64,000 nt of DNA from Asanoa sp. WMMD1127 (GTDB lineage Bacteria; Actinomycetota; Actinomycetes; Mycobacteriales; Micromonosporaceae): contig NZ_JARUBP010000001.1 in NCBI RefSeq assembly GCF_029626225.1, positions 3,844,001-3,908,000 of the forward strand, in the 5' to 3' direction. Under the pieces are notes generated by a model. It worked only from the letters and a program-made list of their open reading frames with translations, made no database searches and was not told the DNA's origin. The position numbers and the translations under genes are program-made. Of the stretch, positions 1 to 64,000 are shown piece by piece. How positions within the stretch are numbered: position 1 is the stretch's first letter; each line of letters begins with the position of its first letter.

Positions 1-1
1 C

Positions 2-139
2 CGGACCGCCATGCCGGACGGTGAGGCCACCGACCTCGGCTGGTATCCGCTCGAACGGCTTCCGGCGCCCTTGTTCGGGCCTGACGTGCCCGTCCTGCGC
101 GACGCGATCCGGCGGCGGGACGCACCCTTCGTCGACTAG
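2..139 (+). CDS. C-terminal fragment of a truncated gene, possibly Nudix-type hydrolase
   Basis: An open frame runs in from the left edge and stops with TAG at 137-139, leaving about 45 residues. The visible part has the pattern GWYPLERLPAP followed by a short helix and a charged tail. This resembles the C-terminal end of many Nudix hydrolases, where a W-(F/Y)-P-L-D/E-x-L-P segment follows the catalytic helix. The Nudix box itself would lie outside the window, so the family assignment is only suggestive. The gene is cut by the window edge and is not necessarily broken. Confidence 0.4.
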   Translation, partial: RTAMPDGEATDLGWYPLERLPAPLFGPDVPVLRDAIRRRDAPFVD

Positions 140-239
140 CGGCAGCCACCACGGACCGACGCTCCCGCGGGCTTACTCGGACCATTCCGAAACAGGACGG
201 GCCCCCGGCGGGCCGCGGTCGGGGCTTAGGGTCGAGGGC

Positions 240-1280
240 ATGCCGTCGAAGAAGGCCGCCGCTGTCGAGGTTGAGGTCGCCGGGCACGCCGTGCGGCTCA
301 GCAGCCCGGACCGGGTGATGTTTCCGCGGGCCGGCTACACCAAGCAGGACGTGTTCGACTACTACCTGGCCGTGGGCGACGGGATCATGCGGGCGCTCGA
401 CCACCGCCCGACGACCCTGCAGCGGTTCCCGGACGGGATCGACGGCGAGGCGTTCTACCAGAAGCGGCTGCCGGCCCGCGGCACGCCCGACTGGCTCACC
501 GGCGCCGAGATCACCTTCCCGAGCGGCCGCACCGCCACCGAGCTGTGTCCCGTCGACCTCGCCCACGTCGCCTGGGCCGCGCAGATGAACGCCGTGGTCT
601 TCCACGCCTGGCCCGTCCGGGCGGCCGACCCGGACCACCCCGACGAGCTGCGGATCGACCTCGACCCGCAGCCGGGCACCGACTTCGGCGACGCGGCCGA
701 GGCGGCCGGTGAGCTGCGCGCGATCCTCGAAGAGCTGGGCACGACCGGCTGGCCGAAGACCTCCGGCGGTCGCGGCGTGCACGTCTACCTGCGGATCGAG
801 CCACGGTGGACGTTCGTCGAGGTGCGCCGGGCGACGATCGCGCTGGCCCGGGCGCTGGAGCGGCGCCGGCCCGACCTGGTCACCACGAGCTGGTGGAAGG
901 AGGAGCGCGGGGAGCGGGTGTTCGTCGACTTCAACCAGATGGCCCGCGACCGCACGATCGCCTGCGCCTACTCGCTGCGGGCCAACGCGCGGGCCACCGC
1001 CTCGACGCCGGTGACCTGGGCCGAGCTGCCCGACGTGGAGCCGGACGACTTCGACCTGCGTACGCTGCCCAAGCGGTTCGCGGAGATCGGCGACCCGCAC
1101 GCCGGGATCAACGACGCGGCGTTCGACATCACGCCGCTGCTCGAGTGGTCGGCGGCCGACGAGCGCGAGGGCCGTGGCGGCGACATGCCCTATCCTCCCG
1201 ACCACCCCAAGATGCCGGGGGAGCCGCCGCGGGTGCAGCCGAGCAAGAAGAACCCGGCCAACTGGACCGACGAGGGCTAG
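240..1280 (+). CDS. Stand-alone LigD polymerase domain (AEP primase-polymerase)
   Basis: The 346-residue product matches the polymerase/primase domain of bacterial NHEJ LigD. This is an archaeo-eukaryotic primase fold that adds ribo- or deoxynucleotides at DNA ends. Visible motifs are RFPDGI (62-67) and FYQK (72-75), the metal-binding DLD pair (D140, D142), the nucleotide-binding SGGRGVH (175-181) and the third acidic residue in VFVDFNQ (D230). No ligase or phosphoesterase domain is attached and no Ku gene is in the window; a separate ATP-dependent ligase lies at 5439-6560. An ATG start at 240 is preferred because upstream in-frame sequence covers the preceding gene and an unconserved leader. 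The end overlaps the convergent GNAT gene by 4 bp. Confidence 0.9.
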   Translation: MPSKKAAAVEVEVAGHAVRLSSPDRVMFPRAGYTKQDVFDYYLAVGDGIMRALDHRPTTLQRFPDGIDGEAFYQKRLPARGTPDWLTGAEITFPSGRTATELCPVDLAHVAWAAQMNAVVFHAWPVRAADPDHPDELRIDLDPQPGTDFGDAAEAAGELRAILEELGTTGWPKTSGGRGVHVYLRIEPRWTFVEVRRATIALARALERRRPDLVTTSWWKEERGERVFVDFNQMARDRTIACAYSLRANARATASTPVTWAELPDVEPDDFDLRTLPKRFAEIGDPHAGINDAAFDITPLLEWSAADEREGRGGDMPYPPDHPKMPGEPPRVQPSKKNPANWTDEG

Positions 1281-1735
1281 AGCAGAAGCTTCATGCCCTC
1301 GTGGGTCGCGGCGAAGCCCAGTGACTCATAGAACCGCTGGGCGTCGGCCCGCCGCTTGTCGGTGGTGAGCTGCACCAGCGAGCAGCCAGCGACACGGGCC
1401 TCGGCCACGGCCCAATCGATCATCCGGCGACCCAGGCCGGCGCCGCGGTGTGCGGCCGCGACGCGTACTCCCTCGATCTCCATGCGCGTGCCGCCGCGCC
1501 GGGTCAGCGACGGGATCATGATCAGCTGCAGCGTGCCGACGACCTCGCCGCCGAGCTCGGCGACGACCACCGTGTTGCGCGGATCGCCGTCGATGGCGTC
1601 GAAGGCCTGCCAGTAGGCCGCGTCGACCTCTTCGGCCACCGTCTCCCGCCCGGCGCCGATCGGGTCGTCGGCCAGCAGCGCAACGATCGCCGGCAGGTCG
1701 GCCCGGGTAGCGGGCCGGAAGATCACGTCAGTCAC
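1277..1735 (-). CDS. GNAT-family N-acetyltransferase
   Basis: The 152-residue protein has a full GNAT fold. It opens with a FRPATRADLPAIVALL strand-helix and has a central VVGTLQL strand. The acetyl-CoA pyrophosphate-binding segment is AHRGAGLGRRMIDWAVAEA (about residues 93-111), and the C-terminal RFYESLGF motif is typical of the family. The substrate cannot be told. It starts at GTG 1735, 25 bp after the ECF42-type sigma gene stops on the same strand, so it may be the third gene of that operon. A longer in-frame upstream extension was rejected because it translates the sigma gene out of frame. Confidence 0.85.
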   Translation of the reverse strand: MTDVIFRPATRADLPAIVALLADDPIGAGRETVAEEVDAAYWQAFDAIDGDPRNTVVVAELGGEVVGTLQLIMIPSLTRRGGTRMEIEGVRVAAAHRGAGLGRRMIDWAVAEARVAGCSLVQLTTDKRRADAQRFYESLGFAATHEGMKLLL

Positions 1736-1760
1736 CCGCGAAGCGTCGCACACGCGCCGG

Positions 1761-2906
1761 TCAGCCCCGCAGCCGCGCGTTGAGCCGGGCCGCCTGCCGG
1801 GTGAGATGGGCCCGTTCCGGGACGTTGGGCGCCGACCGGGCCGCCTCGGCGTAGAGCCGGGCGGCCTCGGCCAGGTCGCCGGCCCGCTCGTGCAGATAGG
1901 CGGCGGCGGCCGTGTGGCGCGGCAGCGTGGGGTCGACGTCGGCCAGCGCGGCCAGGCCGGCCCGCGCACCGTCGGCCTCGCCGACCGCGACCGCCCGGTT
2001 GAGCCGCGCCACCGGGCTGTCGGTCAACCGCACCAGCTCGTCGTACCACTCGACGATCTGCACCCAGTCGGTCTCGTCGGCGGCGCGTGCGTCCGCGTGC
2101 AGCGCGGCGATGGCGGCCTGGGCCTGGAACTCGCCCAGGCGGTCGCGGGCCAAGGCGGCTTGGAGCACGTCGACGCCCTCGGCGATCAGCCGCGTGTCCC
2201 ACCGGCCGCGGTCCTGCTCGGCCAGCGGCACGAGACTGCCGTCAGGCCGGGTGCGGGCCGCGCGCCGGGCGTGGTGCAGCAGCATGAGCGCGAGCAGGCC
2301 GGCCACCTCCTCGTCCTTGACCTGCGCGGCGAGCTGGCGGGTAAGCCGGATCGCCTCGGCCGCCAGGTCGACGTCGCCGGAGTAGCCCTCGTTGAAGACC
2401 AGGTAGAGCACCCGCAGCACGGTGCCGAGGTCGCCTGGCTGGTCGAGCCGCACGCCCGCGACGGTCCGCTTGGCCCGGCTGATCCGCTGGGCCATCGTCG
2501 CCTCGGGCACCAGGTAGGCGGCGGCGATCTGCCGGGTGGTCAGGCCGCCGACCGCGCGCAGCGTGAGCGCGACCGCCGAGGCCGGGGTCAGGGACGGGTG
2601 CGCGCAGAGGAAATAAAGCGCGAGCGTGTCGTCCGCCGCCTCGGCCGGGCCGGGGGTGGGCTGGCGGTCGACCAGCTCCTCCCGCCGGCGCCGGGACGTG
2701 TCGGCCCGGGTCGCGTCGAGGAACTTGCGCCAGGCCACCGCGACGAGCCAGCCCTTGGGGTCCCGGGGCGGGTCGGCCGGCCAGCCGCGCACCGCCTCGA
2801 CCAGCGCGTCCTGGACGGCATCCTCGGCCGCCGCGAAGTCAGCTCCGCGGCGGACGAGGATCCCGATGACCGTGGGGGTGAGGGTCCGCAACAGGGACTC
2901 GTCCAC
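1761..2906 (-). CDS. ECF42-type RNA polymerase sigma factor with TPR-like C-terminal extension
   Basis: The 381-residue protein has sigma-70 region 2 at about residues 10-75 (AAAEDAVQDALVEAVRGW), followed by DPKGWLVAVAWRKFLD. Region 4 follows at about 105-160 (LTTRQIAAAYLVPEATMAQRISRAKR). About 200 further residues of helical, TPR-like sequence contain the hallmark FNEGYS. This architecture and the adjacent DGPF gene are the signature of ECF group 42, in which the C-terminal extension is needed for activity and no anti-sigma factor is known. The start is GTG at 2906, 6 bp after the DGPF gene stops, so the two are co-transcribed. It probably activates the promoter proposed at 3369-3395. Confidence 0.9.
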   Translation of the reverse strand: MDESLLRTLTPTVIGILVRRGADFAAAEDAVQDALVEAVRGWPADPPRDPKGWLVAVAWRKFLDATRADTSRRRREELVDRQPTPGPAEAADDTLALYFLCAHPSLTPASAVALTLRAVGGLTTRQIAAAYLVPEATMAQRISRAKRTVAGVRLDQPGDLGTVLRVLYLVFNEGYSGDVDLAAEAIRLTRQLAAQVKDEEVAGLLALMLLHHARRAARTRPDGSLVPLAEQDRGRWDTRLIAEGVDVLQAALARDRLGEFQAQAAIAALHADARAADETDWVQIVEWYDELVRLTDSPVARLNRAVAVGEADGARAGLAALADVDPTLPRHTAAAAYLHERAGDLAEAARLYAEAARSAPNVPERAHLTRQAARLNARLRG

Positions 2907-2912
2907 CGTGCG

Positions 2913-3320
2913 TCACTCCGTGATGGTCGGGGGCTCACCCAGGAACGGGCGCAGCTCGAGCCACTCGTGGATCGGCTTGCCGCCGGCGCCCGGGGCCGCG
3001 GACAGCTCGCCGGCCAGCTCCACCGCGCGCTCGTAGCTGTCGACGTCGATCACCATCCACCCGGCGATCAGGTCCTTGGTCTCCGCGAACGGGCCGTCGG
3101 TGACCGGCGGCCGCCCCTCGCCGTCGTAGCGGACGAACGTGCCCTCGGGGGACAGCGCCTGGCCGTCGACGTACTCGCCGGTGCCCTCGAGCCGGGCCGC
3201 GAAGTCGCGCATGTAGCCGATGTGGGCCTCGACCTCCTCGGGCGTCCACTTGTCCATCGGGACGTCGTTGACCGCCGCCGGCGCGCCGCGGTAGTGCTTG
3301 AGCAGCAGGTACTTCGCCAT
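2913..3320 (-). CDS. YCII/DGPF-domain protein, partner of the ECF42 sigma factor
   Basis: The 135-residue protein begins MAKYLLLKHY and carries the DGPF motif (75-78, within VTDGPFAETKDLIAGW). This is the DGPF subgroup of the YCII ferredoxin-like fold. Such proteins are small and cytosolic, of uncertain biochemical function, and are characteristically encoded next to ECF42 sigma factors. It is the first gene of a minus-strand operon DGPF-sigma-GNAT. The ATG at 3320 was chosen because family members begin with this M-K-Y-L-L-L strand and because a GGAGAA element precedes it; the longer upstream frame overlaps the divergent channel gene. Confidence 0.9.
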   Translation of the reverse strand: MAKYLLLKHYRGAPAAVNDVPMDKWTPEEVEAHIGYMRDFAARLEGTGEYVDGQALSPEGTFVRYDGEGRPPVTDGPFAETKDLIAGWMVIDVDSYERAVELAGELSAAPGAGGKPIHEWLELRPFLGEPPTITE

Positions 3321-3368
3321 CGTGGTTCTCCTCGTTCGATACGGCCATCGTGCCGTGTGCACTGCGGG

Positions 3369-3395
3369 GACGGAGCCGCGCCCCGGTTCTCGACA
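3369..3395 (-). promoter_or_regulatory. Candidate ECF42-dependent promoter of the DGPF-sigma operon
   Basis: Reading the minus strand, TGTCGA (3395-3390) is followed after 17 bp by CGTC (3372-3369), about 49 bp before the DGPF start codon. As I recall, ECF42 regulons have a conserved TGTCGA -35 element and a CGA/TC-type -10 element with about 16-17 bp spacing. The match therefore supports autoregulation of the operon by its own sigma factor. The sequence and spacing are seen directly; promoter activity is inferred. Confidence 0.6.
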
Positions 3396-3467
3396 TCCGG
3401 CGACAAACAATTTTCCGGCCGGTCGCAGGACCTCCCCGCTGGCGGCCGGGGTGCATGATGATGCGCC

Positions 3468-3926
3468 ATGAGGGCCCTGCTGTTCCCGTTCAAGGCGATC
3501 TACCGCGGGTTGGTCTACTTCGCCAACTCGCCACGGACGCTGATGCTGTCGTACGCCCTGATGATCGTCATCGCGGCAGCGCTCTACAGCGTGTTCGAGA
3601 AGGTCGGGGTCGGTGACTCGCTCTGGTGGGCGGTGGTCACCGCGTCGACGGTCGGGTACGGCGACATCTCGCCGGACACCTGGCAGGCGCGCGCCATCGC
3701 GGTCGTGCTGATCTCCACGATGGTGCTGCTGGTGATCCCGCTGATCACGGCGCACTTCGCCAGCAAGCTGATCGTCGACACCGACGCGTTCCGGCACGAC
3801 GAGCAGGAGGAGCTGAAGAACAACCTGCGGGTCGTGCGCCGGCTGCTGGAGGAGATGGCCGCCCGCGACGGCGTCGCGCCTATTTCGCCGGGCAGCGCTT
3901 CCCCTCCGGCGGCAGGGTCTGACTGA
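3468..3926 (+). CDS. Two-TM potassium channel
   Basis: The 152-residue membrane protein has one transmembrane helix (about 24-43), a pore helix with the K+ selectivity filter TVGYGD (61-66), a second transmembrane helix (about 76-96) and a charged cytosolic helix (RHDEQEELKNNLRVVRRLLEEM). This is the minimal KcsA-like layout without an RCK or cyclic-nucleotide domain; the C-terminal helix could form a tetramerising bundle. The frame runs 47 bp into the convergent peptidase gene, so the last 15 residues are encoded opposite that gene's 3' end. No convincing Shine-Dalgarno sequence precedes the ATG. Confidence 0.88.
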   Translation: MRALLFPFKAIYRGLVYFANSPRTLMLSYALMIVIAAALYSVFEKVGVGDSLWWAVVTASTVGYGDISPDTWQARAIAVVLISTMVLLVIPLITAHFASKLIVDTDAFRHDEQEELKNNLRVVRRLLEEMAARDGVAPISPGSASPPAAGSD

Positions 3927-5439
3927 GCAGGTACGCGTCGACGGCCTCGGTGATGCAGGCGGTCTGCGGGTAGGCGGTGTGCCCCTCGCCCTCCCAGGTC
4001 AGCAGCCGGCCCACGCCGAGCATGCTGGCCAGGGCGGGCGCCTGGGCGTAGGGCGTCGCCGGGTCGCCGGTCGTGCCGACGACCAGGATGGGGGCGGACC
4101 CGGTGGCCGGCCCGGTAGGATAGGGCTCGTGCCCGCCCGGCCAGACCGCGCAGGTCAGCATGCCGACCGCGAGCGGCGCCCCGAACAGGGGGATCTGCGA
4201 GCGCCACTCGCCCTGCAGCGTGCGGACCTGGTTGACGTCGGGCACGGTCTTCTGGTCGGCGCAGTTGACGGCGATGTTGGCGTCGAACAGGTTGGAGTAG
4301 GTGCCGTTGGGCTCGCGCTCCGCGTAGGAGTCGGCGAGCCGGAACACCTCCGCCGGGTTGCCCTCCTCGAGCGACTTGATCGCGCTGGCCAGGGCCTGCC
4401 AGCCCGACTGGGTGTAGAGCGACGAGATCACCGCGTAGAACACCCAGCCGGAGGTGGCCTTGCGGCCGCCGGCGCCGGTCACCGGTGACACCTCGGCCTT
4501 GTCGATCGCCGTGGTGACCGCGGCCTTGGCGTCGGGCGCGATCGGGCACTGGTCGGGTGTCGCGGTGCACCACTTGGCGAAGTTGTCGAAGGCCAGCGCG
4601 AAGCCCTTGGCCTGGCTCTCGGAGCCGGCCTGGAAGTTCTGCCGCGGGTCGACGGCGCCGTCGAGCACCAGGGCCCGCACGTTCTGCGGGAAGAGCTGGG
4701 CGTACGTGGCGCCGAGCAGCGTGCCGTAGGAGTAGCCGAGGTAGGTCAGCTGCTTGTCGCCGACGGCGGACCGGATCGCGTCCATGTCGCGGGCGGCCTG
4801 CACGGTGGAGAACAGCTTGAGCTTGTCGCCGTATTTGGCGCCGCACTCCGCCCCAATGCTCCGGTTGAGGTCGACCAGGCCGTCGAACTGGGCCTGGGTC
4901 TCGGGGTCGGGCACGTAGCCGAAGCTCTCGTCGAGCTGGGCGTCGCTGATGCACTCGACCGGGCTCGACCGGTTGACCCCGCGCGGGTCGAAGCCGACGA
5001 TGTCGAACCGGTCGGTCACCTCGGCCGGGATGCCCTGGAAGGCCGCGCCGAACGACAGGTAGACGGCCAGGTTGACGCCGGACGCCCCGGGACCGCCCGG
5101 GTTGACCACCAGCGAGCCGATCCGGTCGTGCTGCTTGTCGGACCGCACCCGGATCAGCGCGAGGTCGAAGGTCTGGCCGTTGCCCTGGTCGGCCCAGTCC
5201 TGCGGCACCTTGAGCGTGGCGCAGTCGTAGCTCATCCCGTTGGCGCCCCGGCCGACGAGCTGGGCCGGCACCTCGGGGCACGGACGCCAGGCCGGCTGGC
5301 CGGACGCGGCGGGCGCGGGCTGGGCGCTGGGCGCCACGTTGCCGCCCGAGTTGGGGGCGATCACCGGCACGGTGCAGCCGGTCAGCACGAGCAGGCCCGC
5401 GAGCAGACCGAGGGCGAGGAGGCGCAGCCGCAGACGCAC
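3880..5439 (-). CDS. Secreted lipoprotein alpha/beta-hydrolase, TAP-like (tripeptidyl aminopeptidase family)
   Basis: The 519-residue protein begins with an arginine-rich hydrophobic signal and the lipobox LTGC (Cys22), indicating export and lipid anchoring. NPGGPG (113-118) forms the oxyanion region, GYSYG (235-239) holds nucleophile Ser237, and the C-terminal TAP-like domain has GTTGDPATPY (acid) and EGHTAY (His). This is the actinobacterial SlpD/E or tripeptidyl-aminopeptidase layout, suggesting release of N-terminal peptides outside the cell. The GTG start shares one base with the TAG stop of the upstream ligase, so translation is likely coupled. It ends a five-gene minus-strand run. Confidence 0.88.
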   Translation of the reverse strand: MRLRLRLLALGLLAGLLVLTGCTVPVIAPNSGGNVAPSAQPAPAASGQPAWRPCPEVPAQLVGRGANGMSYDCATLKVPQDWADQGNGQTFDLALIRVRSDKQHDRIGSLVVNPGGPGASGVNLAVYLSFGAAFQGIPAEVTDRFDIVGFDPRGVNRSSPVECISDAQLDESFGYVPDPETQAQFDGLVDLNRSIGAECGAKYGDKLKLFSTVQAARDMDAIRSAVGDKQLTYLGYSYGTLLGATYAQLFPQNVRALVLDGAVDPRQNFQAGSESQAKGFALAFDNFAKWCTATPDQCPIAPDAKAAVTTAIDKAEVSPVTGAGGRKATSGWVFYAVISSLYTQSGWQALASAIKSLEEGNPAEVFRLADSYAEREPNGTYSNLFDANIAVNCADQKTVPDVNQVRTLQGEWRSQIPLFGAPLAVGMLTCAVWPGGHEPYPTGPATGSAPILVVGTTGDPATPYAQAPALASMLGVGRLLTWEGEGHTAYPQTACITEAVDAYLLSQTLPPEGKRCPAK

Positions 5440-6560
5440 TAGGAGACTCCCGTCCCGGCGGCGGGGTCCCCGCCGAGAACCTCGTCGACGTTGAACCGGA
5501 CCGGCCGCTCCAGCTGGTCGTAGCCGCAGGAGCGCGGGTCGCGGTCGGGCCGCCAGCGGACGAACTGGGCGGTGTGCCGGAACCGGTCGCCCTCCATGGC
5601 GTCGTAGGCGACCTCGACCACCAGGTCGGGCCGCAGCGGCTCCCAGGCCAGGTTCTTGCCGCCGGTCCACCGGCTCACCCCGCCGGGGCGGCGCTGGCCG
5701 GTCGCGCTGGTCGGGCCAACCTGCTGCTCGTCGCTGTCGGGGTCGATCCACGGGTGCTCGGCCGGCTCGCGGTGGTCGGCCAGCTCGTCGAGCAGCTCCG
5801 AGCGGCGGGCCATGCTGAACGACGACGAGACGCCGACGTGGTGCAGGGTGCCGTGCTCGTCGTAGAGGCCGAGCAGCAGGGAGCCGACCACCGGGCCGGA
5901 CTTGTGCCAGCGGAAGCCGGCGACGACCGCGTCGGCCGTACGCGCGTGCTTGATCTTGAACATCAGCCGCTTGTTGGGCTCGTAGGCGATGTCGGCCGGC
6001 TTGGCGATCAGCCCGTCGAGCCCGGCGCCCTCGAAGATCTCGAACCAGCGCTGCGCGGTCTCGATGTCGTGGGTGGTCGGCGTGACGTGCACCGGCGAGC
6101 GGACGCCGGCCAGCGCCTTCTCCAGCCTGGCGCGGCGGGTCGAGTAGGGCTCGTCGACCAGGCTCTCGTCGCCGAGCGCGAGCAGGTCGAACGCCACGAA
6201 GTCGGCCGGTGTCTGCTCGGCGAGCAGCTTGACCCGCGACGCGGCCGGGTGGATCCGTTGGGTCAGCCAGTCCCACTCGAGCTTGGGCTGCTGCCCCTCC
6301 GCGCGGTGGATGACCACGATCTCGCCGTCGACCGCGCACCGCTCCGGGAGCTGGGCCTTGGCCTGCTCGACCACCTCGGGGAAGTAGCGCGTGAGGGTCT
6401 TGCCGCCCCGGCTGGCCAGCTCGACCTCGTCGCCGTCACGGAACACGATGCACCGGAAGCCGTCCCACTTGGGCTCGTAGCTCATGCCCTCGGCCTCGGG
6501 GATCTGCGGCACGCTCTTGGCGAGCATCGGCTCGACCGGCGGGTTGATCGGCAGGTCCAT
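5439..6560 (-). CDS. ATP-dependent DNA ligase, LigC type
   Basis: The 373-residue protein has the nucleotidyltransferase lysine in KWDGFR (K31), motif III in FVAFDLLALG, motif IV in LDGLIAKP and motif V in LMFKIKHAR, followed by an OB-fold region ending in RPVRFNVDEVLGG. Its length and lack of extra domains match LigC-type ligases of actinobacteria rather than multidomain LigD. Known roles include back-up end joining and base-excision-type repair. The gene lies 45 bp after the DUF456 gene and is coupled by a one-base overlap to the peptidase gene. A stand-alone LigD-type polymerase lies 4 kb away, so the two activities are encoded separately. Confidence 0.92.
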   Translation of the reverse strand: MDLPINPPVEPMLAKSVPQIPEAEGMSYEPKWDGFRCIVFRDGDEVELASRGGKTLTRYFPEVVEQAKAQLPERCAVDGEIVVIHRAEGQQPKLEWDWLTQRIHPAASRVKLLAEQTPADFVAFDLLALGDESLVDEPYSTRRARLEKALAGVRSPVHVTPTTHDIETAQRWFEIFEGAGLDGLIAKPADIAYEPNKRLMFKIKHARTADAVVAGFRWHKSGPVVGSLLLGLYDEHGTLHHVGVSSSFSMARRSELLDELADHREPAEHPWIDPDSDEQQVGPTSATGQRRPGGVSRWTGGKNLAWEPLRPDLVVEVAYDAMEGDRFRHTAQFVRWRPDRDPRSCGYDQLERPVRFNVDEVLGGDPAAGTGVS

Positions 6561-6605
6561 CTCACTGAGTCTTCCAGATCGCGGCAGCGCTGTGGTGCGC
6601 CCGGT

Positions 6606-7106
6606 TCAGCTCACCACGACGGCGGCCACCCAGATGATCGCGATGGCCAGCGCCGCGCCGAGCTCGACGAGCATCGCCAGGCCGGCCGCCTTGATCGCGT
6701 GCTTGGTCGACGGCCAGGCCAGCTTCGAGTCGCCGAGGCGGGCCAGCTCCGCCAGCCAGACGCCGGCGACGAAGCCGATGACCAGGCCGACCACGGGGAT
6801 CACGAAGAAGCCGACGATCGCCAGCACGCCGCCGAGGAGCAGGGTCTTGTTGGGTACGCCGCTGCGCTTGAGGTTGCGCCCCGGCCAGGCGTACTTGACC
6901 ACGATGCCGAGGATGACGATGACCGTGGCCAGCGCGAGCAGGCCCCAGCGGGCGCCGCCCTCGCCCACGAAGATCGCCCAGGCGACCGCCGCGGCCCAGG
7001 TCAGCAGCAGGCCGGGCAGGAACGGGATCACGACGCCGAAGACGCCGATCACCATGGCGACCCCGCACAGGATCGTGATGTTGGTTTCGGTCGCCGTCAG
7101 ATCCAT
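6606..7106 (-). CDS. DUF456-family integral membrane protein
   Basis: The 166-residue protein is almost entirely hydrophobic, with about five transmembrane segments. It shows the DUF456 pattern: GVVIPFLPGLLLTWAAA near the N-terminus, then a glycine-rich GGVLAIVGFFVIPVVGLVIGFVAG stretch and a small cytosolic loop (ARLGDSKLAWPSTKHAIKA) before the last helix. No enzymatic motif is visible and the family has no settled function. It starts 12 bp after dgt stops, consistent with co-transcription. Confidence 0.82.
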   Translation of the reverse strand: MDLTATETNITILCGVAMVIGVFGVVIPFLPGLLLTWAAAVAWAIFVGEGGARWGLLALATVIVILGIVVKYAWPGRNLKRSGVPNKTLLLGGVLAIVGFFVIPVVGLVIGFVAGVWLAELARLGDSKLAWPSTKHAIKAAGLAMLVELGAALAIAIIWVAAVVVS

Positions 7107-7118
7107 CCGGGAACTTTC

Positions 7119-8630
7119 TCAGAGGACGAAGGCATCGGTCCAGAGCTGTCCCGATCGACCGGAGAGCGCGTCGAGCAACGCCACCGCCTGCTGGTCGGTC
7201 AGCGCCGCCACGAAGTCGACGATCGCCCGCCCGCGGGCCCGGGCGGCCCGGTCCGGCGTGCCCGCCGGCAGCTCCGCCTCGGCCAGCTCGACCAGGTCGT
7301 GCAGGCGCTGCGGCAGCCGGGCCTCCTCGGCCGGGTCGACGATCCAGGCCAGCAGCGCCTCGACCAGGGTGGCCAGCAGCCGGGCCTGGCCGCGCTGGTG
7401 CAGGGCGAGGTCCGGCCGGTCCAGCACGAACCGGTGGTGGATCAGCTTGAGGATCTGGACCTCGTGCCACTGCGGCCGGTCGAGCAGCACGTAGCCGGAG
7501 CGCACGGCCGGGTTGTCGGTCAGCCGGACCGCGTCGACCAGGCGGCGGGTCCAGCGGGCGGAGAACCGGGCGACGTACTGCTCGGCGGCGACCGAGCCGT
7601 CGAACGGGTCGGCCAGCAGCCCGTCGACCAGGTCGTGGCGGACCTGCTCGACCGCGTCGGCGAACGCGTCGTCGTCGGTGATCCACCGGTCGCGGCGGTG
7701 CAGCCGGCGGCGCAGCTTCTCGATGGCCACCCCCGCCTGGCGGCTGCCGGCGTCGAGCGCGCCGTCGGAGAGCCCGCCGAGCCGCTTGGTCTCGCGCTGC
7801 CAGCCGATCAGCTCGGCGGCCACGGTGCCCTGCTGCAGCACGCCGACGCGGTGGAAGTCCTCGACGTCGTGGATCGCGTAGGCGATGTCGTCGGCGGTGT
7901 CCATGATGGACGCCTCGACGGTCTGCTGCCAGTCGGGGATCCGGCCGGCGAACGGGGCCCGGGCCTGGCGCAGGTCGTCGACCTCGGTCGTGTAGGCGCC
8001 GAACTTGGCCGAGCCGCTCGACGGGTCCCAGTCGGGCGCGGACGCCCCACGCGGCGGCGGGCTCATCCGCCGTGGGTGCGGGTCCGGATAGTCGAGCCGG
8101 GTCCAGGGATACTTCACGATCGCCGCGCGTACGGCCGCCGTCAGGTTGAGCCCGATCGTCGCGGCGCCGCGGATCTCGGTGCTGGTGACGATCCGGTACG
8201 ACTGCGCGTTGCCCTCGAAGCCGTCGGGGAGCCCGAGCCGCTCGCGGGCCAGCCGGTCCAGCACGGCCTCGCCGAGGTGCCCGAACGGCGGGTGGCCGAG
8301 GTCGTGGGCGAGCGCGGCGGCCTCGACGACGTCGGGGTCGCAGCCACCGAGCTTGTCGAGCAGGGCCAGGTTGTCGACGTCGGCGGTGAGCCGCTCGGCG
8401 ATCGCCCGGGCCACCTGGGCCACCTTGAGGCTGTGGGTCAGCCGGTTGTGCACCAGCAGGCCGCTGCCGCCCGGGCTGATCACCTGGGTGACCCCGCCCA
8501 GCCGGGCGAAGAACGGCGAGGTGACGATCCGGTCGCGGTCGGCGCGGAACGGGCTGGCGGCCAGATCGCCGGGCGAGGTGCGCCCGGTGTCGAACAGCCG
8601 CCGGGCGCGGGGGTCGACCGGCTCCGACAT
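7119..8630 (-). CDS. dgt: dGTP triphosphohydrolase-like HD-domain protein
   Basis: The 503-residue protein has the metal-binding HD-domain ligands: His66 (NRLTHSLKVAQ), His109-Asp110 (ALAHDLGHPPFGHLGE) and a later Asp in TADDIAYAIHD. The HD-phosphohydrolase arrangement with GHPPFGH is diagnostic of deoxyguanosinetriphosphate triphosphohydrolases, which cleave dNTPs to nucleoside and triphosphate and so affect dNTP pools and phage resistance. The N-terminus (RRLFDTGRTSPGDLAASPFRADRDRI) fits the dGTPase-like actinobacterial group. The ATG at 8630 follows the GNAT stop by 9 bp and the DUF456 gene follows by 12 bp. Confidence 0.9.
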   Translation of the reverse strand: MSEPVDPRARRLFDTGRTSPGDLAASPFRADRDRIVTSPFFARLGGVTQVISPGGSGLLVHNRLTHSLKVAQVARAIAERLTADVDNLALLDKLGGCDPDVVEAAALAHDLGHPPFGHLGEAVLDRLARERLGLPDGFEGNAQSYRIVTSTEIRGAATIGLNLTAAVRAAIVKYPWTRLDYPDPHPRRMSPPPRGASAPDWDPSSGSAKFGAYTTEVDDLRQARAPFAGRIPDWQQTVEASIMDTADDIAYAIHDVEDFHRVGVLQQGTVAAELIGWQRETKRLGGLSDGALDAGSRQAGVAIEKLRRRLHRRDRWITDDDAFADAVEQVRHDLVDGLLADPFDGSVAAEQYVARFSARWTRRLVDAVRLTDNPAVRSGYVLLDRPQWHEVQILKLIHHRFVLDRPDLALHQRGQARLLATLVEALLAWIVDPAEEARLPQRLHDLVELAEAELPAGTPDRAARARGRAIVDFVAALTDQQAVALLDALSGRSGQLWTDAFVL

Positions 8631-8639
8631 GATCCGACG

Positions 8640-9098
8640 CTAGCGCACCGCCGGTTTCGCGAGGTGAACCAGGCCCGGACCGCGGTCGAGGGTGCGCCGC
8701 GCGAAGATCGTGTACCCGTTGCGCTCGTACAGCCGGATGTTGTCATGGCTGGCCGCGCCGGTGAACAGCTCGAAGCGGCGGGCATCCGGGTGCGCGGCTT
8801 CGACCGCCCGCAGCATCCGCCGGCCGAGCCCCTGCCCGCGCAGGTCGGGCGCCACGGCGAGCCGGCCGATGTGGCAGGTGCCGGCGGCGTCCAGGCGGCC
8901 GCGCCCGACGACGACCAGCCGGCCGGCCAGGTGGCGACCGACGAATACGGTGTCGAGGACCGCGGTGAGCTCGGCCAGCGTCTCGGTGAGCACCGGTAGG
9001 TGCGGATCGTCATAGCGCTGCGCCTCGCTCAGGAATGCCGCGCGCTGCAGCGTGAACACCTCGCCGGCGTCGGCGGCGTCGGCCCGTCGGATCTCCAT
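8640..9098 (-). CDS. GNAT-family N-acetyltransferase
   Basis: The 152-residue protein begins MEIRRADAADAGEVFTLQRAAF. It carries the acetyl-CoA-binding segment VAPDLRGQGLGRRMLRAVEA (about 83-102) and ends with NIRLYERNGYTIF. The substrate is not predictable from sequence. The ATG at 9098 fits the first GNAT strand; the longer frame would extend a further 17 codons without conservation signals. It appears to be the first gene of the minus-strand run GNAT-dgt-DUF456-ligC-peptidase and lies divergent from the YndJ-like gene. Confidence 0.85.
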   Translation of the reverse strand: MEIRRADAADAGEVFTLQRAAFLSEAQRYDDPHLPVLTETLAELTAVLDTVFVGRHLAGRLVVVGRGRLDAAGTCHIGRLAVAPDLRGQGLGRRMLRAVEAAHPDARRFELFTGAASHDNIRLYERNGYTIFARRTLDRGPGLVHLAKPAVR

Positions 9099-9166
9099 GC
9101 GGCCAGCACAGCGTCCCGTGTCGGAGGCCACATCCGGCGACGCCGGCACGTCTCGACACGTGGGAC

Positions 9167-9180
9167 TTGAACGTGTTCAA
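9167..9180. promoter_or_regulatory. Palindromic operator candidate TTGAAC-GT-GTTCAA
   Basis: A perfect 6-bp inverted repeat (TTGAAC / GTTCAA) with a 2-bp centre ends 8 bp before the GTG start of the YndJ-like gene. Its position over the expected translation-start or transcription-start region suits a repressor site, such as one for a TetR-type regulator. It is not a canonical actinobacterial LexA box, which has GAAC-N4-GTTC. No regulator gene is adjacent, so the cognate protein would act in trans. Confidence 0.5.
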
Positions 9181-9188
9181 ATGATCTC

Positions 9189-9986
9189 GTGACACCGCTC
9201 GTGAACCTCGTCGACGCCCTCGCCATGCTCTGGCTCGTGCCGCTGGCGCTCGGGCTGGTCGGTGTGCCGGCGCCCGTCCGACGGCTTTGGCCGTGGGTCG
9301 CGTCGCCGGGCGTCGTGGCGTTGTGGCTGCCTCGCGGTGTGGGGGCCGCGCTGCTCGCCGTGCCCTATCTCGTGCTGACCGTCGCGCTGGCGGGGCTCGC
9401 GGTGCGTCGGCTGCGCCGGTTCGCGGCGGCCGACGTGGCGGTGGCGACCGGGCTGGCCGCGCCGGTGATCGCCGCCTCGGCGCTGGTGGCCGAGCGGGCG
9501 GGGCACCGGCTGCTGGGCTTCCCGCTCGAGACGCTGGCGCTGACCGTGCCGCACCTGCATTACGCGGGCCTGGTGGCGGCCCTGGTCGCGGCGCTCGTTT
9601 GCCGGGCCACCGGCGACTCGCCGCTCGGCCGGGCGGCCGCCTGGTGCGTGCCGGCCGGCACCGGCATCGTCCTGGTCGGCTACTTCGTCGGCGACGCGAT
9701 GGAGTTGGTCGGGGCGGCGGTGCTGACCGCCGGCATGTGGCTGGTCGCGGCGCTGACGGTGACGCGGATCGGGCCGCGGGCGCCGCGCGGGGTTCGCATG
9801 CTGTTCCTGACCTCGTCCGGCATGCTGGTGGTCACCATGCTGCTCGCCCTCGACTGGGCCGCCGGCCACGTGTTCCCGGTGCCGCACCTGTCGATCGGCG
9901 CGATGGTGGCGACGCACGGGGTACTCAACGCGGTGGGCTTCGCGATGTGCGCGCTGCTCGCCTGGCGACGGACGGAGACGACATGA
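9189..9986 (+). CDS. YndJ-like polytopic membrane protein
   Basis: The 265-residue protein has seven or eight hydrophobic segments. It includes the family-typical LETLALTVPHLHYAGL and a later HGVLNAVGFAMCALLAW, both resembling the YndJ-like family in which conserved histidines sit in membrane helices. The function is unknown. It starts with GTG 8 bp downstream of a palindrome and overlaps the following DUF1990 gene by ATGA, indicating a two-gene operon. YndJ and DUF1990 domains frequently occur together, even fused, which strengthens both calls. Confidence 0.78.
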   Translation: MTPLVNLVDALAMLWLVPLALGLVGVPAPVRRLWPWVASPGVVALWLPRGVGAALLAVPYLVLTVALAGLAVRRLRRFAAADVAVATGLAAPVIAASALVAERAGHRLLGFPLETLALTVPHLHYAGLVAALVAALVCRATGDSPLGRAAAWCVPAGTGIVLVGYFVGDAMELVGAAVLTAGMWLVAALTVTRIGPRAPRGVRMLFLTSSGMLVVTMLLALDWAAGHVFPVPHLSIGAMVATHGVLNAVGFAMCALLAWRRTETT

Positions 9987-10471
9987 GTTCCCTGACCTAC
10001 GCCGAGGTCGGCGCGACCGAGACGGGCGTGCTGCCGGCCGGCTACGGGCACCTGCGCTACCGCACGAGGGTGGGGCACGACGTGTTCGCAGCCGCCGCCG
10101 AGGCGGTGCTGACCTGGCGGATGCACCGCGCGGCCGGCATCCGGGTCGAGACCTCGGCGGACCGCGCGGCGCCCGGCGTCGACGTGACGATGCACATCGG
10201 CCCGATGCGGGCGCCGTGCCGGGTCGTCTGGGCGGTCGACGAGCCGGGCCGGGCCGGCTGGGGCTACGGGACGCTGCCGGGGCACCCCGCCCGCGGCGAG
10301 GAGGCGTTCGTGGTCACGCAGGAGGCCGACGGGACGACCTGGTTCGAGGTCATCGCGTTCAGCGTGCCGGCAAGCTTCCTCATGCGGGCGGGCGGCCCGG
10401 TGGCCCGGCTCTTCCAGCGGGCGTACGCGGCCTGGAACGGCCGCGCGCTGCGCAAGCTCGTCAACAGCTAG
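9983..10471 (+). CDS. DUF1990-family protein
   Basis: The 162-residue protein has the DUF1990 pattern: YAEVGATETGVLPAGYGHLRYRT at the N-terminus, GHDVFAAAAEAVLTWRMHRAAGI, then a beta-rich core with WGYGTLPGHPARGEEAF and FEVIAFSVPASFLMRAGGPVARLFQ. The family has a START/lipocalin-like beta-barrel appearance without an assigned reaction. The ATG overlaps the YndJ-like stop (ATGA). The stop overlaps the convergent glycosylase gene by 4 bp. Confidence 0.85.
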   Translation: MSSLTYAEVGATETGVLPAGYGHLRYRTRVGHDVFAAAAEAVLTWRMHRAAGIRVETSADRAAPGVDVTMHIGPMRAPCRVVWAVDEPGRAGWGYGTLPGHPARGEEAFVVTQEADGTTWFEVIAFSVPASFLMRAGGPVARLFQRAYAAWNGRALRKLVNS

Positions 10472-11364
10472 AACTTCGCGAACGAGCGGATCGGCATGCG
10501 GGGGCCGAACTTCGGCGCCATCAGGCCGCTGGCCTCGAGCAGCATGCAGACCCGGCCGCGGTGGCCGCGGAACGGCTCCAGCAGCTCCAGCATGCGAGCG
10601 TCGTCGCCGCGGGCCTCGCCGGCCAGGTTCCAGGCCACCGTGTTGGGGATGTGGAAGTCGCCGACGCTGACCGCGTCCGGGTCGCCGTAGGCGATGCGCA
10701 CCACCTCGGCCGCGGTCCAGACGCCGATCCCGGTGATCGACCGCATCCGGGTGGTGGCCTCGGCCGCGGTCGCGCACCGTTCGATAGCGGCGGCCGCGGC
10801 GGCGGCCCGGCGCAGCGTGTCGGCGCGCTTCTGCTCGACGCCGAACGGATGGAACACCCAGTAGGGCTGGGCCGCGATCACCTCGGGCTCGGGCGGGAGC
10901 GTCAGCCCCTCGACCGGCCCGGGCGCCGGGGTGCCGAACTTCCGGACCGTCGCCGAGTAGCCCCGGTAGGCCTCCTTGCCGGTCACCTTCTGCTCGAAGA
11001 TCGCCCGCATCAGCCGGGGGAAGACGATCCCGGTGGTCGGGATGCGCCGGCCGCGGTGCACTCGGGCCAGCTCGCGGACCACCGGGTGGGCGGCGGCCAG
11101 GTCGGCGAAACCGGACAGGTCGTCGCGCAACCCGGCGACCGCGTCGGCCTGGTCGACCACCCAGCCCTGACCCGGCCCGTACCCGGTGGCGGTCAGCTCC
11201 TGCCCCTGCCGGCGCAGCGCCAGCGTCGCCGGGCCCTCCGGGGTGTGCGTCGCCCACCAGAACGTGTCGCCGGTGAACCGGGCGCAGGGGTCCCAGCGGC
11301 TCATCGGGATCGGACCCACCGAGCCACCGAGGTGGTAGCCCTCCGGAACCCGCATCACCCGCAC
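10468..11364 (-). CDS. AlkA-type DNA-3-methyladenine glycosylase
   Basis: The 298-residue protein has the AlkA/HhH-GPD layout. An N-terminal mixed domain is followed by AIFEQKVT (121-128, the I-x-x-Q-Q-x-S-like segment), the helix-hairpin-helix GIGVWTAAEV (212-221) and the catalytic aspartate in VGDFHIPN (Asp236). It should excise alkylated bases as the first step of base-excision repair. It probably lacks the Ada-like regulatory domains seen in many actinobacterial AlkA proteins. It is convergent with the DUF1990 gene (4-bp overlap). Confidence 0.88.
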   Translation of the reverse strand: MRVMRVPEGYHLGGSVGPIPMSRWDPCARFTGDTFWWATHTPEGPATLALRRQGQELTATGYGPGQGWVVDQADAVAGLRDDLSGFADLAAAHPVVRELARVHRGRRIPTTGIVFPRLMRAIFEQKVTGKEAYRGYSATVRKFGTPAPGPVEGLTLPPEPEVIAAQPYWVFHPFGVEQKRADTLRRAAAAAAAIERCATAAEATTRMRSITGIGVWTAAEVVRIAYGDPDAVSVGDFHIPNTVAWNLAGEARGDDARMLELLEPFRGHRGRVCMLLEASGLMAPKFGPRMPIRSFAKF

Positions 11365-11388
11365 AGCGTCAACTCTCGCACGCCTGTG

Positions 11389-12261
11389 TCATTCGACGAC
11401 CTCGGGTCGGGGGCCGAACATTCCGACCGGAGGTGGGGCCGAGGGGGTGGCGTCCGCGTCGGTGACGACCGGGGCACCGCTCGCGAAGCGGGTCAGGTCG
11501 TCGCCCGCGAGCAGGCGGCCGGGGAACCAGTCGCCGGCGACCCGGCGGGCCAGCTCGGGCGTCGGCAGCGCGGTGTTGGCCGCGGTCAGCACCAGGTTGC
11601 CGAACCGGCGGCCGCGCAGCACCGAGGAGTCGGCCACCAGGGCGGCCTCGGCGAAGACGGCCGACACCGTGGCGACCTGACCCTTGGCCAGCGCCATCGG
11701 CGGGCCGTCGGTCATGTTGACCAGGTAGCGGCCGTCGGGGTGCAGCACCCGGGCCGCCTCCCGGACGAACTCGACCGAGCGGACGCTGGCCGGGGTGCGC
11801 GCGCCGGCGAAGACGTCGACGATCACCACGTCGAACTCGTCGTCGCGGGCCCTGGTCAGCTCGGTGCGGGCGTCGCCGATCCGGATCCTGAGTTTGCGGT
11901 CGGCCGGCCACGGCAGGTGCGTGCGGACGAAGTCGACCAGCTTCGCGTCGGCCTCGACGACCAGCTGGCGGCTGCCCGGGCGGCTCGCGGCCAGGTAGCG
12001 CGCCAGGGTCAGCCCACCGCCGCCGAGGTGCAGCACCCGCAGCGGCATCAGCGGGGGAGCGGTCAGGTCGAGGGAGGCCGCGATCCGGCGCACGTACTCG
12101 AACTCGAGGTAGGTCGGGTCGTCGAGGTCGACGTGCGACTGCGGCGCGCCGTCGACCAGCAGCGTCCAGGCCCGTGGCCGGTCATGGTCGGGCAGCAGCT
12201 CGACGACGCCCGCCCCGATCTGGGCGACCACCCGTCGCTCCTGCCCCCGCTGCCGACCCAC
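11389..12261 (-). CDS. Spermidine synthase-like methyltransferase-fold protein
   Basis: The 290-residue protein has QSHVDLDDPTYLEFEYVRRI (41-60), the nucleotide-binding glycine-rich LHLGGGGLT (77-85), acidic Glu103, the GDAR segment (129-132) and VIVDVFAG (146-153). These fit the polyamine-synthase fold, in which dcAdoMet binds at the Rossmann site and an acidic pocket binds the amine. Many actinobacterial members lack the complete putrescine-binding tetrad and are not proven polyamine synthases, so the activity is uncertain. It is transcribed divergently from the SigE-type sigma gene over a 62-bp gap. Confidence 0.8.
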   Translation of the reverse strand: MGRQRGQERRVVAQIGAGVVELLPDHDRPRAWTLLVDGAPQSHVDLDDPTYLEFEYVRRIAASLDLTAPPLMPLRVLHLGGGGLTLARYLAASRPGSRQLVVEADAKLVDFVRTHLPWPADRKLRIRIGDARTELTRARDDEFDVVIVDVFAGARTPASVRSVEFVREAARVLHPDGRYLVNMTDGPPMALAKGQVATVSAVFAEAALVADSSVLRGRRFGNLVLTAANTALPTPELARRVAGDWFPGRLLAGDDLTRFASGAPVVTDADATPSAPPPVGMFGPRPEVVE

Positions 12262-12323
12262 ACCCAGAACTTAGTCTGCTCGCCGACCCCTCCGGACCCG
12301 ACGCGGGGAGCGTGTAAGAGGGC

Positions 12324-12830
12324 ATGGCGGCGCAGGACTCGTTCCGCGACTATGTCGCGGCCCGGCTGACGGGGTTGTCCCGCGCCGCGTACCTGCTCAC
12401 CGGCGATCGGCACCTCGCCGAGGACCTGGTGCAGCAGGCGCTGATCCAGGTGGCCAGCCGGTGGGAGAAGATCTCGGCGGCCGGCGACCCCGACCCGTAC
12501 GTCCGGCGGGTGCTCTATCACCAGCACGTCTCGTGGTGGCGGCGCCGCCGGCTGGTCGACCAGCCGCACGCCGCCCCACCCGAGCGGGCGGTCGCCGACC
12601 AGGCGGTGTCCGACAAAGACACCGAGCTCACCGTGCGGCAGGCGCTGCGCCGGCTCACCCCGCGGCAGCGGGCGGTGCTGGTGTTGCGCTACTTCGAGGA
12701 CCTCACCGAGGCGCAGACGGCCGAGGTGCTGGGCTGCTCGGTCGGCACGGTGAAGAGCAACACCCGCGACGCGCTGGCCCGGCTGCGGGCCACCGCGCCG
12801 GAGCTCGACGACCTCCGGGGGGCGCGATGA
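12324..12830 (+). CDS. SigE-family ECF sigma factor
   Basis: The 168-residue protein has region 2 (FRDYVAARLTGLSRAAYLLTGDRHLAEDLVQQALIQV, about residues 7-43) and region 4 with LTPRQRAVLVLRYFEDLTEAQTAEVLGCSVGTVKSNTRDAL (about 111-151). The short linker, AYLLTGD and LGCSVGTVKS segments are diagnostic of the actinobacterial SigE-type (SigE/M-like) ECF group. Its stop overlaps the start of a membrane-anchored gene by ATGA, and that partner is probably its anti-sigma factor. Regulated promoters cannot be named from the window. Confidence 0.92.
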   Translation: MAAQDSFRDYVAARLTGLSRAAYLLTGDRHLAEDLVQQALIQVASRWEKISAAGDPDPYVRRVLYHQHVSWWRRRRLVDQPHAAPPERAVADQAVSDKDTELTVRQALRRLTPRQRAVLVLRYFEDLTEAQTAEVLGCSVGTVKSNTRDALARLRATAPELDDLRGAR

Positions 12831-14155
12831 GCCAGGAGCGGCTGCTGAAGGAGCTGGCCGAGGAGATGCCGCCGGCCCGGCTCCCGGCGGACCTGTGGGA
12901 CACGGGCCGCCGGCTGCGGCGCCGCCGGCGGATCGGTTACGCGGTGGCGGCGGTGCTGGTGCTGGCGCTCACGCTGGCGCTGCCGGAGGTGGCGGCCCAC
13001 CGGCGGGCCGCGGTCGTCCCCGCGGACGGGCCCGGCGCGGTGCCGTCCGGGGTCGAGCTGCCCCGGGCGTGGCAGGCCAAGGTCGGTCAGTGGCCGGCCG
13101 GTCCGGGCGGCCCGGCCGCGCTGGTGTTCTACACCGACCAGACCCGCTATTTCGAGAGCACCGGCGTGGCGGTCGGCCGGAACGGCAGCTACCGGCTGAT
13201 CTACCTGGACATCGGCGAGGGCCACGGCCTGCTCACCCCAGACGGCCGTTACTACGTGCGACCGGGCCTGCGGTTGCTCGACCTGTCCACCGGGGCCGAA
13301 CGGCAGCTGGGCAGCGAGCCGATGGTGGGCTATCCGATGGCCTTCTCGCCCGACGGCACGGAGCTGTTGGTGGGGGTCTCCAACGACGACGGCGTGATCA
13401 CCTACGGCGACGACACCGTTCCCGACAACGATCCGGAGAAGCCGGACGACCTGGTGGCGGTCGACATGCGCACGGGCGCGCGGCGGTACGTGGCGGTCGG
13501 GCGGCTCAACAGCTACAACGTGGCGGCCTGGTCGCCGGACGGCAGCCGGATCGCGGTGGAGGGACCGTTCGGCAGGGGCGACACGGGGCGCCGCCTGTCC
13601 GTCATGGACGCTCGGACGGGCGCCCCGATCTGGACCGAGGACAATGCCGCGCCGTGGCGCCGGCTGGCCGGCCGGGGCGCCTGGACACCGGACGGCCAGC
13701 TGCTGGCGATGCTCGCGGCCGAGGGCTGCGAGCAGCGCTGCGACCTGGTCGATGAGACGGCCCACCGCTGGCGCCTCGAGCTGGTCGACGTCAACACCGG
13801 CAACGTGGTCACCGCGCCGGTGCCGATCGAGGGTGTGCCCGGGGATGTCGTCGGCTGGCGAGACGGTCGCGACGCGGTGCTGACCTACGCGCCGAGCCGG
13901 GCGGACTACTACCACCGCAACCTGGTCGCGCTGCGGCCGGACGGCGTGGTCGAGACCCTCGTCGAGACGCCGACGCGCGTCTCCGGTGTCGAGGTGCCGG
14001 ACGACCTGCTGCGCGCCGGCGCGTTCGGGGGTGCGCGGCCGGAACCGTCGCCCTGGGCGGCGCCGGCCTGGGCCTATCTCGTCGTGGCGGCGCCCTGCCT
14101 GCTGGCGCTGTGGATCGTGCGCCGCGTCCGCAGGCGGCGTCAGCGGCGGGTGTAG
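12827..14155 (+). CDS. Membrane-anchored beta-propeller-like protein, probable anti-sigma partner
   Basis: The 442-residue protein starts with a short cytosolic helix (RLLKELAEEMPPARLPADLWDTGRRLRRRRR), then a transmembrane helix (about 37-52). A large extracellular region has WD40/TolB-like strand repeats such as GYPMAFSPDGTELLVG and NVAAWSPDGSRIAVEG, and a second hydrophobic helix lies near the C-terminus (AWAYLVVAAPCLLALWIV). The topology, the ATGA coupling to a SigE-type sigma gene and the basic membrane-proximal stretch suggest an anti-sigma factor sensing through its propeller. No zinc-binding anti-sigma motif (HxxxCxxC) is present, so that role is inferred. Confidence 0.75.
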   Translation: MSQERLLKELAEEMPPARLPADLWDTGRRLRRRRRIGYAVAAVLVLALTLALPEVAAHRRAAVVPADGPGAVPSGVELPRAWQAKVGQWPAGPGGPAALVFYTDQTRYFESTGVAVGRNGSYRLIYLDIGEGHGLLTPDGRYYVRPGLRLLDLSTGAERQLGSEPMVGYPMAFSPDGTELLVGVSNDDGVITYGDDTVPDNDPEKPDDLVAVDMRTGARRYVAVGRLNSYNVAAWSPDGSRIAVEGPFGRGDTGRRLSVMDARTGAPIWTEDNAAPWRRLAGRGAWTPDGQLLAMLAAEGCEQRCDLVDETAHRWRLELVDVNTGNVVTAPVPIEGVPGDVVGWRDGRDAVLTYAPSRADYYHRNLVALRPDGVVETLVETPTRVSGVEVPDDLLRAGAFGGARPEPSPWAAPAWAYLVVAAPCLLALWIVRRVRRRRQRRV

Positions 14156-14898
14156 CGCAGGAGCAGCAGGTCGTCGGCGGCCATCGCGTGGTGCAGCCGC
14201 AGTCCGACCGGGCCGCCGTCGCGCTGCGGCCCGGCGGTGATCCGGCTCGCGCCGGGGCCGGTGAGCAGCGGGGAGATGGTGACGCAGAGCTCGTCGACCT
14301 GGTCGGCGGCGGTCAGCGTGCCGAACAGGTGCGGGCCGCCCTCGCAGAGGAGCTGGCTCAGCCCGCGTTCCCGCAGCGCGGCCAACCCGGCCACGATGTC
14401 GACGTCGCGCTCGCCGACGCGTACGACGTCGGCGACCTTCGTGAGGCCGGCCGGCTCCGGCGCCGCCGCCGAGGTCAGCACCACCGGCCGGACGGGGGCC
14501 TCGGTGAACACCGGCGCGGTCGGGTCGACGGCCAGCCGGTTGCTGACCACCACCAGCGTCGGCGCTTCGGGCAGCCCGCGCTCCCGGCGCCACGACCGGC
14601 GGCGCTCGTCGAGCTTGACCGCGCGGTAGCCCTCGTGCCGCATCGTGCCCGCGCCGACCACCAGGCCGTCGCAGACCATCCGGAGGATGCCGAAGACCCG
14701 CTTGTCGGCCGGGCCGGACAGCCCCGCCGAGTAGCCCTCGACCTCGACCGCGCCATCGACGCTGGTCACGAAATTGACACGAAGCGTCGGCCGCTCCGAT
14801 CGCCCGTACCACGTGGTGAGGGCTTCGTCGTCGAGCTCCGTGCCGGGCGCCTGAGCTGCGTCGACGCTCCACAGCGCGCGGATCGTCCGGTCGCTCAT
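14140..14898 (-). CDS. RibD C-terminal-like pyrimidine reductase family protein
   Basis: The 252-residue protein matches the dihydrofolate-reductase-like RibD C-terminal fold. It has LRVNFVTSVDGAVEVEGYSA (about 39-58), GAGTMRHEGYR in the nucleotide-binding region and QLLCEGGPHLFGTL towards the C-terminus, which is the family-typical EGG motif. The family reduces the ribosyl side chain of a pyrimidine intermediate in riboflavin synthesis, but stand-alone members often have other NADPH-dependent substrates. No other rib gene is nearby. It is convergent with the preceding gene (16-bp overlap). Confidence 0.88.
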   Translation of the reverse strand: MSDRTIRALWSVDAAQAPGTELDDEALTTWYGRSERPTLRVNFVTSVDGAVEVEGYSAGLSGPADKRVFGILRMVCDGLVVGAGTMRHEGYRAVKLDERRRSWRRERGLPEAPTLVVVSNRLAVDPTAPVFTEAPVRPVVLTSAAAPEPAGLTKVADVVRVGERDVDIVAGLAALRERGLSQLLCEGGPHLFGTLTAADQVDELCVTISPLLTGPGASRITAGPQRDGGPVGLRLHHAMAADDLLLLRYTRR

Positions 14899-14990
14899 CC
14901 GGCGACCGCGGCGGTGCTTGGGACGGCGGTGCCGGGGGTACGGTGCTGACAGTCGCAGCTCATCCGGCCAGCCTATCGAGGACCCCGCGC

Positions 14991-15536
14991 ATGCCCCGGC
15001 AGATCTTCCAGGTCAAGGTGACGCTGGCCGATGTGCTGCCCGAGGTCTGGCGGCGGGTGGAGTTGCCGGGGGCCTACACGCTCGACCGGGTGCACCGCGT
15101 GGTCCAGCTCGCGATGGGCTGGCAGGACTACCACCTGCACTCGTTCGAGGTCGACGGCGTGCAATACGGCGAGCCCGACCCCGACGGTGAGCTCGCGGTG
15201 CGCGACGAGCTCGAGGTGCGCCTCGACGCGGTCGCGCACAAGGGCACGCGGCTGCTCTACACCTACGACTTCGGCGACTGGTGGGAGCACGACCTGCTGG
15301 TCGAGGACGTGTTCGTGGCGGAGCCCGACGAGCGCTACCCGCGGTGCCCGGCCGGCGAGCGGGCCTGCCCGCCGGAGGACGTCGGCGGCGCGTTCGGCTA
15401 CGCCGAGCTGCTCGTCGCGCTGCGCGAGCAGGACCATCCGCGGCATCTGGAGCTGCGGCAGTGGGTGGGGCGCTGGTTCGACCCGGACGGCTTCGACCCG
15501 TCGCGGGCGACAACGCTACTGCGGCGCCTCACATAA
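14991..15536 (+). CDS. Plasmid pRiA4b ORF-3-like family protein
   Basis: The 181-residue protein has the family-typical features: QIFQVKVTLADVLPEVWRRV at the N-terminus, then LDRVHRVVQLAMGWQDYHLHSFEV, TYDFGDWWEHDLLVEDV and a C-terminal CPPEDVGGAFGYAELL. The ATG at 14991 puts the conserved strand at the N-terminus. Proteins of this type (also called IS1096 TnpR-like) have no established reaction and are not evidence of a mobile element by themselves. The gene ends 12 bp before an inverted repeat and 113 bp before the HerA-like gene. Confidence 0.85.
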   Translation: MPRQIFQVKVTLADVLPEVWRRVELPGAYTLDRVHRVVQLAMGWQDYHLHSFEVDGVQYGEPDPDGELAVRDELEVRLDAVAHKGTRLLYTYDFGDWWEHDLLVEDVFVAEPDERYPRCPAGERACPPEDVGGAFGYAELLVALREQDHPRHLELRQWVGRWFDPDGFDPSRATTLLRRLT

Positions 15537-15548
15537 ACGTCTCAAAAG

Positions 15549-15567
15549 GATGAAACAGTCTTTCATC
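15549..15567. repeat. Inverted repeat upstream of the herA-like operon
   Basis: GATGAAA (15549-15555) and TTTCATC (15561-15567) form perfect 7-bp arms around a 5-bp loop, in a strikingly AT-rich spot within GC-rich DNA. It lies 12 bp after the preceding stop and about 80 bp before the HerA-like start. It could be a terminator of the upstream gene or an operator/promoter element of the resection operon. No U-tract follows, which weakens the terminator reading. Confidence 0.45.
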
Positions 15568-15649
15568 TCATCCGGCACCGCCCCGCGCGTCGGCTGGGAG
15601 CGAGTCGTACTGATGTTGCAAGATGCGAGTCGTGGTATCGGTGGGAGCG

Positions 15650-17389
15650 ATGGGTGAGCAGAGTGCGGTCGGTCGGGTGCTCGGCACCTCCGACGCCACT
15701 CCGCTGCAGTTCTGGACGGCCGTCACGCCGGGCAGCTACCTGCAGCTCGACGACGTCGTGGTGACCACCCGCGAGCTGCCCGACCGCCCGCCGGTGCGGA
15801 TCGCCGGCGTGGTGACCCAGGTGCGGGCCCGACACGAGGGCGCGGTCTTCGACTCCGACGTCTTCGCGATCGCCGACGGCACGCTTCCCGCCCAGGTGCA
15901 GGAGGCCGCCGAGATCACCGTCACCCGGGTCGACCCGGAGCTCTACGTGCCGCCCGCGCCCGGCGCCCTGGTCCACCGAGCCACCGGCGACCTGCGCGCG
16001 GCCGCGCTCCACTTCGACCGGATGGAACGCCAGATCCCGATGGGTACGGGTCGCGACGGCATCCCGGTCTACCTCAACGCCGACTTCCTCGACGGCAGCC
16101 GCGGCGCGCACGTCTCGATCTCCGGCATCTCGGGCGTCGCCACCAAGACCAGCTTCGCCACGTTCCTGCTCTACTCGGTGTTCAACTCGGGCGCCCTGGG
16201 CCCCGACTCGGTCAACGCCAAGGCGCTCATCTTCAACGTCAAGGGCGAGGACCTGCTCTTCCTCGACCACCCCAACGTCAAGCTCGACGACAGGACCACG
16301 GCGGCGTACGCGGCCCTCGGCCTGCCGGCCAAGCCGTTCGCCGACGTCCGGGTCTACGCGCCACCGCGGCTCGGCGACGCGTCCGGCACGCCCGACGTGA
16401 GCAGCCGGCTCTCCGGCGTCGACAGCTTCTACTGGACGCTCGAGGAGTTCTGCGCCGAGCGGCTGCTGCCCTACGTGTTCGCGGACGCCGACGACGAGCG
16501 CCAGCAATACACGATGGTCGTGCACGCCGTCACCGCCCACCTGGCCCGGCACGCGGTGCCGGCCGACGGCGGCATCGCGCTCGACGGCACGCGGCTCGGC
16601 TCCTACGCGGACCTCGTCGACTTCGTGGTCGCCCAGCTCTCCGACGACGAGACCCGGTTCACCTGGACGGGCAGCGCCGTCGGGCTGGGCACCATCAACG
16701 CGTTCGCCCGCCGCCTGATCGCCAGCAAGCGTGACCTCGGCCGGCTGATCCGCGGCGACCTGGCCACCCGCCGGCCGCACCAGATCAACACCGACGAGAG
16801 CGCCCAGGTCACCGTCGTCGACCTGCACAACCTGCCCGACCGCGCCCAGCGGTTCGTGGTCGGCGTGACGCTCAAGAAGGAGTTCGAGCGCAAGGAGAAG
16901 AAGGGCACGGCCAAGCCGCTGCTGTTCGTGGTGCTCGACGAGCTCAACAAATACGCGCCGCGCGAGGGCTCGTCGCCGATCAAGGAGGTGCTGCTCGACA
17001 TCGCCGAGCGGGGCCGCTCCCTGGGCGTGATCCTGGTCGGCGCCCAGCAGACGGCCAGCGAGGTCGAGCGCCGCATCGTCACCAACTCGGCGGTCCGCGT
17101 GGTCGGCCGGCTCGACCCGGCCGAGGCGTCCCGGCCCGAATACGGTTTCCTGCCGCCCGCCCAGCGGCAGCGGGTGCTGCTCGCCAAGCCCGGCACCATG
17201 TTCGTCAACCAGCCCGACATCCCCGTGCCGCTCTGCCTCGAGTTCCCGTTCCCGTCGTGGGCGACCCGGCACTCCGAGGCGGGCGCGGCGCCGACCGGCT
17301 CGCTGCGCTCGGTCACCCAGTCGGCCGACCCGTTCGCGGTGGTCGGCTCCCGGTCGGGCGCGCTGTCCGACGACGACATCCCGTTCTAG
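15650..17389 (+). CDS. HerA-like hexameric DNA-translocating ATPase
   Basis: The 579-residue protein has an N-terminal beta-barrel (HAS-like, about residues 5-100) and an ATPase core. The P-loop segment is GISGVATKTS (159-168), where the usual GK-S/T is TKT. Walker B is LLFVVLDELN (424-433). AQQT (465-468) and the following VERRIVTNSAVRVVGRLDPAEA complete the FtsK/HerA signature. HerA translocates DNA and feeds it to NurA. It is the first gene of an operon with Mre11-, Rad50- and NurA-like partners. The ATG at 15650 was preferred because homologous starts read xxxVGRVLGTxDATPLxFW; an in-frame ATG exists at 15623. Confidence 0.88.
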   Translation: MGEQSAVGRVLGTSDATPLQFWTAVTPGSYLQLDDVVVTTRELPDRPPVRIAGVVTQVRARHEGAVFDSDVFAIADGTLPAQVQEAAEITVTRVDPELYVPPAPGALVHRATGDLRAAALHFDRMERQIPMGTGRDGIPVYLNADFLDGSRGAHVSISGISGVATKTSFATFLLYSVFNSGALGPDSVNAKALIFNVKGEDLLFLDHPNVKLDDRTTAAYAALGLPAKPFADVRVYAPPRLGDASGTPDVSSRLSGVDSFYWTLEEFCAERLLPYVFADADDERQQYTMVVHAVTAHLARHAVPADGGIALDGTRLGSYADLVDFVVAQLSDDETRFTWTGSAVGLGTINAFARRLIASKRDLGRLIRGDLATRRPHQINTDESAQVTVVDLHNLPDRAQRFVVGVTLKKEFERKEKKGTAKPLLFVVLDELNKYAPREGSSPIKEVLLDIAERGRSLGVILVGAQQTASEVERRIVTNSAVRVVGRLDPAEASRPEYGFLPPAQRQRVLLAKPGTMFVNQPDIPVPLCLEFPFPSWATRHSEAGAAPTGSLRSVTQSADPFAVVGSRSGALSDDDIPF

Positions 17390-17403
17390 TTCAGGAGGTT
17401 CGC

Positions 17404-18549
17404 GTGCGCATTCTGCACACCTCGGACTGGCACGTCGGCAAGGTCCTCAAGGGACAGTCGCGGGCCGAGGAGCACGTCGCGGTGCTCGCCCAGGTGGTCG
17501 AGATCGCCCGTGCCGAGCAGCCTGACCTGGTGATCGTGGCCGGCGACCTCTACGACACGGCCGCGCCGTCGCCGGACTCGACCCGGCTGGTCACCCGCGC
17601 GCTGTCGGCCCTGCGCCGGACCGGCGCCGACGTGGTGGCGGTCGGTGGCAACCACGACAACGGCGCGGCGCTCGACGCCCTGCGGCCCTGGGCCGACGCC
17701 GCGGGCATCACCTTGCGGGGCAGCGTCCGGGAGAACCCGGCGGAACACGTCATCGAGGGCACGACCGCGGGCGGCGAACGCTGGCAGCTGGTCGCCCTGC
17801 CGTTCCTGTCGCAGCGCTTCGCGGTCCGCGCGGTCGAGATGTACGAGCTGACCGCGGCCGAGGCCACCCAGACCTACGCCGACCACCTGTCGCGCCTGGT
17901 CGGCAAGCTGACCGAGGGGTTCTCCGCGTCGGGCGTGGTCAACCTGGTCACCGCCCACGTGACCGTGCACGGCGCCAGCCAGGGCGGCGGCGAGCGCGAG
18001 GCCCAGACCGTCATGGGCTACGCGGTGCCGGCCACCGTGTTCCCGCCCAGCGCGCACTACGTGGCGCTCGGCCACCTGCACCGGGCGCAGGCGGTCCTCG
18101 GGCCCTGCCCGATCCGCTACAGCGGCAGCCCGCTCGCCATCGACTTCGGCGAGGGGGAAAACGTGCCGGCGATCTCGATCGTCGACGTCACCGCCTCGAC
18201 GCCCGCCAAGGTCCGTGAGGTGCCGGTGACGGCGGCCGTCGCGCTGCGCACCGTGCGCGGGACGTTGGAGCAGCTGGCGTCGCTCAAGACCGGCGAGGCG
18301 TGGCTGCGGGTCTACGTGCGGGAGACGCCGCGGGCCGGGCTGCGCGAGGAGGTGCAGGAGCTGCTGCCGCGGGCGCTTGAGGTCCGGATCGATCCCGATC
18401 TGGTGCCGTCGACGCCCGGACCGCGGGCGGAGGAACGCGCGGGTCGGTCGCCCCGGGAGCTGTTCGCGGCCTATCTCACCAGCCGTGGGGTCGACGACGA
18501 GGGCGTGCAGGAACTGTTCGACGAGCTCTACGAGGAGGCGTCGGCATGA
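17404..18549 (+). CDS. sbcD: SbcD/Mre11-type exonuclease subunit
   Basis: The 381-residue protein has all metallophosphoesterase motifs: D8-x-H10 in SDWHVGK, GD (47-48) in VAGDLYD, GNHD (82-85), H in TAHVTVHG and GHLH in ALGHLHRAQ. With SbcC it would form the ATP-regulated 3'-5' exonuclease and hairpin endonuclease that trims protein-blocked or hairpin DNA ends. The GTG start at 17404 follows a strong AGGAGG (17393-17398, 5-bp spacing), 14 bp after the HerA-like stop. Its stop overlaps the SbcC start by ATGA. Confidence 0.95.
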   Translation: MRILHTSDWHVGKVLKGQSRAEEHVAVLAQVVEIARAEQPDLVIVAGDLYDTAAPSPDSTRLVTRALSALRRTGADVVAVGGNHDNGAALDALRPWADAAGITLRGSVRENPAEHVIEGTTAGGERWQLVALPFLSQRFAVRAVEMYELTAAEATQTYADHLSRLVGKLTEGFSASGVVNLVTAHVTVHGASQGGGEREAQTVMGYAVPATVFPPSAHYVALGHLHRAQAVLGPCPIRYSGSPLAIDFGEGENVPAISIVDVTASTPAKVREVPVTAAVALRTVRGTLEQLASLKTGEAWLRVYVRETPRAGLREEVQELLPRALEVRIDPDLVPSTPGPRAEERAGRSPRELFAAYLTSRGVDDEGVQELFDELYEEASA

Positions 18550-21020
18550 GACCCCTTCGGCTTGATATGGCGGGGTTCACGGTCTTCCGTGATGAGACGA
18601 CGGTCGACTTCACCGATGCCGACTTCTTCGCGCTGGTCGGCCCGACCGGCGCCGGCAAGTCCACTGTGCTCGACGCCATCTGTTTCGCGCTCTACGGGCA
18701 GGTGCCGCGCTGGGGCAGCAGCCGGGGCATCGCCAACGCGCTGTCGCCGTCGGCCACCGAGGCCCGGGTGCGGCTGGTGTTCGAGTCCGCCGGCGCCCGC
18801 TACGTGGCCACCCGGGTGGTGCGCCGCGACAGCCGGGGCAACGTCAAGACCGGCGGCGCCGGGCTCCAGCAGATGCCCGACAACTTCGACGTGTCCAAAC
18901 TCGACACCGGCATGACCCCGGAGGACCTCGGTGACGTGCTGGCCGGGACCCCGGGTGAGATGGACGACGCAGTGTTGCAGGCGGTCGGGCTGCCGTACGA
19001 GCAGTTCACCAGCTGTGTGATCCTGCCGCAGGGGCAGTTCGCCGACTTCCTGCACGCCAAGCCGGCGACTCGGCAGCAGATCCTGGTCAACCTGCTGGGC
19101 CTGCACGTCTACGAGGACATCCAGAAGCGGGCCACCGCCCGGGCCCAGCAGGCCGACGCCGACCTGCGCGCAGTCGACCAGCTGCTGGCGGGCCTCGACG
19201 ACACCTCCGACGAGGCCTTGGCCGAGGCGGCCGACCGGGTCGAGGCGATGCTCGCCCTGGCCACGCGGGTCACCGACGGCATGCCGGCGCTCGACGAGGC
19301 CCGCCGGGTGGCGTCGGCGGCGGCCGCCGGGCTGACCGCGCTCGACGACGAGATCGCCCTGCTGGAGCGGGTCCGCGCGCCCCGCGGCGTCGCCGCCCTG
19401 GCCTCCGCGGCGGCGGCCGCCCGCGACGACGCGACCGAGGCGGCCGACGCGGTCACCGCGGCCGAGGAGCGCGAGGAGAAGCTGCGCGGCGAGCTGGCGG
19501 CGGCGGGCGACCCGGCCGCGCTGCGCCTGCTGTTGCGCGCCCACGAGGAGCACGACGCCGTGCGCGCCGAGCTGTCCGGTCTCCACAGTGGAGTCTCCGC
19601 CGCGACGGCGGAGCACCGGACCGCGGAGGCCGCCCTCGAGAAGGCGCGGGCGGCGGCGCTGCGCACGGCGGCGGAGCTGGATGCGGCCCGGCGGGCCTAC
19701 CAGGACGCGCAGGCGGCCGACCGGGCGGGCGCCCTCCGCGTCCACCTGCACGCCGGCGCGCCGTGCCCCGTGTGCGAGCAGCCGGTCGCGACCGTCCCGG
19801 CGGTGCCGTCGACCTCGGCCGTGCCCGCGGCGGAGCAGGCCGGCCACGCGGCCAAGGCGGCCGACGACAAGGCGCAGGCCCAGGTCGCCGAGCGGGAGAA
19901 GGCGGCCCGCGCGCTGGAGCGCACCCTCGACCGGGCCCGGGCGCAGCACGAGCAGCTCGAGTCCCGGCTGGCCGCGCTCGACGCGCAGCTGACGACCTCA
20001 CCGGGCGTCGCGGCCCTGCGCCGCGAGCTGGCGACCCTGGCCGCGCTGCAGAAGTCGCTCGACGGCGCGGTGGCGGCGCTGAAGTCGGCCCGCGAGCAGG
20101 CCCGCACCGCGAACGCGGCCCGGTCCGCCGCCGAGCAGCGGCTGACCCAGGGGTGGCGGGAGTTCGACACCGCCCGCGACGGGGTGGCCCGGTTCGCCCC
20201 GCCGGCGGCCGCGCGCGAGGATCTCGCGGAGTCGTGGTCGGCGCTGGCCGAGTGGTCGGCGGCCGAGGTGGAGAGCCGCCGGGTCGCGCGTACCGCCCTC
20301 GCCGATGCCGCCGCCGACGCGGACGCCGCGGTAGCCGACGCGCGGTCGCGGCTCGACGCGGCCTTCGTCGACGCCGGCCTGCCGGCGCCCGACGACCACG
20401 TCCGGGCGGCGACGGTCGCGGTCGAGCGGGCGACCGCCGCGCACCAGCGGGTCGAGGAGCGCCGCGCCCAGGCGCAGGGCCTGCTCGACAAGCGCACCGC
20501 GCACGAGCACGACGGCCAAATCGCCAAGTCGCTCGCGAGCCACCTGCGGGCCAACAACTTCGAGCGGTGGCTGCTGGAGGAGGCGCTCGACCTGCTGGTC
20601 GAGGGCGCGTCGCGGATCCTGCGGGAGCTGTCCGGCGGGCAGTACGACCTCGTTCACGAGAAGGGCGAGTTCTCGGTCGTCGACCACCACGACGCCGGCC
20701 TGCGCCGCGGCGTGCGCACCCTGTCCGGCGGCGAGACGTTCCAGGCGTCGCTGGCCCTCGCGCTGGCGCTGGCCGAGCAGCTGGCCGGGATGTCGACGTC
20801 GGCCGCGAGCCTGGAGTCGATCCTGCTCGACGAGGGCTTCGGCACGCTCGACGCCGCGACCCTCGACACGGTCGCCGCGACGCTCGAGGGCCTGGCCGCC
20901 CGCGGCGACCGGATGGTCGGCGTGGTCACCCACGTGCCGGCGCTGGCCGAACGGGTGCCGGTGCGGTTCGACGTCACCAAGGACGCCCGCTCGGCCCACA
21001 TCACCCGGAGCGGGATATGA
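18546..21020 (+). CDS. sbcC: SbcC/Rad50-type SMC-like ATPase
   Basis: The 824-residue protein has Walker A GPTGAGKST (32-40), Q-loop segment QGQFADFLHAKP, and two long Ala/Arg/Glu-rich coiled coils flanking a zinc hook CPVC (Cys407, Cys410). The ABC signature is LSGGE (726-730), and Walker B is ILLDEGFGTLD (759-769). At 824 residues it is shorter than E. coli SbcC (about 1,050) and closer to archaeal Rad50, consistent with its archaeal-style neighbours. It overlaps sbcD and the NurA-like gene by ATGA on each side, so the three are translationally coupled. Confidence 0.95.
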   Translation: MRPLRLDMAGFTVFRDETTVDFTDADFFALVGPTGAGKSTVLDAICFALYGQVPRWGSSRGIANALSPSATEARVRLVFESAGARYVATRVVRRDSRGNVKTGGAGLQQMPDNFDVSKLDTGMTPEDLGDVLAGTPGEMDDAVLQAVGLPYEQFTSCVILPQGQFADFLHAKPATRQQILVNLLGLHVYEDIQKRATARAQQADADLRAVDQLLAGLDDTSDEALAEAADRVEAMLALATRVTDGMPALDEARRVASAAAAGLTALDDEIALLERVRAPRGVAALASAAAAARDDATEAADAVTAAEEREEKLRGELAAAGDPAALRLLLRAHEEHDAVRAELSGLHSGVSAATAEHRTAEAALEKARAAALRTAAELDAARRAYQDAQAADRAGALRVHLHAGAPCPVCEQPVATVPAVPSTSAVPAAEQAGHAAKAADDKAQAQVAEREKAARALERTLDRARAQHEQLESRLAALDAQLTTSPGVAALRRELATLAALQKSLDGAVAALKSAREQARTANAARSAAEQRLTQGWREFDTARDGVARFAPPAAAREDLAESWSALAEWSAAEVESRRVARTALADAAADADAAVADARSRLDAAFVDAGLPAPDDHVRAATVAVERATAAHQRVEERRAQAQGLLDKRTAHEHDGQIAKSLASHLRANNFERWLLEEALDLLVEGASRILRELSGGQYDLVHEKGEFSVVDHHDAGLRRGVRTLSGGETFQASLALALALAEQLAGMSTSAASLESILLDEGFGTLDAATLDTVAATLEGLAARGDRMVGVVTHVPALAERVPVRFDVTKDARSAHITRSGI

Positions 21021-21988
21021 CGGAATACTTCATCGACAACTGGGACCCGGCGTACGGCGCGTCGTTCGAGACCTCCACCGCGCCCGCGGCGCAGAGCAGC
21101 GCCCAGGTCAACACCGACGTCGAGCTGCCGGCGGCATCGTGGCGCCCGCTGACCGCGCCACCGACCGTCCGGGCCCCCGACGTGGTGCTGCTGGTCGACG
21201 GCGTGCGCCGGATCGACGCGACGCTGTGGACCCGCGAGGACGACGGCACGTCCCACCCGGGCCTGGCGGCGTCCTACGCGGCGGGCGTGGTCCGCTGCGA
21301 CCTGCGCGCCGGCGCCGCCACGATGGCCGGCACGCTCGTCGAACGCGGCCTGTTCACCACCTCGCCGACGGCGACCGACATCGCGGCCGGAGCGGTCCGC
21401 TACGGCGTGCGCCAGATCTCCGGCGCCCCTGACCCGGCCCGCCTGGTGCCGGCGGTCCAGGGCCCGCTGACCGCGCTGGAGGTGGCGGTCTCCACCCAGG
21501 TCCGCGGCGAGTCCGACGACCTGCTGGTGGTCGACGGCCCGCTGCGCAACCGCCGCCAGCTGACCCGCACGATCGGCTACGTGAAGACGCAGCAGAGCCA
21601 ATATCTCGACGCGACGCTGACCAACGTGGTGACCGCGCTGCGCCCCGGCGAACGCTCGCCGGTCTTCCTGATGGGCACGGCCTGGGGCGGCTACACCTGG
21701 TACCTGCGCCTGCCCGGCCCGACCGGAGCGCCGTGGGCGGGCATCGTGCGGGTGGAGTGCTCGACGGAGCTGCCGTCCCAGGAGGCCATCGAGCTGGCCG
21801 ACCTGTCCCTGGTCACCCTGCCGCGCTTCGCCTCGACGCCCTACAAGGACCCGCGGGCACCCCAGAACCTGATCCCGATCGCAGGCCTGGAACGCCGCCT
21901 CCGCGGCCTACTCGGCGACTCCCGCCTTCTGCACCGCGCCCTGACCCTCGCCGCCGCCCGCAGCGCCGCGGTGCCCGTGGGGCGATAG
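21017..21988 (+). CDS. NurA-like nuclease, fourth member of the resection operon
   Basis: The 323-residue protein shows the NurA pattern. A first acidic strand LLVDGVRRI holds D61. A second acidic motif VVDGPL holds D173. A YVKTQ segment holds K190. The C-terminal RAPQNLIPIAGLERRLRGLLGD resembles the YPxxL-x-xAH end of NurA. NurA has an RNase-H-like fold and acts as an exo/endonuclease driven by HerA. The match is by motif spacing and by operon context rather than overall similarity, so it is a strong but not certain call. The ATG overlaps the sbcC stop (ATGA). Confidence 0.75.
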   Translation: MTEYFIDNWDPAYGASFETSTAPAAQSSAQVNTDVELPAASWRPLTAPPTVRAPDVVLLVDGVRRIDATLWTREDDGTSHPGLAASYAAGVVRCDLRAGAATMAGTLVERGLFTTSPTATDIAAGAVRYGVRQISGAPDPARLVPAVQGPLTALEVAVSTQVRGESDDLLVVDGPLRNRRQLTRTIGYVKTQQSQYLDATLTNVVTALRPGERSPVFLMGTAWGGYTWYLRLPGPTGAPWAGIVRVECSTELPSQEAIELADLSLVTLPRFASTPYKDPRAPQNLIPIAGLERRLRGLLGDSRLLHRALTLAAARSAAVPVGR

Positions 21989-21993
21989 CGCTT

Positions 21994-22548
21994 GTGTTGA
22001 CGACGCTGTTGCGCCGACTCGGCGCGGGCCCGTGGACCGACGAGGACTACCTGGCGCTCGGCGAGACGGTGCCACGCGTCGAGCTCATCGACGGCGGACT
22101 GTTGATCAGCCCTCGGGGCGAACCGGGGCACCAGCATGTCAGTCGTCAGTTGGCGTTGGCCCTGCATGCCCCGGCCCGGGCGGCGGGGCTGACCATCTAT
22201 CCGGCGGTAAACGTCCGGCTCCAAGTCGATCGGATCGTGATACCGGATCTGGTCCTGGCCGCGACGGACGAAGACGGTCTGCTGATGAATGCCGCCGACG
22301 TCGCACTCGTTTGCGAGATCACCTCCCCGGAGACGGCCGTGACCGATCGAGTGGTCAAGACGCAGCTGTACGCCGACGCCGCCATCCCTTCCTATTTGCT
22401 CGTCGAGCGGACTCTGTTTTCGCTCACGCTCACGCTGTTCCAGCTGTGCGGGAGCCGGTATGCGGAGGTCGGCACAGCGCACCCTGGTCAGTTGCTGAGT
22501 CTCACCGAGCCGATTCTCGTTGACCTTGAAGTCGATCACCTGAGCTGA
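21994..22548 (+). CDS. Uma2-family (DUF820) putative PD-(D/E)xK endonuclease
   Basis: The 184-residue protein has a Uma2 fold: Glu30 in RVELIDGGLLISP, Asp85 in IVIPDLVLAATD, Glu108 in CEITSPET and Lys122 in DRVVKTQLYADAAIPSYLLVE. This gives the E-D-ExK core intact. Uma2 proteins are abundant in actinobacteria and cyanobacteria and are predicted restriction-like nucleases whose targets are unknown. A GTG at 21994, 5 bp after the NurA-like stop, is the likely start. The end overlaps the convergent monooxygenase gene by 47 bp. A second Uma2 gene lies at 37983. Confidence 0.85.
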   Translation: MLTTLLRRLGAGPWTDEDYLALGETVPRVELIDGGLLISPRGEPGHQHVSRQLALALHAPARAAGLTIYPAVNVRLQVDRIVIPDLVLAATDEDGLLMNAADVALVCEITSPETAVTDRVVKTQLYADAAIPSYLLVERTLFSLTLTLFQLCGSRYAEVGTAHPGQLLSLTEPILVDLEVDHLS

Positions 22549-24004
22549 CAGTGCTCGCGTGGCCGAAGTGGAGCTCCGGGTCGGTGACGCGGTCGGCGCG
22601 GAGGAGTTTGACGTCCGTGTGGTAGTTCATCGAGGTCAGCCAGGGCAGGCGGTCGCCCTGGCGAGGCAGCTGGTCGATGACGCGGCGGATGTAGCCGGCG
22701 CCGAAGTCCAGGAACGGGCGGGTGGGCATCGCCGGGTCGGCCGGGTCCGGGCGGCAGATCTCGTAGCCGTGCTTGTCCATGTGGGCCAGCAGCAGGCAGA
22801 AGTGCTCGCAGAGCAGGCCGACCTTGAGCGTCCACGACGAGTTGGTGTAGCCCACCACGAACGCGAAGTTCGGCACCCCGGAGAGCATCATCCCCTTGTA
22901 CGCGATCGTGTCCGGGATGTTGACCGGCGTGCCGTCGACGGTCAGCGTCACGCCCGCCAGGGCCTGCACGTTGAGGCCCGTCGCGGTGACGATGACGTCC
23001 GCCGGCAGCTCGCGACCCGACGCCAGCCGGATGCCGTGCTCGGTGAACGTCTCGATCCGGTCGGTGACCACCTCCGCGCTACCGTCGCGGATCGACGTGA
23101 ACAGGTCACCGTCCGGGACGAGGCACAACCGCTGATCCCACGGGTTGTACGGCGGCCGGAAATGCTCGTCGACCGGGTAGCCCTCGGGCAGCTGCCGCGC
23201 GTTGAACCAGCGGATCAGGCGGCGGGCCCGCTCCGGGTGCCGCTGGCAGAAACGCCAGATCCAGCGCTGGGTGGCGATGTTCTTGCGCCTCGTCCAGGCG
23301 TACCCCTTCTCCGGGCCGAGGTATTTCTTGAGCGCGTTGCCGAGCGCGTCCCTGGCCGGCACGGAGAGGATGTAGGTCGGCGTGCGCTGCAGCATCGTCA
23401 CGTGGGCCGCGGTGCCCGCCATCGCCGGGACGATGGTGACCGCGGTCGCCCCGCTGCCGACCACGACGACCCGCTTGCCCGCGTAGTCGAGGTCCTCGGG
23501 CCAGTGCTGCGGATGCACGATCGCGCCGCGGAACCGTTCCTGGCCCTCGAACCGCGGCGTGAAGCCCTCGTCGTAGCGGTAGTAGCCGCCGGCGCAGAAA
23601 AGCCAGCGGGCGGTGAATGTGACCGGCTCGCCGGAGACGTCCACCGTGACCGTCCACAGTGCTGTCCCCGAGTCGAACGCCGCCGCGCGTACCCGGTGGT
23701 GGTAGCGGATGTGGGGGTCCAGGCCGTTCTCCGTGGCCGTCTCGCGCAGGTAGGCCAGGATCCGCGGCGCCGACGCGATCGCCTCCTCGTCGCGCCACGG
23801 CTTGAACGCGTAGCCGAACGTGTGGAGGTCGGAGTCGGAGCGCGTGCCCGGGTAGCGGAACAGGTCCCAGGTGCCGCCGGACGCGCCGCGGGCCTCCAGG
23901 ATCGCGAACGTCTTGCCCGGCAGCGACGTCTTGAGGTAGCGCCCCGCGCCGATGCCGGAGATGCCGGCGCCGACGATCAGCACATCGAAATGCTCCACCG
24001 CCAT
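22502..24004 (-). CDS. Flavin-dependent monooxygenase, Baeyer-Villiger type
   Basis: The 500-residue protein has the FAD-binding GAGISGIG (12-19), the BVMO fingerprint FRGAIVHPQHWP (158-169, FxGxxxHxxxWP), the NADPH-binding VGSGATAV (182-189) and a later ATGLN. Such enzymes use FAD and NADPH to insert one oxygen into ketones or to oxidise heteroatoms. The substrate cannot be inferred. The gene is divergent from a PucR-type regulator that probably controls it, with a symmetric site between. The 3' end overlaps the Uma2 gene by 47 bp. Confidence 0.92.
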   Translation of the reverse strand: MAVEHFDVLIVGAGISGIGAGRYLKTSLPGKTFAILEARGASGGTWDLFRYPGTRSDSDLHTFGYAFKPWRDEEAIASAPRILAYLRETATENGLDPHIRYHHRVRAAAFDSGTALWTVTVDVSGEPVTFTARWLFCAGGYYRYDEGFTPRFEGQERFRGAIVHPQHWPEDLDYAGKRVVVVGSGATAVTIVPAMAGTAAHVTMLQRTPTYILSVPARDALGNALKKYLGPEKGYAWTRRKNIATQRWIWRFCQRHPERARRLIRWFNARQLPEGYPVDEHFRPPYNPWDQRLCLVPDGDLFTSIRDGSAEVVTDRIETFTEHGIRLASGRELPADVIVTATGLNVQALAGVTLTVDGTPVNIPDTIAYKGMMLSGVPNFAFVVGYTNSSWTLKVGLLCEHFCLLLAHMDKHGYEICRPDPADPAMPTRPFLDFGAGYIRRVIDQLPRQGDRLPWLTSMNYHTDVKLLRADRVTDPELHFGHASTVSSGDRLQGQRESAR

Positions 24005-24069
24005 CCGTTCATGGTCTGCCTCACCGTCGGGCCGCCGCGAGGACGATCTGCACTCCGATCACCCCTGGC

Positions 24070-24088
24070 GTGGTGCGAACTGCACCAC
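24070..24088. promoter_or_regulatory. Symmetric operator candidate between monooxygenase and PucR genes
   Basis: GTGGTGC (24070-24076) and GCACCAC (24082-24088) form perfect 7-bp arms with a 5-bp centre, 12 bp before the PucR start and in the 96-bp divergent gap. Placement in a divergent regulator/target pair supports a binding site for the PucR protein or another dimeric regulator. No experimental motif for this subgroup is recalled. Confidence 0.55.
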
Positions 24089-24100
24089 TAGCCTGCGGGG

Positions 24101-25288
24101 ATGTCGTGGGAACCGCCGTCACCCCGGGTGCGGGAGCTGATCCGGGCGGGTGCCGAGATCGCGCTGCACCCCCGCCCGGAGTGGCTCGCCGAGATCGACG
24201 CGGCGACGCTCGCCGGCGAGGCCCGCCGGCCGATCGCCGGCGACCCGGTGCTCGCCGCCGCCACCCGCCGCACCAACCGGTCCAACCTGCTCTTCTGGGC
24301 CGCCGCCAACGTCCGCGCGCCGGGCCAGCCGGTGCCGGCCAACGACGAGGCGGCGCCGCTGTCGATCGCCCGCGACCTGGTCCGGCGGGGTCTGGACGAG
24401 TCGGCCCTGGATGCCTACCGGGTGGGTGAGGCGGTGGCGGCCCGGCTCTGGACCCAGATCGCCTGCACGCTGACCGACGACACCGCGGAGCTGCGCGAGC
24501 TGCTCGACGTCTCGTTGCGGTCGATCGCCGCGTTCGTCGACGCGACGGTGACGGCGATCTCGCTGCGGATGCGGGCCGAGCGGGCGGCGTTGACCCAGGG
24601 GAGCCACGCCGAACGTCGGGAGACGGTCATGCTGCTGCTCGACGGCGTGCCGATCACGGGCGCGGACAACAAGCTCGGGTACGCGCTGGACCGCACCCAC
24701 ACCGCCGCCGTGGTCTGGACCGACGACCCGGACGCCGACCTCCGCCAGCTGGACCGGGCCGCCGACGCGCTGGCCGGCCCGGCCCGCCCCCTGATCGTGC
24801 TGGCCAGCGCCGCGACCCGCTGGGTGTGGGTGCACGGCGCCGCCGACCCGGCGCGGCTCGACCGGCTTCCGCCGGCGGTCCGGGTCGCGCTCGGCGCTCC
24901 GGCGCCCGGCGTCGACGGTTTCCGCCGCAGCCACCTCGACGCGCTCACCACGCAGCGCCTGCTGGCCCGGCTCGGTGCGGCGCACCGGGTGGCCGCGTTC
25001 GCCGACGTCGAGGTGGTCGCGCTGCTGACCCAGGACCCGGAGGGCGCCGACCGGTTCGTCACCCGCACGCTGGGCGGGTTGGAGTCGGCGCCCGCCGAGA
25101 TCAGGGCGGCCGTGCGGGCCTACATCGCGGAGCAGTGCAACGCGTCCCGCGCCGCGGCCCGGCTGTTCACCCACCGCAACACGTTGCTGCGCCGGCTGGC
25201 CCGCGCCGACGCGCTGCTGCCCCGCTCGCTCGCGGGCCGCGCCGTCGAGGTCGGCGCGGCCCTCGAGATCCTGCACTGGCGCGGCTAG
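24101..25288 (+). CDS. PucR/CdaR-family transcriptional regulator
   Basis: The 395-residue protein has a long N-terminal helical sensor-like region, a central GGDEF-like/CdaR segment (about 160-290) and the C-terminal PucR helix-turn-helix. The last reads VRAYIAEQCNASRAAARLFTHRNTLLRRLARADALL, with the NxxxAAxxLxxHRNT hallmark. Members often activate or repress a neighbouring catabolic gene on sensing its substrate. The gene is divergent from the Baeyer-Villiger monooxygenase, and an inverted repeat sits just before its ATG. The stop overlaps the convergent DUF6745-like gene by 4 bp. Confidence 0.88.
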   Translation: MSWEPPSPRVRELIRAGAEIALHPRPEWLAEIDAATLAGEARRPIAGDPVLAAATRRTNRSNLLFWAAANVRAPGQPVPANDEAAPLSIARDLVRRGLDESALDAYRVGEAVAARLWTQIACTLTDDTAELRELLDVSLRSIAAFVDATVTAISLRMRAERAALTQGSHAERRETVMLLLDGVPITGADNKLGYALDRTHTAAVVWTDDPDADLRQLDRAADALAGPARPLIVLASAATRWVWVHGAADPARLDRLPPAVRVALGAPAPGVDGFRRSHLDALTTQRLLARLGAAHRVAAFADVEVVALLTQDPEGADRFVTRTLGGLESAPAEIRAAVRAYIAEQCNASRAAARLFTHRNTLLRRLARADALLPRSLAGRAVEVGAALEILHWRG

Positions 25289-26094
25289 TCGACGCGCCAG
25301 CCGTCGCGGTACTCCACAGTGGTGAGAGCGACCTCGTCGTGCCAGCCGCCGGGCACCGGCGCGACCCGCACGCGCGCCGGCCGGTCGACCAGCACGCAGA
25401 GCTCGTCGCCCGGCCACCACCAGCCGGTGGCGCGGGCGAGGTCGGCCCATTGTCCGAAGTGGTCGGACGTGTCGGCGTCCCAGCCGGCTAGGCCGAGACG
25501 GCGCAGGGTGTCGTAGTAGCCGATCCAGCACGCGTCCTGCTGGCCGTACCAGCAGACCGGTGTGTCCGGCCCGAGCGCCGCCCGCACCGGATGGCGGAAA
25601 CCGTTGCCCAGGCTGCGATGCAGGGCGCCGCGGACCGCCTGGTGCAGCACCACCGGCAGTGGCACGCCCCGGGCGAGCGCGTCCAGCGGTGGCAGCTCCG
25701 GCCAGCGTTCCTGTTTCTTGCCGGGCCGGCGCGGCGGTGACAGCTCCGGATCGGTGTGGGTCACCCCGGCGCTGAGCGCCGCCCGCAACCGCGACGCGAC
25801 CGTGGCGACGTCGCTGGCCAGCACGGGCGGGCCGACCGGGCGCCGGATCCACTCGTAGAGGTCGTCCAATGTGGGCCAACCGCGGACCAGGGCGAGCGCC
25901 TTGGCGGGGGAGTCGACCCACTCGAACTGGGGCCGGGGCCGGCCGATGCGGGCGTAGATGCCGGCCACGCTGTGTTCGGCGGTCTCCCGGTCAGCGGGCG
26001 AGCCGGACAGGCCGTGATCGAGCCATTCCCGGCGAATCAGAACTGCTTCGCGCCAAATGTCAGCGGCGTCACCACGCCGCGCGGGCGCGGTCAT
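25285..26094 (-). CDS. Hypothetical protein, DUF6745-like
   Basis: The 269-residue protein is soluble and tryptophan/tyrosine-rich. It has an N-terminal helical part (WREAVLIRREWLDHGLS), a central low-complexity linker (SPPRRPGKKQERWPELPP) and a C-terminal part containing CWYGQQDACWIGYYDTLRRLG, a pattern I associate with the DUF6745 family. No catalytic motif is evident. It is convergent with the PucR gene and divergent from the zinc-ribbon protein across a 114-bp gap. Confidence 0.6.
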   Translation of the reverse strand: MTAPARRGDAADIWREAVLIRREWLDHGLSGSPADRETAEHSVAGIYARIGRPRPQFEWVDSPAKALALVRGWPTLDDLYEWIRRPVGPPVLASDVATVASRLRAALSAGVTHTDPELSPPRRPGKKQERWPELPPLDALARGVPLPVVLHQAVRGALHRSLGNGFRHPVRAALGPDTPVCWYGQQDACWIGYYDTLRRLGLAGWDADTSDHFGQWADLARATGWWWPGDELCVLVDRPARVRVAPVPGGWHDEVALTTVEYRDGWRVD

Positions 26095-26208
26095 CGAACG
26101 AGGGCGTCGCCGCCCTTTCGGTAGGAGATCATCCGCTCATGGTGCCACAGCGTCGCCCGCTGTTGGTAGGGTCCCGAAGATCCAGCCGTCCCTTCCCGCG
26201 GAGTCGCA

Positions 26209-26823
26209 ATGATCATCTTTGGTGTGTCGGTCTTCTACATCTTCGGCCTGATCGGCACCGGGCACTTCCACTGCCCGCACTGCGGCGGCGACCGGGACTA
26301 CGAGCACCGCACCGCGCGCCGGTTCTTCACGCTGTTCTTCCTGCCGGTGATCCCGCTCGACAAGGTCGGCGAGGTGGTGCGCTGCAAGACCTGCCGCACC
26401 AAGTTCGACCCGATCGTGCTGAGCCGCCCGACCACCGCCCAGCTGGCCAGCGCCCTGCCGGCCGGCATGCGCGCCGCGGCGTCGGTCGTGCTGCGGGCCG
26501 GCGGCCTCAACGACGCGACGGCCCGGGCCGCGGTCGACGCGGTCCGCGAGGCCGGCGCGGGCGACTACGACCTCGCCCACGTGCAGGCCGACGCCAACCA
26601 GCCGATCGAGTACGCGGCCGAGCCGCTGCGGGCCCTGTCGGCCAACTTCACCCAGGACGCCTGCGAGCGCCAGCTCGCCAACGCCGTGCGGATCGCCCTC
26701 GCCGACGGCCCGCTCAGCCAGCCCGAGCGCGACGCCGTCCACTGGATCGCCGACAAGCTCGGCATGACCCCGGCCCACGCCACCGGCGTCATCGCCACCG
26801 TGGAACAGTCCATCCGCGGTTAG
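26209..26823 (+). CDS. Zinc-ribbon plus TerB-like domain protein
   Basis: The 204-residue protein starts with a hydrophobic segment (IIFGVSVFYIFGLIGTG). A treble-clef-like zinc ribbon follows, with CPHC (about residues 24-27) and CKTC (about 64-67) separated by a second hydrophobic stretch FFTLFFLPVIPL. The C-terminal helical region (LANAVRIALADGPLSQPERDAVHWIADKLGMTPAHATGVIATV) resembles a TerB-like helical bundle. This layout is a recurring actinobacterial family with no known function; TerB domains are linked to tellurite resistance and phage-defence-type systems. It ends 4 bp inside the convergent GNAT gene. Confidence 0.75.
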   Translation: MIIFGVSVFYIFGLIGTGHFHCPHCGGDRDYEHRTARRFFTLFFLPVIPLDKVGEVVRCKTCRTKFDPIVLSRPTTAQLASALPAGMRAAASVVLRAGGLNDATARAAVDAVREAGAGDYDLAHVQADANQPIEYAAEPLRALSANFTQDACERQLANAVRIALADGPLSQPERDAVHWIADKLGMTPAHATGVIATVEQSIRG

Positions 26824-27557
26824 CCGATGTCCCGCACCTCGATCACCCGGGTCGTCGGGGCGGCGTCGGCGATCGCCTCGCGGTGGGCGAGCCGCTCCGG
26901 GTCCCGCATGAACGACTCGTAGCCGGCCCGGTCGGCGAAGCGGATCAGGTGCACCTCGGTCGTGCCGGCGGCGTCGCGGGTCCGGCGTTCGAGCGTCCCG
27001 CGGTGCCGGCCGAGCAGCGCCAGCACCTCGTCCTCGTAGCGCCGCCCCGCCTCGGCCTCGGTCATCTCCACGATGGCCACCAGCAGCAGGCCCGACGGCG
27101 GGCGCTCCAGCCAGACCTGCCCCGGCCAGCCCGGCCGGTCGCCGGGCTCGCGGCGCAGCTCGGCGAAGCCGAGCCGGGCGTAGAACCGGGCGGCGGGCTC
27201 GTTGCCCTCGAGGTACGACAGCCGCACCGGCCGGTCGGGGACGGCGGCGACGAGCGCGGCCAGCAGCGCCCCGCCGGCGCCCCGGCCCTGCGCGGCCGGC
27301 CGCACGTAGAGCCGCCAGATGATCGGCACCGGGCCGCGCTCGTCGAGGTTGCCCACGCCCAGCACGTCGTCGCCCTCCGCCGCGACGAGCACCGTGGTCT
27401 CCGCGATCGCCCGCCGCGTCGCCTCGGTCGACCACCACGTCGCCAGTCCGTGCGCGACGTAGTCGTCGCCGGCGAACGCGTACGTCGCCGGCCAGGTCTC
27501 GTGCCCGACCGCGACGATCGCCGCCACGTCGTCGGGTCCCGCCTTCCTGATCTCCAT
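26820..27557 (-). CDS. GNAT acetyltransferase fused to a DUF1330/ferredoxin-like domain
   Basis: The 245-residue protein has two parts. Residues 1-145 are a GNAT domain (MEIRKAGPDDVAAIVAVGHETW, VRPAAQGRGAGGALLAALVA and ARFYARLGF). Residues about 155-245 form an alpha-beta domain (LLLVAIVEMTEAEAGRRYEDE, HLIRFADRAGYESFMRDPER, RVIEVRDIG) like DUF1330 or a dimeric ferredoxin-like domain. Fusion of the two suggests a ligand- or partner-dependent acetyltransferase. No frameshift is seen between the domains. Confidence 0.8.
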   Translation of the reverse strand: MEIRKAGPDDVAAIVAVGHETWPATYAFAGDDYVAHGLATWWSTEATRRAIAETTVLVAAEGDDVLGVGNLDERGPVPIIWRLYVRPAAQGRGAGGALLAALVAAVPDRPVRLSYLEGNEPAARFYARLGFAELRREPGDRPGWPGQVWLERPPSGLLLVAIVEMTEAEAGRRYEDEVLALLGRHRGTLERRTRDAAGTTEVHLIRFADRAGYESFMRDPERLAHREAIADAAPTTRVIEVRDIG

Positions 27558-27585
27558 GAGGACCCAGCCTGCGGCACCGCCGGCC

Positions 27586-28296
27586 TCAGATCAACGATCC
27601 GCCCGCGGCGCGGATGTTCTCGCCGGTGATCCAGCCCGCGTCCGGCGTGGTCAGGAACGCCACCACCGCGGCCACGTCGTCGGGTCGGCCCAGCCGCCCG
27701 AGCGCGGTCCACTCCGTCGCCAGGGCCAGCTCCTCGGCGCTGTTGTGGGCCCGCAGCAGGTCGGTGTCGGTGGCGCCCGGCGAGACCGTGTTGACGGTGA
27801 TGCCGCGCGGCCCGAGCTCCCGGGCGGCGACCGCGGTGACCTGCTCCAGGGCCGCCTTGGTGGCGCAGTAGAGCACGTTGCCCGGCGCGGGGACGGCCGT
27901 GTTGAGCGTGGAGATGTTGACGATCCGGCCACCGTCGCGCATCAGCGCGGCCGCCCGCCCGACCGCCAGCAACGGCACCTTGACGTTGGCGGTCATCGCC
28001 CGGTCGAACTCCTCGGCGGTGACCTCGCCGATCGCGGCGGGCACGATGATGGCCGCGTTGTTGACGAGGATGTCGAGCCCGTCCTGGACCGGCGCGAACA
28101 TGGCGTCCAGACAGGACAGGTCGGTCTGGTCGGCCCGCACGGCGACCGAGCCGGGACAGCGGTCGACGACCTCGTCGGCGGCGACCTTGTCGCGCGCATA
28201 GGTGAACACGACCCGATGCCCGGCCGCGGCGAGGCGTTCGACGACGGCCCGACCGATGCCCCGCGAGCCGCCGGTGACCAATGCGGTGGATGTCAT
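27586..28296 (-). CDS. Short-chain dehydrogenase/reductase (SDR)
   Basis: The 236-residue protein has the classical SDR cofactor motif TGGSRGIG (8-15), NNAA (ILVNNAAIIV), the catalytic Ser in IVNISTLN and the Y-x3-K in LYCATKAAL. The C-terminal AGWITGENIRAAGGSL completes the fold. The cofactor is probably NADP(H), as an Arg follows the glycine motif; the substrate is unknown. The ATG at 28296 was preferred over a longer frame that reads into the promoter region of the divergent antitoxin gene. Confidence 0.9.
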   Translation of the reverse strand: MTSTALVTGGSRGIGRAVVERLAAAGHRVVFTYARDKVAADEVVDRCPGSVAVRADQTDLSCLDAMFAPVQDGLDILVNNAAIIVPAAIGEVTAEEFDRAMTANVKVPLLAVGRAAALMRDGGRIVNISTLNTAVPAPGNVLYCATKAALEQVTAVAARELGPRGITVNTVSPGATDTDLLRAHNSAEELALATEWTALGRLGRPDDVAAVVAFLTTPDAGWITGENIRAAGGSLI

Positions 28297-28359
28297 GCTC
28301 CGGGACGCTACGCGCATCACGACCAACTCAGCCGAGTCTGTTACAGATAGCGTGACAGC

Positions 28360-28620
28360 ATGCGGACGATGACCGCCACGGAGGCGGCCCGTAATTTCTC
28401 CGGCTTGCTCGACGCCATCGAGTGCGGCGAGACCGTCATCATCACCCGACACAATGATCCCGTTGCCGAGATCGGACCTGCCCGCAGGCGGACCGGTGCC
28501 GACCTCCGCACGGCGCTTGCCGACATTCCAGCACCCGACGAGCGGTTCGAGGACGACATCGCGGCTGCGGTCGCATCGCTGGAACCTGAGCGTGGCGACC
28601 CGAAGGTCGGCGCCCCGTAG
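28360..28620 (+). CDS. Phd/YefM-type antitoxin, apparently orphan
   Basis: The 86-residue protein begins MRTMTATEAARNFSGLLDAIECGETVIITRHNDPVAEIGP. That is the Phd/YefM DNA-binding and dimerisation domain, normally followed by a toxin-neutralising C-terminal tail. Here the tail is rich in acidic residues (ERFEDDIAAAVASLEPERGDP). No RelE, Doc or PIN toxin gene follows: the next gene is convergent and unrelated, 10 bp away. It may regulate itself and a toxin encoded elsewhere, or be a relic. Confidence 0.82.
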   Translation: MRTMTATEAARNFSGLLDAIECGETVIITRHNDPVAEIGPARRRTGADLRTALADIPAPDERFEDDIAAAVASLEPERGDPKVGAP

Positions 28621-28630
28621 AAGGGCCTGT

Positions 28631-31183
28631 TCATCGCGGGCGGTCGAGGGCGTAGGCCACCGCCGAGGCCAGGTTGTCGGCCGTGCCCTGGGCCCAGGCC
28701 GCGGCGTGCGCGCGGGTGTCCAGGTCGGCGCGGCCGTCGGGCCACGCCGGCACGTACGCCCGCATCCAGGCGGCGCTGGCCAGCGTCTGGAGCTTGCGGG
28801 CGGCGGCGACCAGGCGCACCGCCCGGTCCGGCTCGCCCTGCCGCGCCGCCAGGTCGGAGAGGGCCTCCAGGAACAGCGACGCGCCGGCCTCGTCCCGGGC
28901 GTCGGCGGCGACCCGCAGGCCCGACTCCAGGTAGGCGTCCGCGGTGTCCGGGCTGCCGCCGGCGAGCGAGGTGACCGCGAGGCTGTAGAGCGCGACCACC
29001 TCGCCCAGGTGGTCGTGGGTCTTGCGCGCCATCCGCAGGCCGTCGCCGAACTGCTCGATCGCGGCCGGGTAGTCGCCCTCGTTGAGCGGGACCAGGCCCA
29101 GCCGGGCGTAGTAGAGCGAGATCATCCACTCCTCGCCCAGCCGCTCGCTGATCCGCTTGGTCTCCTCCAGCAGCTCACGGGCGACCCCGTACTCCCCGCG
29201 GGCGATCGCCAGCTGGCCCAGCATGCCGGCCGCGCGGGCGGTGGCGTCGTCGTCGCCGAGGTCACGCAGCAGCGGGAGGGCGCGTTCCAGCTGGGTCCGG
29301 CCGCGCACGTGCTGCCCGGTCATCACCGCGATGGCGCCGTCGCCGAAGAGCGTGTGGGCGTACGCCCGCGGGGAGAGCGAGTCCGCCTTCGCCAGCACCC
29401 GCTCGATGTTGCGGGCGCCCTCGTCGGTGTGGCCGCGCAGCCACCACAGCACCCAGACGATCCAGCCCAGCCGCACCGCGTCCTCGAGCTGGTCCGTGTC
29501 GATGAACCAGCTCATCGCGGCCCGCAGGTTGTCGTGCTCGAGGTCGAGCTGGTCCACGGCCTGCGGGTTGGTCGACGTGCGGCCCAGCGGCGGCGCGGTG
29601 CGCTCCGCGAACTCCAGGTAGTGCCGCGCGTGCCGGTCGTGAGTGCCTTCCCAGTCGCCGGACTCGCGCAGCCGTTCGAGCGCGAAGTCCCGGATGATCC
29701 CGAGCATGGTGAAGCGCGGCTCCCGCTCGCCGCGCTCCTGCGTGACGAGGCTGCTCTCGATCAGCGCGGTCAGCGCGTCGAGGCCGGCGTAGCGCTCCGG
29801 CACCCCGGCGACCGCGCGCGCCGCGTCGAGGTCGAACGGGCCGGCGAAGACGCCCAGCCGGGCGAACAGCTCCTGCTCGCCCGGCGGGAGCAGCTGGTAG
29901 CTCCAGGCGATGGCGTCGCGCAACGTCCGCTGGCGGGCCGGCAGGTCGCGGGCGCCGCCGGTCAGCGTGCCCAGCCGGCTGCCCAGCCGGTTGAGCAGCG
30001 CCCCCGGGGTGAGCACGCGGACCTTCGCGGCGGCGAGCTCGACCGCGAGCGGCAGGCCGTCGAGCCGCCGGACGATCTCGGCGATCGCCGCCGCATTCTG
30101 CGGATCCAGCGCGAAGTCGGCCTTGACCGCGCGGGCCCGTTCGACGAACAGCCGGGCGGCGCCGTCGCGGCGGACCGCGACCATCGGTTCCTCGCGCGGG
30201 TCGGGCAGCGGCAGCGGCGGCACGTCGAACACGTGCTCGCCGGTCAGTCGCAGCGGGATCCGGCTGGTCGCGAGCACCGTGACGCCCGGCGCCGCGTCGA
30301 GCAGCGTGGCCAGGGCGGGGGAGGCGTCGGCCAGATGCTCCATGTTGTCGACGACCAGGAGCAGGGAGCGGTTCCGGAGGTACGTGACAACGTCGTCGAG
30401 TGGCGGCCGGTTCGGCACCGTACGCAGCCCGAGCGACTGCGCCAGCGCGGCGGCGACGAGGTCGGGGTCGGTGACGCCGGACAGGTCGGCGAACCGCACT
30501 CCGTCGGCGAACGTGTTGCGCAGCGCCGAGCCGAGCTCCATCGCGAGCCGGGTCTTGCCGACGCCGCCGGGCCCGGTCAGCGTCACCAGCCGCACGTCGT
30601 CGCTGGTCAGCAGCGTGCGCAGCGAGCGCTGCTCGGCACTGCGGCCGAGCAGCGGGTTCGGTGGCACCGGCAGCTCGTCGCGGGGCGCGGGCGCCAGTTC
30701 CTCCTCCCCGGCCGGGCGCGGGTTGAAGCGTTCGGTGAGCAGCAGCGCGATGTCCTCGCCGACGACCCGGCGCAGCTCGTCGGCGCTGCGGAAGTGGCGG
30801 TAGCTGACCCGGGCGTCGTCGCGTATCCGGTCGAGCAGCGCGGTCAGCCGGGGGTCGCGGTGCGGCGCGGGCGACTTGACGTAGATGAGCTTCGGGAGGT
30901 GGCCGGCGATCCCGAACTCCTCCTCGATCCCCGATATCTCGGCGCCGGGCGCCACCCAGCCGTAGCTCTCCCAGTAGACGCCGATGAACAACTGGCTCTG
31001 TTCGACGTAGGCGCGGTAGACGTCGCGCGGTCCGTGCGGCCGGGCGCCCAGCTCGAACATCACCGGCACGAGCCGCATCCGGGCGACCGCGTCCCGCACG
31101 GCGAGTCGCTCAGGCTCGAGCTCCTCCAGCGTCGACGAGACGAACACCCGCAACCGGTGGTCCGGTGTGTGGATCACCGCCAT
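28631..31183 (-). CDS. DUF4062-STAND NTPase-TPR protein
   Basis: The 850-residue protein has three parts. The first is an N-terminal DUF4062 domain (about 10-155; LRVFVSSTLEELEPER, FIGVYWESYGWV). The second is an NB-ARC-type STAND NTPase with P-loop GPGGVGKT (204-211), Walker B LLLVVDNMEHL (about 273-283) and GLPLAVELAAA (about 387-397). The third is a long helical TPR-like region. DUF4062 is a TIR-like alpha/beta domain in many predicted signalling/conflict STAND proteins, and a comparable NB-ARC-TPR body occurs in AfsR-type regulators, which have a SARP DNA-binding domain that is absent here. Ligand and output are unknown. Confidence 0.85.
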   Translation of the reverse strand: MAVIHTPDHRLRVFVSSTLEELEPERLAVRDAVARMRLVPVMFELGARPHGPRDVYRAYVEQSQLFIGVYWESYGWVAPGAEISGIEEEFGIAGHLPKLIYVKSPAPHRDPRLTALLDRIRDDARVSYRHFRSADELRRVVGEDIALLLTERFNPRPAGEEELAPAPRDELPVPPNPLLGRSAEQRSLRTLLTSDDVRLVTLTGPGGVGKTRLAMELGSALRNTFADGVRFADLSGVTDPDLVAAALAQSLGLRTVPNRPPLDDVVTYLRNRSLLLVVDNMEHLADASPALATLLDAAPGVTVLATSRIPLRLTGEHVFDVPPLPLPDPREEPMVAVRRDGAARLFVERARAVKADFALDPQNAAAIAEIVRRLDGLPLAVELAAAKVRVLTPGALLNRLGSRLGTLTGGARDLPARQRTLRDAIAWSYQLLPPGEQELFARLGVFAGPFDLDAARAVAGVPERYAGLDALTALIESSLVTQERGEREPRFTMLGIIRDFALERLRESGDWEGTHDRHARHYLEFAERTAPPLGRTSTNPQAVDQLDLEHDNLRAAMSWFIDTDQLEDAVRLGWIVWVLWWLRGHTDEGARNIERVLAKADSLSPRAYAHTLFGDGAIAVMTGQHVRGRTQLERALPLLRDLGDDDATARAAGMLGQLAIARGEYGVARELLEETKRISERLGEEWMISLYYARLGLVPLNEGDYPAAIEQFGDGLRMARKTHDHLGEVVALYSLAVTSLAGGSPDTADAYLESGLRVAADARDEAGASLFLEALSDLAARQGEPDRAVRLVAAARKLQTLASAAWMRAYVPAWPDGRADLDTRAHAAAWAQGTADNLASAVAYALDRPR

Positions 31184-31279
31184 GAAAAACCATCACATCC
31201 CCCCGTGCGGCCAACGAAGCTACCCCCGAGCAGCAGCAATCCGTACGGCTGGTCCCACGCAGTGCGACGGTTTTGGCCC

Positions 31280-31293
31280 TGAGAGCGCTCCCA
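31280..31293. promoter_or_regulatory. CebR-type operator 1
   Basis: TGAGAGCGCTCCCA differs at one position from the 14-bp palindrome TGGGAGCGCTCCCA known as the CebR (LacI-family) site. It lies about 157 bp before cebE and starts 22 bp upstream of operator 2. A cebR gene is encoded at 36024 in the same locus. Confidence 0.75.
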
Positions 31294-31301
31294 TAACGGT
31301 T

Positions 31302-31315
31302 TGGGAACGCTCCCA
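31302..31315. promoter_or_regulatory. CebR-type operator 2
   Basis: TGGGAACGCTCCCA differs at one base from the consensus palindrome TGGGAGCGCTCCCA. It ends 10 bp before a possible -35 element (31326), so CebR bound here could compete with RNA polymerase. With operators 1 and 3 it forms a triple array over 91 bp. Confidence 0.8.
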
Positions 31316-31325
31316 GTACCCGGTA

Positions 31326-31354
31326 TTGACGGGGACGAAACTGATCGGCAATCT
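31326..31354 (+). promoter_or_regulatory. Candidate sigma-70-like promoter of the ceb operon
   Basis: TTGACG (31326-31331) and CAATCT (31349-31354) are separated by 17 bp. The -35 hexamer is good and the -10 hexamer is weak. The start of transcription would fall within operator 3, giving a simple repressor-blocking geometry. The call relies on position and the known model for cellobiose operons. Confidence 0.5.
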
Positions 31355-31356
31355 CG

Positions 31357-31370
31357 TGGGAGCGCTCCCG
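31357..31370. promoter_or_regulatory. CebR-type operator 3
   Basis: TGGGAGCGCTCCCG matches the consensus at 13 of 14 positions. It begins 2 bp after the candidate -10 element and lies 79 bp before cebE, where a bound repressor would block initiation or elongation. Confidence 0.85.
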
Positions 31371-31449
31371 GCGGACCCTGGTCCGACGAATCCGTGTGGC
31401 GCCGACCAACCCCACCACTGAACCATCTCCGACCTGAGAGGGGTCCTGG

Positions 31450-32745
31450 ATGAGCGTCACTAGGCGCGGCAACAGGCTGGTCGCGCTCGCCGCAGTTGCC
31501 GCTACCGCGCTCGCCGTCACTGCCTGTGGCAATGACGAGGGCGCCGGCAGCAGCAGCGCCGGCGGCAAGCCCGACAAGCTGGTCATCGAGACCTTCGGCG
31601 AGTTCGGCTACGACGAGCTGGTCAAGCAGTACGAAAAGGACACCGGCATCAAGGTCGAGCTGCGCAAGACCGCACAGCTCAACGAATACCGTCCCAAGAT
31701 CGTGCGCAGCCTGGCGACCGGCAAGGGCATCGCCGACATCGTCGCGCTCGAAGAGGGCGTCCTCAACGAGTTCAAGATCAACCCGACCAACTGGGCCGAC
31801 CTGACCCCGCTGGTCAAGGACCACAGCACCGAGTACCTGCCGTGGAAGTGGGAGCTGGGTAAGGCCGCCGACGGGCGGCTGATCGGCCTGCCCACCGACG
31901 TCGGCAGCCTCGCGGTCTGCTACCGCTCCGACCTGTTCAAGGCGGCCGGCCTGCCGACCGAGCGCGACGCCGTCACCGCGCTCTGGCCGGACTGGCCCGC
32001 GTTCATCGAGACCGGCAAGAAGTACCGCCAGGCGACCGGCAAGGGCATGCTCGACTCGGTGACCACCGCGGCGAGCGCGATCACCTTCCAGGTCGGCGGG
32101 GACATCTTCTACGACAAGGACGACAACATCGTCGCCGACAAGAGCGCGGCCGTGAAGCAGGCGTGGGACACCTCGCTGCAGATGGTCGACGCCAACATCA
32201 CGGCGAAGACGGCGACCTGGTCGCCGGAGTGGAGCGCGGGCTTCAAGCAGGGCACGTTCGCCGCGACCTTCTGTCCTTCGTGGATGCTCGGCATCGTGCA
32301 GGACAACTCCGGCGCCGAGAACAAGGGCAAGTGGGACGTCGCCGGTGTGCCGGGGAAGTCGGGCAACTGGGGTGGTTCGTGGCTGGCTGTGCCTGAACGG
32401 GGGAAGCACAAGGCCGAGGCCGCGAAGCTCGCGGAGTGGCTGACCAGCGCGCAGAGCCAGGTTGCGGCGTTCAAGCTCAAGGGCCCACTGCCGACCAACC
32501 TCGAGGCGCTGAAGAACCCGGAGTTCCAGGCCTACACGAACCCGTACTTCAGTGACGCGCCCACCGGCAAGATCTTCGGCGGCAGCGTCGAGGGCATCAA
32601 GCCGGTCCACCTCGGCCCGAAGCACCAGGCCGTGAAGGAGCAGGCGATGGAGCCGGCGCTCCGGGCCTACGAGAACGGCGAGGCCAACGCCAGCGCCGCC
32701 TGGGAACAGTTCATCAAGGACGCCGCGACACAGGGCGCCTTCTGA
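31450..32745 (+). CDS. cebE: Sugar-binding lipoprotein of a cellobiose-type ABC transporter
   Basis: The 431-residue protein has an N-terminal signal with lipobox LAVTAC (Cys26), then a mature extracellular solute-binding fold of family 1 (ETFGEFGYDELVKQYEKDTGIKV, DIVALEEGVLNEF, LPTDVGSLAVCYRSD, PFxA-like GGSWLAVPERGKHKAEAAKLAEWL). It should capture cellobiose or cellodextrins for the CebFG permease. Identity as CebE is inferred from the operators, gene order and GH1 enzyme in the locus; family members also bind other beta-glucosides. A stable hairpin follows before cebF. Confidence 0.88.
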   Translation: MSVTRRGNRLVALAAVAATALAVTACGNDEGAGSSSAGGKPDKLVIETFGEFGYDELVKQYEKDTGIKVELRKTAQLNEYRPKIVRSLATGKGIADIVALEEGVLNEFKINPTNWADLTPLVKDHSTEYLPWKWELGKAADGRLIGLPTDVGSLAVCYRSDLFKAAGLPTERDAVTALWPDWPAFIETGKKYRQATGKGMLDSVTTAASAITFQVGGDIFYDKDDNIVADKSAAVKQAWDTSLQMVDANITAKTATWSPEWSAGFKQGTFAATFCPSWMLGIVQDNSGAENKGKWDVAGVPGKSGNWGGSWLAVPERGKHKAEAAKLAEWLTSAQSQVAAFKLKGPLPTNLEALKNPEFQAYTNPYFSDAPTGKIFGGSVEGIKPVHLGPKHQAVKEQAMEPALRAYENGEANASAAWEQFIKDAATQGAF

Positions 32746-32756
32746 GCAAGCCCACC

Positions 32757-32791
32757 CGGAAGGGCCCCTCGATTCCGCAGGGGCCCTTCCG
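32757..32791 (+). terminator. Intercistronic hairpin between cebE and cebF
   Basis: Arms of 13 bp (CGGAAGGGCCCCT, 32757-32769, and its complement, 32779-32791) enclose a 9-base loop, starting 11 bp after the cebE stop. No U-tract follows, so it is likely to attenuate read-through or protect the cebE 3' end, giving more binding protein than permease. Such hairpins are common in binding-protein-first ABC operons. Confidence 0.75.
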
Positions 32792-32814
32792 CACGGTCGC
32801 AGAAAGGACCCAGG

Positions 32815-33777
32815 ATGGCTCTCGCCACCCCCGCGCGCCCGGCGGCGCCTCCGCCGACGCGGCCCCGGCACCGCACCACCGGCAGCGCCAAGCGCGCCCG
32901 CTGGGACATGAAGTACTCGCCGTACCTCTACATCGCACCGTTCTTCCTCGTCTTCGGCGTCTTCGGGCTCTACCCGATGTTGCGCACCGCCTGGATGTCC
33001 CTGCACGACTGGGACCTGATCGGCGCGCACACCTTCATCGGCTTCGACAACTACGCGGCGCTGATGAAGGACGAGTACTTCTGGAACGCGGTGGTCAACA
33101 CCCTCGGCATCTTCGTGGTCGCCACGGTGCCACAGTTGATGCTCGCGCTGTTCCTGGCGAACATGCTCAACCGCACACGGCTGCGGGCCAAGACGCTGTT
33201 CCGGATGGCCATCTTCGTCCCGAACATCACCTCGGTGGCCGCCGTGGCGATCGTCTTCGCGATGCTCTTCCAGCGCGACTTCGGCGTCGTCAACTGGCTG
33301 CTGAGTTTCGTCGGCGTCGACGCCATCGACTGGGACGCCGAGCGCTGGAGCTCGTGGACCGCGATCGCGTTCATGGTCGACTGGCGTTGGACCGGCTACA
33401 ACGCGCTGATCCTGCTGGCCGGGATGCAGGCGATCCCGCGTGACCTCTACGAGGCGGCCGCGCTCGACGGCGCGAGCCAGTGGCGCCAGTTCTGGCGGAT
33501 CACGCTGCCGATGCTCACGCCCACGTTCCTGTTCGTCGTCCTGCTCTCGACGATCGGCGGCCTGCAGCTGTTCACCGAGCCCCTGGTCTTCGGCAACGGC
33601 AACATGCGCGGCGGCACGCAGCGCGAGTTCCAGACGATCGCGATGTACATGTACGAGAAGGGCATCAACAGCCTCAACACGGCCGGCTACGGCGCCGCGA
33701 TCGCCTGGGCGCTGTTCCTCCTCATCGGGATCATCGCCGCGATCAACTTCGCCCTTGTCCGCCGTACCGTGAAATGA
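32815..33777 (+). CDS. cebF: ABC transporter permease subunit, cellobiose type
   Basis: The 320-residue protein has an N-terminal basic cytosolic region and six transmembrane helices (first at about 37-60). The EAA loop YEAAALDGASQWRQFWRITLPML (about residues 209-231) would contact the ATPase. It pairs with CebG to import beta-glucan oligosaccharides. No ATP-binding subunit is encoded in the window, as expected if the shared multi-sugar ATPase MsiK serves it. Its stop overlaps or adjoins the start of cebG (ATGA at 33774 is an alternative cebG start). Confidence 0.9.
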   Translation: MALATPARPAAPPPTRPRHRTTGSAKRARWDMKYSPYLYIAPFFLVFGVFGLYPMLRTAWMSLHDWDLIGAHTFIGFDNYAALMKDEYFWNAVVNTLGIFVVATVPQLMLALFLANMLNRTRLRAKTLFRMAIFVPNITSVAAVAIVFAMLFQRDFGVVNWLLSFVGVDAIDWDAERWSSWTAIAFMVDWRWTGYNALILLAGMQAIPRDLYEAAALDGASQWRQFWRITLPMLTPTFLFVVLLSTIGGLQLFTEPLVFGNGNMRGGTQREFQTIAMYMYEKGINSLNTAGYGAAIAWALFLLIGIIAAINFALVRRTVK

Positions 33778-33788
33778 GGGAGCGCACG

Positions 33789-34627
33789 ATGGTCGCGGCC
33801 TCCGCCCGCCTCTGGAAGACCAGCCCCCTGACCTACATCGCGTTGGTGCTCGCGGTGCTGGCGTCGATCTACCCGTTCTACTACATGTTCGTCATCGCGA
33901 CGCGCAGCCTGGACTCCATTAACTCGGTGCCGCCACCGTTCACGCCGAGCGGCTCGTTCGGCGAGAACTTCCAGCGTGTGCTCGACAACGACGCCGCCAA
34001 CTTCGTCAAGGGTCTCGTCAACTCGGTCATCGTGTCCACAGTGGTCACCGTGGCGGTGGTGCTGACCGGGACGCTTGCCGGGTTCGCGTTCGCCAAGCTG
34101 CGGTTCCGCGGTCGCGGGCCGCTGCTGGTGTTCATCGTGGTGACGATGATGGTGCCCACCCAGCTCGGCCTGATCCCGCTCTGGGGCATGATGTACGACT
34201 TCGGCTGGCACGACAGCCTTCGGGCTGTCACGATTCCGTTCCTGGTCACAGCGTTCGGCGTGTTCATGATGCGCCAGTACGCGACCCAGGCGGTGTCCGA
34301 CGAGCTGATCGAGGCGGCCCGGGTCGACGGGTGTAGCACGTTCCGGATCTACTGGAACGTCGTGCTGCCCGCGCTGCGCCCGGCCGCCGGGGTGCTCGGC
34401 CTGCTCACCTTCATGGACACCTGGAACCAGTTCCTCTGGCCGTACGCGGTGCTGTCCAACGAGAACCCGACGCTGCAGGTCTCGCTGGCCTTCCTGTCAT
34501 ACGCCTACTACACCGACTACTCACAGGTATTCGCGGCCACCGCCGTCGCGACCGTACCCCTGCTCCTCGTGTTCATTTTCTTCGGCCGTCAGATCATCGG
34601 CGGCATCATGGAAGGCGCCGTCAAGTC

Positions 34628-34631
<4 letters not shown>
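33789..34631 (+). CDS. cebG: ABC transporter permease subunit, cellobiose type
   Basis: The 280-residue protein has six transmembrane helices and the EAA motif [23 protein letters not shown] (about 175-197), with SPTLTYIALV-type N-terminus and [15 protein letters not shown] in the middle. The ATG at 33789 is favoured by a GGGAG Shine-Dalgarno at 33778-33782 with 6-bp spacing; another in-frame ATG at 33774 would overlap the cebF stop. Its stop TGA overlaps the GTG of the following GH1 gene, so transport and intracellular hydrolysis are coupled. Confidence 0.9.
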
Positions 34632-35992
<1,361 letters not shown>

Positions 35993-36023
35993 GCGCGGTG
36001 GCAGCCGGCGGAGGAGCGAGAAG

Positions 36024-37070
36024 ATGACGACCCAGCGCACCCGGTCCCTCGGCCGACCGACCCTCGACGCGGTGGCCGCGCGGGCCGGGGTCGGCCGGGG
36101 CACCGTCTCCCGGGTGGTCAACGGCTCCCCACAGGTCAGCCCGGAAGCCCGGGCGGCGGTGCAGGCGGCGATCGCCGAGCTCGGCTACGTCCCCAACCGC
36201 GCCGCCCGGGCTCTGGTCACCCAGCGCACCGACTCGGTCGCCCTGGTCGTCTCGGAGTCCGAGGAGCGGGTCTTCACCGAGCCGTTCTTCGCCGCGATCG
36301 TCCGCGGGGTCAGCTCGGGCCTGCTCGACACCTCGATGCAGCTGTGGCTGGCGATGGCCCAGTCGCCGGCCGAGCGCGAGCGGATCGAGCACCACCTGAC
36401 CAACCAGCACATCGACGGCGTGCTGCTGCTCTCCCTGCACGACGCCGACCCGCTGCCCACGTTGCTGGAGCAGCGCGGCCTGCCGGCGGTCCTGGGCGGC
36501 CGCCCGGCGCGGATGCTGGAGCCGGGCGCGCAGGAGGCCTACTACGTCGACGTCGACAACGCCGGCGGCGCCCGCCAGGCGGTGCAATATCTGTTCGGCC
36601 GCGGCCGCCGCCGGGTCGCCACGATCGCCGGCCCGCAGGACATGGGCGCCGGCGTCACCCGGCTGGCCGGCTACCGGCAGGCCGTCGAGGCCACCGGCGG
36701 CCGGCTCGACGAGAAGCTGATCGCCTACGGCGACTTCAGCGAGGCGAGCGGCACCGCGGCGATGCGCCGGCTGCTGGAGGACAACCCGGAGCTCGACGCG
36801 GTCTTCGCGGCGTCGGACCTGATGGCCTACGGGGCGCTGCGCGCGCTGCAGGAGGCGGGCCGCCGGGTGCCGGAGGAGGTCGCGGTGGTCGGCTTCGACG
36901 ACGCCCCGATCGCCCGCCAGGCCAACCCGCCGCTGACCACGGTCCACCAGCCGGTCGAGGAGATGGGCCGCGAGATGGCCCGGCTGCTGGTCGCGCGCAT
37001 CCGCCGTGAGGAGATCCCCCAGCCGTACGTCCTGCTCGACACGTCCCTGGTCGAGCGCGAAAGCGCCTGA
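36024..37070 (+). CDS. cebR: LacI-family regulator of the cellobiose locus
   Basis: The 348-residue protein has an N-terminal LacI helix-turn-helix (TLDAVAARAGVGRGTVSRVVNGSPQVSPEARAAVQAAIAELGYVPNRAARAL split over about residues 13-64) and a periplasmic-binding-protein-like effector domain (LVVSESEERVF, VLLLSLHDADPL, GFDDAPIARQANPPLTTVHQP). It should repress the upstream operon through the TGGGAGCGCTCCCA sites and release on binding cellobiose or cellodextrin. It sits 31 bp after bglC and is probably co-transcribed. Confidence 0.9.
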   Translation: MTTQRTRSLGRPTLDAVAARAGVGRGTVSRVVNGSPQVSPEARAAVQAAIAELGYVPNRAARALVTQRTDSVALVVSESEERVFTEPFFAAIVRGVSSGLLDTSMQLWLAMAQSPAERERIEHHLTNQHIDGVLLLSLHDADPLPTLLEQRGLPAVLGGRPARMLEPGAQEAYYVDVDNAGGARQAVQYLFGRGRRRVATIAGPQDMGAGVTRLAGYRQAVEATGGRLDEKLIAYGDFSEASGTAAMRRLLEDNPELDAVFAASDLMAYGALRALQEAGRRVPEEVAVVGFDDAPIARQANPPLTTVHQPVEEMGREMARLLVARIRREEIPQPYVLLDTSLVERESA

Positions 37071-37073
37071 CCG

Positions 37074-37868
37074 GTGCCCACCGCCCTGTGCGTGCCGCAG
37101 TGGCAGGGCTCGAGCGCGGCCAACGCTCTTAGCCTGTCGGCCGGCGCCCACCAGACGGCGGCGCTGCTGCCGTGCGACACGGTGGTGACGGTCCCGGTGG
37201 CGTCCGGCCCGGGCGAGTTCGAGCAGGGCGTGAAGGCGCTCGACGTGCTGATCGCCAACCTGGCTGCCACCCGGTCGGCGCTGGCCACGATCGCGGGACC
37301 GGTCTTCACGGCGGGCGGTGAGTGTGGGGTCGACCTGGCCCCGATCGCGTCGGCCCGCGCCCGTCACGGCGACGACCTGACGGTGCTCTGGTTCGACGCA
37401 CACCCGGACCTCTTCACGCCACGCACGCTGCCATCGGGCTCCTTCCACGGCATGGTGCTGCGCACGCTGCTGGGGGATGGCCCGGCGCCGCTGGTGCCGG
37501 CCGCGCCGTTGCGGCCCGAGCAGGTGGTGATCGCGGGCCTACGGGCGGGGGACCGGAGCGAGCTCGCCTATCTGGCGGGGTCGGCCATCCGCGCCCACGG
37601 TGTCGCGGACCTGGAGCGTGCGGTGGACGGTCTGTCAGGCCCGGTATATGTCCACGTGGATCTGGACGTGCTGGATCCGGCGGCGTTCGGCTCGGTCGGC
37701 TATCCGGAGCCGGACGGCGTGGCGCCGGACCGGTTGGCGGCCCTGCGGTCGGGGCTGGACAACGTGGTCGGGGCCGCCATCACCGAACACGCCCCACCCA
37801 CCGACACCCCTGATCCGGCAGAAGCCGCCATCATCCGCTCATTGGCCGCCGCGCTGCGCTTCGCCTAG
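37074..37868 (+). CDS. Arginase/agmatinase-fold protein with altered metal site
   Basis: The 264-residue protein has the ureohydrolase signature WFDAHPDL (D108, H110, D112) and VHVDLDVLDP (D196, D198), but the canonical first motif GGDHS is GGECGVD (81-87). A Cys therefore replaces the usual metal-ligand His. SFHGM (H125 region) supplies a further His. The substrate is unknown, and this subgroup may not hydrolyse arginine. It starts with GTG 3 bp after cebR stops, so it may be co-transcribed with the repressor. Confidence 0.82.
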   Translation: MPTALCVPQWQGSSAANALSLSAGAHQTAALLPCDTVVTVPVASGPGEFEQGVKALDVLIANLAATRSALATIAGPVFTAGGECGVDLAPIASARARHGDDLTVLWFDAHPDLFTPRTLPSGSFHGMVLRTLLGDGPAPLVPAAPLRPEQVVIAGLRAGDRSELAYLAGSAIRAHGVADLERAVDGLSGPVYVHVDLDVLDPAAFGSVGYPEPDGVAPDRLAALRSGLDNVVGAAITEHAPPTDTPDPAEAAIIRSLAAALRFA

Positions 37869-37982
37869 CCTTCCGGCCGCTCCACCTCGACCAGCACGCC
37901 ATCGACCAGGGCACGCCGGCCAGCGTGCAGCCGTGACAAACTGTGAGTGGCACTACGAGAAGAAGCGGGAGGTGCACCAGCC

Positions 37983-38531
37983 GTGACGGCGACGTCCCTA
38001 GAACACGTCGGTCCGTGGACCGAAGACGAGTACTTCGATCTTGGTGAGACCCTCCAGCGCATCGAGCTGTTCGATGGGAGTCTTCTCGTGAGTCCGGCGC
38101 CTAGCAAACGCCACCAGCGGGTGAGTCGTCTGTTAGCGGCGATGCTGGACGAGACGGCCGAGCCGGCTGGCCTCACGGTCTACGAGGCGGTCAACCTTCG
38201 CCTCAGGGCCAATCGAGTGGCCATCCCGGATCTCGTCGTGGCGGACACCGACGACGAGGGCTCGATCGTCGAGGCCGCTGAGGTGCGGCTCGTGGGCGAG
38301 ATCGTCCCGCAGAGTAACGCGATCGCCGACCGGGTTCTGAAGCTGCACCTCTACGCGATGGCGGGGATCCCCGCCTACCTCCTCGTGGAGACCGAGTCCG
38401 CGGCACCCGTGCTGCGGTTGTTCGTGCTGCACGGCGAGCACTACGTCCTCACGGCCGAGGCAGGTCCCGGCGATCGCCTCCGAGCGACCGATCCCCTGCG
38501 GCTGGACATCGAGGTCGCGCGGCTCGTCTAG
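37983..38531 (+). CDS. Second Uma2-family protein
   Basis: The 182-residue protein resembles the protein at 21994: WTEDEYFDLGE, Glu28 in RIELFDGSLLVSP, Asp83 in AIPDLVVADTDD, Glu106 in GEIVPQ and Lys120 in RVLKLHLYAMAGIPAYLLVE. The segment after the Glu is EIVPQSNAI, where the usual SPST-like turn is lost, so the active site may be altered, although E and K remain. A GGGAGG at 37967-37972 supports the GTG at 37983 over a longer in-frame start at 37947. Confidence 0.82.
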   Translation: MTATSLEHVGPWTEDEYFDLGETLQRIELFDGSLLVSPAPSKRHQRVSRLLAAMLDETAEPAGLTVYEAVNLRLRANRVAIPDLVVADTDDEGSIVEAAEVRLVGEIVPQSNAIADRVLKLHLYAMAGIPAYLLVETESAAPVLRLFVLHGEHYVLTAEAGPGDRLRATDPLRLDIEVARLV

Positions 38532-38578
38532 GCGGAAACTCTAATGATCTGCCGTCCACGGCTGACGACAATTGGCGG

Positions 38579-38896
38579 ATGGACAAGGGCGCCGTTGTCA
38601 GGGTCGCTGATCTGCGGGTCGCGGTCGAGCGGCTGCTCGCGGAGGTCGAGCGTGACCGCGGCGCCGAGGTCGACCTGGGGGCCGACTACTACTTGGTGGT
38701 TCCGCTGGAAAGCGCCTACGAGCTCCACGCCGGGAGTCCGCAGCTCACGATGGGGCAGCTCAGCGACGACGTCGCTTCCCTGAGGGAGCTTCTCGAGCGC
38801 GACGACGTGTGCGTCTGGCATGACCTCGCGCATGTCGTCGGCATCCTGACCAGGCTGGCGGCGCTCGACCTCGCCGCTACTCCTCCCACACGTTGA
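38579..38896 (+). CDS. Hypothetical protein
   Basis: The 105-residue product begins MDKGAVVRVADLRVAVERLLAEVERDRGAEVDLGADYYLVV and appears mainly helical, ending in a leucine-rich helix (VWHDLAHVVGILTRLAALDL). Codon use matches the surrounding genes and the frame is clean. I do not recognise a family. The stop overlaps the convergent GrpB-family gene by 20 bp. An immunity or small regulatory role is possible but there is no motif to support it. Confidence 0.6.
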   Translation: MDKGAVVRVADLRVAVERLLAEVERDRGAEVDLGADYYLVVPLESAYELHAGSPQLTMGQLSDDVASLRELLERDDVCVWHDLAHVVGILTRLAALDLAATPPTR

Positions 38897-39416
38897 CCAA
38901 GGGCAGGCCGCGGGCGGTGCGGGCCGAGTCGACCATCCGCTGGATCAGGGCCGTTTTCGCCTTTGTGTACGCGTCGCCCTCGTCGGCAGAGGCCGCCAGC
39001 GCTCGCTTCAGGTCGCCGTAGGCCGCGCGGTCGACCGCGTTCTCCCGCAGGTGGTCGCGGAGCAGGCGTTGGTTGCGGGTCTCCCAGGAGGCCGCGTCGA
39101 CGATGTGCAGGTGGTAGGCGACCGGCGCCCCTTCGCGGCGGTAGAAGAGGCGGTTCGGCATCGTCGGCTCGCTGCGGTCGAAGCCGATCGCCGCCAGGGC
39201 CGCCGAGGCCGACTCGACCGCCGGCACCGACGGCGCCGCGGCCATCAGGTCGATCACCGGCTTCGCCGCCAGGCCCGGGACCGCCGTGCTGCCGATGTGT
39301 TCGATCGCCACGACGAGCCCGGCCAGCGCCGCCCGGACCTCGTCGATCGCGCGCGCCGCGTAGGACGGCCAGACAGGGTCGTAGTCCTGGACCTCGATCA
39401 CGATTGGGCGCGCCAT
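38877..39416 (-). CDS. GrpB/UPF0157-family nucleotidyltransferase-like protein
   Basis: The 179-residue protein has the GrpB pattern: VIEVQDYDPVWPSYAARAI at the N-terminus, then VAIEHIGSTAVPGLAAKPVIDLM, PNRLFYRREGAPVAYHLHIV and RDHLRENAVDRAAYGDLKRALA. GrpB is a predicted nucleotidyltransferase-fold family related to minimal or dephospho-CoA-kinase fusion partners. The ATG at 39416 lies 19 bp inside the preceding GNAT gene, consistent with coupled translation. Confidence 0.9.
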   Translation of the reverse strand: MARPIVIEVQDYDPVWPSYAARAIDEVRAALAGLVVAIEHIGSTAVPGLAAKPVIDLMAAAPSVPAVESASAALAAIGFDRSEPTMPNRLFYRREGAPVAYHLHIVDAASWETRNQRLLRDHLRENAVDRAAYGDLKRALAASADEGDAYTKAKTALIQRMVDSARTARGLPLVNVWEE

Positions 39417-40015
39417 TCGTCGGCGAGCATCGCGAAGGCGACCTCTGTCGTCCACTCGCCCTTGAACCACTCGTTGTGCACCAGCCGCGCCTCCTGGCGC
39501 AGGCCCAGGCGGCGCAGCACCTTGGCCGACGGCTCGTTGCGGTCGTCGATGCGGCCGACGATCCGGTGGAGGCCCAGCTCGTCGAAGCCGAGCCGGAGGA
39601 GGGCGCGAGCGGCTTCCGTCGCGTACCCGTTGCCTTCGAAAGCGGGGTTGACCACGTAGCCGATCTCGCCGCCGCGGTGCACGCGGCTGTGGAAGAACAG
39701 CACCACATCGCCGACCAGCTCGCCGGTCTCGGCGAGCTCGATGCCGAGCGTCAGCGCCTGGCCCTCGTCGGTCAGCGACGTCGTGGCCCAGATTCCGGCC
39801 AGCCGGTCGGCGATCACCTCCGCGGACATCGGCGCGAAGGGCACGTAGCGGCACACCTCGGGGAGGCTCCGGTAGGCCAGCAGCGCTTCGGTGTCGGCCG
39901 CGGTCAGCGGGCGCAGCAGGAGGCGCTCGGTGCGCACCGGATAGGTCGGATGCAACTCGAGCTTCGGTTCGTGGTTGAGCACGCCGACCATGGTGCCAGG
40001 CCACGAGTCCGACAT
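39398..40015 (-). CDS. RimJ/RimL-like GNAT acetyltransferase
   Basis: The 205-residue protein begins in VRTERLLLRPLTAADTEALLAY and carries NPAFEGNGYATEAARALLRLGFDELGLHRIVGRIDDRN and AKVLRRLGLRQEARL. These are characteristic of the RimJ/RimL branch that acetylates protein N-termini or small amines. An ATG at 40015 was chosen because it lies 8 bp after the lipoprotein stop; a shorter ATG at 39991 is possible. It shares 19 bp with the GrpB gene. Confidence 0.85.
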   Translation of the reverse strand: MSDSWPGTMVGVLNHEPKLELHPTYPVRTERLLLRPLTAADTEALLAYRSLPEVCRYVPFAPMSAEVIADRLAGIWATTSLTDEGQALTLGIELAETGELVGDVVLFFHSRVHRGGEIGYVVNPAFEGNGYATEAARALLRLGFDELGLHRIVGRIDDRNEPSAKVLRRLGLRQEARLVHNEWFKGEWTTEVAFAMLADEWRAQS

Positions 40016-40023
40016 CAGCCCGC

Positions 40024-40638
40024 TCAGAACGTGATCGAGGTCCGGGCCAGCACGTAGGCCGGCAGGCCGGACGCGAACTCCTCCTCGTCGAGGCCCCGCC
40101 AGACAAGCACGACGCCGCCAGCGGCGAATACCCGACCCGGGCCCGTTTCCTCGGCTGCGAGCGCCGCCTCGACACCAGTCTCGCCGCCGATCGTGACCTG
40201 CCGTTCCGCGGTCGCCGTTCCACCGAACCCCGGTATGGCCAGCAACGTGTCGAGCGCCCGTCGCGCCTCGCCGTCCTCGTAGGTGTAGACGCGAATGAAG
40301 CCCAGCACGCCCGCTGGCTTGGCGTCGATCTCGCACCGCAGCGTCACGCCGTCTTCCGTGAAGCCCACGCCGGAGGCGTCCTTCGGCGTCCAGGCGGCAG
40401 CCGTCGACAGCGTCGCCGGGATCGCGCAGGCGGTGCCGGGCCCGATCCGGCCGCCGGCCGCCGCCGGCGCCGGGTCCGTGAACGTGGCGTCAGCCGCGAC
40501 AGCGTCAGTCGTTGCCGGCGACGCGGTGGATGCGGACGCCGCCGGGTCCGCCACCGTCGGATCCGCGGCGGAACCGGCACCGCAGGCGCCGAGGAGGAAC
40601 ACCGATGCCACCAACGTGGCCAGAGGCGTGATGCGCAC
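40024..40638 (-). CDS. Secreted lipoprotein of unknown function
   Basis: The 204-residue protein starts with a short signal ending in the lipobox LLGAC (Cys about residue 19). An Ala/Thr/Pro-rich linker follows (residues about 20-65), then a globular domain with two cysteines (GPGTACAIPA, LRCEIDAKPAG) and a beta-rich core (GFIRVYTYEDGEARRALD, ETGVEAALAAEE). I do not recognise the domain. It is the first gene of a minus-strand run with the GNAT and GrpB genes. Confidence 0.75.
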   Translation of the reverse strand: MRITPLATLVASVFLLGACGAGSAADPTVADPAASASTASPATTDAVAADATFTDPAPAAAGGRIGPGTACAIPATLSTAAAWTPKDASGVGFTEDGVTLRCEIDAKPAGVLGFIRVYTYEDGEARRALDTLLAIPGFGGTATAERQVTIGGETGVEAALAAEETGPGRVFAAGGVVLVWRGLDEEEFASGLPAYVLARTSITF

Positions 40639-40762
40639 GCGGCGATCTTGGCACGGCTCCTCGTGGACAACAATCCGCGGCCGCTAGGCCACCTGCCCGG
40701 CCGCCGTGCGAGGCCTGTCCGGCGGACCTCGCCGGACCACCGCCCTGATCCACCGCGAGGCC

Positions 40763-41977
40763 CTAAGCCACCGACCACTTCCGCAGCTCGCGGCGGGCCA
40801 GCGACGCCCGGTGCACCTCGTCCGGGCCGTCGGCCAGGCGCAGCGTGCGGGCTGACGTCCAGAGCGCGGCCAGCGGGGTGTCCTGGCTGACCCCGGCGGC
40901 GCCGTGGGCCTGGATCGCCTTGTCGATCACCCACTCGGCCATCGACGGCGTCGCGATCTTGATCGCCTGGATCTCCGTGTGCGCGCCCTTGTTGCCCACC
41001 GTGTCCATCAGCCAGGCGGTCTTGAGCACCAGCAGTCGGGCCTGCTCGATCCGGACCCGCGACTCGGCGATCCAGTCGCGCACCACGCCCTGCTCGGCCA
41101 GCGGCTTGCCGAACGCCTCGCGCGACGCCACCCGGGAGCACAGCAGCTCCAGCGCCCGCTCCGCCATGCCGATCAGCCGCATGCAGTGGTGGATCCGGCC
41201 GGGGCCGAGCCGGGCCTGGGCGATGCCGAAACCGTCACCCTCGGCGGCGATCAGATGCGAAGCCGGCACGCGTACGCCGTCGAAGGTGATCTCCGCATGC
41301 CCGCCGTGGGTGCCGTCGGTGAAGCCGAACACGGTCATGCCCCGCAGCACGGTCACACCCGGCGTGTCCCTGGGCACGAGGATCATGCTCTGCTGCTTGT
41401 GCCGCTCGGCGTCGGGGTCCGTCTTGCCCATCACGATGAAGATCTCGCAGCGCGGGTCCATGGCACCCGACGACCACCACTTGCGGCCGTCGACCACGTA
41501 GGAGTCGCCGTCGCGGCGGATGGTCGTCGCGATGTTGGTCGCGTCCGACGACGCCACCTCGGGCTCGGTCATGCAGAACGCCGACCGGATCGTGCCCTCC
41601 AGCAACGGCGTGAGCCAGCGGTCCTGCTGCTCCGGCGACCCGAACTCGGCCAGCAGCTCCATGTTGCCGGTGTCGGGGGCGGCGCAGTTGAGCGCCTCCG
41701 GCGCGATGTGTGGGCTGCGACCCAGCAGCTCGGCCAGCGGCGCGTACTGCAGGTTGGTCAGGCCGGCCCCGCGCGCGCCGGGCAGGAACAGGTTCCACAG
41801 GCCGCGCCGGCGGGCCTCGGCCTTGAGCTCGTCGATCACCGGCGGCCGGGTCCACGGGTTGTCGGCCTGCGCGACCTGCTCCGCGAAGACCGCCTCGGCC
41901 GGATAGACCCGCTCGATGAGGAAGTCGTTGACCGCCTCGTGCAGCTCGCCGGTGCGTTGATCGAACCCGAAGTCCAT
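40763..41977 (-). CDS. Acyl-CoA dehydrogenase (ACAD10/11-like partner)
   Basis: The 404-residue protein has a complete acyl-CoA dehydrogenase fold. The FAD-binding mid-domain signature is [20 protein letters not shown], with [11 protein letters not shown]-terminal helices carry [36 protein letters not shown] and [19 protein letters not shown]. The ATG at 41977 shares one base with the stop of the upstream kinase-like gene (TGATG). ACAD10/11 proteins in other organisms fuse a kinase-like and a dehydrogenase domain to degrade 4-hydroxy-acyl-CoAs, so this pair is a split version of that pathway. Confidence 0.9.
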
Positions 41978-43005
41978 CAGCCCTCCACGGATGAGAGTGC
42001 GGCCAGCCCGTACGAGGTGAGCGGCGCGGCCATGTCGGCGAACCGCTCGAAGCCCTCGCCGACCGTCTGGCCGAGCGTGAATCGGTAGTAGATCCCTTCG
42101 GCGATCACGGCCAGCTTGAAGCAGCCGAGCGCCACGTGCCAGTCGAGGGGGCCCACGTCGACGCCACCCGCGGCGACGTAGCGGTCGATCAGCTCGGCGC
42201 CGGTCGGGAAGCCGGCCCGCGGCCCCAGCCCGTCGGAGACGACGCCCGCGGCCCCGGCCGCCGCCGGACCGCCGAGCACGTCCCAGTAGGTCAGCAGCAG
42301 GCCCAGATCGGTCAGCGGGTCGCCGAGCGTGGCCATCTCCCAGTCGAGCACCGCCCGGATCGCGCCGCCGTCGGGCGCGACGATCAGGTTGTCGAGCCGG
42401 TAGTCGCCGTGCACGATCGCGCCGGGTCCGACCGGGTCGGGGATCGTCGCCGCCAGCCGGTCGCGCAGCGCGTCGACATCGGGCAACGGCCGGCTGCGGG
42501 ACTTGTCGAGCTGCCCGCTCCACCGCTTGACCTGGCGCGCCAGGAAACCGTCGGGCCGGCCGAAGCCGCCGAGCCCCACCTCGTCGGGCTTGACGGTGTG
42601 CAGGGCCGCGAGCGTGTCCATCATCGCGTGCGCCAGGTCGCGCCGCCGCGCCTCGCCGAGCGGGTCGGTCTGGGCGCGGCTGCGGAACACGGCGCCGTCG
42701 ACCCGGCGCATCAGATAGAACGGCGCGCCGATCACCGAGTCGTCGGGACAGAACCGGATCGCCTCGGGTACGGGCACCGGCGTGCCGGCCAGCGCGGAGA
42801 TCACCCGGAACTCGCGACCCATGTCGTGCGCGGTGGCGAGCACGTGGCCCAGGGGCGGGCGGCGGAGCACGAGGTCCTCGCCACCGGCCACCACGTGGTA
42901 GGTGAGGTTGGAGCGGCCGCCCGGGATCAGGGTCGCGGACACGGGGGTGCCCAGGTAGCCGGACAGACTACGCAGATCGAGCCCAGCCGGCCCCTCCGAG
43001 GTCAT
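41977..43005 (-). CDS. Aminoglycoside-phosphotransferase-like kinase (ACAD10/11-type)
   Basis: The 342-residue protein has the phosphotransferase fold: an N-lobe [12 protein letters not shown] with LVLRRPP, the catalytic [13 protein letters not shown] (HxDxxxxN) and the metal-binding [18 protein letters not shown]. It should phosphorylate a hydroxyl, probably that of a 4-hydroxyacyl-CoA, ahead of the adjacent dehydrogenase. The ATG at 43005 is preferred; the longer frame adds 20 unconserved residues. It is coupled by TGATG to the dehydrogenase gene. Confidence 0.88.
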
Positions 43006-43131
43006 CTGAACAGTTGAGGGCACGCCGTTCACGGTGTCAAGCCGAGGTTGTAGCTGTCGAGACACGGCTCGGCAACAGGGACGAAATGGTCAACCCGCAG
43101 GCTGGTACCCAACGCGAGCGAGGGAGACGGG

Positions 43132-43839
43132 ATGTTGTTGCGGCTGCGGGTGACCCTGCCGGACCGCCCTGGAGCGCTCGGTCAGGTGGCGCGCACGCTG
43201 GGCGTCGCCGGTGCCGACATCGTCCAGGTGGTCGTGCTGGAACGGCTGGGTGGCCGGGCCGTCGACGACTTCACCGTCGTGTGGCCGGGCAGCAACCGGT
43301 TGGAACGCCTGCGCGCCGGACTCGGCGCGATACCGGGCGTGCACGTCGACGGCATCTGGCGGGCGATCGGCGCGCCCACCACCAGCGGCCACGACGCGGA
43401 GCTGCTCGGCCAACTCGCCGCCAACCCGGCCGACGGGCTGGCCACCCTGGTCGACGCCGTGCCGGGGCTGCTCGCCGCGGACTGGGCGGCCGCCGCCGTG
43501 GTGCCGGCCGACTGGGCGGCCCGGACCGGCTCGGCGCCGGGCGTGCCCCCGGCGGTCGCCTGTGCGAGCTGGCGGGCGCCGGACCCCCTGCGCCTCCCCG
43601 AGGTCACCCCGCTGCGGGCCCGACCGATGGACGGCCCCGGCGACCTCAGGTACGCGGCCGCGCCGTTCGGCCGGGCGGGCCTGGTGCTGGTGGCGGCCCG
43701 CGGCGCCGGCGACGAACTGCCCGCCGCCGCGTTCCACGTCAGCGAGGTCGACCGACTGGCCCAGCTGGTCCGCGCGGCGGCGGTGATCCTGGGCGACCGG
43801 CTCGACCTGGTCGCCGCGCCACCGGTCGCCGCGGCCTGA
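43132..43839 (+). CDS. ACT-domain protein
   Basis: The 235-residue protein begins MLLRLRVTLPDRPGALGQVARTLGVAGADIVQVVVLER, an ACT-domain fold that binds amino acids or other small ligands. A second alpha-beta region follows to about residue 235 without a recognised catalytic motif. The ATG is supported by an AGGGAGACGGG element just upstream. The next gene, 30 bp away, starts with another ACT domain followed by GNAT, so the two are likely an operon. Confidence 0.82.
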   Translation: MLLRLRVTLPDRPGALGQVARTLGVAGADIVQVVVLERLGGRAVDDFTVVWPGSNRLERLRAGLGAIPGVHVDGIWRAIGAPTTSGHDAELLGQLAANPADGLATLVDAVPGLLAADWAAAAVVPADWAARTGSAPGVPPAVACASWRAPDPLRLPEVTPLRARPMDGPGDLRYAAAPFGRAGLVLVAARGAGDELPAAAFHVSEVDRLAQLVRAAAVILGDRLDLVAAPPVAAA

Positions 43840-43869
43840 ACCACCGACGACTACAGGAAGGAGGACGGC

Positions 43870-44910
43870 ATGACACTCTGGCGGATCCGCGCGACGGTCG
43901 ACGACCGTCCGGGCTTCCTCTCCGTGCTGACCGCGAGCCTCGCGCTCAAGGCGGTCAACATCCTCGCCGTCCAGGTGCACACCACCGAGGCCGGCGCGGT
44001 CGACGACTTCCTGGTCGACGCGCCCGGCTCGATGACCGAGGCCGACCTGCGGACCGCGGTCGAGCGGGGCCGCGGTCGCGACGCGTGGATCGTTCCCGCC
44101 GAGGCGGAGGGGCTGGCCGACGAGCCGACCCGGGCGCTCGGGTTGGCCGCCCGGCTGGTCCGCGACCCGGACGCGCTCGGCGACGCGCTGCGGGCCCTGC
44201 TCGACGCCGACACGGTCACCTGGCGGCCGGCCGGCCCGATCCGCCCCGGCATGCGGGCCGGCTCGATGGCGCTGCCGGACCCGACCGGTGGGCGCTACGA
44301 CGTGGTCCGGACGGCGCCGGGGTTCACGCCCGCCGAGTACGCCCGCGCGCAGGCGCTGGTCGAGGTGGCGGCGGCCGCGGCGGCCCGGGCGGCCGACACC
44401 GGCACCCTGCTGCTCCCGGACGGCGCGGAGATCACCCTGCGCCCGGCCACCCCGGACGACCTGGCGGCGCTGATGGCCATGCACGAGCGCTGCTCGCCGG
44501 CCACCCGGCGCAGCCGATACCTGACGGGCGACGGCGTGCCGACCCCCGCCCAGCTCGCCCGGCTGCTCGACGCGGGCCGCGTGCAGACGCTGGTCGCCGC
44601 CGGCCCCGAGGCCACCTCCGTCGTCGCGATGGCCAACCTGGTCGTGGAGGGCTCACTGGCCGAGCTGTCGGTGATCGTCGAGGACGGCTGGCAGCGCCGG
44701 GGCGTGGGCACCGCCCTCGTGCGGCGGGCCTTCGCCCGCGCCGAGCGGCTCGGCAGCGCGGCCGTGCTCGCGCATACGGGCGCCGGAAACCCCGGCCTCG
44801 AACGCACGCTGCGCCGGCTCGGGCACGTGGTGCCGGTGCGGCGCGACGGCGCGGTGGCCAGCGTGGCGGTGCCGCTGCAGGGCGGCCAACGGACTCCGGC
44901 GTCGACCTGA
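43870..44910 (+). CDS. ACT domain fused to GNAT acetyltransferase
   Basis: The 346-residue protein has an ACT domain (MTLWRIRATVDDRPGFLSVLTASLALKAVNILAVQVHTTE, residues 1-75), a linker region, and a C-terminal GNAT domain (ITLRPATPDDLAALMAMHERCSPATRRSRYL from about 189; VEDGWQRRGVGTALVRRAFARAE; NPGLERTLRRLGHV). This layout resembles acetyltransferases that acetylate lysines of central metabolic enzymes under amino-acid or other allosteric control through ACT. A strong AGGAGG lies about 8 bp before the ATG. The partner ACT-only gene is upstream. Confidence 0.88.
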   Translation: MTLWRIRATVDDRPGFLSVLTASLALKAVNILAVQVHTTEAGAVDDFLVDAPGSMTEADLRTAVERGRGRDAWIVPAEAEGLADEPTRALGLAARLVRDPDALGDALRALLDADTVTWRPAGPIRPGMRAGSMALPDPTGGRYDVVRTAPGFTPAEYARAQALVEVAAAAAARAADTGTLLLPDGAEITLRPATPDDLAALMAMHERCSPATRRSRYLTGDGVPTPAQLARLLDAGRVQTLVAAGPEATSVVAMANLVVEGSLAELSVIVEDGWQRRGVGTALVRRAFARAERLGSAAVLAHTGAGNPGLERTLRRLGHVVPVRRDGAVASVAVPLQGGQRTPAST

Positions 44911-44980
44911 CGCCGGGCAAGGCTCCGACGGAACCGGTTCTGGTGCAGGCCCGGGGACGCCGGGGGTAGGGGATGGGTCC

Positions 44981-45014
44981 GGGTCCCTTCCCGTGGGACG
45001 GCGGGAAGGGGCCC
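44981..45014 (+). terminator. Hairpin 1 of a three-hairpin cluster
   Basis: GGG-T-CCCTTCCCG (44981-44993) pairs with CGGGAAGGG-G-CCC (45002-45014): a 13-bp stem with one G-U pair and an 8-base loop. It begins 71 bp after the ACT-GNAT stop. No U-tract follows. It is the first of three consecutive perfect or near-perfect stems. Confidence 0.65.
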
Positions 45015-45016
45015 TT

Positions 45017-45057
45017 CCTCGCGGGCGCGACGCTGGTTCGGCGTCGCGCCCGCGAGG
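45017..45057 (+). terminator. Hairpin 2 of a three-hairpin cluster
   Basis: A perfect 17-bp stem (CCTCGCGGGCGCGACGC, 45017-45033, and its complement, 45041-45057) with a 7-base loop. It starts 2 bp after hairpin 1, so the two could coexist. The sequence following is TGTTT, a weak U-tract. It is the longest perfect stem found in the window. Confidence 0.7.
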
Positions 45058-45075
45058 TGTTTCAGGCATAGATAA

Positions 45076-45103
45076 GGGGGCGGATGCGCCCACATCCGCC
45101 CCC
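45076..45103 (+). terminator. Hairpin 3 of a three-hairpin cluster
   Basis: GGGGGCGGATG (45076-45086) and CATCCGCCCCC (45093-45103) form a perfect 11-bp stem with a 6-base loop. Together with hairpins 1 and 2 it spans 123 bp. Confidence 0.65.
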
Positions 45104-45329
45104 TCGTGTCCTCCGCTGCGCGTAGTCGCGCGCGGCTCCACGGACAGCTAAAAGTCTAATGCCCGATAACACCTATGCGTCCCGGCCGAAAGGTCGAAGG
45201 GGCTGGTACCACCGTGTGGCGGCACTCGCCGGTGTGGCGGAAACGGGTGTCGTGCGGCAAACGTGCACGGGGCGCGGCCGGGCGGAAATCGGGCGCGCGG
45301 GCGGCGTACCGCGGATTAGCCTTTCCAGG
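45104..45329. other. Intergenic stretch with no recognisable gene
   Basis: This 226-bp stretch precedes the aminoglycoside-acetyltransferase-like gene. It has short AT-rich patches (around 45148-45175) that could hold its promoter but no clear hexamers. No small ORF with plausible codon use is visible. The total gene-free gap is 44911-45329, including the three hairpins. Confidence 0.5.
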
Positions 45330-45830
45330 ATGACGACGTTGACCGGCGCCCTGGTGATCCTCCGCTCGGCGACCGATGCCGACATCGCCCCACTGTCGGT
45401 GATCCGCTCCGCGCCCGAGGTCACCCGGTGGTGGGGTGACGAGGACGACTATCCGGCGGCGGTCGCCGAGGACCTCGAGCGCACCTTCGTCATCGAGTTC
45501 GAGGGGCACACGGTCGGCGCGGTGCAGACCTACGAGGAAGAGGACCCCATGTACCGGCACGCCGGCATGGACATCTACCTCGAGCCGACCGTGCACGGTA
45601 AGGGCATCGGCACCGACGCGGTGCGCACCATGGCGCGGCACCTCGTGCGCACCGAGGGCCACCACCGACTGGTGATCGACCCGGCGGCGGCCAACGCGGC
45701 GGCGATCCGGGCCTACGAGAAGGTGGGCTTCAAGCGCGTCGGCGTGCTGCGCCGCTACGAGCGCGGGCCGGACGGCACGTTCCACGACGGGGTGCTGCTC
45801 GACCTGCTCGCCGAAGACCTCGACGACTGA
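45330..45830 (+). CDS. GNAT similar to aminoglycoside 6'-N-acetyltransferases
   Basis: The 166-residue protein has LRSATDADIAPLSVIRSAPEVTRWWG, the W-W-G segment typical of AAC(6')-like enzymes, then FVIEFEGHTVGAVQTYEEEDP, LEPTVHGKGIGTDAVRTMARHLV and the C-terminal IDPAAANAAAIRAYEKVGFKRVG. This is the Acetyltransf_8 type to which AAC(6')-Ib-like proteins belong. Substrate and resistance are not shown by the sequence; housekeeping members also occur. The ATG at 45330 is preferred over a longer frame reading through the intergenic gap. Confidence 0.72.
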   Translation: MTTLTGALVILRSATDADIAPLSVIRSAPEVTRWWGDEDDYPAAVAEDLERTFVIEFEGHTVGAVQTYEEEDPMYRHAGMDIYLEPTVHGKGIGTDAVRTMARHLVRTEGHHRLVIDPAAANAAAIRAYEKVGFKRVGVLRRYERGPDGTFHDGVLLDLLAEDLDD

Positions 45831-45871
45831 CTTTTTGACCAGGCGTCGGCAATTGTGGTGAAGTGCGCGGC

Positions 45872-46588
45872 GTGAGCGACGCGTGGACCGGCCCGGTTCT
45901 GGTCACCGGCACCGACAGCGGGGTGGGCAAGACCATCGCGACGGCCGCGATGGCGGTGGCGGCGCAGGCGGCCGGGCTTCGGGTGGCCGTGGTCAAGCCG
46001 GCCCAGACCGGTGAGCTGTCCGACGTGGACACCGTGCGGCTGCTGGCCGCGCCGGCCACCGCGCGCACCCTGGCGTCGTTCGCCGAGCCCCTGGCGCCGC
46101 TGACGGCGGCCCGGATCGCGCAACAGGAGCCGCTGGAGCTCTACACCGTCGTCGACGCCGTCCGGGCCGAGGCGGAGAAGCACGACGTGGTGCTGGTCGA
46201 CGGCGCCGGCGGCCTGCTGGTGCCGATGGGCCTGCGTCCCTCCGGCGAGCCCTGGACGATGGCGGACCTGGCCGTCTCGCTGGACGCGCCGGCTGTGGTG
46301 GTGGCCAGGGCCGGCTCGGGCACGCTCAACCACATCGCGCTCACGCTGGAGGCGCTCTCCCGCCGGGCGGTCACCGCGGGCGTGGTGCTCGGCGCCTGGC
46401 CGGTCGAGCCGGAGCTCGTGCACTGGTCCAACCTGAGCGACCTCGTCGACAACCTGGTCGGCGTGTTGCCCGACGGCGCCGGCTCGATGGAGCCGGGCGT
46501 GTTCGGCCGGTCCGCGCCGGGTTGGCTCACCCCGACGCTGCACGGGGTGCTCGACGACTGGCGGGCCTGGGCGGAGAACATCGACTGA
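45872..46588 (+). CDS. bioD: Dethiobiotin synthetase
   Basis: The 238-residue protein has the P-loop TGTDSGVGKT near the N-terminus, KPAQTG (about 48-53) and VLVDGAGGLLVPMG (about 109-122), all typical of BioD. It carboxylates and cyclises 7,8-diaminopelargonate with ATP to make dethiobiotin. No bioA, bioB or bioF gene is in the window, so it is separated from them. A GTG at 45872 is used; an in-frame GTG at 45863 would add three residues. Its stop couples to the following methyltransferase (TGATG). Confidence 0.9.
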   Translation: MSDAWTGPVLVTGTDSGVGKTIATAAMAVAAQAAGLRVAVVKPAQTGELSDVDTVRLLAAPATARTLASFAEPLAPLTAARIAQQEPLELYTVVDAVRAEAEKHDVVLVDGAGGLLVPMGLRPSGEPWTMADLAVSLDAPAVVVARAGSGTLNHIALTLEALSRRAVTAGVVLGAWPVEPELVHWSNLSDLVDNLVGVLPDGAGSMEPGVFGRSAPGWLTPTLHGVLDDWRAWAENID

Positions 46589-47226
46589 TGACCGATCTCG
46601 TGTACGCGTTCGTCCGGCTGCACGCCCGGCTGGCGCCGGTGCCGCTGACGCCGGAGATCCTGCTGCACCAGGCCGACGAGCCGATCGGGCTGTGGGAGCT
46701 GACCGAGGGCGAGTTCCGCAGCGAGCAGCCGCCGCCGTTCTGGGCGTTCGCCTGGGCCGGCGGGCAGGGGCTGGCCCGCTACGTGCTCGACAACCCGGAG
46801 GTGGTCGCCGGCCGCCGGGTGCTCGACGTGGCCTGCGGCTCGGGCCTGGTGGCCATCGCCGCCGCCAAGGCCGGCGCCGCCTCCGTGCGCGCCGTCGACA
46901 TCGACCCGCTGGCGATCGCGGCGGTCACCGCCAACGCGGCCGCCAACGGCGTCCCGGTCACCGCCGAGCGGGCCGACATCCTCGACGGTCCCGCCGACGC
47001 CGACGTGGTGCTGGCCGGCGACGTCTTCTACAGCCAGGCGTTCGCGACGCGGATGTTCGGCTTCCTCCGGCGGGCGCGCAAGGCCGGCGCCGACGCGTAC
47101 GTCGGTGATCCGGGCCGGGCCTTCCGCCCGCACGCGGCCGGCACCGAGGTCGCCTCCTACGAGGTGCCGACGACGATGGCCCTGGAGAGCGTGACCACCA
47201 AACGCACGTCCGTCCGGCGCTTCTAG
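46588..47226 (+). CDS. SAM-dependent methyltransferase, METTL20/PrmA-like
   Basis: The 212-residue protein has an N-terminal helical part, then PPFWAFAWAGGQGLARYVL (about 46-64), motif I RVLDVACGSGLVAIAAAKAGA (about 75-95), AVDIDPLAIAAVTANAAANG and ADVVLAGDVFYSQ. The W-P-F-W-A-x-A-W-x-x-G pattern resembles protein lysine methyltransferases of the ETFB/METTL20 type; a nicotinamide-type substrate is also possible. It starts with ATG sharing one base with the bioD stop. Confidence 0.8.
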   Translation: MTDLVYAFVRLHARLAPVPLTPEILLHQADEPIGLWELTEGEFRSEQPPPFWAFAWAGGQGLARYVLDNPEVVAGRRVLDVACGSGLVAIAAAKAGAASVRAVDIDPLAIAAVTANAAANGVPVTAERADILDGPADADVVLAGDVFYSQAFATRMFGFLRRARKAGADAYVGDPGRAFRPHAAGTEVASYEVPTTMALESVTTKRTSVRRF

Positions 47227-48278
47227 CCGCCCGGCCGGATCAGTCTGATCCCGTTGACCGGGGCGCGGACCATCGACATCAGCGCGGCCGGGGCCTCGTC
47301 GAGGGTGAGGTCGTCGGTGACCAGCTCGTCGGGGCGCAGGGTGCCGGCCTCGATGAGCCGGAGCATCTCCGGGTACGCGTGTGCCGGCATCCCGTGGCTG
47401 CCCAGCAGCTCCAGCTCGTAGGCGATGACCCGGTCCATCGGCAGCGCGGGGCGCCCGGTCACCGCCGGCAGCAGCCCCACCTGCACGTGCCGGCCCCGGC
47501 GGCGCAGGCACTCGATCGAGGTGACGCAGGTGACCGACGAGCCGAGCGCGTCGAGCGACAGGTGGGCCCCGCCGCCGGTGCGGTCGCGCACCGCGGCCGC
47601 CACGTCGGCCGGCCCGCCGGGGATCGACGACGCGTCGAGCACCTCGCTGGCCCCCGCCCGGGCGGCCAGCTCCAGCGCCCGCGGCGCGATGTCGACGGCG
47701 ACCACCCGCGCGCCGGCCGCCGCGGCCACCATCACCGCCGACAGCCCGACCCCGCCACAGCCGTGCACCGCGACCCACTCGCCGGGCGCGACCCGGCCCT
47801 GGTGCACCACCGCCCGGAACGCCGTGCCGAACCGGCACCCGAGGCTCACCGCCGCCGCGTCGCTGACCGCGTCGGGCAGCCGCACCAGGTTGACGTCGGC
47901 GTGCTCGACCGCGACCAGGTCGGCGAACGAGCCCCAGCGCGTGAAACCCGGCTGGCTCTGGTGCTCGCAGACCTGCTGGTCGCCGGCGAGGCAGCTCGCG
48001 CAGTGCCCGCAGGCGCAGATGAACGGCACGGTGACCCGGTCGCCCGCTCGCCAGCGGGTGACGCCCGCGCCGACCGCGGTGACCACGCCGGCGAACTCGT
48101 GGCCCGGCACGTGCGGCGTCGTGATGTCGGGGTCGTGGCCCCGCCAGCCGTGCCAGTCGCTGCGGCACAGCCCGGTCACCGACACGCTGATCACCACGCC
48201 GCCGGCCGGCGGGGTCGGGTCGGGCACCTCGCAGACCCGCGGCGGGGATCCGAAAGCCTCGTAGTAGACGGCGCGCAC
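47223..48278 (-). CDS. Zinc-dependent alcohol dehydrogenase
   Basis: The 351-residue protein has catalytic zinc ligands C38 (TGLCRSDWHGW) and H60-E61 (PGHEFAG), and a structural zinc lobe with C90, C93, C96 and C104. The cofactor site is VAVHGCGGVGLSAVMVAAAAGARVVAVDI. It belongs to the medium-chain dehydrogenase family; the substrate is not predictable. It ends 4 bp inside the convergent methyltransferase gene and starts 31 bp after the TIGR03086-type gene. Confidence 0.92.
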   Translation of the reverse strand: MRAVYYEAFGSPPRVCEVPDPTPPAGGVVISVSVTGLCRSDWHGWRGHDPDITTPHVPGHEFAGVVTAVGAGVTRWRAGDRVTVPFICACGHCASCLAGDQQVCEHQSQPGFTRWGSFADLVAVEHADVNLVRLPDAVSDAAAVSLGCRFGTAFRAVVHQGRVAPGEWVAVHGCGGVGLSAVMVAAAAGARVVAVDIAPRALELAARAGASEVLDASSIPGGPADVAAAVRDRTGGGAHLSLDALGSSVTCVTSIECLRRRGRHVQVGLLPAVTGRPALPMDRVIAYELELLGSHGMPAHAYPEMLRLIEAGTLRPDELVTDDLTLDEAPAALMSMVRAPVNGIRLIRPGG

Positions 48279-48309
48279 GCGGTCAGGTTACGCCGTGTGC
48301 GAGCGGTTC

Positions 48310-48891
48310 TCAGGCTGGCGAGGCCCACCTCGGGTCGCGTCCGAACGCCGCGATCAACTGGTCCTGCGGCAGCGCGTCGGAGGGCACCGGGACGGCCGGC
48401 CCGATCGCCCCGCTGGCCCGGTAGCCGCCCTCGTTGGCCGGGAACCAGTCGGCCACCTCGTGCACGAGGTCGGTGTCGAGGTTGCGGTCCGCGCCGGTCG
48501 CCGCGGCCAGGTCCCAGCCGTGCACGAGGTGGTCCGCGAGCAGCTGGCGCACGTACTCCTCGGCCGGCGTCATCCCGAACGACAGCTCGACCGTCCGGTT
48601 GAGGGCGCCCGGTGCGGTGACCGCCGCGACCGACTCGGCCGCCGCGTCCCGGGCCGCCGACACCGGGTCCGCGCCGAGCAGGTCGCCCTCGAACCGATTG
48701 CCCACCGAGCCCAGGCTCGCCCCGTTGAGCAGCGGCACGGACCAGCGGTCCTCGTAGACGAGGTGGTTGACGAGCTCCCGCACCGTCCACTCGGTGCACG
48801 GCGTCGGCAGCGACCACTGGTCGGGCTCGATCCGCGCCACCTGGTCGCCGAACCGGCCCAGAGCGCGGCGGTACGCGGCGATGAGTTTCAT
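48310..48891 (-). CDS. DinB-like TIGR03086-family metal-binding protein
   Basis: The 193-residue protein shows the TIGR03086/mycothiol-maleylpyruvate-isomerase-like helical bundle: LPTPCTEWTVRELVNHLVYE, with the first conserved His, and EYVRQLLADHLVHGWDLAAATG, with later His ligands. These three His positions bind a divalent metal. The biological substrate is unknown. It is likely co-transcribed with the upstream MFS gene, which ends 51 bp earlier. Confidence 0.85.
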   Translation of the reverse strand: MKLIAAYRRALGRFGDQVARIEPDQWSLPTPCTEWTVRELVNHLVYEDRWSVPLLNGASLGSVGNRFEGDLLGADPVSAARDAAAESVAAVTAPGALNRTVELSFGMTPAEEYVRQLLADHLVHGWDLAAATGADRNLDTDLVHEVADWFPANEGGYRASGAIGPAVPVPSDALPQDQLIAAFGRDPRWASPA

Positions 48892-48942
48892 AGGCCTGAT
48901 TCTGCTCCGGTCCGGGGCGGCGCCGATGGCGATCGGTCGAAC

Positions 48943-50163
48943 TCAGCCGGTCGTGGCGCCGGCCGGGCGGAGCGTGCCACGGGCGGCCCAGGCGACCGCC
49001 GCGCCGGCCGCGACCACGCCGACCGCGCAGGCGCCGGCGACGGTCAGGCCGTGCGGCGTGCCCAGCACCGGCTCGAGGGCGGTGCCGGCCAGCGCCGAGC
49101 CGGCCGCGAAGCCCAGGTAGACGGCGGTGTTGGCCCAGGTGAACGCCTCGGCCCGGGACTCGTCCGGCGTCAGCTGGGCGACCAGCGTGAACTCGAGCGT
49201 CGTGGTCGGCGCGACGAACAGCCCGGCGAAGAGCAGCAGCACGGCCAGCGTCCACAGGTTCTGCTGGAGCAGGATCACGCCGAAGCCGGCGACGTTGCCG
49301 AGCATCAGGATCCCGTACTGGCGCCAGGGCGGGGTGCGGAACGTGCGGCCGGCGTACCAGAGGCCGCCGGCGATCGAGCCCGCGCTCCACACCGCGATCA
49401 GCAGGCCGGCCTCGTCGGCGTGGCCCTCGACGGCGGCGTGGGCGGGGATCGCGACCTCCATCAGCCCGTACGCGACGGAGGCGAGCCCGGCCACCGCCAG
49501 CACGACCAGCATCCCCGCCGACCGCACCGGGCTGACCCGCCGGCGGCCCGGCGCCGGGGGAGCGGGCCAACCCCGCCGCACCGGGGCCGCGGTGGCCAGG
49601 CCGATCGCGCCGGCGGCGGTGACCACGGCGGCCACGAGCGTCGCCACGTACGCGTCGGCCAGCGCGGTGATCAGGCCGACCACGGCGGGACCGACCACAT
49701 AGGTCAGCTCGACCGCGATGGCGTCCAGGGCGTACGCCATGTGCACGTGCTTCGGGGCGATCCGCGGCAGCACGGCGCGCGTGACGGGGTCGATCGGCGG
49801 GTTCACCGCGCCGGCCAGCCCGGCCAGCACCACGGCCAGCCACGCGGATCCGCCGGCCCGCAGGGCGAGCACGAGGCCGACCAACAGGGCCGCCTGGGCG
49901 AGGCCGCACCAGACCAGCACGCCCACCGCCCGGCCGCGGTCGGCCAGCCGGCCCAGCACCGGACCGACGACCGCGGTCAGCGCCGAGTTGGCCGCGGTGG
50001 CCAACCCGGCGGCGCCGTATGAGCCCGTGCCGGCCGCGACCACCAGCACGAACAGCAGGGTGAGCATGCCGGTGGGCAGGCGGCCGATCACCGACGGCAC
50101 CGCGACCCGCCCGACGCCGGGCGTCCGGAGCAGGTCGCGGTAGCGACGGAGCGCTGCTGGCAC
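48943..50163 (-). CDS. MFS transporter
   Basis: The 406-residue protein has twelve predicted transmembrane helices and a central cytosolic loop rich in Arg and Pro (APVRRGWPAPPAPGRRRVS). The N-terminal half has GRLPTGMLTLLFVLVVA and VVGPVLGRLADRGRAVG, with the MFS motif A between helices 2 and 3. It resembles drug- or metabolite-efflux MFS proteins. Substrate is unknown. It starts 6 bp after the upstream unknown-function gene stops. Confidence 0.88.
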   Translation of the reverse strand: MPAALRRYRDLLRTPGVGRVAVPSVIGRLPTGMLTLLFVLVVAAGTGSYGAAGLATAANSALTAVVGPVLGRLADRGRAVGVLVWCGLAQAALLVGLVLALRAGGSAWLAVVLAGLAGAVNPPIDPVTRAVLPRIAPKHVHMAYALDAIAVELTYVVGPAVVGLITALADAYVATLVAAVVTAAGAIGLATAAPVRRGWPAPPAPGRRRVSPVRSAGMLVVLAVAGLASVAYGLMEVAIPAHAAVEGHADEAGLLIAVWSAGSIAGGLWYAGRTFRTPPWRQYGILMLGNVAGFGVILLQQNLWTLAVLLLFAGLFVAPTTTLEFTLVAQLTPDESRAEAFTWANTAVYLGFAAGSALAGTALEPVLGTPHGLTVAGACAVGVVAAGAAVAWAARGTLRPAGATTG

Positions 50164-50169
50164 GCCCGC

Positions 50170-51033
50170 TCAGCCGGCGAGGTTGCGCAGTTGGAGCAGT
50201 TCGTCGACCGCGCTGTCGAGCAGGTCGCCGGGGTGGTCGCGGAGGATGCGCGGGGTGGCCAGCAGGGTGTCGTGCCGGCCGGGCGGGCCGGCGAGCACGG
50301 GCCAGAGCCCGACGTTGGCGCAGCTCTCGGCCGCGTCGGCGGCCCAGGCGGGCGGATCCACCATGGACACGAAGGAGCCGTCCTCGATGGACAGGATCAG
50401 ATGGCTGGCGACCAGCGCTGTGGTCAGCGCGACCTCGTGGCCGTCGGCGCCCGCGCGGGTGCGGTTCTCCACCCAGACCCGCAGCCGGAGCGCCGGATGC
50501 GGCGCGGGCACGGGCTGGGCGCTCACGTTGAGCATCGCGCACAGCGGTCGCCGGTGCCGGACCACCTGCCCGACCAGCGCGCCGCGGGCGTCGTGCAGCT
50601 CGCGGCGGTCGAAGCCGCCGGGCACCCGCACGGTGTGCCGGGCGCCGTGGCCGCGCAGCATCGGGCCGTCCATCTCCAGGCAGACCTCGTGCTCGACGGG
50701 CTCGTCCCAGGACGGGACCGCGGCGCCGTCGACCTCGAGGGAGCCGACCGGCTTGAACCGGCCGTGGTCGGGCAGCCAGCGGTAGACGCTGCGCCGGCGC
50801 ACCTGGAGGAACCGGAGCAGCACGGTGAGCCGGACGTGGTCGCCGGCCTCGACCAGGCACTCGGTCTGCGCGGTGGCCGACAGCGACTCGTCGGCGGCCG
50901 AGCGGTCGGCCGGCATCAGGAGGCCGAACTGCCAGCGGCTCGGATCGCGCTGGCCGGCGGCACGGTAGGGCCGGAGGACCGGCCCGGCACGCAGGACGGT
51001 GTCGGCGATGGTCCGCGCCGAGTCGATGTCCAT
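50170..51033 (-). CDS. Hypothetical protein of unknown function
   Basis: The 287-residue protein begins MDIDSARTIADTVLRAGPVLRPYRAAGQRDPSRW-like sequence. It has GLLMPADRS, the TECLVEAGDHVRLTVLLRFLQVRRR segment, and SAQPVPAPHPALRLRVWVENRT. This resembles a family I have seen next to actinobacterial [NiFe]-hydrogenase-type gene clusters, but no such cluster is present here. No catalytic residues are obvious. It starts with ATG at 51033 and is the first gene of a minus-strand run with the MFS, TIGR03086 and dehydrogenase genes. Confidence 0.65.
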   Translation of the reverse strand: MDIDSARTIADTVLRAGPVLRPYRAAGQRDPSRWQFGLLMPADRSAADESLSATAQTECLVEAGDHVRLTVLLRFLQVRRRSVYRWLPDHGRFKPVGSLEVDGAAVPSWDEPVEHEVCLEMDGPMLRGHGARHTVRVPGGFDRRELHDARGALVGQVVRHRRPLCAMLNVSAQPVPAPHPALRLRVWVENRTRAGADGHEVALTTALVASHLILSIEDGSFVSMVDPPAWAADAAESCANVGLWPVLAGPPGRHDTLLATPRILRDHPGDLLDSAVDELLQLRNLAG

Positions 51034-51318
51034 GAGCGCTGCGGCACCTCGGATTCTTTGGTGGGCGGCGGTGGTCCCACGGGGCAGCGCGTGGTGGTGC
51101 GGAGCTGGGGTCTGGCTTGGTCGGGCAAAAGCGATCATGTCGGCCGTTTCGGCCAGCATATGCCGGCCTCCGTCGATCGCTCAAGACCGCTCCGCCGTGT
51201 CGCCCGGACAGTCGTTCACCCGCACGGATGACCAGGGCGGTCACCGCTTGCGGCACTCCGCGATGCCGCGAAAACTTGGGTCCCGCCAACCCTCCGTTGT
51301 GGAAGGCGGCGATGGCCC
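51034..51318. other. Divergent intergenic region before the XRE gene
   Basis: This 285-bp gap separates a minus-strand operon from the small XRE regulator. It has a small inverted repeat GGCCG-TTT-CGGCC (51142-51154) near AT-richer bases (51124-51140) and may hold both promoters. No gene with plausible coding bias is seen. Confidence 0.4.
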
Positions 51319-51603
51319 GTGAGCGCGCCGGACGACCTGTCGACTGACCGCACCGCCGAACGCGCGTGGATCTGCGCCCGGCGGATCCGCGAGCGGCGGC
51401 GCCAACTCGATCTCACCCAGTCCGACCTGGCCGGTCTGCTGGCCCAGCGCGGCCTGGCGCTCACCAACCGCACGGTGAGCGCGATGGAGAACGGCCGGCG
51501 ACTCGACCTGGGCAAACTGCCCGACCTCGCGGCGGTCCTGACCTGCTCGGTCACCTACCTGCTGGGCTTGACCCGCGACCCGGCGCGCTGGGAACCCGAC
51601 TAG
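51319..51603 (+). CDS. Small XRE-family DNA-binding protein
   Basis: The 94-residue protein contains a single helix-turn-helix: CARRIRERRRQLDLTQSDLAGLLAQRGLALTNRTVSAMENGRRLDLGKLPDLAAVL (about 19-74), followed by TCSVTYLLGLTRDPARW. It has no sensor domain. It may regulate itself, the divergent minus-strand operon or the convergent dehydrogenase gene. The GTG start is assumed; the stop overlaps the dehydrogenase stop by 4 bp. Confidence 0.82.
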   Translation: MSAPDDLSTDRTAERAWICARRIRERRRQLDLTQSDLAGLLAQRGLALTNRTVSAMENGRRLDLGKLPDLAAVLTCSVTYLLGLTRDPARWEPD

Positions 51604-52724
51604 AACACGACCACCTGGCGCGTCGTCGCGCCGGTGGCGAGCAGGTCGAAGCCCGCGTTGATGTCGTCCAGCCGTAGTCGACCGCCGAGCAGCAGGTCGG
51701 CGGGGAGAAGGCCGGCCTGATAGAGGGCGACGTAGCGCGGGATGTCGCGGCGGGGCACCGCGCCGCCGAGGTAGGAGCCGCGCAGCGTGCGCTCCTCGGC
51801 CGTCAACGAGACCGCCGGGATCGACAGCGTCTGCCGCGGGTCGGGCAAACCCACGGTGACCGTGGTCCCGCCTCGGCGGGTGGCGGCGTAGGCGGTCGCG
51901 AGCACCGCCGCGCTGCCGACGGCCTCGATCACGACGTCGCCGCCACCCAGGGTCAGATCGCCGACCTCGGCGACGAGGTCCGGCCCGCCGGCGAGGGCGT
52001 GCGTCGCGCCGGCCGCCCGGGCGACCGCGTGCTTGGTCGTCACCGGATCCACGGCGACGATCGGGTGGCAACCCGCCGCCCGGGCGCCCATCACCGCAGC
52101 CAGGCCGACGCCGCCGAGGCCGAACACCACCGCCGCCGTCCCGGGGCGGGCCTGAGCGGTGTTGACGACCGCACCGACGCCCGTGAGCAGCGCGCAGCCG
52201 AACAGCGCGGCCGTGTCCAGCGCGAGCGAACGGTCGACCCGCACGACCGACTCCGCCGCCGCGACCGTGTGCGTGCTGAACGCGGACACGCCGAGGTGGT
52301 GGTGCAGGTCGCGGCCGGCCCGCGCGAACGGCCGCCGGCCGGAGAGCAGCGTGCCGGCCGTGTTGGCGGCGGCGCCCGGCTCGCAGAGCGCCGGCCGCCC
52401 GGACTGGCACGGCGGACAGCCGCCGCACGCCGGCACGAACGCGAACACGACATGGTCGTCGGGTCGCAGGCCGCGTACGCCCGGGCCCACCTCGGTCACC
52501 ACGCCGGCCGCCTCGTGGCCGAGCACCATCGGCACCGGCCGTGGGCGCGAGCCGTCGACGACCGACAGGTCGGAGTGGCAGAGACCGGCCGCCGCGACCC
52601 GCACGAGCACCTCGCCGGGCCCGGGCGGGCGCAGGTCGAGATCGCCGACGGTGAGCGGGCGGCTCTCGGCGTACGGCCTGGCGCGGCCGCTCTCCTCGAG
52701 CACGGCGGCCCTGGTCCTGATCAC
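51600..52724 (-). CDS. Zinc-dependent alcohol dehydrogenase
   Basis: The 374-residue protein has the catalytic AAAGLCHSDLSVVDG and VLGHEAAGVVTEVG segments, the structural zinc cysteines in CGGCPPCQSGRPALC and the cofactor motif VFGLGGVGLAAVMGARAAGC. The family includes mycothiol-dependent formaldehyde dehydrogenase and related class III-type enzymes; this sequence is compatible with such a role but does not prove it. A GTG at 52724 gives a normal length; the longer frame adds an improbable Arg/Pro-rich leader. Confidence 0.9.
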   Translation of the reverse strand: MIRTRAAVLEESGRARPYAESRPLTVGDLDLRPPGPGEVLVRVAAAGLCHSDLSVVDGSRPRPVPMVLGHEAAGVVTEVGPGVRGLRPDDHVVFAFVPACGGCPPCQSGRPALCEPGAAANTAGTLLSGRRPFARAGRDLHHHLGVSAFSTHTVAAAESVVRVDRSLALDTAALFGCALLTGVGAVVNTAQARPGTAAVVFGLGGVGLAAVMGARAAGCHPIVAVDPVTTKHAVARAAGATHALAGGPDLVAEVGDLTLGGGDVVIEAVGSAAVLATAYAATRRGGTTVTVGLPDPRQTLSIPAVSLTAEERTLRGSYLGGAVPRRDIPRYVALYQAGLLPADLLLGGRLRLDDINAGFDLLATGATTRQVVVF

Positions 52725-52828
52725 AGCCCGGAAGCTAGGCAGCGCGTCGTTCCATGTCAACGGCGCTGTAAAAGGTCTCACGTGTGTCGTGGTCCGGGGC
52801 GTTGGCGCGGCCCGCCGATACTGAGTCC

Positions 52829-53671
52829 ATGATGGGCAAGTCGCACGCGCTCTCCGGAGCGGTGGGTTGGTTGGGCGGTTGTGCCGGGCTCGTGGCGGCC
52901 GGGCAGGCGGTGTCGCCACTGTCGATCGTGGCCGGTGCGGCCGTGGCCGGCGGGTTCGCGCTGCTGCCCGACATCGACCACCCGGGCTCGACGGTGTCGC
53001 GCACCCTCGGCCCGATCACCCGGCTGATCTCGCGGGGCGTCTCCGACGCCGCGGCCGCGTTCGGCAAGGCGACCTGCGACCACTGCGAACGGCGGCCCGG
53101 CCAGGGTGGGCACCGGCTGATCACGCACACGGTGCCGTTCGCCCTGGGCGTCACCGTGCTGGCCGCGCTGGCGGGCCGGCTGTGGGGCGTGACCACCAGC
53201 ATCGTGATCGTCGGCTTCGCCGTCTGGCTGGCCACCCACACCGCCCTGCGGCCCAACACCCGTTCTGAGATCGTCGACGCGCTGATCCCGGGGCGGATCC
53301 GCGGCCGCCGGGCCCGGAAATACTCGGCGGCCCTCGGCTCGCTGATCGCCGCCGTCGTCGTCGCGGTGACCGTGCGCGAGGTCGCCGAGCCCGGCGCGAG
53401 CTGGTGGTGGGTGGGCCTGGCGGCCGGCTGGGGCACGCTGGCGCACTCGCTCGGTGACTCGCTGACCCACTGGGGCAGCCCGCTGTTCTGGCCGGCCCGG
53501 GTCCGTGGGTGCACCTGGCGCACGGTCGGCACACCGCGCTGGATGCGCTTCCGGGCCGGCGGTCCGGTGGAACGCTGGCTGGTCGCGCCGGTGATGGGCC
53601 TGGTCGGGCTGGCGGCGGCGTACGTCCTGCTGGCGCCCGTCGCCCGGAACTATCTCGGCTATCTCGGGTAG
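52829..53671 (+). CDS. YdjM-like membrane-bound metal-dependent hydrolase
   Basis: The 280-residue protein begins MMGKSHALSGAVGWLGG, as in YdjM (LexA-regulated inner-membrane hydrolase) proteins. The conserved GFALLPDIDHPGST (about 48-61) is probably metal-binding, HRLITHTVPFALGV and HSLGDSLTHWG hold further His and Asp, and about five membrane helices are present. In E. coli ydjM is LexA-regulated, but no SOS box was seen here. Two adjacent ATG codons (52829, 52832) are equally possible starts. It ends 13 bp inside the convergent SMP-30 gene. Confidence 0.85.
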   Translation: MMGKSHALSGAVGWLGGCAGLVAAGQAVSPLSIVAGAAVAGGFALLPDIDHPGSTVSRTLGPITRLISRGVSDAAAAFGKATCDHCERRPGQGGHRLITHTVPFALGVTVLAALAGRLWGVTTSIVIVGFAVWLATHTALRPNTRSEIVDALIPGRIRGRRARKYSAALGSLIAAVVVAVTVREVAEPGASWWWVGLAAGWGTLAHSLGDSLTHWGSPLFWPARVRGCTWRTVGTPRWMRFRAGGPVERWLVAPVMGLVGLAAAYVLLAPVARNYLGYLG

Positions 53672-54588
53672 CGCACGCCGGTGAAGTTGACCCGCAGCGT
53701 GTAGACCGACGTGGTCGCGGTGATGAAGAGGTGGTTGCGCTGCGGGCCGCCGAACGTCAAGTTGCTGACGATCTCGGGCACCAGCAGCTTGCCGAGCAGG
53801 CCGCCGTCGTCGGGGGAGAAGCAGTGCAGGCCGTCGTGCGCGGCGGCCCAGACCCGGCCCTTGGCGTCGACCCGCAGCCCGTCGAAGGAGCCGTTGTCGC
53901 ACGTGGCGAACACCTCGCCGCCGGTCAGCTCGGCGCCGTCGCCGACCGCGAACCGCCGGATGTGCTTGCGCCGCGTGTCGGCGATGTAGAGGGTCCGCTC
54001 GTCGGCGCTGAAGGCCAGCCCGTTGGGGCGTTCGAAGTCGCCGGCGACCAGCCGCACCTCGCCACCCGGGTCGATCCGGTAGACGTGGCAACCGTCGAGC
54101 TCCGGGTCGGCCTGGTTGCCCTCGTAGTCGGTGGTGATCCCGTAGCTGGGGTCCGTGAACCAGATCGACCCGTCGGCCCGCTCGACCACGTCGTTGGGAC
54201 TGTTGAAGCGCTTGCCCTGATAACGATCGGCGAGGACGGTGATCGTGCCGTCGGGCTCGGTGCGGGTGACCCGCCGGTGGCCCTGCTCGCAGCTCACCAG
54301 CCGGCCGGCCCGGTCGACGGTGTGCCCGTTGGTGTAGCCGGCCGGCTGCCGCAGCGCGCCGACCGCTCCCGTCGCCTCGTCCCAGCGCAGCAGGCGGTCG
54401 TTGGGGATGTCGCTGAACACCAGGTAGCGGCCCGCCGGGAAGTAGGCCGGGCCCTCGGTCCAGCGGCCGTTGGCGAAGAGCCGCTCCAGGAACGCGTCGC
54501 CGTCGGTGCGGCCGAACCGGTCGTCGAGCGGCTCGAAGCGAGCCGGCACCCGGTCCACCTCGCGTCGAACGTCGTATGGCGTAAGCAT
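53659..54588 (-). CDS. SMP-30/gluconolactonase-like protein
   Basis: The 309-residue protein is a six-bladed propeller of the SMP-30 type: TEGPAYFPAGRYLVFSDIPNDRLLRWDE, NGHTVDRAGRLVSCEQGHRRV, FNSPNDVVERADGSIWFTDPSYGI (the metal-binding Asn/Asp region), ERPNGLAFSADERTLYIADT and DGLRVDAKGRVWAAAHDGL. It hydrolyses lactones of sugar acids in characterised relatives. It is transcribed divergently from an Lrp/AsnC gene across a 53-bp gap, which suggests regulation by that protein. Confidence 0.9.
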   Translation of the reverse strand: MLTPYDVRREVDRVPARFEPLDDRFGRTDGDAFLERLFANGRWTEGPAYFPAGRYLVFSDIPNDRLLRWDEATGAVGALRQPAGYTNGHTVDRAGRLVSCEQGHRRVTRTEPDGTITVLADRYQGKRFNSPNDVVERADGSIWFTDPSYGITTDYEGNQADPELDGCHVYRIDPGGEVRLVAGDFERPNGLAFSADERTLYIADTRRKHIRRFAVGDGAELTGGEVFATCDNGSFDGLRVDAKGRVWAAAHDGLHCFSPDDGGLLGKLLVPEIVSNLTFGGPQRNHLFITATTSVYTLRVNFTGVRYPR

Positions 54589-54641
54589 GCGCGTACCGTA
54601 TCCTGTTCGGTGTTGTCGGCGGAAGATGGGATGGAGTTCGG

Positions 54642-55082
54642 ATGGACCAGGCGGATGCCATTCTGCTCGCGGAGCTGCAGCGCGACGCGGCGCAGCCCTA
54701 CAGCGCGTTGGCGGCCGCCGCGGGCCTGTCTACGGCGGCCACCCATGATCGGGTACGCAAGCTGCGTGAACGCGGCGTCATCCGGCGCACCACGATCGAG
54801 GTCGACCCGGCGGCCGTGGGCGCGTCGGTGCTGGCGTTCGTGCTGGTGCGCAGCGAGCGCTGGGTCGGCGACGCGGACACCCGCGACGCGCTCGCGGCGA
54901 TCGAGGAGATCGAGGAGGCGCACGTGATCGCCGGCCCGGCGTCGCTGCTGCTCAAGATCCGCACGACCGGGACGGTGGAGCTGCAGGACGTGCTGCGCCG
55001 GCTGCACGGCGTCGGCGGCACCGAGACGATCGTGGTGCTCGAGTCCTTCTTCGCCCGCCCCGTGCGCATCACCCGTCCCTAG
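54642..55082 (+). CDS. Lrp/AsnC-family regulator
   Basis: The 146-residue protein has an N-terminal winged helix-turn-helix (LLAELQRDAAQPYSALAAAAGLSTAATHDRVRKLRERGVIRRTTIEVDP, about 8-56) and a C-terminal RAM domain with HVIAGPASLLLKIRTTGTVELQDVL, the effector-binding alpha-beta fold. The divergent SMP-30 gene is the obvious candidate target. No inverted repeat is evident in the short gap. Confidence 0.9.
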   Translation: MDQADAILLAELQRDAAQPYSALAAAAGLSTAATHDRVRKLRERGVIRRTTIEVDPAAVGASVLAFVLVRSERWVGDADTRDALAAIEEIEEAHVIAGPASLLLKIRTTGTVELQDVLRRLHGVGGTETIVVLESFFARPVRITRP

Positions 55083-55130
55083 CTGGCCGAAGCGGCCGTG
55101 GGCGGCGGCGTGCTGCTGAATGCTGGAAAC

Positions 55131-56183
55131 ATGGCTGAAAACGGGGTTGCTCCGCATTCGTCCAACGGCCACGACGGCAACGGTCGCGGTGACGTGCCCG
55201 TCAGCCACGACGAGGACGTCTTCCTGGACGTACCCAAGCTCCAGGTCGACAAGATCGAGCTCAACGTGGCGAACCTGCGGGCGCGGGTGTCGCTCAACGC
55301 CGAGGTGCTCAGCCTGCTCAAGCTCAACGTCGGTGTGGATGCCGCGATCGACCAGGTCCACGTGCTCGTCCAGGGCGTGGAGGCGGAGGCGCAGCTCAAG
55401 GTCCGGCTGGAGAACGTCGCGCACATCATCGACAGCGTGCTCGGCACCATCGAGGCGCACCCCGAGATCATCACGCCGCTGGTGGAGAGCGCGGGCCAGG
55501 CGGTGCGCGAGGTCGGCCGTGGCGCCGGTGGGGCGGTCCGGGAGGTCGGCAGCGGCGCCGGTGGGGCGGTCCGCGACGTCGGTGGTGGGGCCGGTGAGGC
55601 GGTGCGTGAGGTCGGCACCGGTGCTGGCGGCGCGGTGCGGGACGTCGGTGGTGGGGCCGGTGACGCGGTCCGCGACGTGGGTGGCGGCGCCGGCGAGGCG
55701 ACCCGGGAGATCGGTGGCGGGGCCGGTCAGGCCACCCGCTCGGTCGGCGAGGGCGCCGGCGAGGCCACGCGCGACGTCGGCCAGGGCGCCGGTCGGGCCA
55801 CCGGCGACGTCGGTTCCGGGGCCGGCAAGGCGGCCGGGGACGTCGGGGCCGAGGCGGGCAAGGCGGCGGGGGACGTCGGTGCCGGGGCGGGCAAGGCGGC
55901 CGGGGACGTCGGTGCCGAGGCGGGCAAGGCGGCCGGCGGCGTCGGCGAAGGTGCCGGCCAAGCCGCCGGGGAGGCCGCGGGCCAGGCGCCGCGGGCCGCC
56001 GGCGAGGCTGCCGGCGCCGGTAAGCAGGTGACCGAGCACGCGGCCGAGGCCGAGACCGAGGGCGACTCCCCGGACATCTCGGCGGAGTCGACGGTGGCGG
56101 CCGACCGCGAGGAGAAGAGCGAGGGCGGTAAGCGGCCGCCGCGGCGCGCCGGGTTGCCCCGGCGCAAGCCGCGGAACTGGTGA
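55131..56183 (+). CDS. Alanine/glycine-rich protein with 14 tandem 11-residue repeats
   Basis: The 350-residue protein has an N-terminal helical domain (VDKIELNVANLRARVSLNAEVLSLLKLNVGVDAAID, about 38-110), then 14 consecutive 11-residue repeats of form G-x-A-(V/T/A)-(R/G)-(D/E)-V-G-x-(G/E)-A (residues 122-275). A less regular A/G-rich stretch and a basic C-terminus follow (RPPRRAGLPRRKPRNW). The repeat resembles amphipathic helices of LEA or apolipoprotein type. No enzyme motif is seen. It ends 2 bp from the convergent SRPBCC gene stop. Function unknown; envelope or desiccation-related roles are only possibilities. Confidence 0.8.
   Translation: MAENGVAPHSSNGHDGNGRGDVPVSHDEDVFLDVPKLQVDKIELNVANLRARVSLNAEVLSLLKLNVGVDAAIDQVHVLVQGVEAEAQLKVRLENVAHIIDSVLGTIEAHPEIITPLVESAGQAVREVGRGAGGAVREVGSGAGGAVRDVGGGAGEAVREVGTGAGGAVRDVGGGAGDAVRDVGGGAGEATREIGGGAGQATRSVGEGAGEATRDVGQGAGRATGDVGSGAGKAAGDVGAEAGKAAGDVGAGAGKAAGDVGAEAGKAAGGVGEGAGQAAGEAAGQAPRAAGEAAGAGKQVTEHAAEAETEGDSPDISAESTVAADREEKSEGGKRPPRRAGLPRRKPRNW
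55494..55955 (+). repeat. In-frame 33-bp tandem repeat array, 14 units
   Basis: Fourteen 33-bp units encode the 11-residue repeat. They diverge gradually: the first units encode GxAVREVGxGA and the last four GKAAGDVGxxA, suggesting expansion in at least two rounds. The array is in frame, so length changes by whole units would keep the reading frame. Confidence 0.9.
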
Positions 56184-56184
56184 G

Positions 56185-57252
56185 CTAGCTCGCCGCGCGG
56201 ACGCGGGCGCCGGCCTTCTTCGGCGCGGCCTTCGCGGCCTTCTTGGCGGCATTCGTCGCCTGCTCGGCCTCGTCGCCCTGGTCCTCGTCCTGGCCGGACT
56301 CGCCCTGGTCGCCCTGGTCCTGGTCGGCCTGGGCATCCTGGTCGGACTGGTCCTCGGGCCGGTCGGCCTGATCTCCGGCCTGGGCCTGCTGATCGTCGCC
56401 GCCCTGGTCCTGGTCGCGGTCGTCGTCCTGGACCACCTCGCCGTCGCGGATCTCGCCGCGCCAGCCCTGCACGCTGTCGGGGTCCAGGATCGTGTCGCGC
56501 ATGACGTGCCGCACGAAGTGCTTCATCTCCAGGCGGGCCCGCCGGCCGGGCGCACGCCAGAGGTTGCCGGTGCGTTCGAAGAAACCCTGCGGGTGATATT
56601 CGAGGACCACGAGGATCCGGGTCAGGTCCGGCGTGACCTCGTGGAACGTGACCGTGCCGTCGACGGAGCCCTTGTCGCCCTTGGACTTCCAGACGATCCG
56701 CTCGTCGGGCACCTGCTCGACGATCGTGGACTCCCAGGTGCGGTGCGACCAGAACACCTGGGCCTTCCACTTCATCTTCTCCGGGGCCTCCTGGTCGATG
56801 TCCTCGACCTTCTTCATGAAGGAGGGGAACTGCTTGAACTCCGTCCAGGTGTTGTAGGCGACCGACACCGGCACCCCGACCTCGATCGACTCGACGATGT
56901 TGGTGACCTTGAGGTCGTTCTTGCTGCCCTTGTCGTCGCCGCCACCGCCGCCGCCGAAGGCCTGTTTGACCTCCTCCTTACCGCCGGTCAGCCCGGCGCC
57001 GAGCATCGCCTTGACGGGCGAACCGCCGCCCTTCATCGTTTCCAGGCCCTTGTTGAGCGCCGCCTGGCCCGGACCGCTGCCGCCGGCCGCGTACTCCGTG
57101 AGCTTGTCGGTCAGGCCGCCCATCCGCTCGTTGACGCGGTCCATCGCGCGGTCCGCCAGCGCGGTGGCCATGCTCTGCAGCCCTTCGACCAGCTTCCCGG
57201 TGACCTTGCCGCCGCCGTTGCTGTTCCCGTTCCCGTTGGCTCCCTGGCTCAC
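56185..57252 (-). CDS. SRPBCC-family protein with acidic Gln/Asp-rich and basic C-terminal tails
   Basis: The 355-residue protein starts with a low-complexity N/G-rich leader and a helical region (LVEGLQSMATALADRAMDRVNERMGGLTDKL). It continues with a polyketide-cyclase/SRPBCC fold (IVESIEVGVPVSVAYNTWTEFKQFPSFMKKVEDIDQEAP through WKAQVFWSHRTWESTIVEQVPDERIVWKSKG). A hydrophilic tail of about 75 residues is rich in Asp and Gln, followed by a basic KKAAKAAPKKAGARVRAAS end. SRPBCC domains bind hydrophobic ligands. The GTG start overlaps the upstream glycine-rich gene (GTGA). Such proteins also occur near gas-vesicle genes in streptomycetes, but none is present. Confidence 0.82.
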   Translation of the reverse strand: MSQGANGNGNSNGGGKVTGKLVEGLQSMATALADRAMDRVNERMGGLTDKLTEYAAGGSGPGQAALNKGLETMKGGGSPVKAMLGAGLTGGKEEVKQAFGGGGGGDDKGSKNDLKVTNIVESIEVGVPVSVAYNTWTEFKQFPSFMKKVEDIDQEAPEKMKWKAQVFWSHRTWESTIVEQVPDERIVWKSKGDKGSVDGTVTFHEVTPDLTRILVVLEYHPQGFFERTGNLWRAPGRRARLEMKHFVRHVMRDTILDPDSVQGWRGEIRDGEVVQDDDRDQDQGGDDQQAQAGDQADRPEDQSDQDAQADQDQGDQGESGQDEDQGDEAEQATNAAKKAAKAAPKKAGARVRAAS

Positions 57253-57581
57253 TTGTCCTCCCCTCCGGCCCCGGTCTGGCGCATGGCGGCCGCCCGCTCG
57301 CTGAGCCGCTCACCGATCCGGTCGGCGGAGCGGGTGACGGCCGTGATCGCCGCCGTCTTGCCGGCGCCACCGAGCTTGCCCACCAGCCCTCCACCGGACC
57401 TGCCCTGTTTCTGGGCGTCGCCGCCCTGTTCGCCCCCGCCCTGCGGGCCGCCGTTGCCGCCGCGGAGCGCCCGCCCCGTCGCGGCCGCCGCGCCGAGCAT
57501 GAGCGCGGCCTTCAGCTTGTGTCGCCGACCAAGGACGTATCCGGCGCCGACCGCCAGCGCCGCCTTTCCACCTGGCTTCAT
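57249..57581 (-). CDS. Small glycine-rich hydrophobic-helix protein
   Basis: The 110-residue protein begins MKPGGKAALAVGAGYVLGRRHKLKAALMLGAAAATGRAL, with two short glycine-zipper-like hydrophobic stretches (about residues 7-18 and 26-40). A low-complexity middle rich in Gly and Gln follows, then a charged end. It could be a membrane-associated or envelope protein; no family is certain. A GGAGG sequence 8 bp before the ATG supports the start. It overlaps the SRPBCC gene by GTGA and is co-transcribed with it. Confidence 0.75.
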   Translation of the reverse strand: MKPGGKAALAVGAGYVLGRRHKLKAALMLGAAAATGRALRGGNGGPQGGGEQGGDAQKQGRSGGGLVGKLGGAGKTAAITAVTRSADRIGERLSERAAAMRQTGAGGEDK

Positions 57582-57751
57582 GATGCTTGCCTCCGTCGTA
57601 CCGCCATCTCGGTCGTCTACCCCCAGGCTTAGCGGCGAAACGCGGCGTACGTCCGGAAGGCCGCCTTTGTCGATTGCGGTCGATCTCTGAGTCGTGGAGA
57701 GAGTCCTGTGGCGCGAGGCAACTTTCCGGGATGCCGAGCCGTGGTAGGTGC

Positions 57752-58270
57752 GTGACGGACCACACCACGCCCCTGTCCGCGGCGGACGCGTCCTACGTGG
57801 CATTCGTCGAGACGGCCTGGCGACGCCATATCCGGCTGGCCATGCTGCTCACCGGCGATCGGCTGCGGGCCGAGGAGCTGCTCCAGGACAGCCTGGTCAG
57901 GATGTACGAGCGCTGGCGCAAGCTGTCGCGGCTCGACGACCTGCACGCGTACCTGCGCCGCTCCCTGGTCAACAACCACACGTCCGGCTGGCGCCGGCGA
58001 CGCCGGGAGAGCCTCGTCGCCGACCTCCCCGACCGCGCGGGCCCCGGCGTCGACCTCGACCCGGCCGCGGACGAGCTTCGCCGTGCGCTGCTCGCCCTGC
58101 CGCCCAGACAGCGGGCCGTCGTGGTGCTGCGCCACTACGAGGACCTGTCGGAGCGGGCGGTCGCCGAGCTGCTGGGCTGCTCGGTCGGCACGGTCAAGAG
58201 CCAGCACTCGCGGGCCCTGGAAAAGCTTCGGCAACTCGTGGAACAACCCACCTACAGCAGAAACAGGTGA
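57752..58270 (+). CDS. SigE-family ECF sigma factor
   Basis: The 172-residue protein matches the sigma factor at 12324 in layout: region 2 YVAFVETAWRRHIRLAMLLTGDRLRAEELLQDSLVRMYERW, region 4 LPPRQRAVVVLRHYEDLSERAVAELLGCSVGTVKSQHSRALEKLRQL. A GTG at 57752 is preferred over an upstream ATG at 57731 because the N-terminus then has the family length. An AAC-N17-CGT pattern (57720-57742) lies just upstream, similar to ECF promoters, hinting at autoregulation. Its stop abuts a membrane-anchored partner gene. Confidence 0.9.
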   Translation: MTDHTTPLSAADASYVAFVETAWRRHIRLAMLLTGDRLRAEELLQDSLVRMYERWRKLSRLDDLHAYLRRSLVNNHTSGWRRRRRESLVADLPDRAGPGVDLDPAADELRRALLALPPRQRAVVVLRHYEDLSERAVAELLGCSVGTVKSQHSRALEKLRQLVEQPTYSRNR

Positions 58271-58275
58271 ACCGA

Positions 58276-59136
58276 ATGAACAACCTCGACGAGCGCCTCG
58301 CCGACGGGTTGCACGGCATCGTCGACGGCGAAGGCGACTCCGCCCCGCCGGTCGGCACGCTGCTCGAGCGGGGCCGGCGCGCCCGGCGTCGCCGCAGGTC
58401 CGCGATCGCGGGCTCGACGCTCGCGGTGGTCGCGCTGGCGGCGGTCGGTGTGGCGGCGGTCGCCCAGCCGAGCCCGGTCGGCGAGCGCACCGCGGCAGCC
58501 ACGACCCCCACCGGGTCACCGCAACTGCGGTTGGCCTCGGCCTTCGAGACCAGCAAGGACATCAGCTACCGGATCCGGGTGACCACCGGCGAGCTGACCT
58601 ACGAGGGGGCGTTCGACCCGCGGACCGACACGGGGTACGTCCGGGTGCCGCTCGACGACTCGGTGATGACCGAGCTGCTGGTCGACGGCACGCGGTACGT
58701 CGGCGGCGAGCGGCCCCAGGGCGAGCTGCCGCCGGACAAGGACGGGCCGGGCGAGACCTACGGCCGGTACGGCCAGTACCCGGGCCGGCACGACCACCTG
58801 TCGCTCGTCGCCGAGGCCGGCACCGTCCTGGGCGCCGCCGCACCCGATCCGGCCGCGCTCGGGGAGGCGCTCCGGCAGGCCGATGCCACGGTGACGGAGA
58901 ACGGCGACGGCACCCTGCACTTCGCCTACCGGGTCGAGCGCGCGGACGGCTCCAACGCGGTCGCCGGCGACGTCACCCTGGACGCCGACGGCCGGATCGG
59001 CAAGGTGACGCTCACGGACACCTGGCAGTCGACGGTGAAGAACAGCACGGGCACGTCGACCGCGACCCTCGACCTCTTCGACTACGGCGTCGAGGTGCGG
59101 GTCGACCGCCCGACCGACGTCGTCCCGGCCAACTGA
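58276..59136 (+). CDS. Membrane-anchored protein, probable anti-sigma or sensor partner
   Basis: The 286-residue protein has a cytosolic N-terminal helix with basic RRARRRRR (about residues 32-39), one transmembrane helix (about 42-60) and an extracellular domain. That domain is rich in beta strands (ITYRIRVTTGELTYEGAFD-like segments, LHFAYRVERADGSNAVAGDVTLDADGRIGKVTL), without cysteine or zinc motifs. The ATG at 58276 has AGGTGA at good spacing; a GTG at 58267 overlapping the sigma stop is an alternative. The pairing repeats the 12324-14155 layout, but the extracellular domain differs. Confidence 0.75.
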   Translation: MNNLDERLADGLHGIVDGEGDSAPPVGTLLERGRRARRRRRSAIAGSTLAVVALAAVGVAAVAQPSPVGERTAAATTPTGSPQLRLASAFETSKDISYRIRVTTGELTYEGAFDPRTDTGYVRVPLDDSVMTELLVDGTRYVGGERPQGELPPDKDGPGETYGRYGQYPGRHDHLSLVAEAGTVLGAAAPDPAALGEALRQADATVTENGDGTLHFAYRVERADGSNAVAGDVTLDADGRIGKVTLTDTWQSTVKNSTGTSTATLDLFDYGVEVRVDRPTDVVPAN

Positions 59137-59145
59137 CCAACCCCT

Positions 59146-59171
59146 GGGAGGGCCGCCACGGCGGCCCTCCC
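59146..59171 (+). terminator. Hairpin terminator after the sigma/anti-sigma pair
   Basis: GGGAGGGCCGC (59146-59156) pairs with GCGGCCCTCCC (59161-59171), an 11-bp GC-rich stem with a 4-base loop (CACG). It begins 9 bp after the stop. No U-tract follows, as is usual in high-GC actinobacteria. Confidence 0.75.
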
Positions 59172-59289
59172 GCCTCCTGCTGCGGTCCCGGCGAGCGCTT
59201 CTGCCCGCTCGCGGCGGCAAACGCCGCAAGCGTCCCCAGCGCCGGCCTGCCGCGGTATGTCAGGAGCGAACCAGGCCTGGCGGAGCTGG

Positions 59290-59757
59290 TCAGCCGGCTC
59301 GGCTGACGTCTTCGACCGCCAGGTGGTGGAGGTAGCGTGACTGGTCGAGCCAGCTAGTCCGCAGCAGGGGGCCCGCCTCGGTCAGCGGCACGAAGCGGCA
59401 GGTGACCGGCAGGCCGGTGTCCCAGGCGGCCGGATCGCCGATCACGGTGTGGGTCCAGGCGTCGCGGGGCTCGTCGGTCTCCAGATGGAAATAGAGCGCG
59501 ATGAACGGGTTTCCGTTGCCGTAGTGGTCGAGGTCCGTGCCGACCAGCCCGCGGTGGACGAGCGCGCCGCTGATGCCGGTTTCCTCGATCGCCTCTCGGA
59601 CCGCGCCGTCGTCGGGGCGCTCGCCCGGGTCCACGCCACCGCCCGGGACGTGGTGGCCCGCCTCCGGTCGCGTGGGATAGGCGAAGACCAGCAGCTCGAC
59701 TCCCGCGGGGCCGGATCGGGTCACATAGGACGATGCCCGTACGCGTGGCTTCTGCAC
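59290..59757 (-). CDS. Nudix hydrolase
   Basis: The 155-residue protein has a complete Nudix box G40-x5-E46-x7-R54-E-x-x-E58-E59-x-G61 (GGVDPGERPDDGAVREAIEETG), preceded by PGG and a strand ELLVFAYP. Such proteins cleave nucleoside diphosphates linked to another moiety; the substrate is not specified by the visible residues. The C-terminal strand TCRFVPLTEAGPLL completes the fold. The preceding region, 59137-59289, carries the terminator and no gene. Confidence 0.9.
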   Translation of the reverse strand: MQKPRVRASSYVTRSGPAGVELLVFAYPTRPEAGHHVPGGGVDPGERPDDGAVREAIEETGISGALVHRGLVGTDLDHYGNGNPFIALYFHLETDEPRDAWTHTVIGDPAAWDTGLPVTCRFVPLTEAGPLLRTSWLDQSRYLHHLAVEDVSRAG

Positions 59758-59874
59758 CGCTCGGGTCTACCGTGCGCCCCGCGACGCCGGCAATCCGGTT
59801 TTCTCGAACGGGGGCTTTACAGGAACAGTTAACAGTCTTAATAATTGGGCACCCATCGATATGTGGAGGCCCGC
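59758..59874. promoter_or_regulatory. AT-rich promoter region of the chitinase
   Basis: The 117 bp between the Nudix and chitinase genes contains an unusually AT-rich run (59816-59846) with a repeated ACAGT (ACAGTTAACAGT) and TTAATAATT. It likely holds the promoter and a regulator site. GGAGG (59865-59869) is the Shine-Dalgarno of the chitinase gene, 5 bp before its ATG. No DasR-like or CebR-like palindrome was recognised. Confidence 0.5.
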
Positions 59875-61632
59875 ATGCGTCGTACCAGATCGATCGTCAT
59901 GGGTTTGGTCGCGATCGTGGCCGCCGCTGCCGGCGCCGTCGCGATCGCTGGCAGCGCCGCGGCGGCGGGTCCGACCGCCACGTTCACCAAGGTGTCCGAC
60001 TGGGGGTCCGGGTGGGAGGGGCGCTACACGGTCAGCAACGGCGGCACGACCGCGCTGACCTCGTGGGCCGTCGCCTTCGACCTGCCGGCCGGCGCCAACG
60101 TCACCACCTTCTGGGACGCGGACCTGACGCGGTCCGGGCAGCGGTTCACCTTCCGCAACAAGTCGTGGAACGGCAGCGTCGCGCCGGGCGCCTCCGTCTC
60201 CTTCGGATTCAACGGGTCCGGTGCGGCGACGCCGACCAACTGCACGCTCAACGGGGCCTCCTGCGGTGGCGGTGGGCCGACGACGCCGCCGACCTCGAAC
60301 CCGCCGACGTCGAACCCGCCCAACCCGACCGTTCCGGGCGCGCCCGGTTCGCCGCGGGTCACCGGCACGACCAGCAGCTCGATCTCCCTCGCCTGGAACG
60401 CGCCCACCGGCACCGTGAGCGGCTACCGGATCTACGAAGGCAGCGCGTTGCGGGCCACCGTCAGCGGGACCAGCGCCACCATCGGCGGCCTGGCCGCCAA
60501 CACGACGCACACCTATGCCGTCGCCGCCTACAACAGCGTCGGTGAGGGCGCCCGCAGCGCCGGTGTGACCGGCACGACCAACGGGACCACCCCGCCGCCC
60601 ACCGGCCTGCCCAAGCACGCGCTCATCGGCTACCTGCACGCGAGCTTCGCCAACGGCTCCGGGTATTTGCGGATGGCCGACGTGCCCGCCGACTGGGACA
60701 TCATCAACCTGGCGTTCGGCGAGCCGACGAGCGTCACCTCCGGCGACATCCGCTTCCAGCTCTGCCCGGCCAGCGAGTGCCCCGGCGTCGAGACCGAGGC
60801 CGAGTTCATCGCGGCCATCCGCGCCAAGCAGGCAGCCGGCAAGAAGGTGCTCATCTCGATCGGCGGCCAGAACGGCCAGGTGCAGCTGACCACGACGGCG
60901 GCCCGCGACCGGTTCGTCAGCTCCGTCGCCGCCATCATCGACCGGTACGGCCTCGACGGGCTGGACATCGACTTCGAGGGCCACTCGCTGTCGCTCAACA
61001 CCGGCGACACCGACTTCCGCAACCCGACCACGCCGGTGATCGTCAACCTGATCTCCGCGATCCGGACCCTCAAGCAGCGGTACGGCACGCGCTTCGTGCT
61101 CACGATGGCCCCGGAGACGTTCTTCGTCCAGCTCGGCTACCAGTACTACGGCTCCGGCCCCTGGGGCGGGCAGGACCCGCGCGCCGGCTCGTACCTACCG
61201 GTGATCCATGCCCTGCGCGACGACATCACGGTGCTGCACGTGCAGGACTACAACTCCGGGCCGATCATGGGGCTCGACAACCAGTACCACACCATGGGCG
61301 GCGCCGACTTCCACATCGCGATGACCGACATGCTGCTCGCCGGCTTCCCGGTGGCGGGCAACACGGCCAACGTCTTCCCGCCGCTGCGCGAGGACCAGGT
61401 CGCCTTCGGCACCCCGTCGTCGGTCAGCGCCGGCAACGGTTACGTCGCACCGGCCGGCGTGCAGCAGGCGGTGAACTGCCTGGTCAGGGGGCAGAGCTGC
61501 GGCGGCTACACCCCGCGCAGCGGCACCAACCCCAACTTCCGCGGCCTGATGACCTGGTCGATCAACTGGGACAAGTTCTACAACTGGGAGTTCCGCCTGG
61601 CCCACGAGCCGTTCCTGAACTCCTTGCCATAG
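59875..61632 (+). CDS. Secreted chitinase: CBM2-FnIII-GH18
   Basis: The 585-residue protein has a Sec signal (residues 1-31, cleavage after AAA-AA), a CBM2-type carbohydrate-binding module (about 33-125; W-rich, ending in NCTLNGASC), a Pro/Ser/Thr linker, an FnIII module (about 150-232; PGSPRVTGTTSSSISLAWNAP) and a GH18 catalytic domain (about 240-585). The catalytic motif DGLDIDFE is at 361-368 with proton donor Glu368, and KVLISIGGQNG precedes it. It should hydrolyse chitin outside the cell. Confidence 0.93.
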   Translation: MRRTRSIVMGLVAIVAAAAGAVAIAGSAAAAGPTATFTKVSDWGSGWEGRYTVSNGGTTALTSWAVAFDLPAGANVTTFWDADLTRSGQRFTFRNKSWNGSVAPGASVSFGFNGSGAATPTNCTLNGASCGGGGPTTPPTSNPPTSNPPNPTVPGAPGSPRVTGTTSSSISLAWNAPTGTVSGYRIYEGSALRATVSGTSATIGGLAANTTHTYAVAAYNSVGEGARSAGVTGTTNGTTPPPTGLPKHALIGYLHASFANGSGYLRMADVPADWDIINLAFGEPTSVTSGDIRFQLCPASECPGVETEAEFIAAIRAKQAAGKKVLISIGGQNGQVQLTTTAARDRFVSSVAAIIDRYGLDGLDIDFEGHSLSLNTGDTDFRNPTTPVIVNLISAIRTLKQRYGTRFVLTMAPETFFVQLGYQYYGSGPWGGQDPRAGSYLPVIHALRDDITVLHVQDYNSGPIMGLDNQYHTMGGADFHIAMTDMLLAGFPVAGNTANVFPPLREDQVAFGTPSSVSAGNGYVAPAGVQQAVNCLVRGQSCGGYTPRSGTNPNFRGLMTWSINWDKFYNWEFRLAHEPFLNSLP

Positions 61633-61725
61633 CTGAGAATTCATGTAAGGAGCGCTCAGGGAACACTTGACGTTCTTCGCCCTCCGTGATGTTGGCCGAC
61701 GGCACGCCAGTCATCAGGAGGACAC

Positions 61726-63468
61726 ATGGGCCACGGCCATGGGCACCACCACCACCATCATGACGAGGTCGGGAGCGGCGGCGGCGACCTGCCCGCCGCT
61801 CTCGACCTGTCGACCCCGGACGAGGAGCTTCGCCCGGAGGACCGGACCCGTCGCGCGTTCCTGCGCCGGGCGGGCCTGCTCGGCGCGGGCGTAGCGGCCG
61901 CGGGTGCGTTGGCGGGTGCCGGCGTCAACGCTCTGCCGGCTGCCGCGCACGGCCGGGACGACGAGCACGGCGGCGGGGACGACAAGGACGGGAATGACGG
62001 CAAGAGCGGCAGCTTCAGGTGGCTCGCCGGTGACCACCACATCCACACGCTCTACAGCAGCGACGGGCTGTACCGGGTCGTCGACCAGGTCCAGCACGGC
62101 CGGGCGTACGGCCTGGACTGGATGGTCATCACCGACCACGGCAGCGCGGCGCACGCCAAGATCGGCGTCGAGAAGGTCAACCCCGACATCCGCAACGCGC
62201 GCGAGGCGTTCAAGGACACCCTGGTCTTCCAGGGTCTGGAGTGGAACATCCCGGCGGCCGAGCACGGCACCGTGTTCGTGCACCCGGGCCGCAACGAGGT
62301 CTCGGTCCTCAAGGAGTTCGAGAACTCGTTCGACTCGAGCGTCAAGGGCGCCGGCGACTCGACGCCGGCCAACGAGGCGCTGGCGATCTCGGGCCTCAAC
62401 TTCCTCGAGGACGCCGTGCGGCGGGGCAAGGTCGAGCACGCGCTGTTCCTGGCGAACCACCCGGCCCGCAACGGCATCGACTCGCCCCACGAGGTCCGCG
62501 GCTGGCGCGACGCCGCCCCCGGCATCGCGATCGGCTGGGAGGGCGCGCCCGGTCACCAGGCGGCCGGCCTGTCCAAGGCGAACGGCGGCCCCGGCAGCGC
62601 CCGCGGCTTCTACGGCAACAGCCCGTCGGCCAACTCGTTCCCGTACCCGCTGGAGAGCTACCGCACCTGGGGTGGCTTCGACTGGTTCACCGCGACCGTC
62701 GGTGGCCTCTGGGACAGCCTGCTCGCCGAGGGCAAGCCGTGGTGGATCACCGCGAACTCGGACGCGCACACCATCTTCCTGGAGACCGCGGTCCGGGGCA
62801 GCACCGACTTCAACGCACTCGGCCACTACTTCGACCCGGTGCACGGCGGCACGATCAACACCACCAACGGTGACTTCTGGCCGGGCTACTACAGCAAGAC
62901 CCACGTCGGCGCGACGACCGACAGCTACAAGGCCGTGATGGACGGCCTGCGGCTCGGCCGGGTCTGGGTCGACCACGGTGGCCTGCTGGCCGGGCTCGAC
63001 ATGCGGGTCCGCAAGGCCGGCGACCGGTCGCGCGACGGCGGCACGCCCCTGGGCGGGACCGTCTCCGTCAAGCGGGGCACCGCGCTCGAGCTGGTCATCT
63101 CGATCGACCTGGCGGTGCTGCCGAACTTCGCGGAGTTCGTGCCGAAGCTGGCCCGCGTCGACGTGATCCGGGGCAAGGTGACCGGCCGCGTCCAGGACAG
63201 GGACACCTTCACCACCCCGAACACCCGCGTCGAGAAGTCCTTCGAGGTCGGCGCGGGCCAGAAGAAGGTCTCCTTCACGTACGCCCTCGGGCGCGCCGAC
63301 AGCTCTTACTACGTGCGGGTCCGGGGCACCGACGGCAACCGCGTCGCGCCGGGTTACCTCGGCACGTCGGTCGACCCGCACGGCCCGGCCATCGACGTGG
63401 TCGGCGACGCGGACCCGTGGGCCGACCTGTGGTTCTACACCAACCCCATCTTCGTCGAGACCCACTGA
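61726..63468 (+). CDS. Tat-exported PHP-family metal-dependent protein with N-terminal His cluster
   Basis: The 580-residue protein starts with a His-rich segment (GHGHGHHHHHHDE, residues 2-14), then an acidic stretch and a Tat signal with RR-x-FLRR (42-48) and a hydrophobic helix. It continues with a PHP-like metal-binding domain (DHHIHTLYSSDG, 103-114; VITDHGS; LEWNIPAAEHGTVFVHP; NSDAHTIF). The catalytic part resembles exported CehA/McbA-type metallohydrolases. AGGAGG lies 6 bp before the ATG. The His tract precedes the Tat motif, which is unusual. The substrate is unknown. Confidence 0.85.
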   Translation: MGHGHGHHHHHHDEVGSGGGDLPAALDLSTPDEELRPEDRTRRAFLRRAGLLGAGVAAAGALAGAGVNALPAAAHGRDDEHGGGDDKDGNDGKSGSFRWLAGDHHIHTLYSSDGLYRVVDQVQHGRAYGLDWMVITDHGSAAHAKIGVEKVNPDIRNAREAFKDTLVFQGLEWNIPAAEHGTVFVHPGRNEVSVLKEFENSFDSSVKGAGDSTPANEALAISGLNFLEDAVRRGKVEHALFLANHPARNGIDSPHEVRGWRDAAPGIAIGWEGAPGHQAAGLSKANGGPGSARGFYGNSPSANSFPYPLESYRTWGGFDWFTATVGGLWDSLLAEGKPWWITANSDAHTIFLETAVRGSTDFNALGHYFDPVHGGTINTTNGDFWPGYYSKTHVGATTDSYKAVMDGLRLGRVWVDHGGLLAGLDMRVRKAGDRSRDGGTPLGGTVSVKRGTALELVISIDLAVLPNFAEFVPKLARVDVIRGKVTGRVQDRDTFTTPNTRVEKSFEVGAGQKKVSFTYALGRADSSYYVRVRGTDGNRVAPGYLGTSVDPHGPAIDVVGDADPWADLWFYTNPIFVETH

Positions 63469-63469
63469 C

Positions 63470-63976
63470 ATGATCCACGTCGGATTCGACCGTGGCGACA
63501 GCGACGTGCGGGCGGCGGAGCACTGGCTCGTCGAGCTGATCGGCGACCAACGGGACCGCGTCGTCGCCTGCACCCACCTGTTGCGCGTGCCGAGGCCGCA
63601 CGTGGCGTTCAGCATCGCGCTGCCGTCGGGGGTCGAGGTGGACCTGCCACCCGTTCCCGGCGGCCTCGCCGACGCGGCGGCCCTGGCCCGGGAGGAGCAC
63701 CTCTCGGGGCAGGGCGGCCGCGCCTTCGCCTACCCGGGCCGCGACGCCTGCGTCGGCGTGCTGAGCGTCGCGGAGCTGGTGGACCGCAGCGCGATCGAGC
63801 GGGTCACCGTCATGGGCGGCGCGCCCGCGACGCCGGACACGCTGGTCGAGACCCGGGACCATGTCCGTCCCCTGTGGATGGCGGGCCGGCTCACCCTGGT
63901 CACCCTGCCGCACGTCGGCGGCCGGATCGCGCCGTTCGAGATGCCGGCGGAGATCCCCTGCTGCGCCCTGCACTAG
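63470..63976 (+). CDS. Hypothetical protein
   Basis: The 168-residue protein begins MIHVGFDRGDSDVRAAEHWLVELIGDQRDRVVACTHLLRVPRP and has a mixed alpha-beta pattern with a cysteine-rich C-terminus (IPCCALH). No catalytic or binding motif is recognised. It starts 1 bp after the stop of the PHP gene (TGACATG), so the two are probably co-transcribed. Codon use matches its neighbours. Confidence 0.6.
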   Translation: MIHVGFDRGDSDVRAAEHWLVELIGDQRDRVVACTHLLRVPRPHVAFSIALPSGVEVDLPPVPGGLADAAALAREEHLSGQGGRAFAYPGRDACVGVLSVAELVDRSAIERVTVMGGAPATPDTLVETRDHVRPLWMAGRLTLVTLPHVGGRIAPFEMPAEIPCCALH

Positions 63977-63986
63977 GGTGGCGAGG

Positions 63987-64000
63987 ATGGCGGAGTTCGT
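63987..64000 (+). CDS. Start of a gene truncated by the window end
   Basis: An ATG at 63987 preceded by GCGAGG begins M-A-E-F and runs out of the window after four codons. Too little is present to identify it. It follows the hypothetical gene by 10 bp and may be in the same operon. Confidence 0.4.

Follow-up and report, generated by a model that had tools for sequence, protein, structure and literature searches.

HerA–NurA pairs are already known from bacteria (PMC9960219, PMC4663267), and the closest described relative of the locus studied here is that of Deinococcus radiodurans (structures 7f6d and 7wrw; PMC9960219). In vitro, drHerA–NurA translocates duplex DNA, digests the 5′ tail and leaves a 3′ tail; K175, T176, D487, E488 and the pore residue R495 of drHerA are residues tested experimentally, and W8, D53, K201 and R309 of drNurA are needed for nuclease activity (PMC9960219). 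The D. radiodurans genes were studied without SbcCD, the connection to which was left open (PMC4663267). In Sulfolobus, the homologous four genes, ordered herA-mre11-rad50-nurA (PMC4351679) and presumed to act in end resection, are co-induced by UV and essential (PMC4641729, PMC4351679). Bacterial SbcCD beside HerA–NurA, in the order nurA-herA-sbcD-sbcC, has been described in Oceanithermus profundus, within one genus, and interpreted as an archaeal HerA with later recruitment of SbcCD (PMC5448004). The role of bacterial HerA–NurA is disputed, with Deinococcus knock-outs lacking a repair defect and an antiviral role having been proposed. Our search of the open-access literature (subscription papers lay outside it) found no description of an actinobacterial HerA–SbcCD–NurA unit.

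The window, by which we mean the whole stretch of 64,000 nucleotides analysed, belongs to the 7.97 Mb genome of an Asanoa-like member of the Micromonosporaceae (nearest HerA matches 96–97%, in Asanoa species), where it occupies C1:3844001–3908000. Its forward strand carries four contiguous genes: herA, for a HerA hexameric DNA translocase ATPase identified by sequence and fold (15632–17389 from the inferred GTG start, the start in the earlier note being 15650); sbcD, for an Mre11/SbcD-type metallophosphoesterase nuclease (17404–18549); sbcC, for a Rad50/SbcC-type SMC-like ATPase of 824 residues (18546–21020); and nurA, for a NurA RNase-H-fold nuclease of 323 residues identified by profile and fold (21017–21988). 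The gene coordinates bear out the co-directional layout that the earlier note had described, with a 14-bp gap between herA and sbcD and ATGA overlaps at the sbcD/sbcC and sbcC/nurA junctions; as in the archaeal operon, the four genes are contiguous and co-directional. The arrangement is far beyond chance, and the operon is very probably a DNA-end-processing unit. Its base composition is the same as that of the flanking DNA. A gene for a putative Uma2 endonuclease (PF05685; 21988–22548) directly follows nurA, but we place it outside the unit because it was found only in the three Asanoa relatives.

In phmmer searches, HerA matched D. radiodurans HerA (7f6d) at 2.1e-149, with the remaining HerA proteins at 0.002 or worse, and a profile built from 34 relatives reached D. 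radiodurans HerA in the PDB at 2e-203. Structure-prediction alignments were made with plasmid-derived rows left out. The AlphaFold2 (AF2) model (pLDDT 84.7) confirmed the 15650 product as a HerA, with the HAS-barrel and RecA-like fold present: it superposes on D. radiodurans HerA 7wrw with a Z score of 46.7 over 532 residues (rmsd 2.9, 51% identity; VIA), the next best structure being Sulfolobus HerA (Z 27.1, 15% identity). K166 and T167 (Walker A), D430 and E431 (Walker B) and R438 align with drHerA K175, T176, D487, E488 and R495, respectively; among 34–35 relatives the first four are invariant and R438 is conserved at ≥90%. The likeness to the Deinococcus protein extends to an unusual Walker A context, GISGVATKTS. 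Structure comparison also shows that the HerA fold is common to FtsK, TrwB and VirB4, and Thermus HepA is required for DNA donation (PMC5448004), both of which would suit an FtsK/VirB4-like pump for chromosome or plasmid DNA handling in segregation or conjugative transfer. With nuclease and SbcCD partners whose active sites are intact, and a promoter common to repair genes (see below), we regard such a function as very improbable.

The 21017 product matched D. radiodurans NurA at 1.6e-19 (phmmer) and 6.7e-57 (profile), and the profile also reached Thermotoga NurA in the PDB at 1.7e-20. Its AF2 model (pLDDT 92.4) gave Z scores of 24.0 against drNurA 7f6d, 23.9 against TmNurA 1zup and 14.5 against Sulfolobus 2ygk (VIA), so that the RNase-H fold expected for this protein was indeed found, with the same fold as D. 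radiodurans NurA and the experimentally tested catalytic residues kept. W9, D61, K190 and R280 correspond to drNurA W8, D53, K201 and R309 and are invariant in 35 sequences, W9 being matched to W8 by position, beyond the pairwise alignment. Where a strand-splitting pin would follow the conserved W there is a segment, WDPAYGASF, but residues 16–19 are modelled at pLDDT <50. The suggested Pfam search (NurA, PF09376) did match the protein, yet at 16.7 bits against a cut-off of 21 bits; we attribute this to insensitivity of the Pfam profile for this NurA clade, the profile and fold evidence being far stronger. As a PF09376 survey of the phylum missed the host genome, HerA and NurA queries were used instead, and profile surveys therefore undercount bacterial NurA.

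SbcD matched NCBIfam TIGR00619 at 3.6e-51, as well as Pfam Metallophos and SbcD_C, and keeps all its motifs (HTSDWH, GDLYD, GNHD and GHLH). SbcC matched TIGR00618 at 2e-75, with 254 bits, which lies below the whole-protein cut-off of 478.5 bits, and has Walker A GPTGAGKST at position 32, the zinc-hook CPVC at 407, LSGGE at 726 and Walker B at 759. Archaeal Mre11 and Rad50 models fit the two proteins much more poorly than the bacterial models do. The length of 824 residues had been read as closer to archaeal Rad50, but SbcC scores as a bacterial SbcC (254 bits, against at best 62 bits with archaeal Rad50 models), and the length is therefore no sign of Rad50. A search of the host genome for a second SbcC gave nothing better than 2.9e-4, and the sole match there to the standard type of SbcD was the gene of the cluster itself (33% identity). 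The cluster thus encodes the only SbcCD found in the host genome, whereas both SbcD types coexist in other members of the class (family codes f90 and parts of f91). The genome also encodes an AdnAB-like pair of UvrD and PD-(D/E)XK proteins, so that the module adds to AdnAB instead of being the alternative to it that had been proposed.

NurA was detected in 98 of the 101 sampled Micromonosporaceae genomes, and gene order and strand are constant across the loci of this family that are of sufficient length. The upstream neighbours are also conserved in the family (RibD_C at 77/82 and PRiA4_ORF3 at 71/82 loci). Beyond it, HerA was present in 20 of 346 genomes of a class sample, under five family codes, and in 90 of 396 genomes of a phylum sample (E ≤1e-30), the weakest of these matches being remote. 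The complete set of four shares a strand at 65 of 78 HerA-bearing loci drawn from other families, a few additional members of the same family and plasmids, many of the remainder being contig ends. Two gene orders account for these 65 loci, although in some the genes are not strictly adjacent: herA-sbcD-sbcC-nurA, hereafter order A, at 38 and nurA-herA-sbcD-sbcC, that of Oceanithermus and hereafter order B, at 27. Trees of HerA, NurA, SbcC and SbcD, which were quick trees with SH-aLRT support only, each require a single switch between the two orders. The cluster SbcD proteins form one clade, apart from E. coli SbcD and the standard actinobacterial (Streptomyces-type) SbcD. Since the four genes usually occur together and changed order once per gene tree, they were inherited as a unit, and there is good support for the view that they were retained together. 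Sequence, profile and fold comparisons establish the identities of the four proteins, their intact catalytic residues and their co-inheritance. The actinobacterial unit differs from the Oceanithermus set in that it is spread across the phylum sample, two orders predominate and all four genes are co-inherited; it differs from the D. radiodurans genes in that herA and nurA flank sbcD and sbcC within a single operon, which has a damage-type promoter.

Several variants were observed among these loci. An insert of ~1.56 kb separates sbcD from sbcC in two Micromonospora genomes, and in three genomes of the phylum sample neither sbcCD nor nurA was matched within ~8–10 kb of a Deinococcus-type herA. 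A Streptomyces linear plasmid (NZ_CP134205.1:410754-432376) has all four genes, ordered as in the window and adjoining Wadjet-like genes (TIGR02678/2679/2680, DUF2397), an ImmA/IrrE peptidase, a helicase and a restriction endonuclease, and a cyanobacterial conjugative plasmid (AP018315.1:39013-54722) carries nurA-herA-sbcD-sbcC, with nurA and herA annotated as 'hypothetical protein'. These two copies indicate that the unit can travel.

The earlier note took the locus for an archaeal-style operon acquired or retained as a unit. An operon of HerA, SbcD (Mre11), SbcC (Rad50) and NurA in the order herA-mre11-rad50-nurA does occur in this actinobacterium, but neither the archaeal style nor the acquisition is supported, as all its proteins are of bacterial type: HerA and NurA are of the bacterial (Deinococcus) type, SbcC and SbcD are bacterial SbcCD, and the best matches are bacterial for all four genes. 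PDB profile searches with the window HerA and NurA retrieved no archaeal HerA and no archaeal NurA, respectively, up to an E-value of 1, archaeal structures being reached only by fold comparison, and an archaeal origin of the window proteins was rejected. The kinship with the Sulfolobus operon (PMC4351679), which shares the four activities, order A and the presumed function in end resection, is structural only (HerA 15% identity, Z 27; NurA 13% identity, Z 14.5), and that operon is essential in Sulfolobus. A gain of the operon from Archaea, for which this match in activities and gene order could be cited, and which accords with the archaeal source of bacterial HerA–NurA favoured in two studies (PMC5448004, PMC12977600), is hardly credible given four proteins out of four of bacterial type and two gene orders, deeply diverged, within the phylum. 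The depth of that divergence implies that any transfer would be very old.

The promoter region upstream of the herA operon contains the element TGTCGTAC. In full, the promoter-like element GAGTCGTAC-N8-CAAGAT (15602–15624, forward strand) has the layout of the PafBC-dependent or RecA-independent (P1) promoter, tTGTCRgtg-N8-TannnT, and an in-frame GTG at 15632, 7 nt past it, is probably the true, leaderless start of herA, judging from the sequence. In mycobacteria, this motif defines the RecA-independent (RecA-NDp or recA P1) promoter (PMC5656591), which PafBC activates upon binding single-stranded DNA (PMC11804915). The herA element departs from it in its first two bases, GA instead of the TT consensus, and in its triplet, TAC and not the mycobacterial GTG. 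The strict mycobacterial motif (TTGTCRGTG-N8-TANNNT, ≤2 mismatches) was found upstream of herA at only 1 of 79 family loci. A related element was present at 50 of 81 family loci and at none in shuffles, although its relaxed TGTCRKAC form was derived from the block conserved across the family and is partly post hoc, the independent tests being the whole-genome and recA checks. The pattern NTGTCRKWS-N8-YANNNT also preceded the first gene (herA or nurA, depending on the order) at 12 of 65 loci, mostly from other families and including both gene orders, compared with 0.05 in mononucleotide shuffles; related genomes account for several of the 12. A LexA box upstream of herA was looked for and rejected, with such boxes at 2 of 79 family loci against 1 in shuffles.

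Across the host genome, TTGTCRKWS-N8-YANNNT occurred at 46 sites, against 5 for a reversed control pattern. Behind the 43 readable sites, ORF starts lay at +6 in 10 cases and at +7 in 6, with about one at each other offset, a pile-up that is as expected for leaderless promoters. The recA gene is preceded by CTGTCATAC-N8-TAGGTT, its GTG lying at +6 and a LexA-like box farther upstream, and the herA promoter is of the same class as this recA promoter; a site on the AdnAB side deviates from the element at one position. Other genes behind the element encode an ATP-dependent ligase, a PcrA/UvrD-like protein, two NAD-dependent ligase-like proteins, an AP-endonuclease (endonuclease IV-like), two AlkZ-like glycosylases and a Nudix protein. 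Repair genes make up 7 of 22 ORFs downstream of the element, false ORFs included in the 22 (p ~2e-7 under an assumed repair-gene share of 2%). The Asanoa promoters resemble the mycobacterial PafBC promoter in the TGTCR core, the 8-nt spacer, the YAnnnT −10 element and their position before repair genes, recA among them. They differ in the triplet that follows TGTCR, which in Asanoa is usually TAC or GAC and in mycobacteria GTG. TTGTCRKAC-N8-YAnnnT with leaderless starts 6–7 nt on marks a candidate DNA-damage regulon across the Asanoa genome. The operon may accordingly be read, from its promoter class, as damage-induced via PafBC or a similar regulator.

We consider it likely that the operon is a damage-inducible end-resection module that works in parallel with AdnAB. 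SbcCD would recognise and open blocked or hairpin ends, the HerA hexamer would pump the duplex into the NurA dimer, and NurA, by degrading either the 5′ strand alone or both, would provide 3′ single-stranded DNA for RecA, alongside AdnAB. Translocation and 5′-tail digestion are proposed here because of homology to drHerA–NurA, and the physical cooperation of SbcCD with HerA–NurA, the strand polarity and the biological role are all to be understood as predictions. Two published results speak against a repair role: deletion of nurA-herA in D. radiodurans was not sensitising and even raised survival of UV and MMC (PMC9960219), and a study of T. kodakarensis HerA–NurA doubted resection and suggested an antiviral function (PMC12977600).

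The main rival is anti-phage or anti-plasmid DNA degradation, in which HerA–NurA, with SbcCD opening the ends, would destroy incoming linear DNA in the manner of Sir2-HerA, DUF4297-HerA and TdpAB. The HerA and NurA folds are common to anti-phage HerA complexes and TdpAB, the Streptomyces linear-plasmid copy adjoins Wadjet-like and restriction endonuclease genes, another copy is on a cyanobacterial conjugative plasmid, the distribution outside the family is patchy (20 of the 346 class genomes), and the antiviral proposal for archaeal HerA–NurA (PMC12977600) points the same way. Within the Micromonosporaceae, however, the unit is near-universal and syntenic, and its near-universal presence with conserved upstream genes makes it look like a housekeeping module and not a defence island. 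Its promoter element is common to recA and ligase genes, and the unit has no gene for a toxic partner fused to it or beside it. Where Sir2-HerA and DUF4297-HerA systems combine a HerA of their own type with a Sir2 or DUF4297 partner, the partner gene here is nurA. The nearest relative is Deinococcus HerA–NurA, and anti-phage HerA profiles match weakly, the best being the PADLOC HerA model at 8.8e-07, while NCBIfam HerA_antiphage_2 matched at 0.0046 with 15.8 bits against a cut-off of 850 bits. A primarily defensive function thus seems unlikely to us, and the near-universal, syntenic, repair-regulon setting favours repair in the Micromonosporaceae, although repair and defence roles are not mutually exclusive, as with RecBCD.

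On the reading as a resection module, HerA–NurA is here tied to SbcCD and DNA repair by operon structure, co-inheritance and a recA-type promoter, and this in culturable Micromonosporaceae, which makes the question of repair versus defence directly testable. We also suggest, as a tentative extension that is possible rather than probable, that Actinomycetota may possess an old, phylum-wide third end-resection machine besides AdnAB and the RecF-type pathway, in which HerA, SbcCD and NurA are always co-inherited and wired to a single-strand-sensing, PafBC-type response, and which might have replaced ordinary SbcCD in the Micromonosporaceae; the four-gene state may even be original for bacterial HerA–NurA, of which the two genes of Deinococcus would then be a remnant. 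In the one annotated Streptomyces copy, HerA is named 'ATP-binding protein' and NurA 'hypothetical protein'; with its genes unnamed in public annotation, an entire resection machine can easily go unnoticed in the genomes of actinobacteria.
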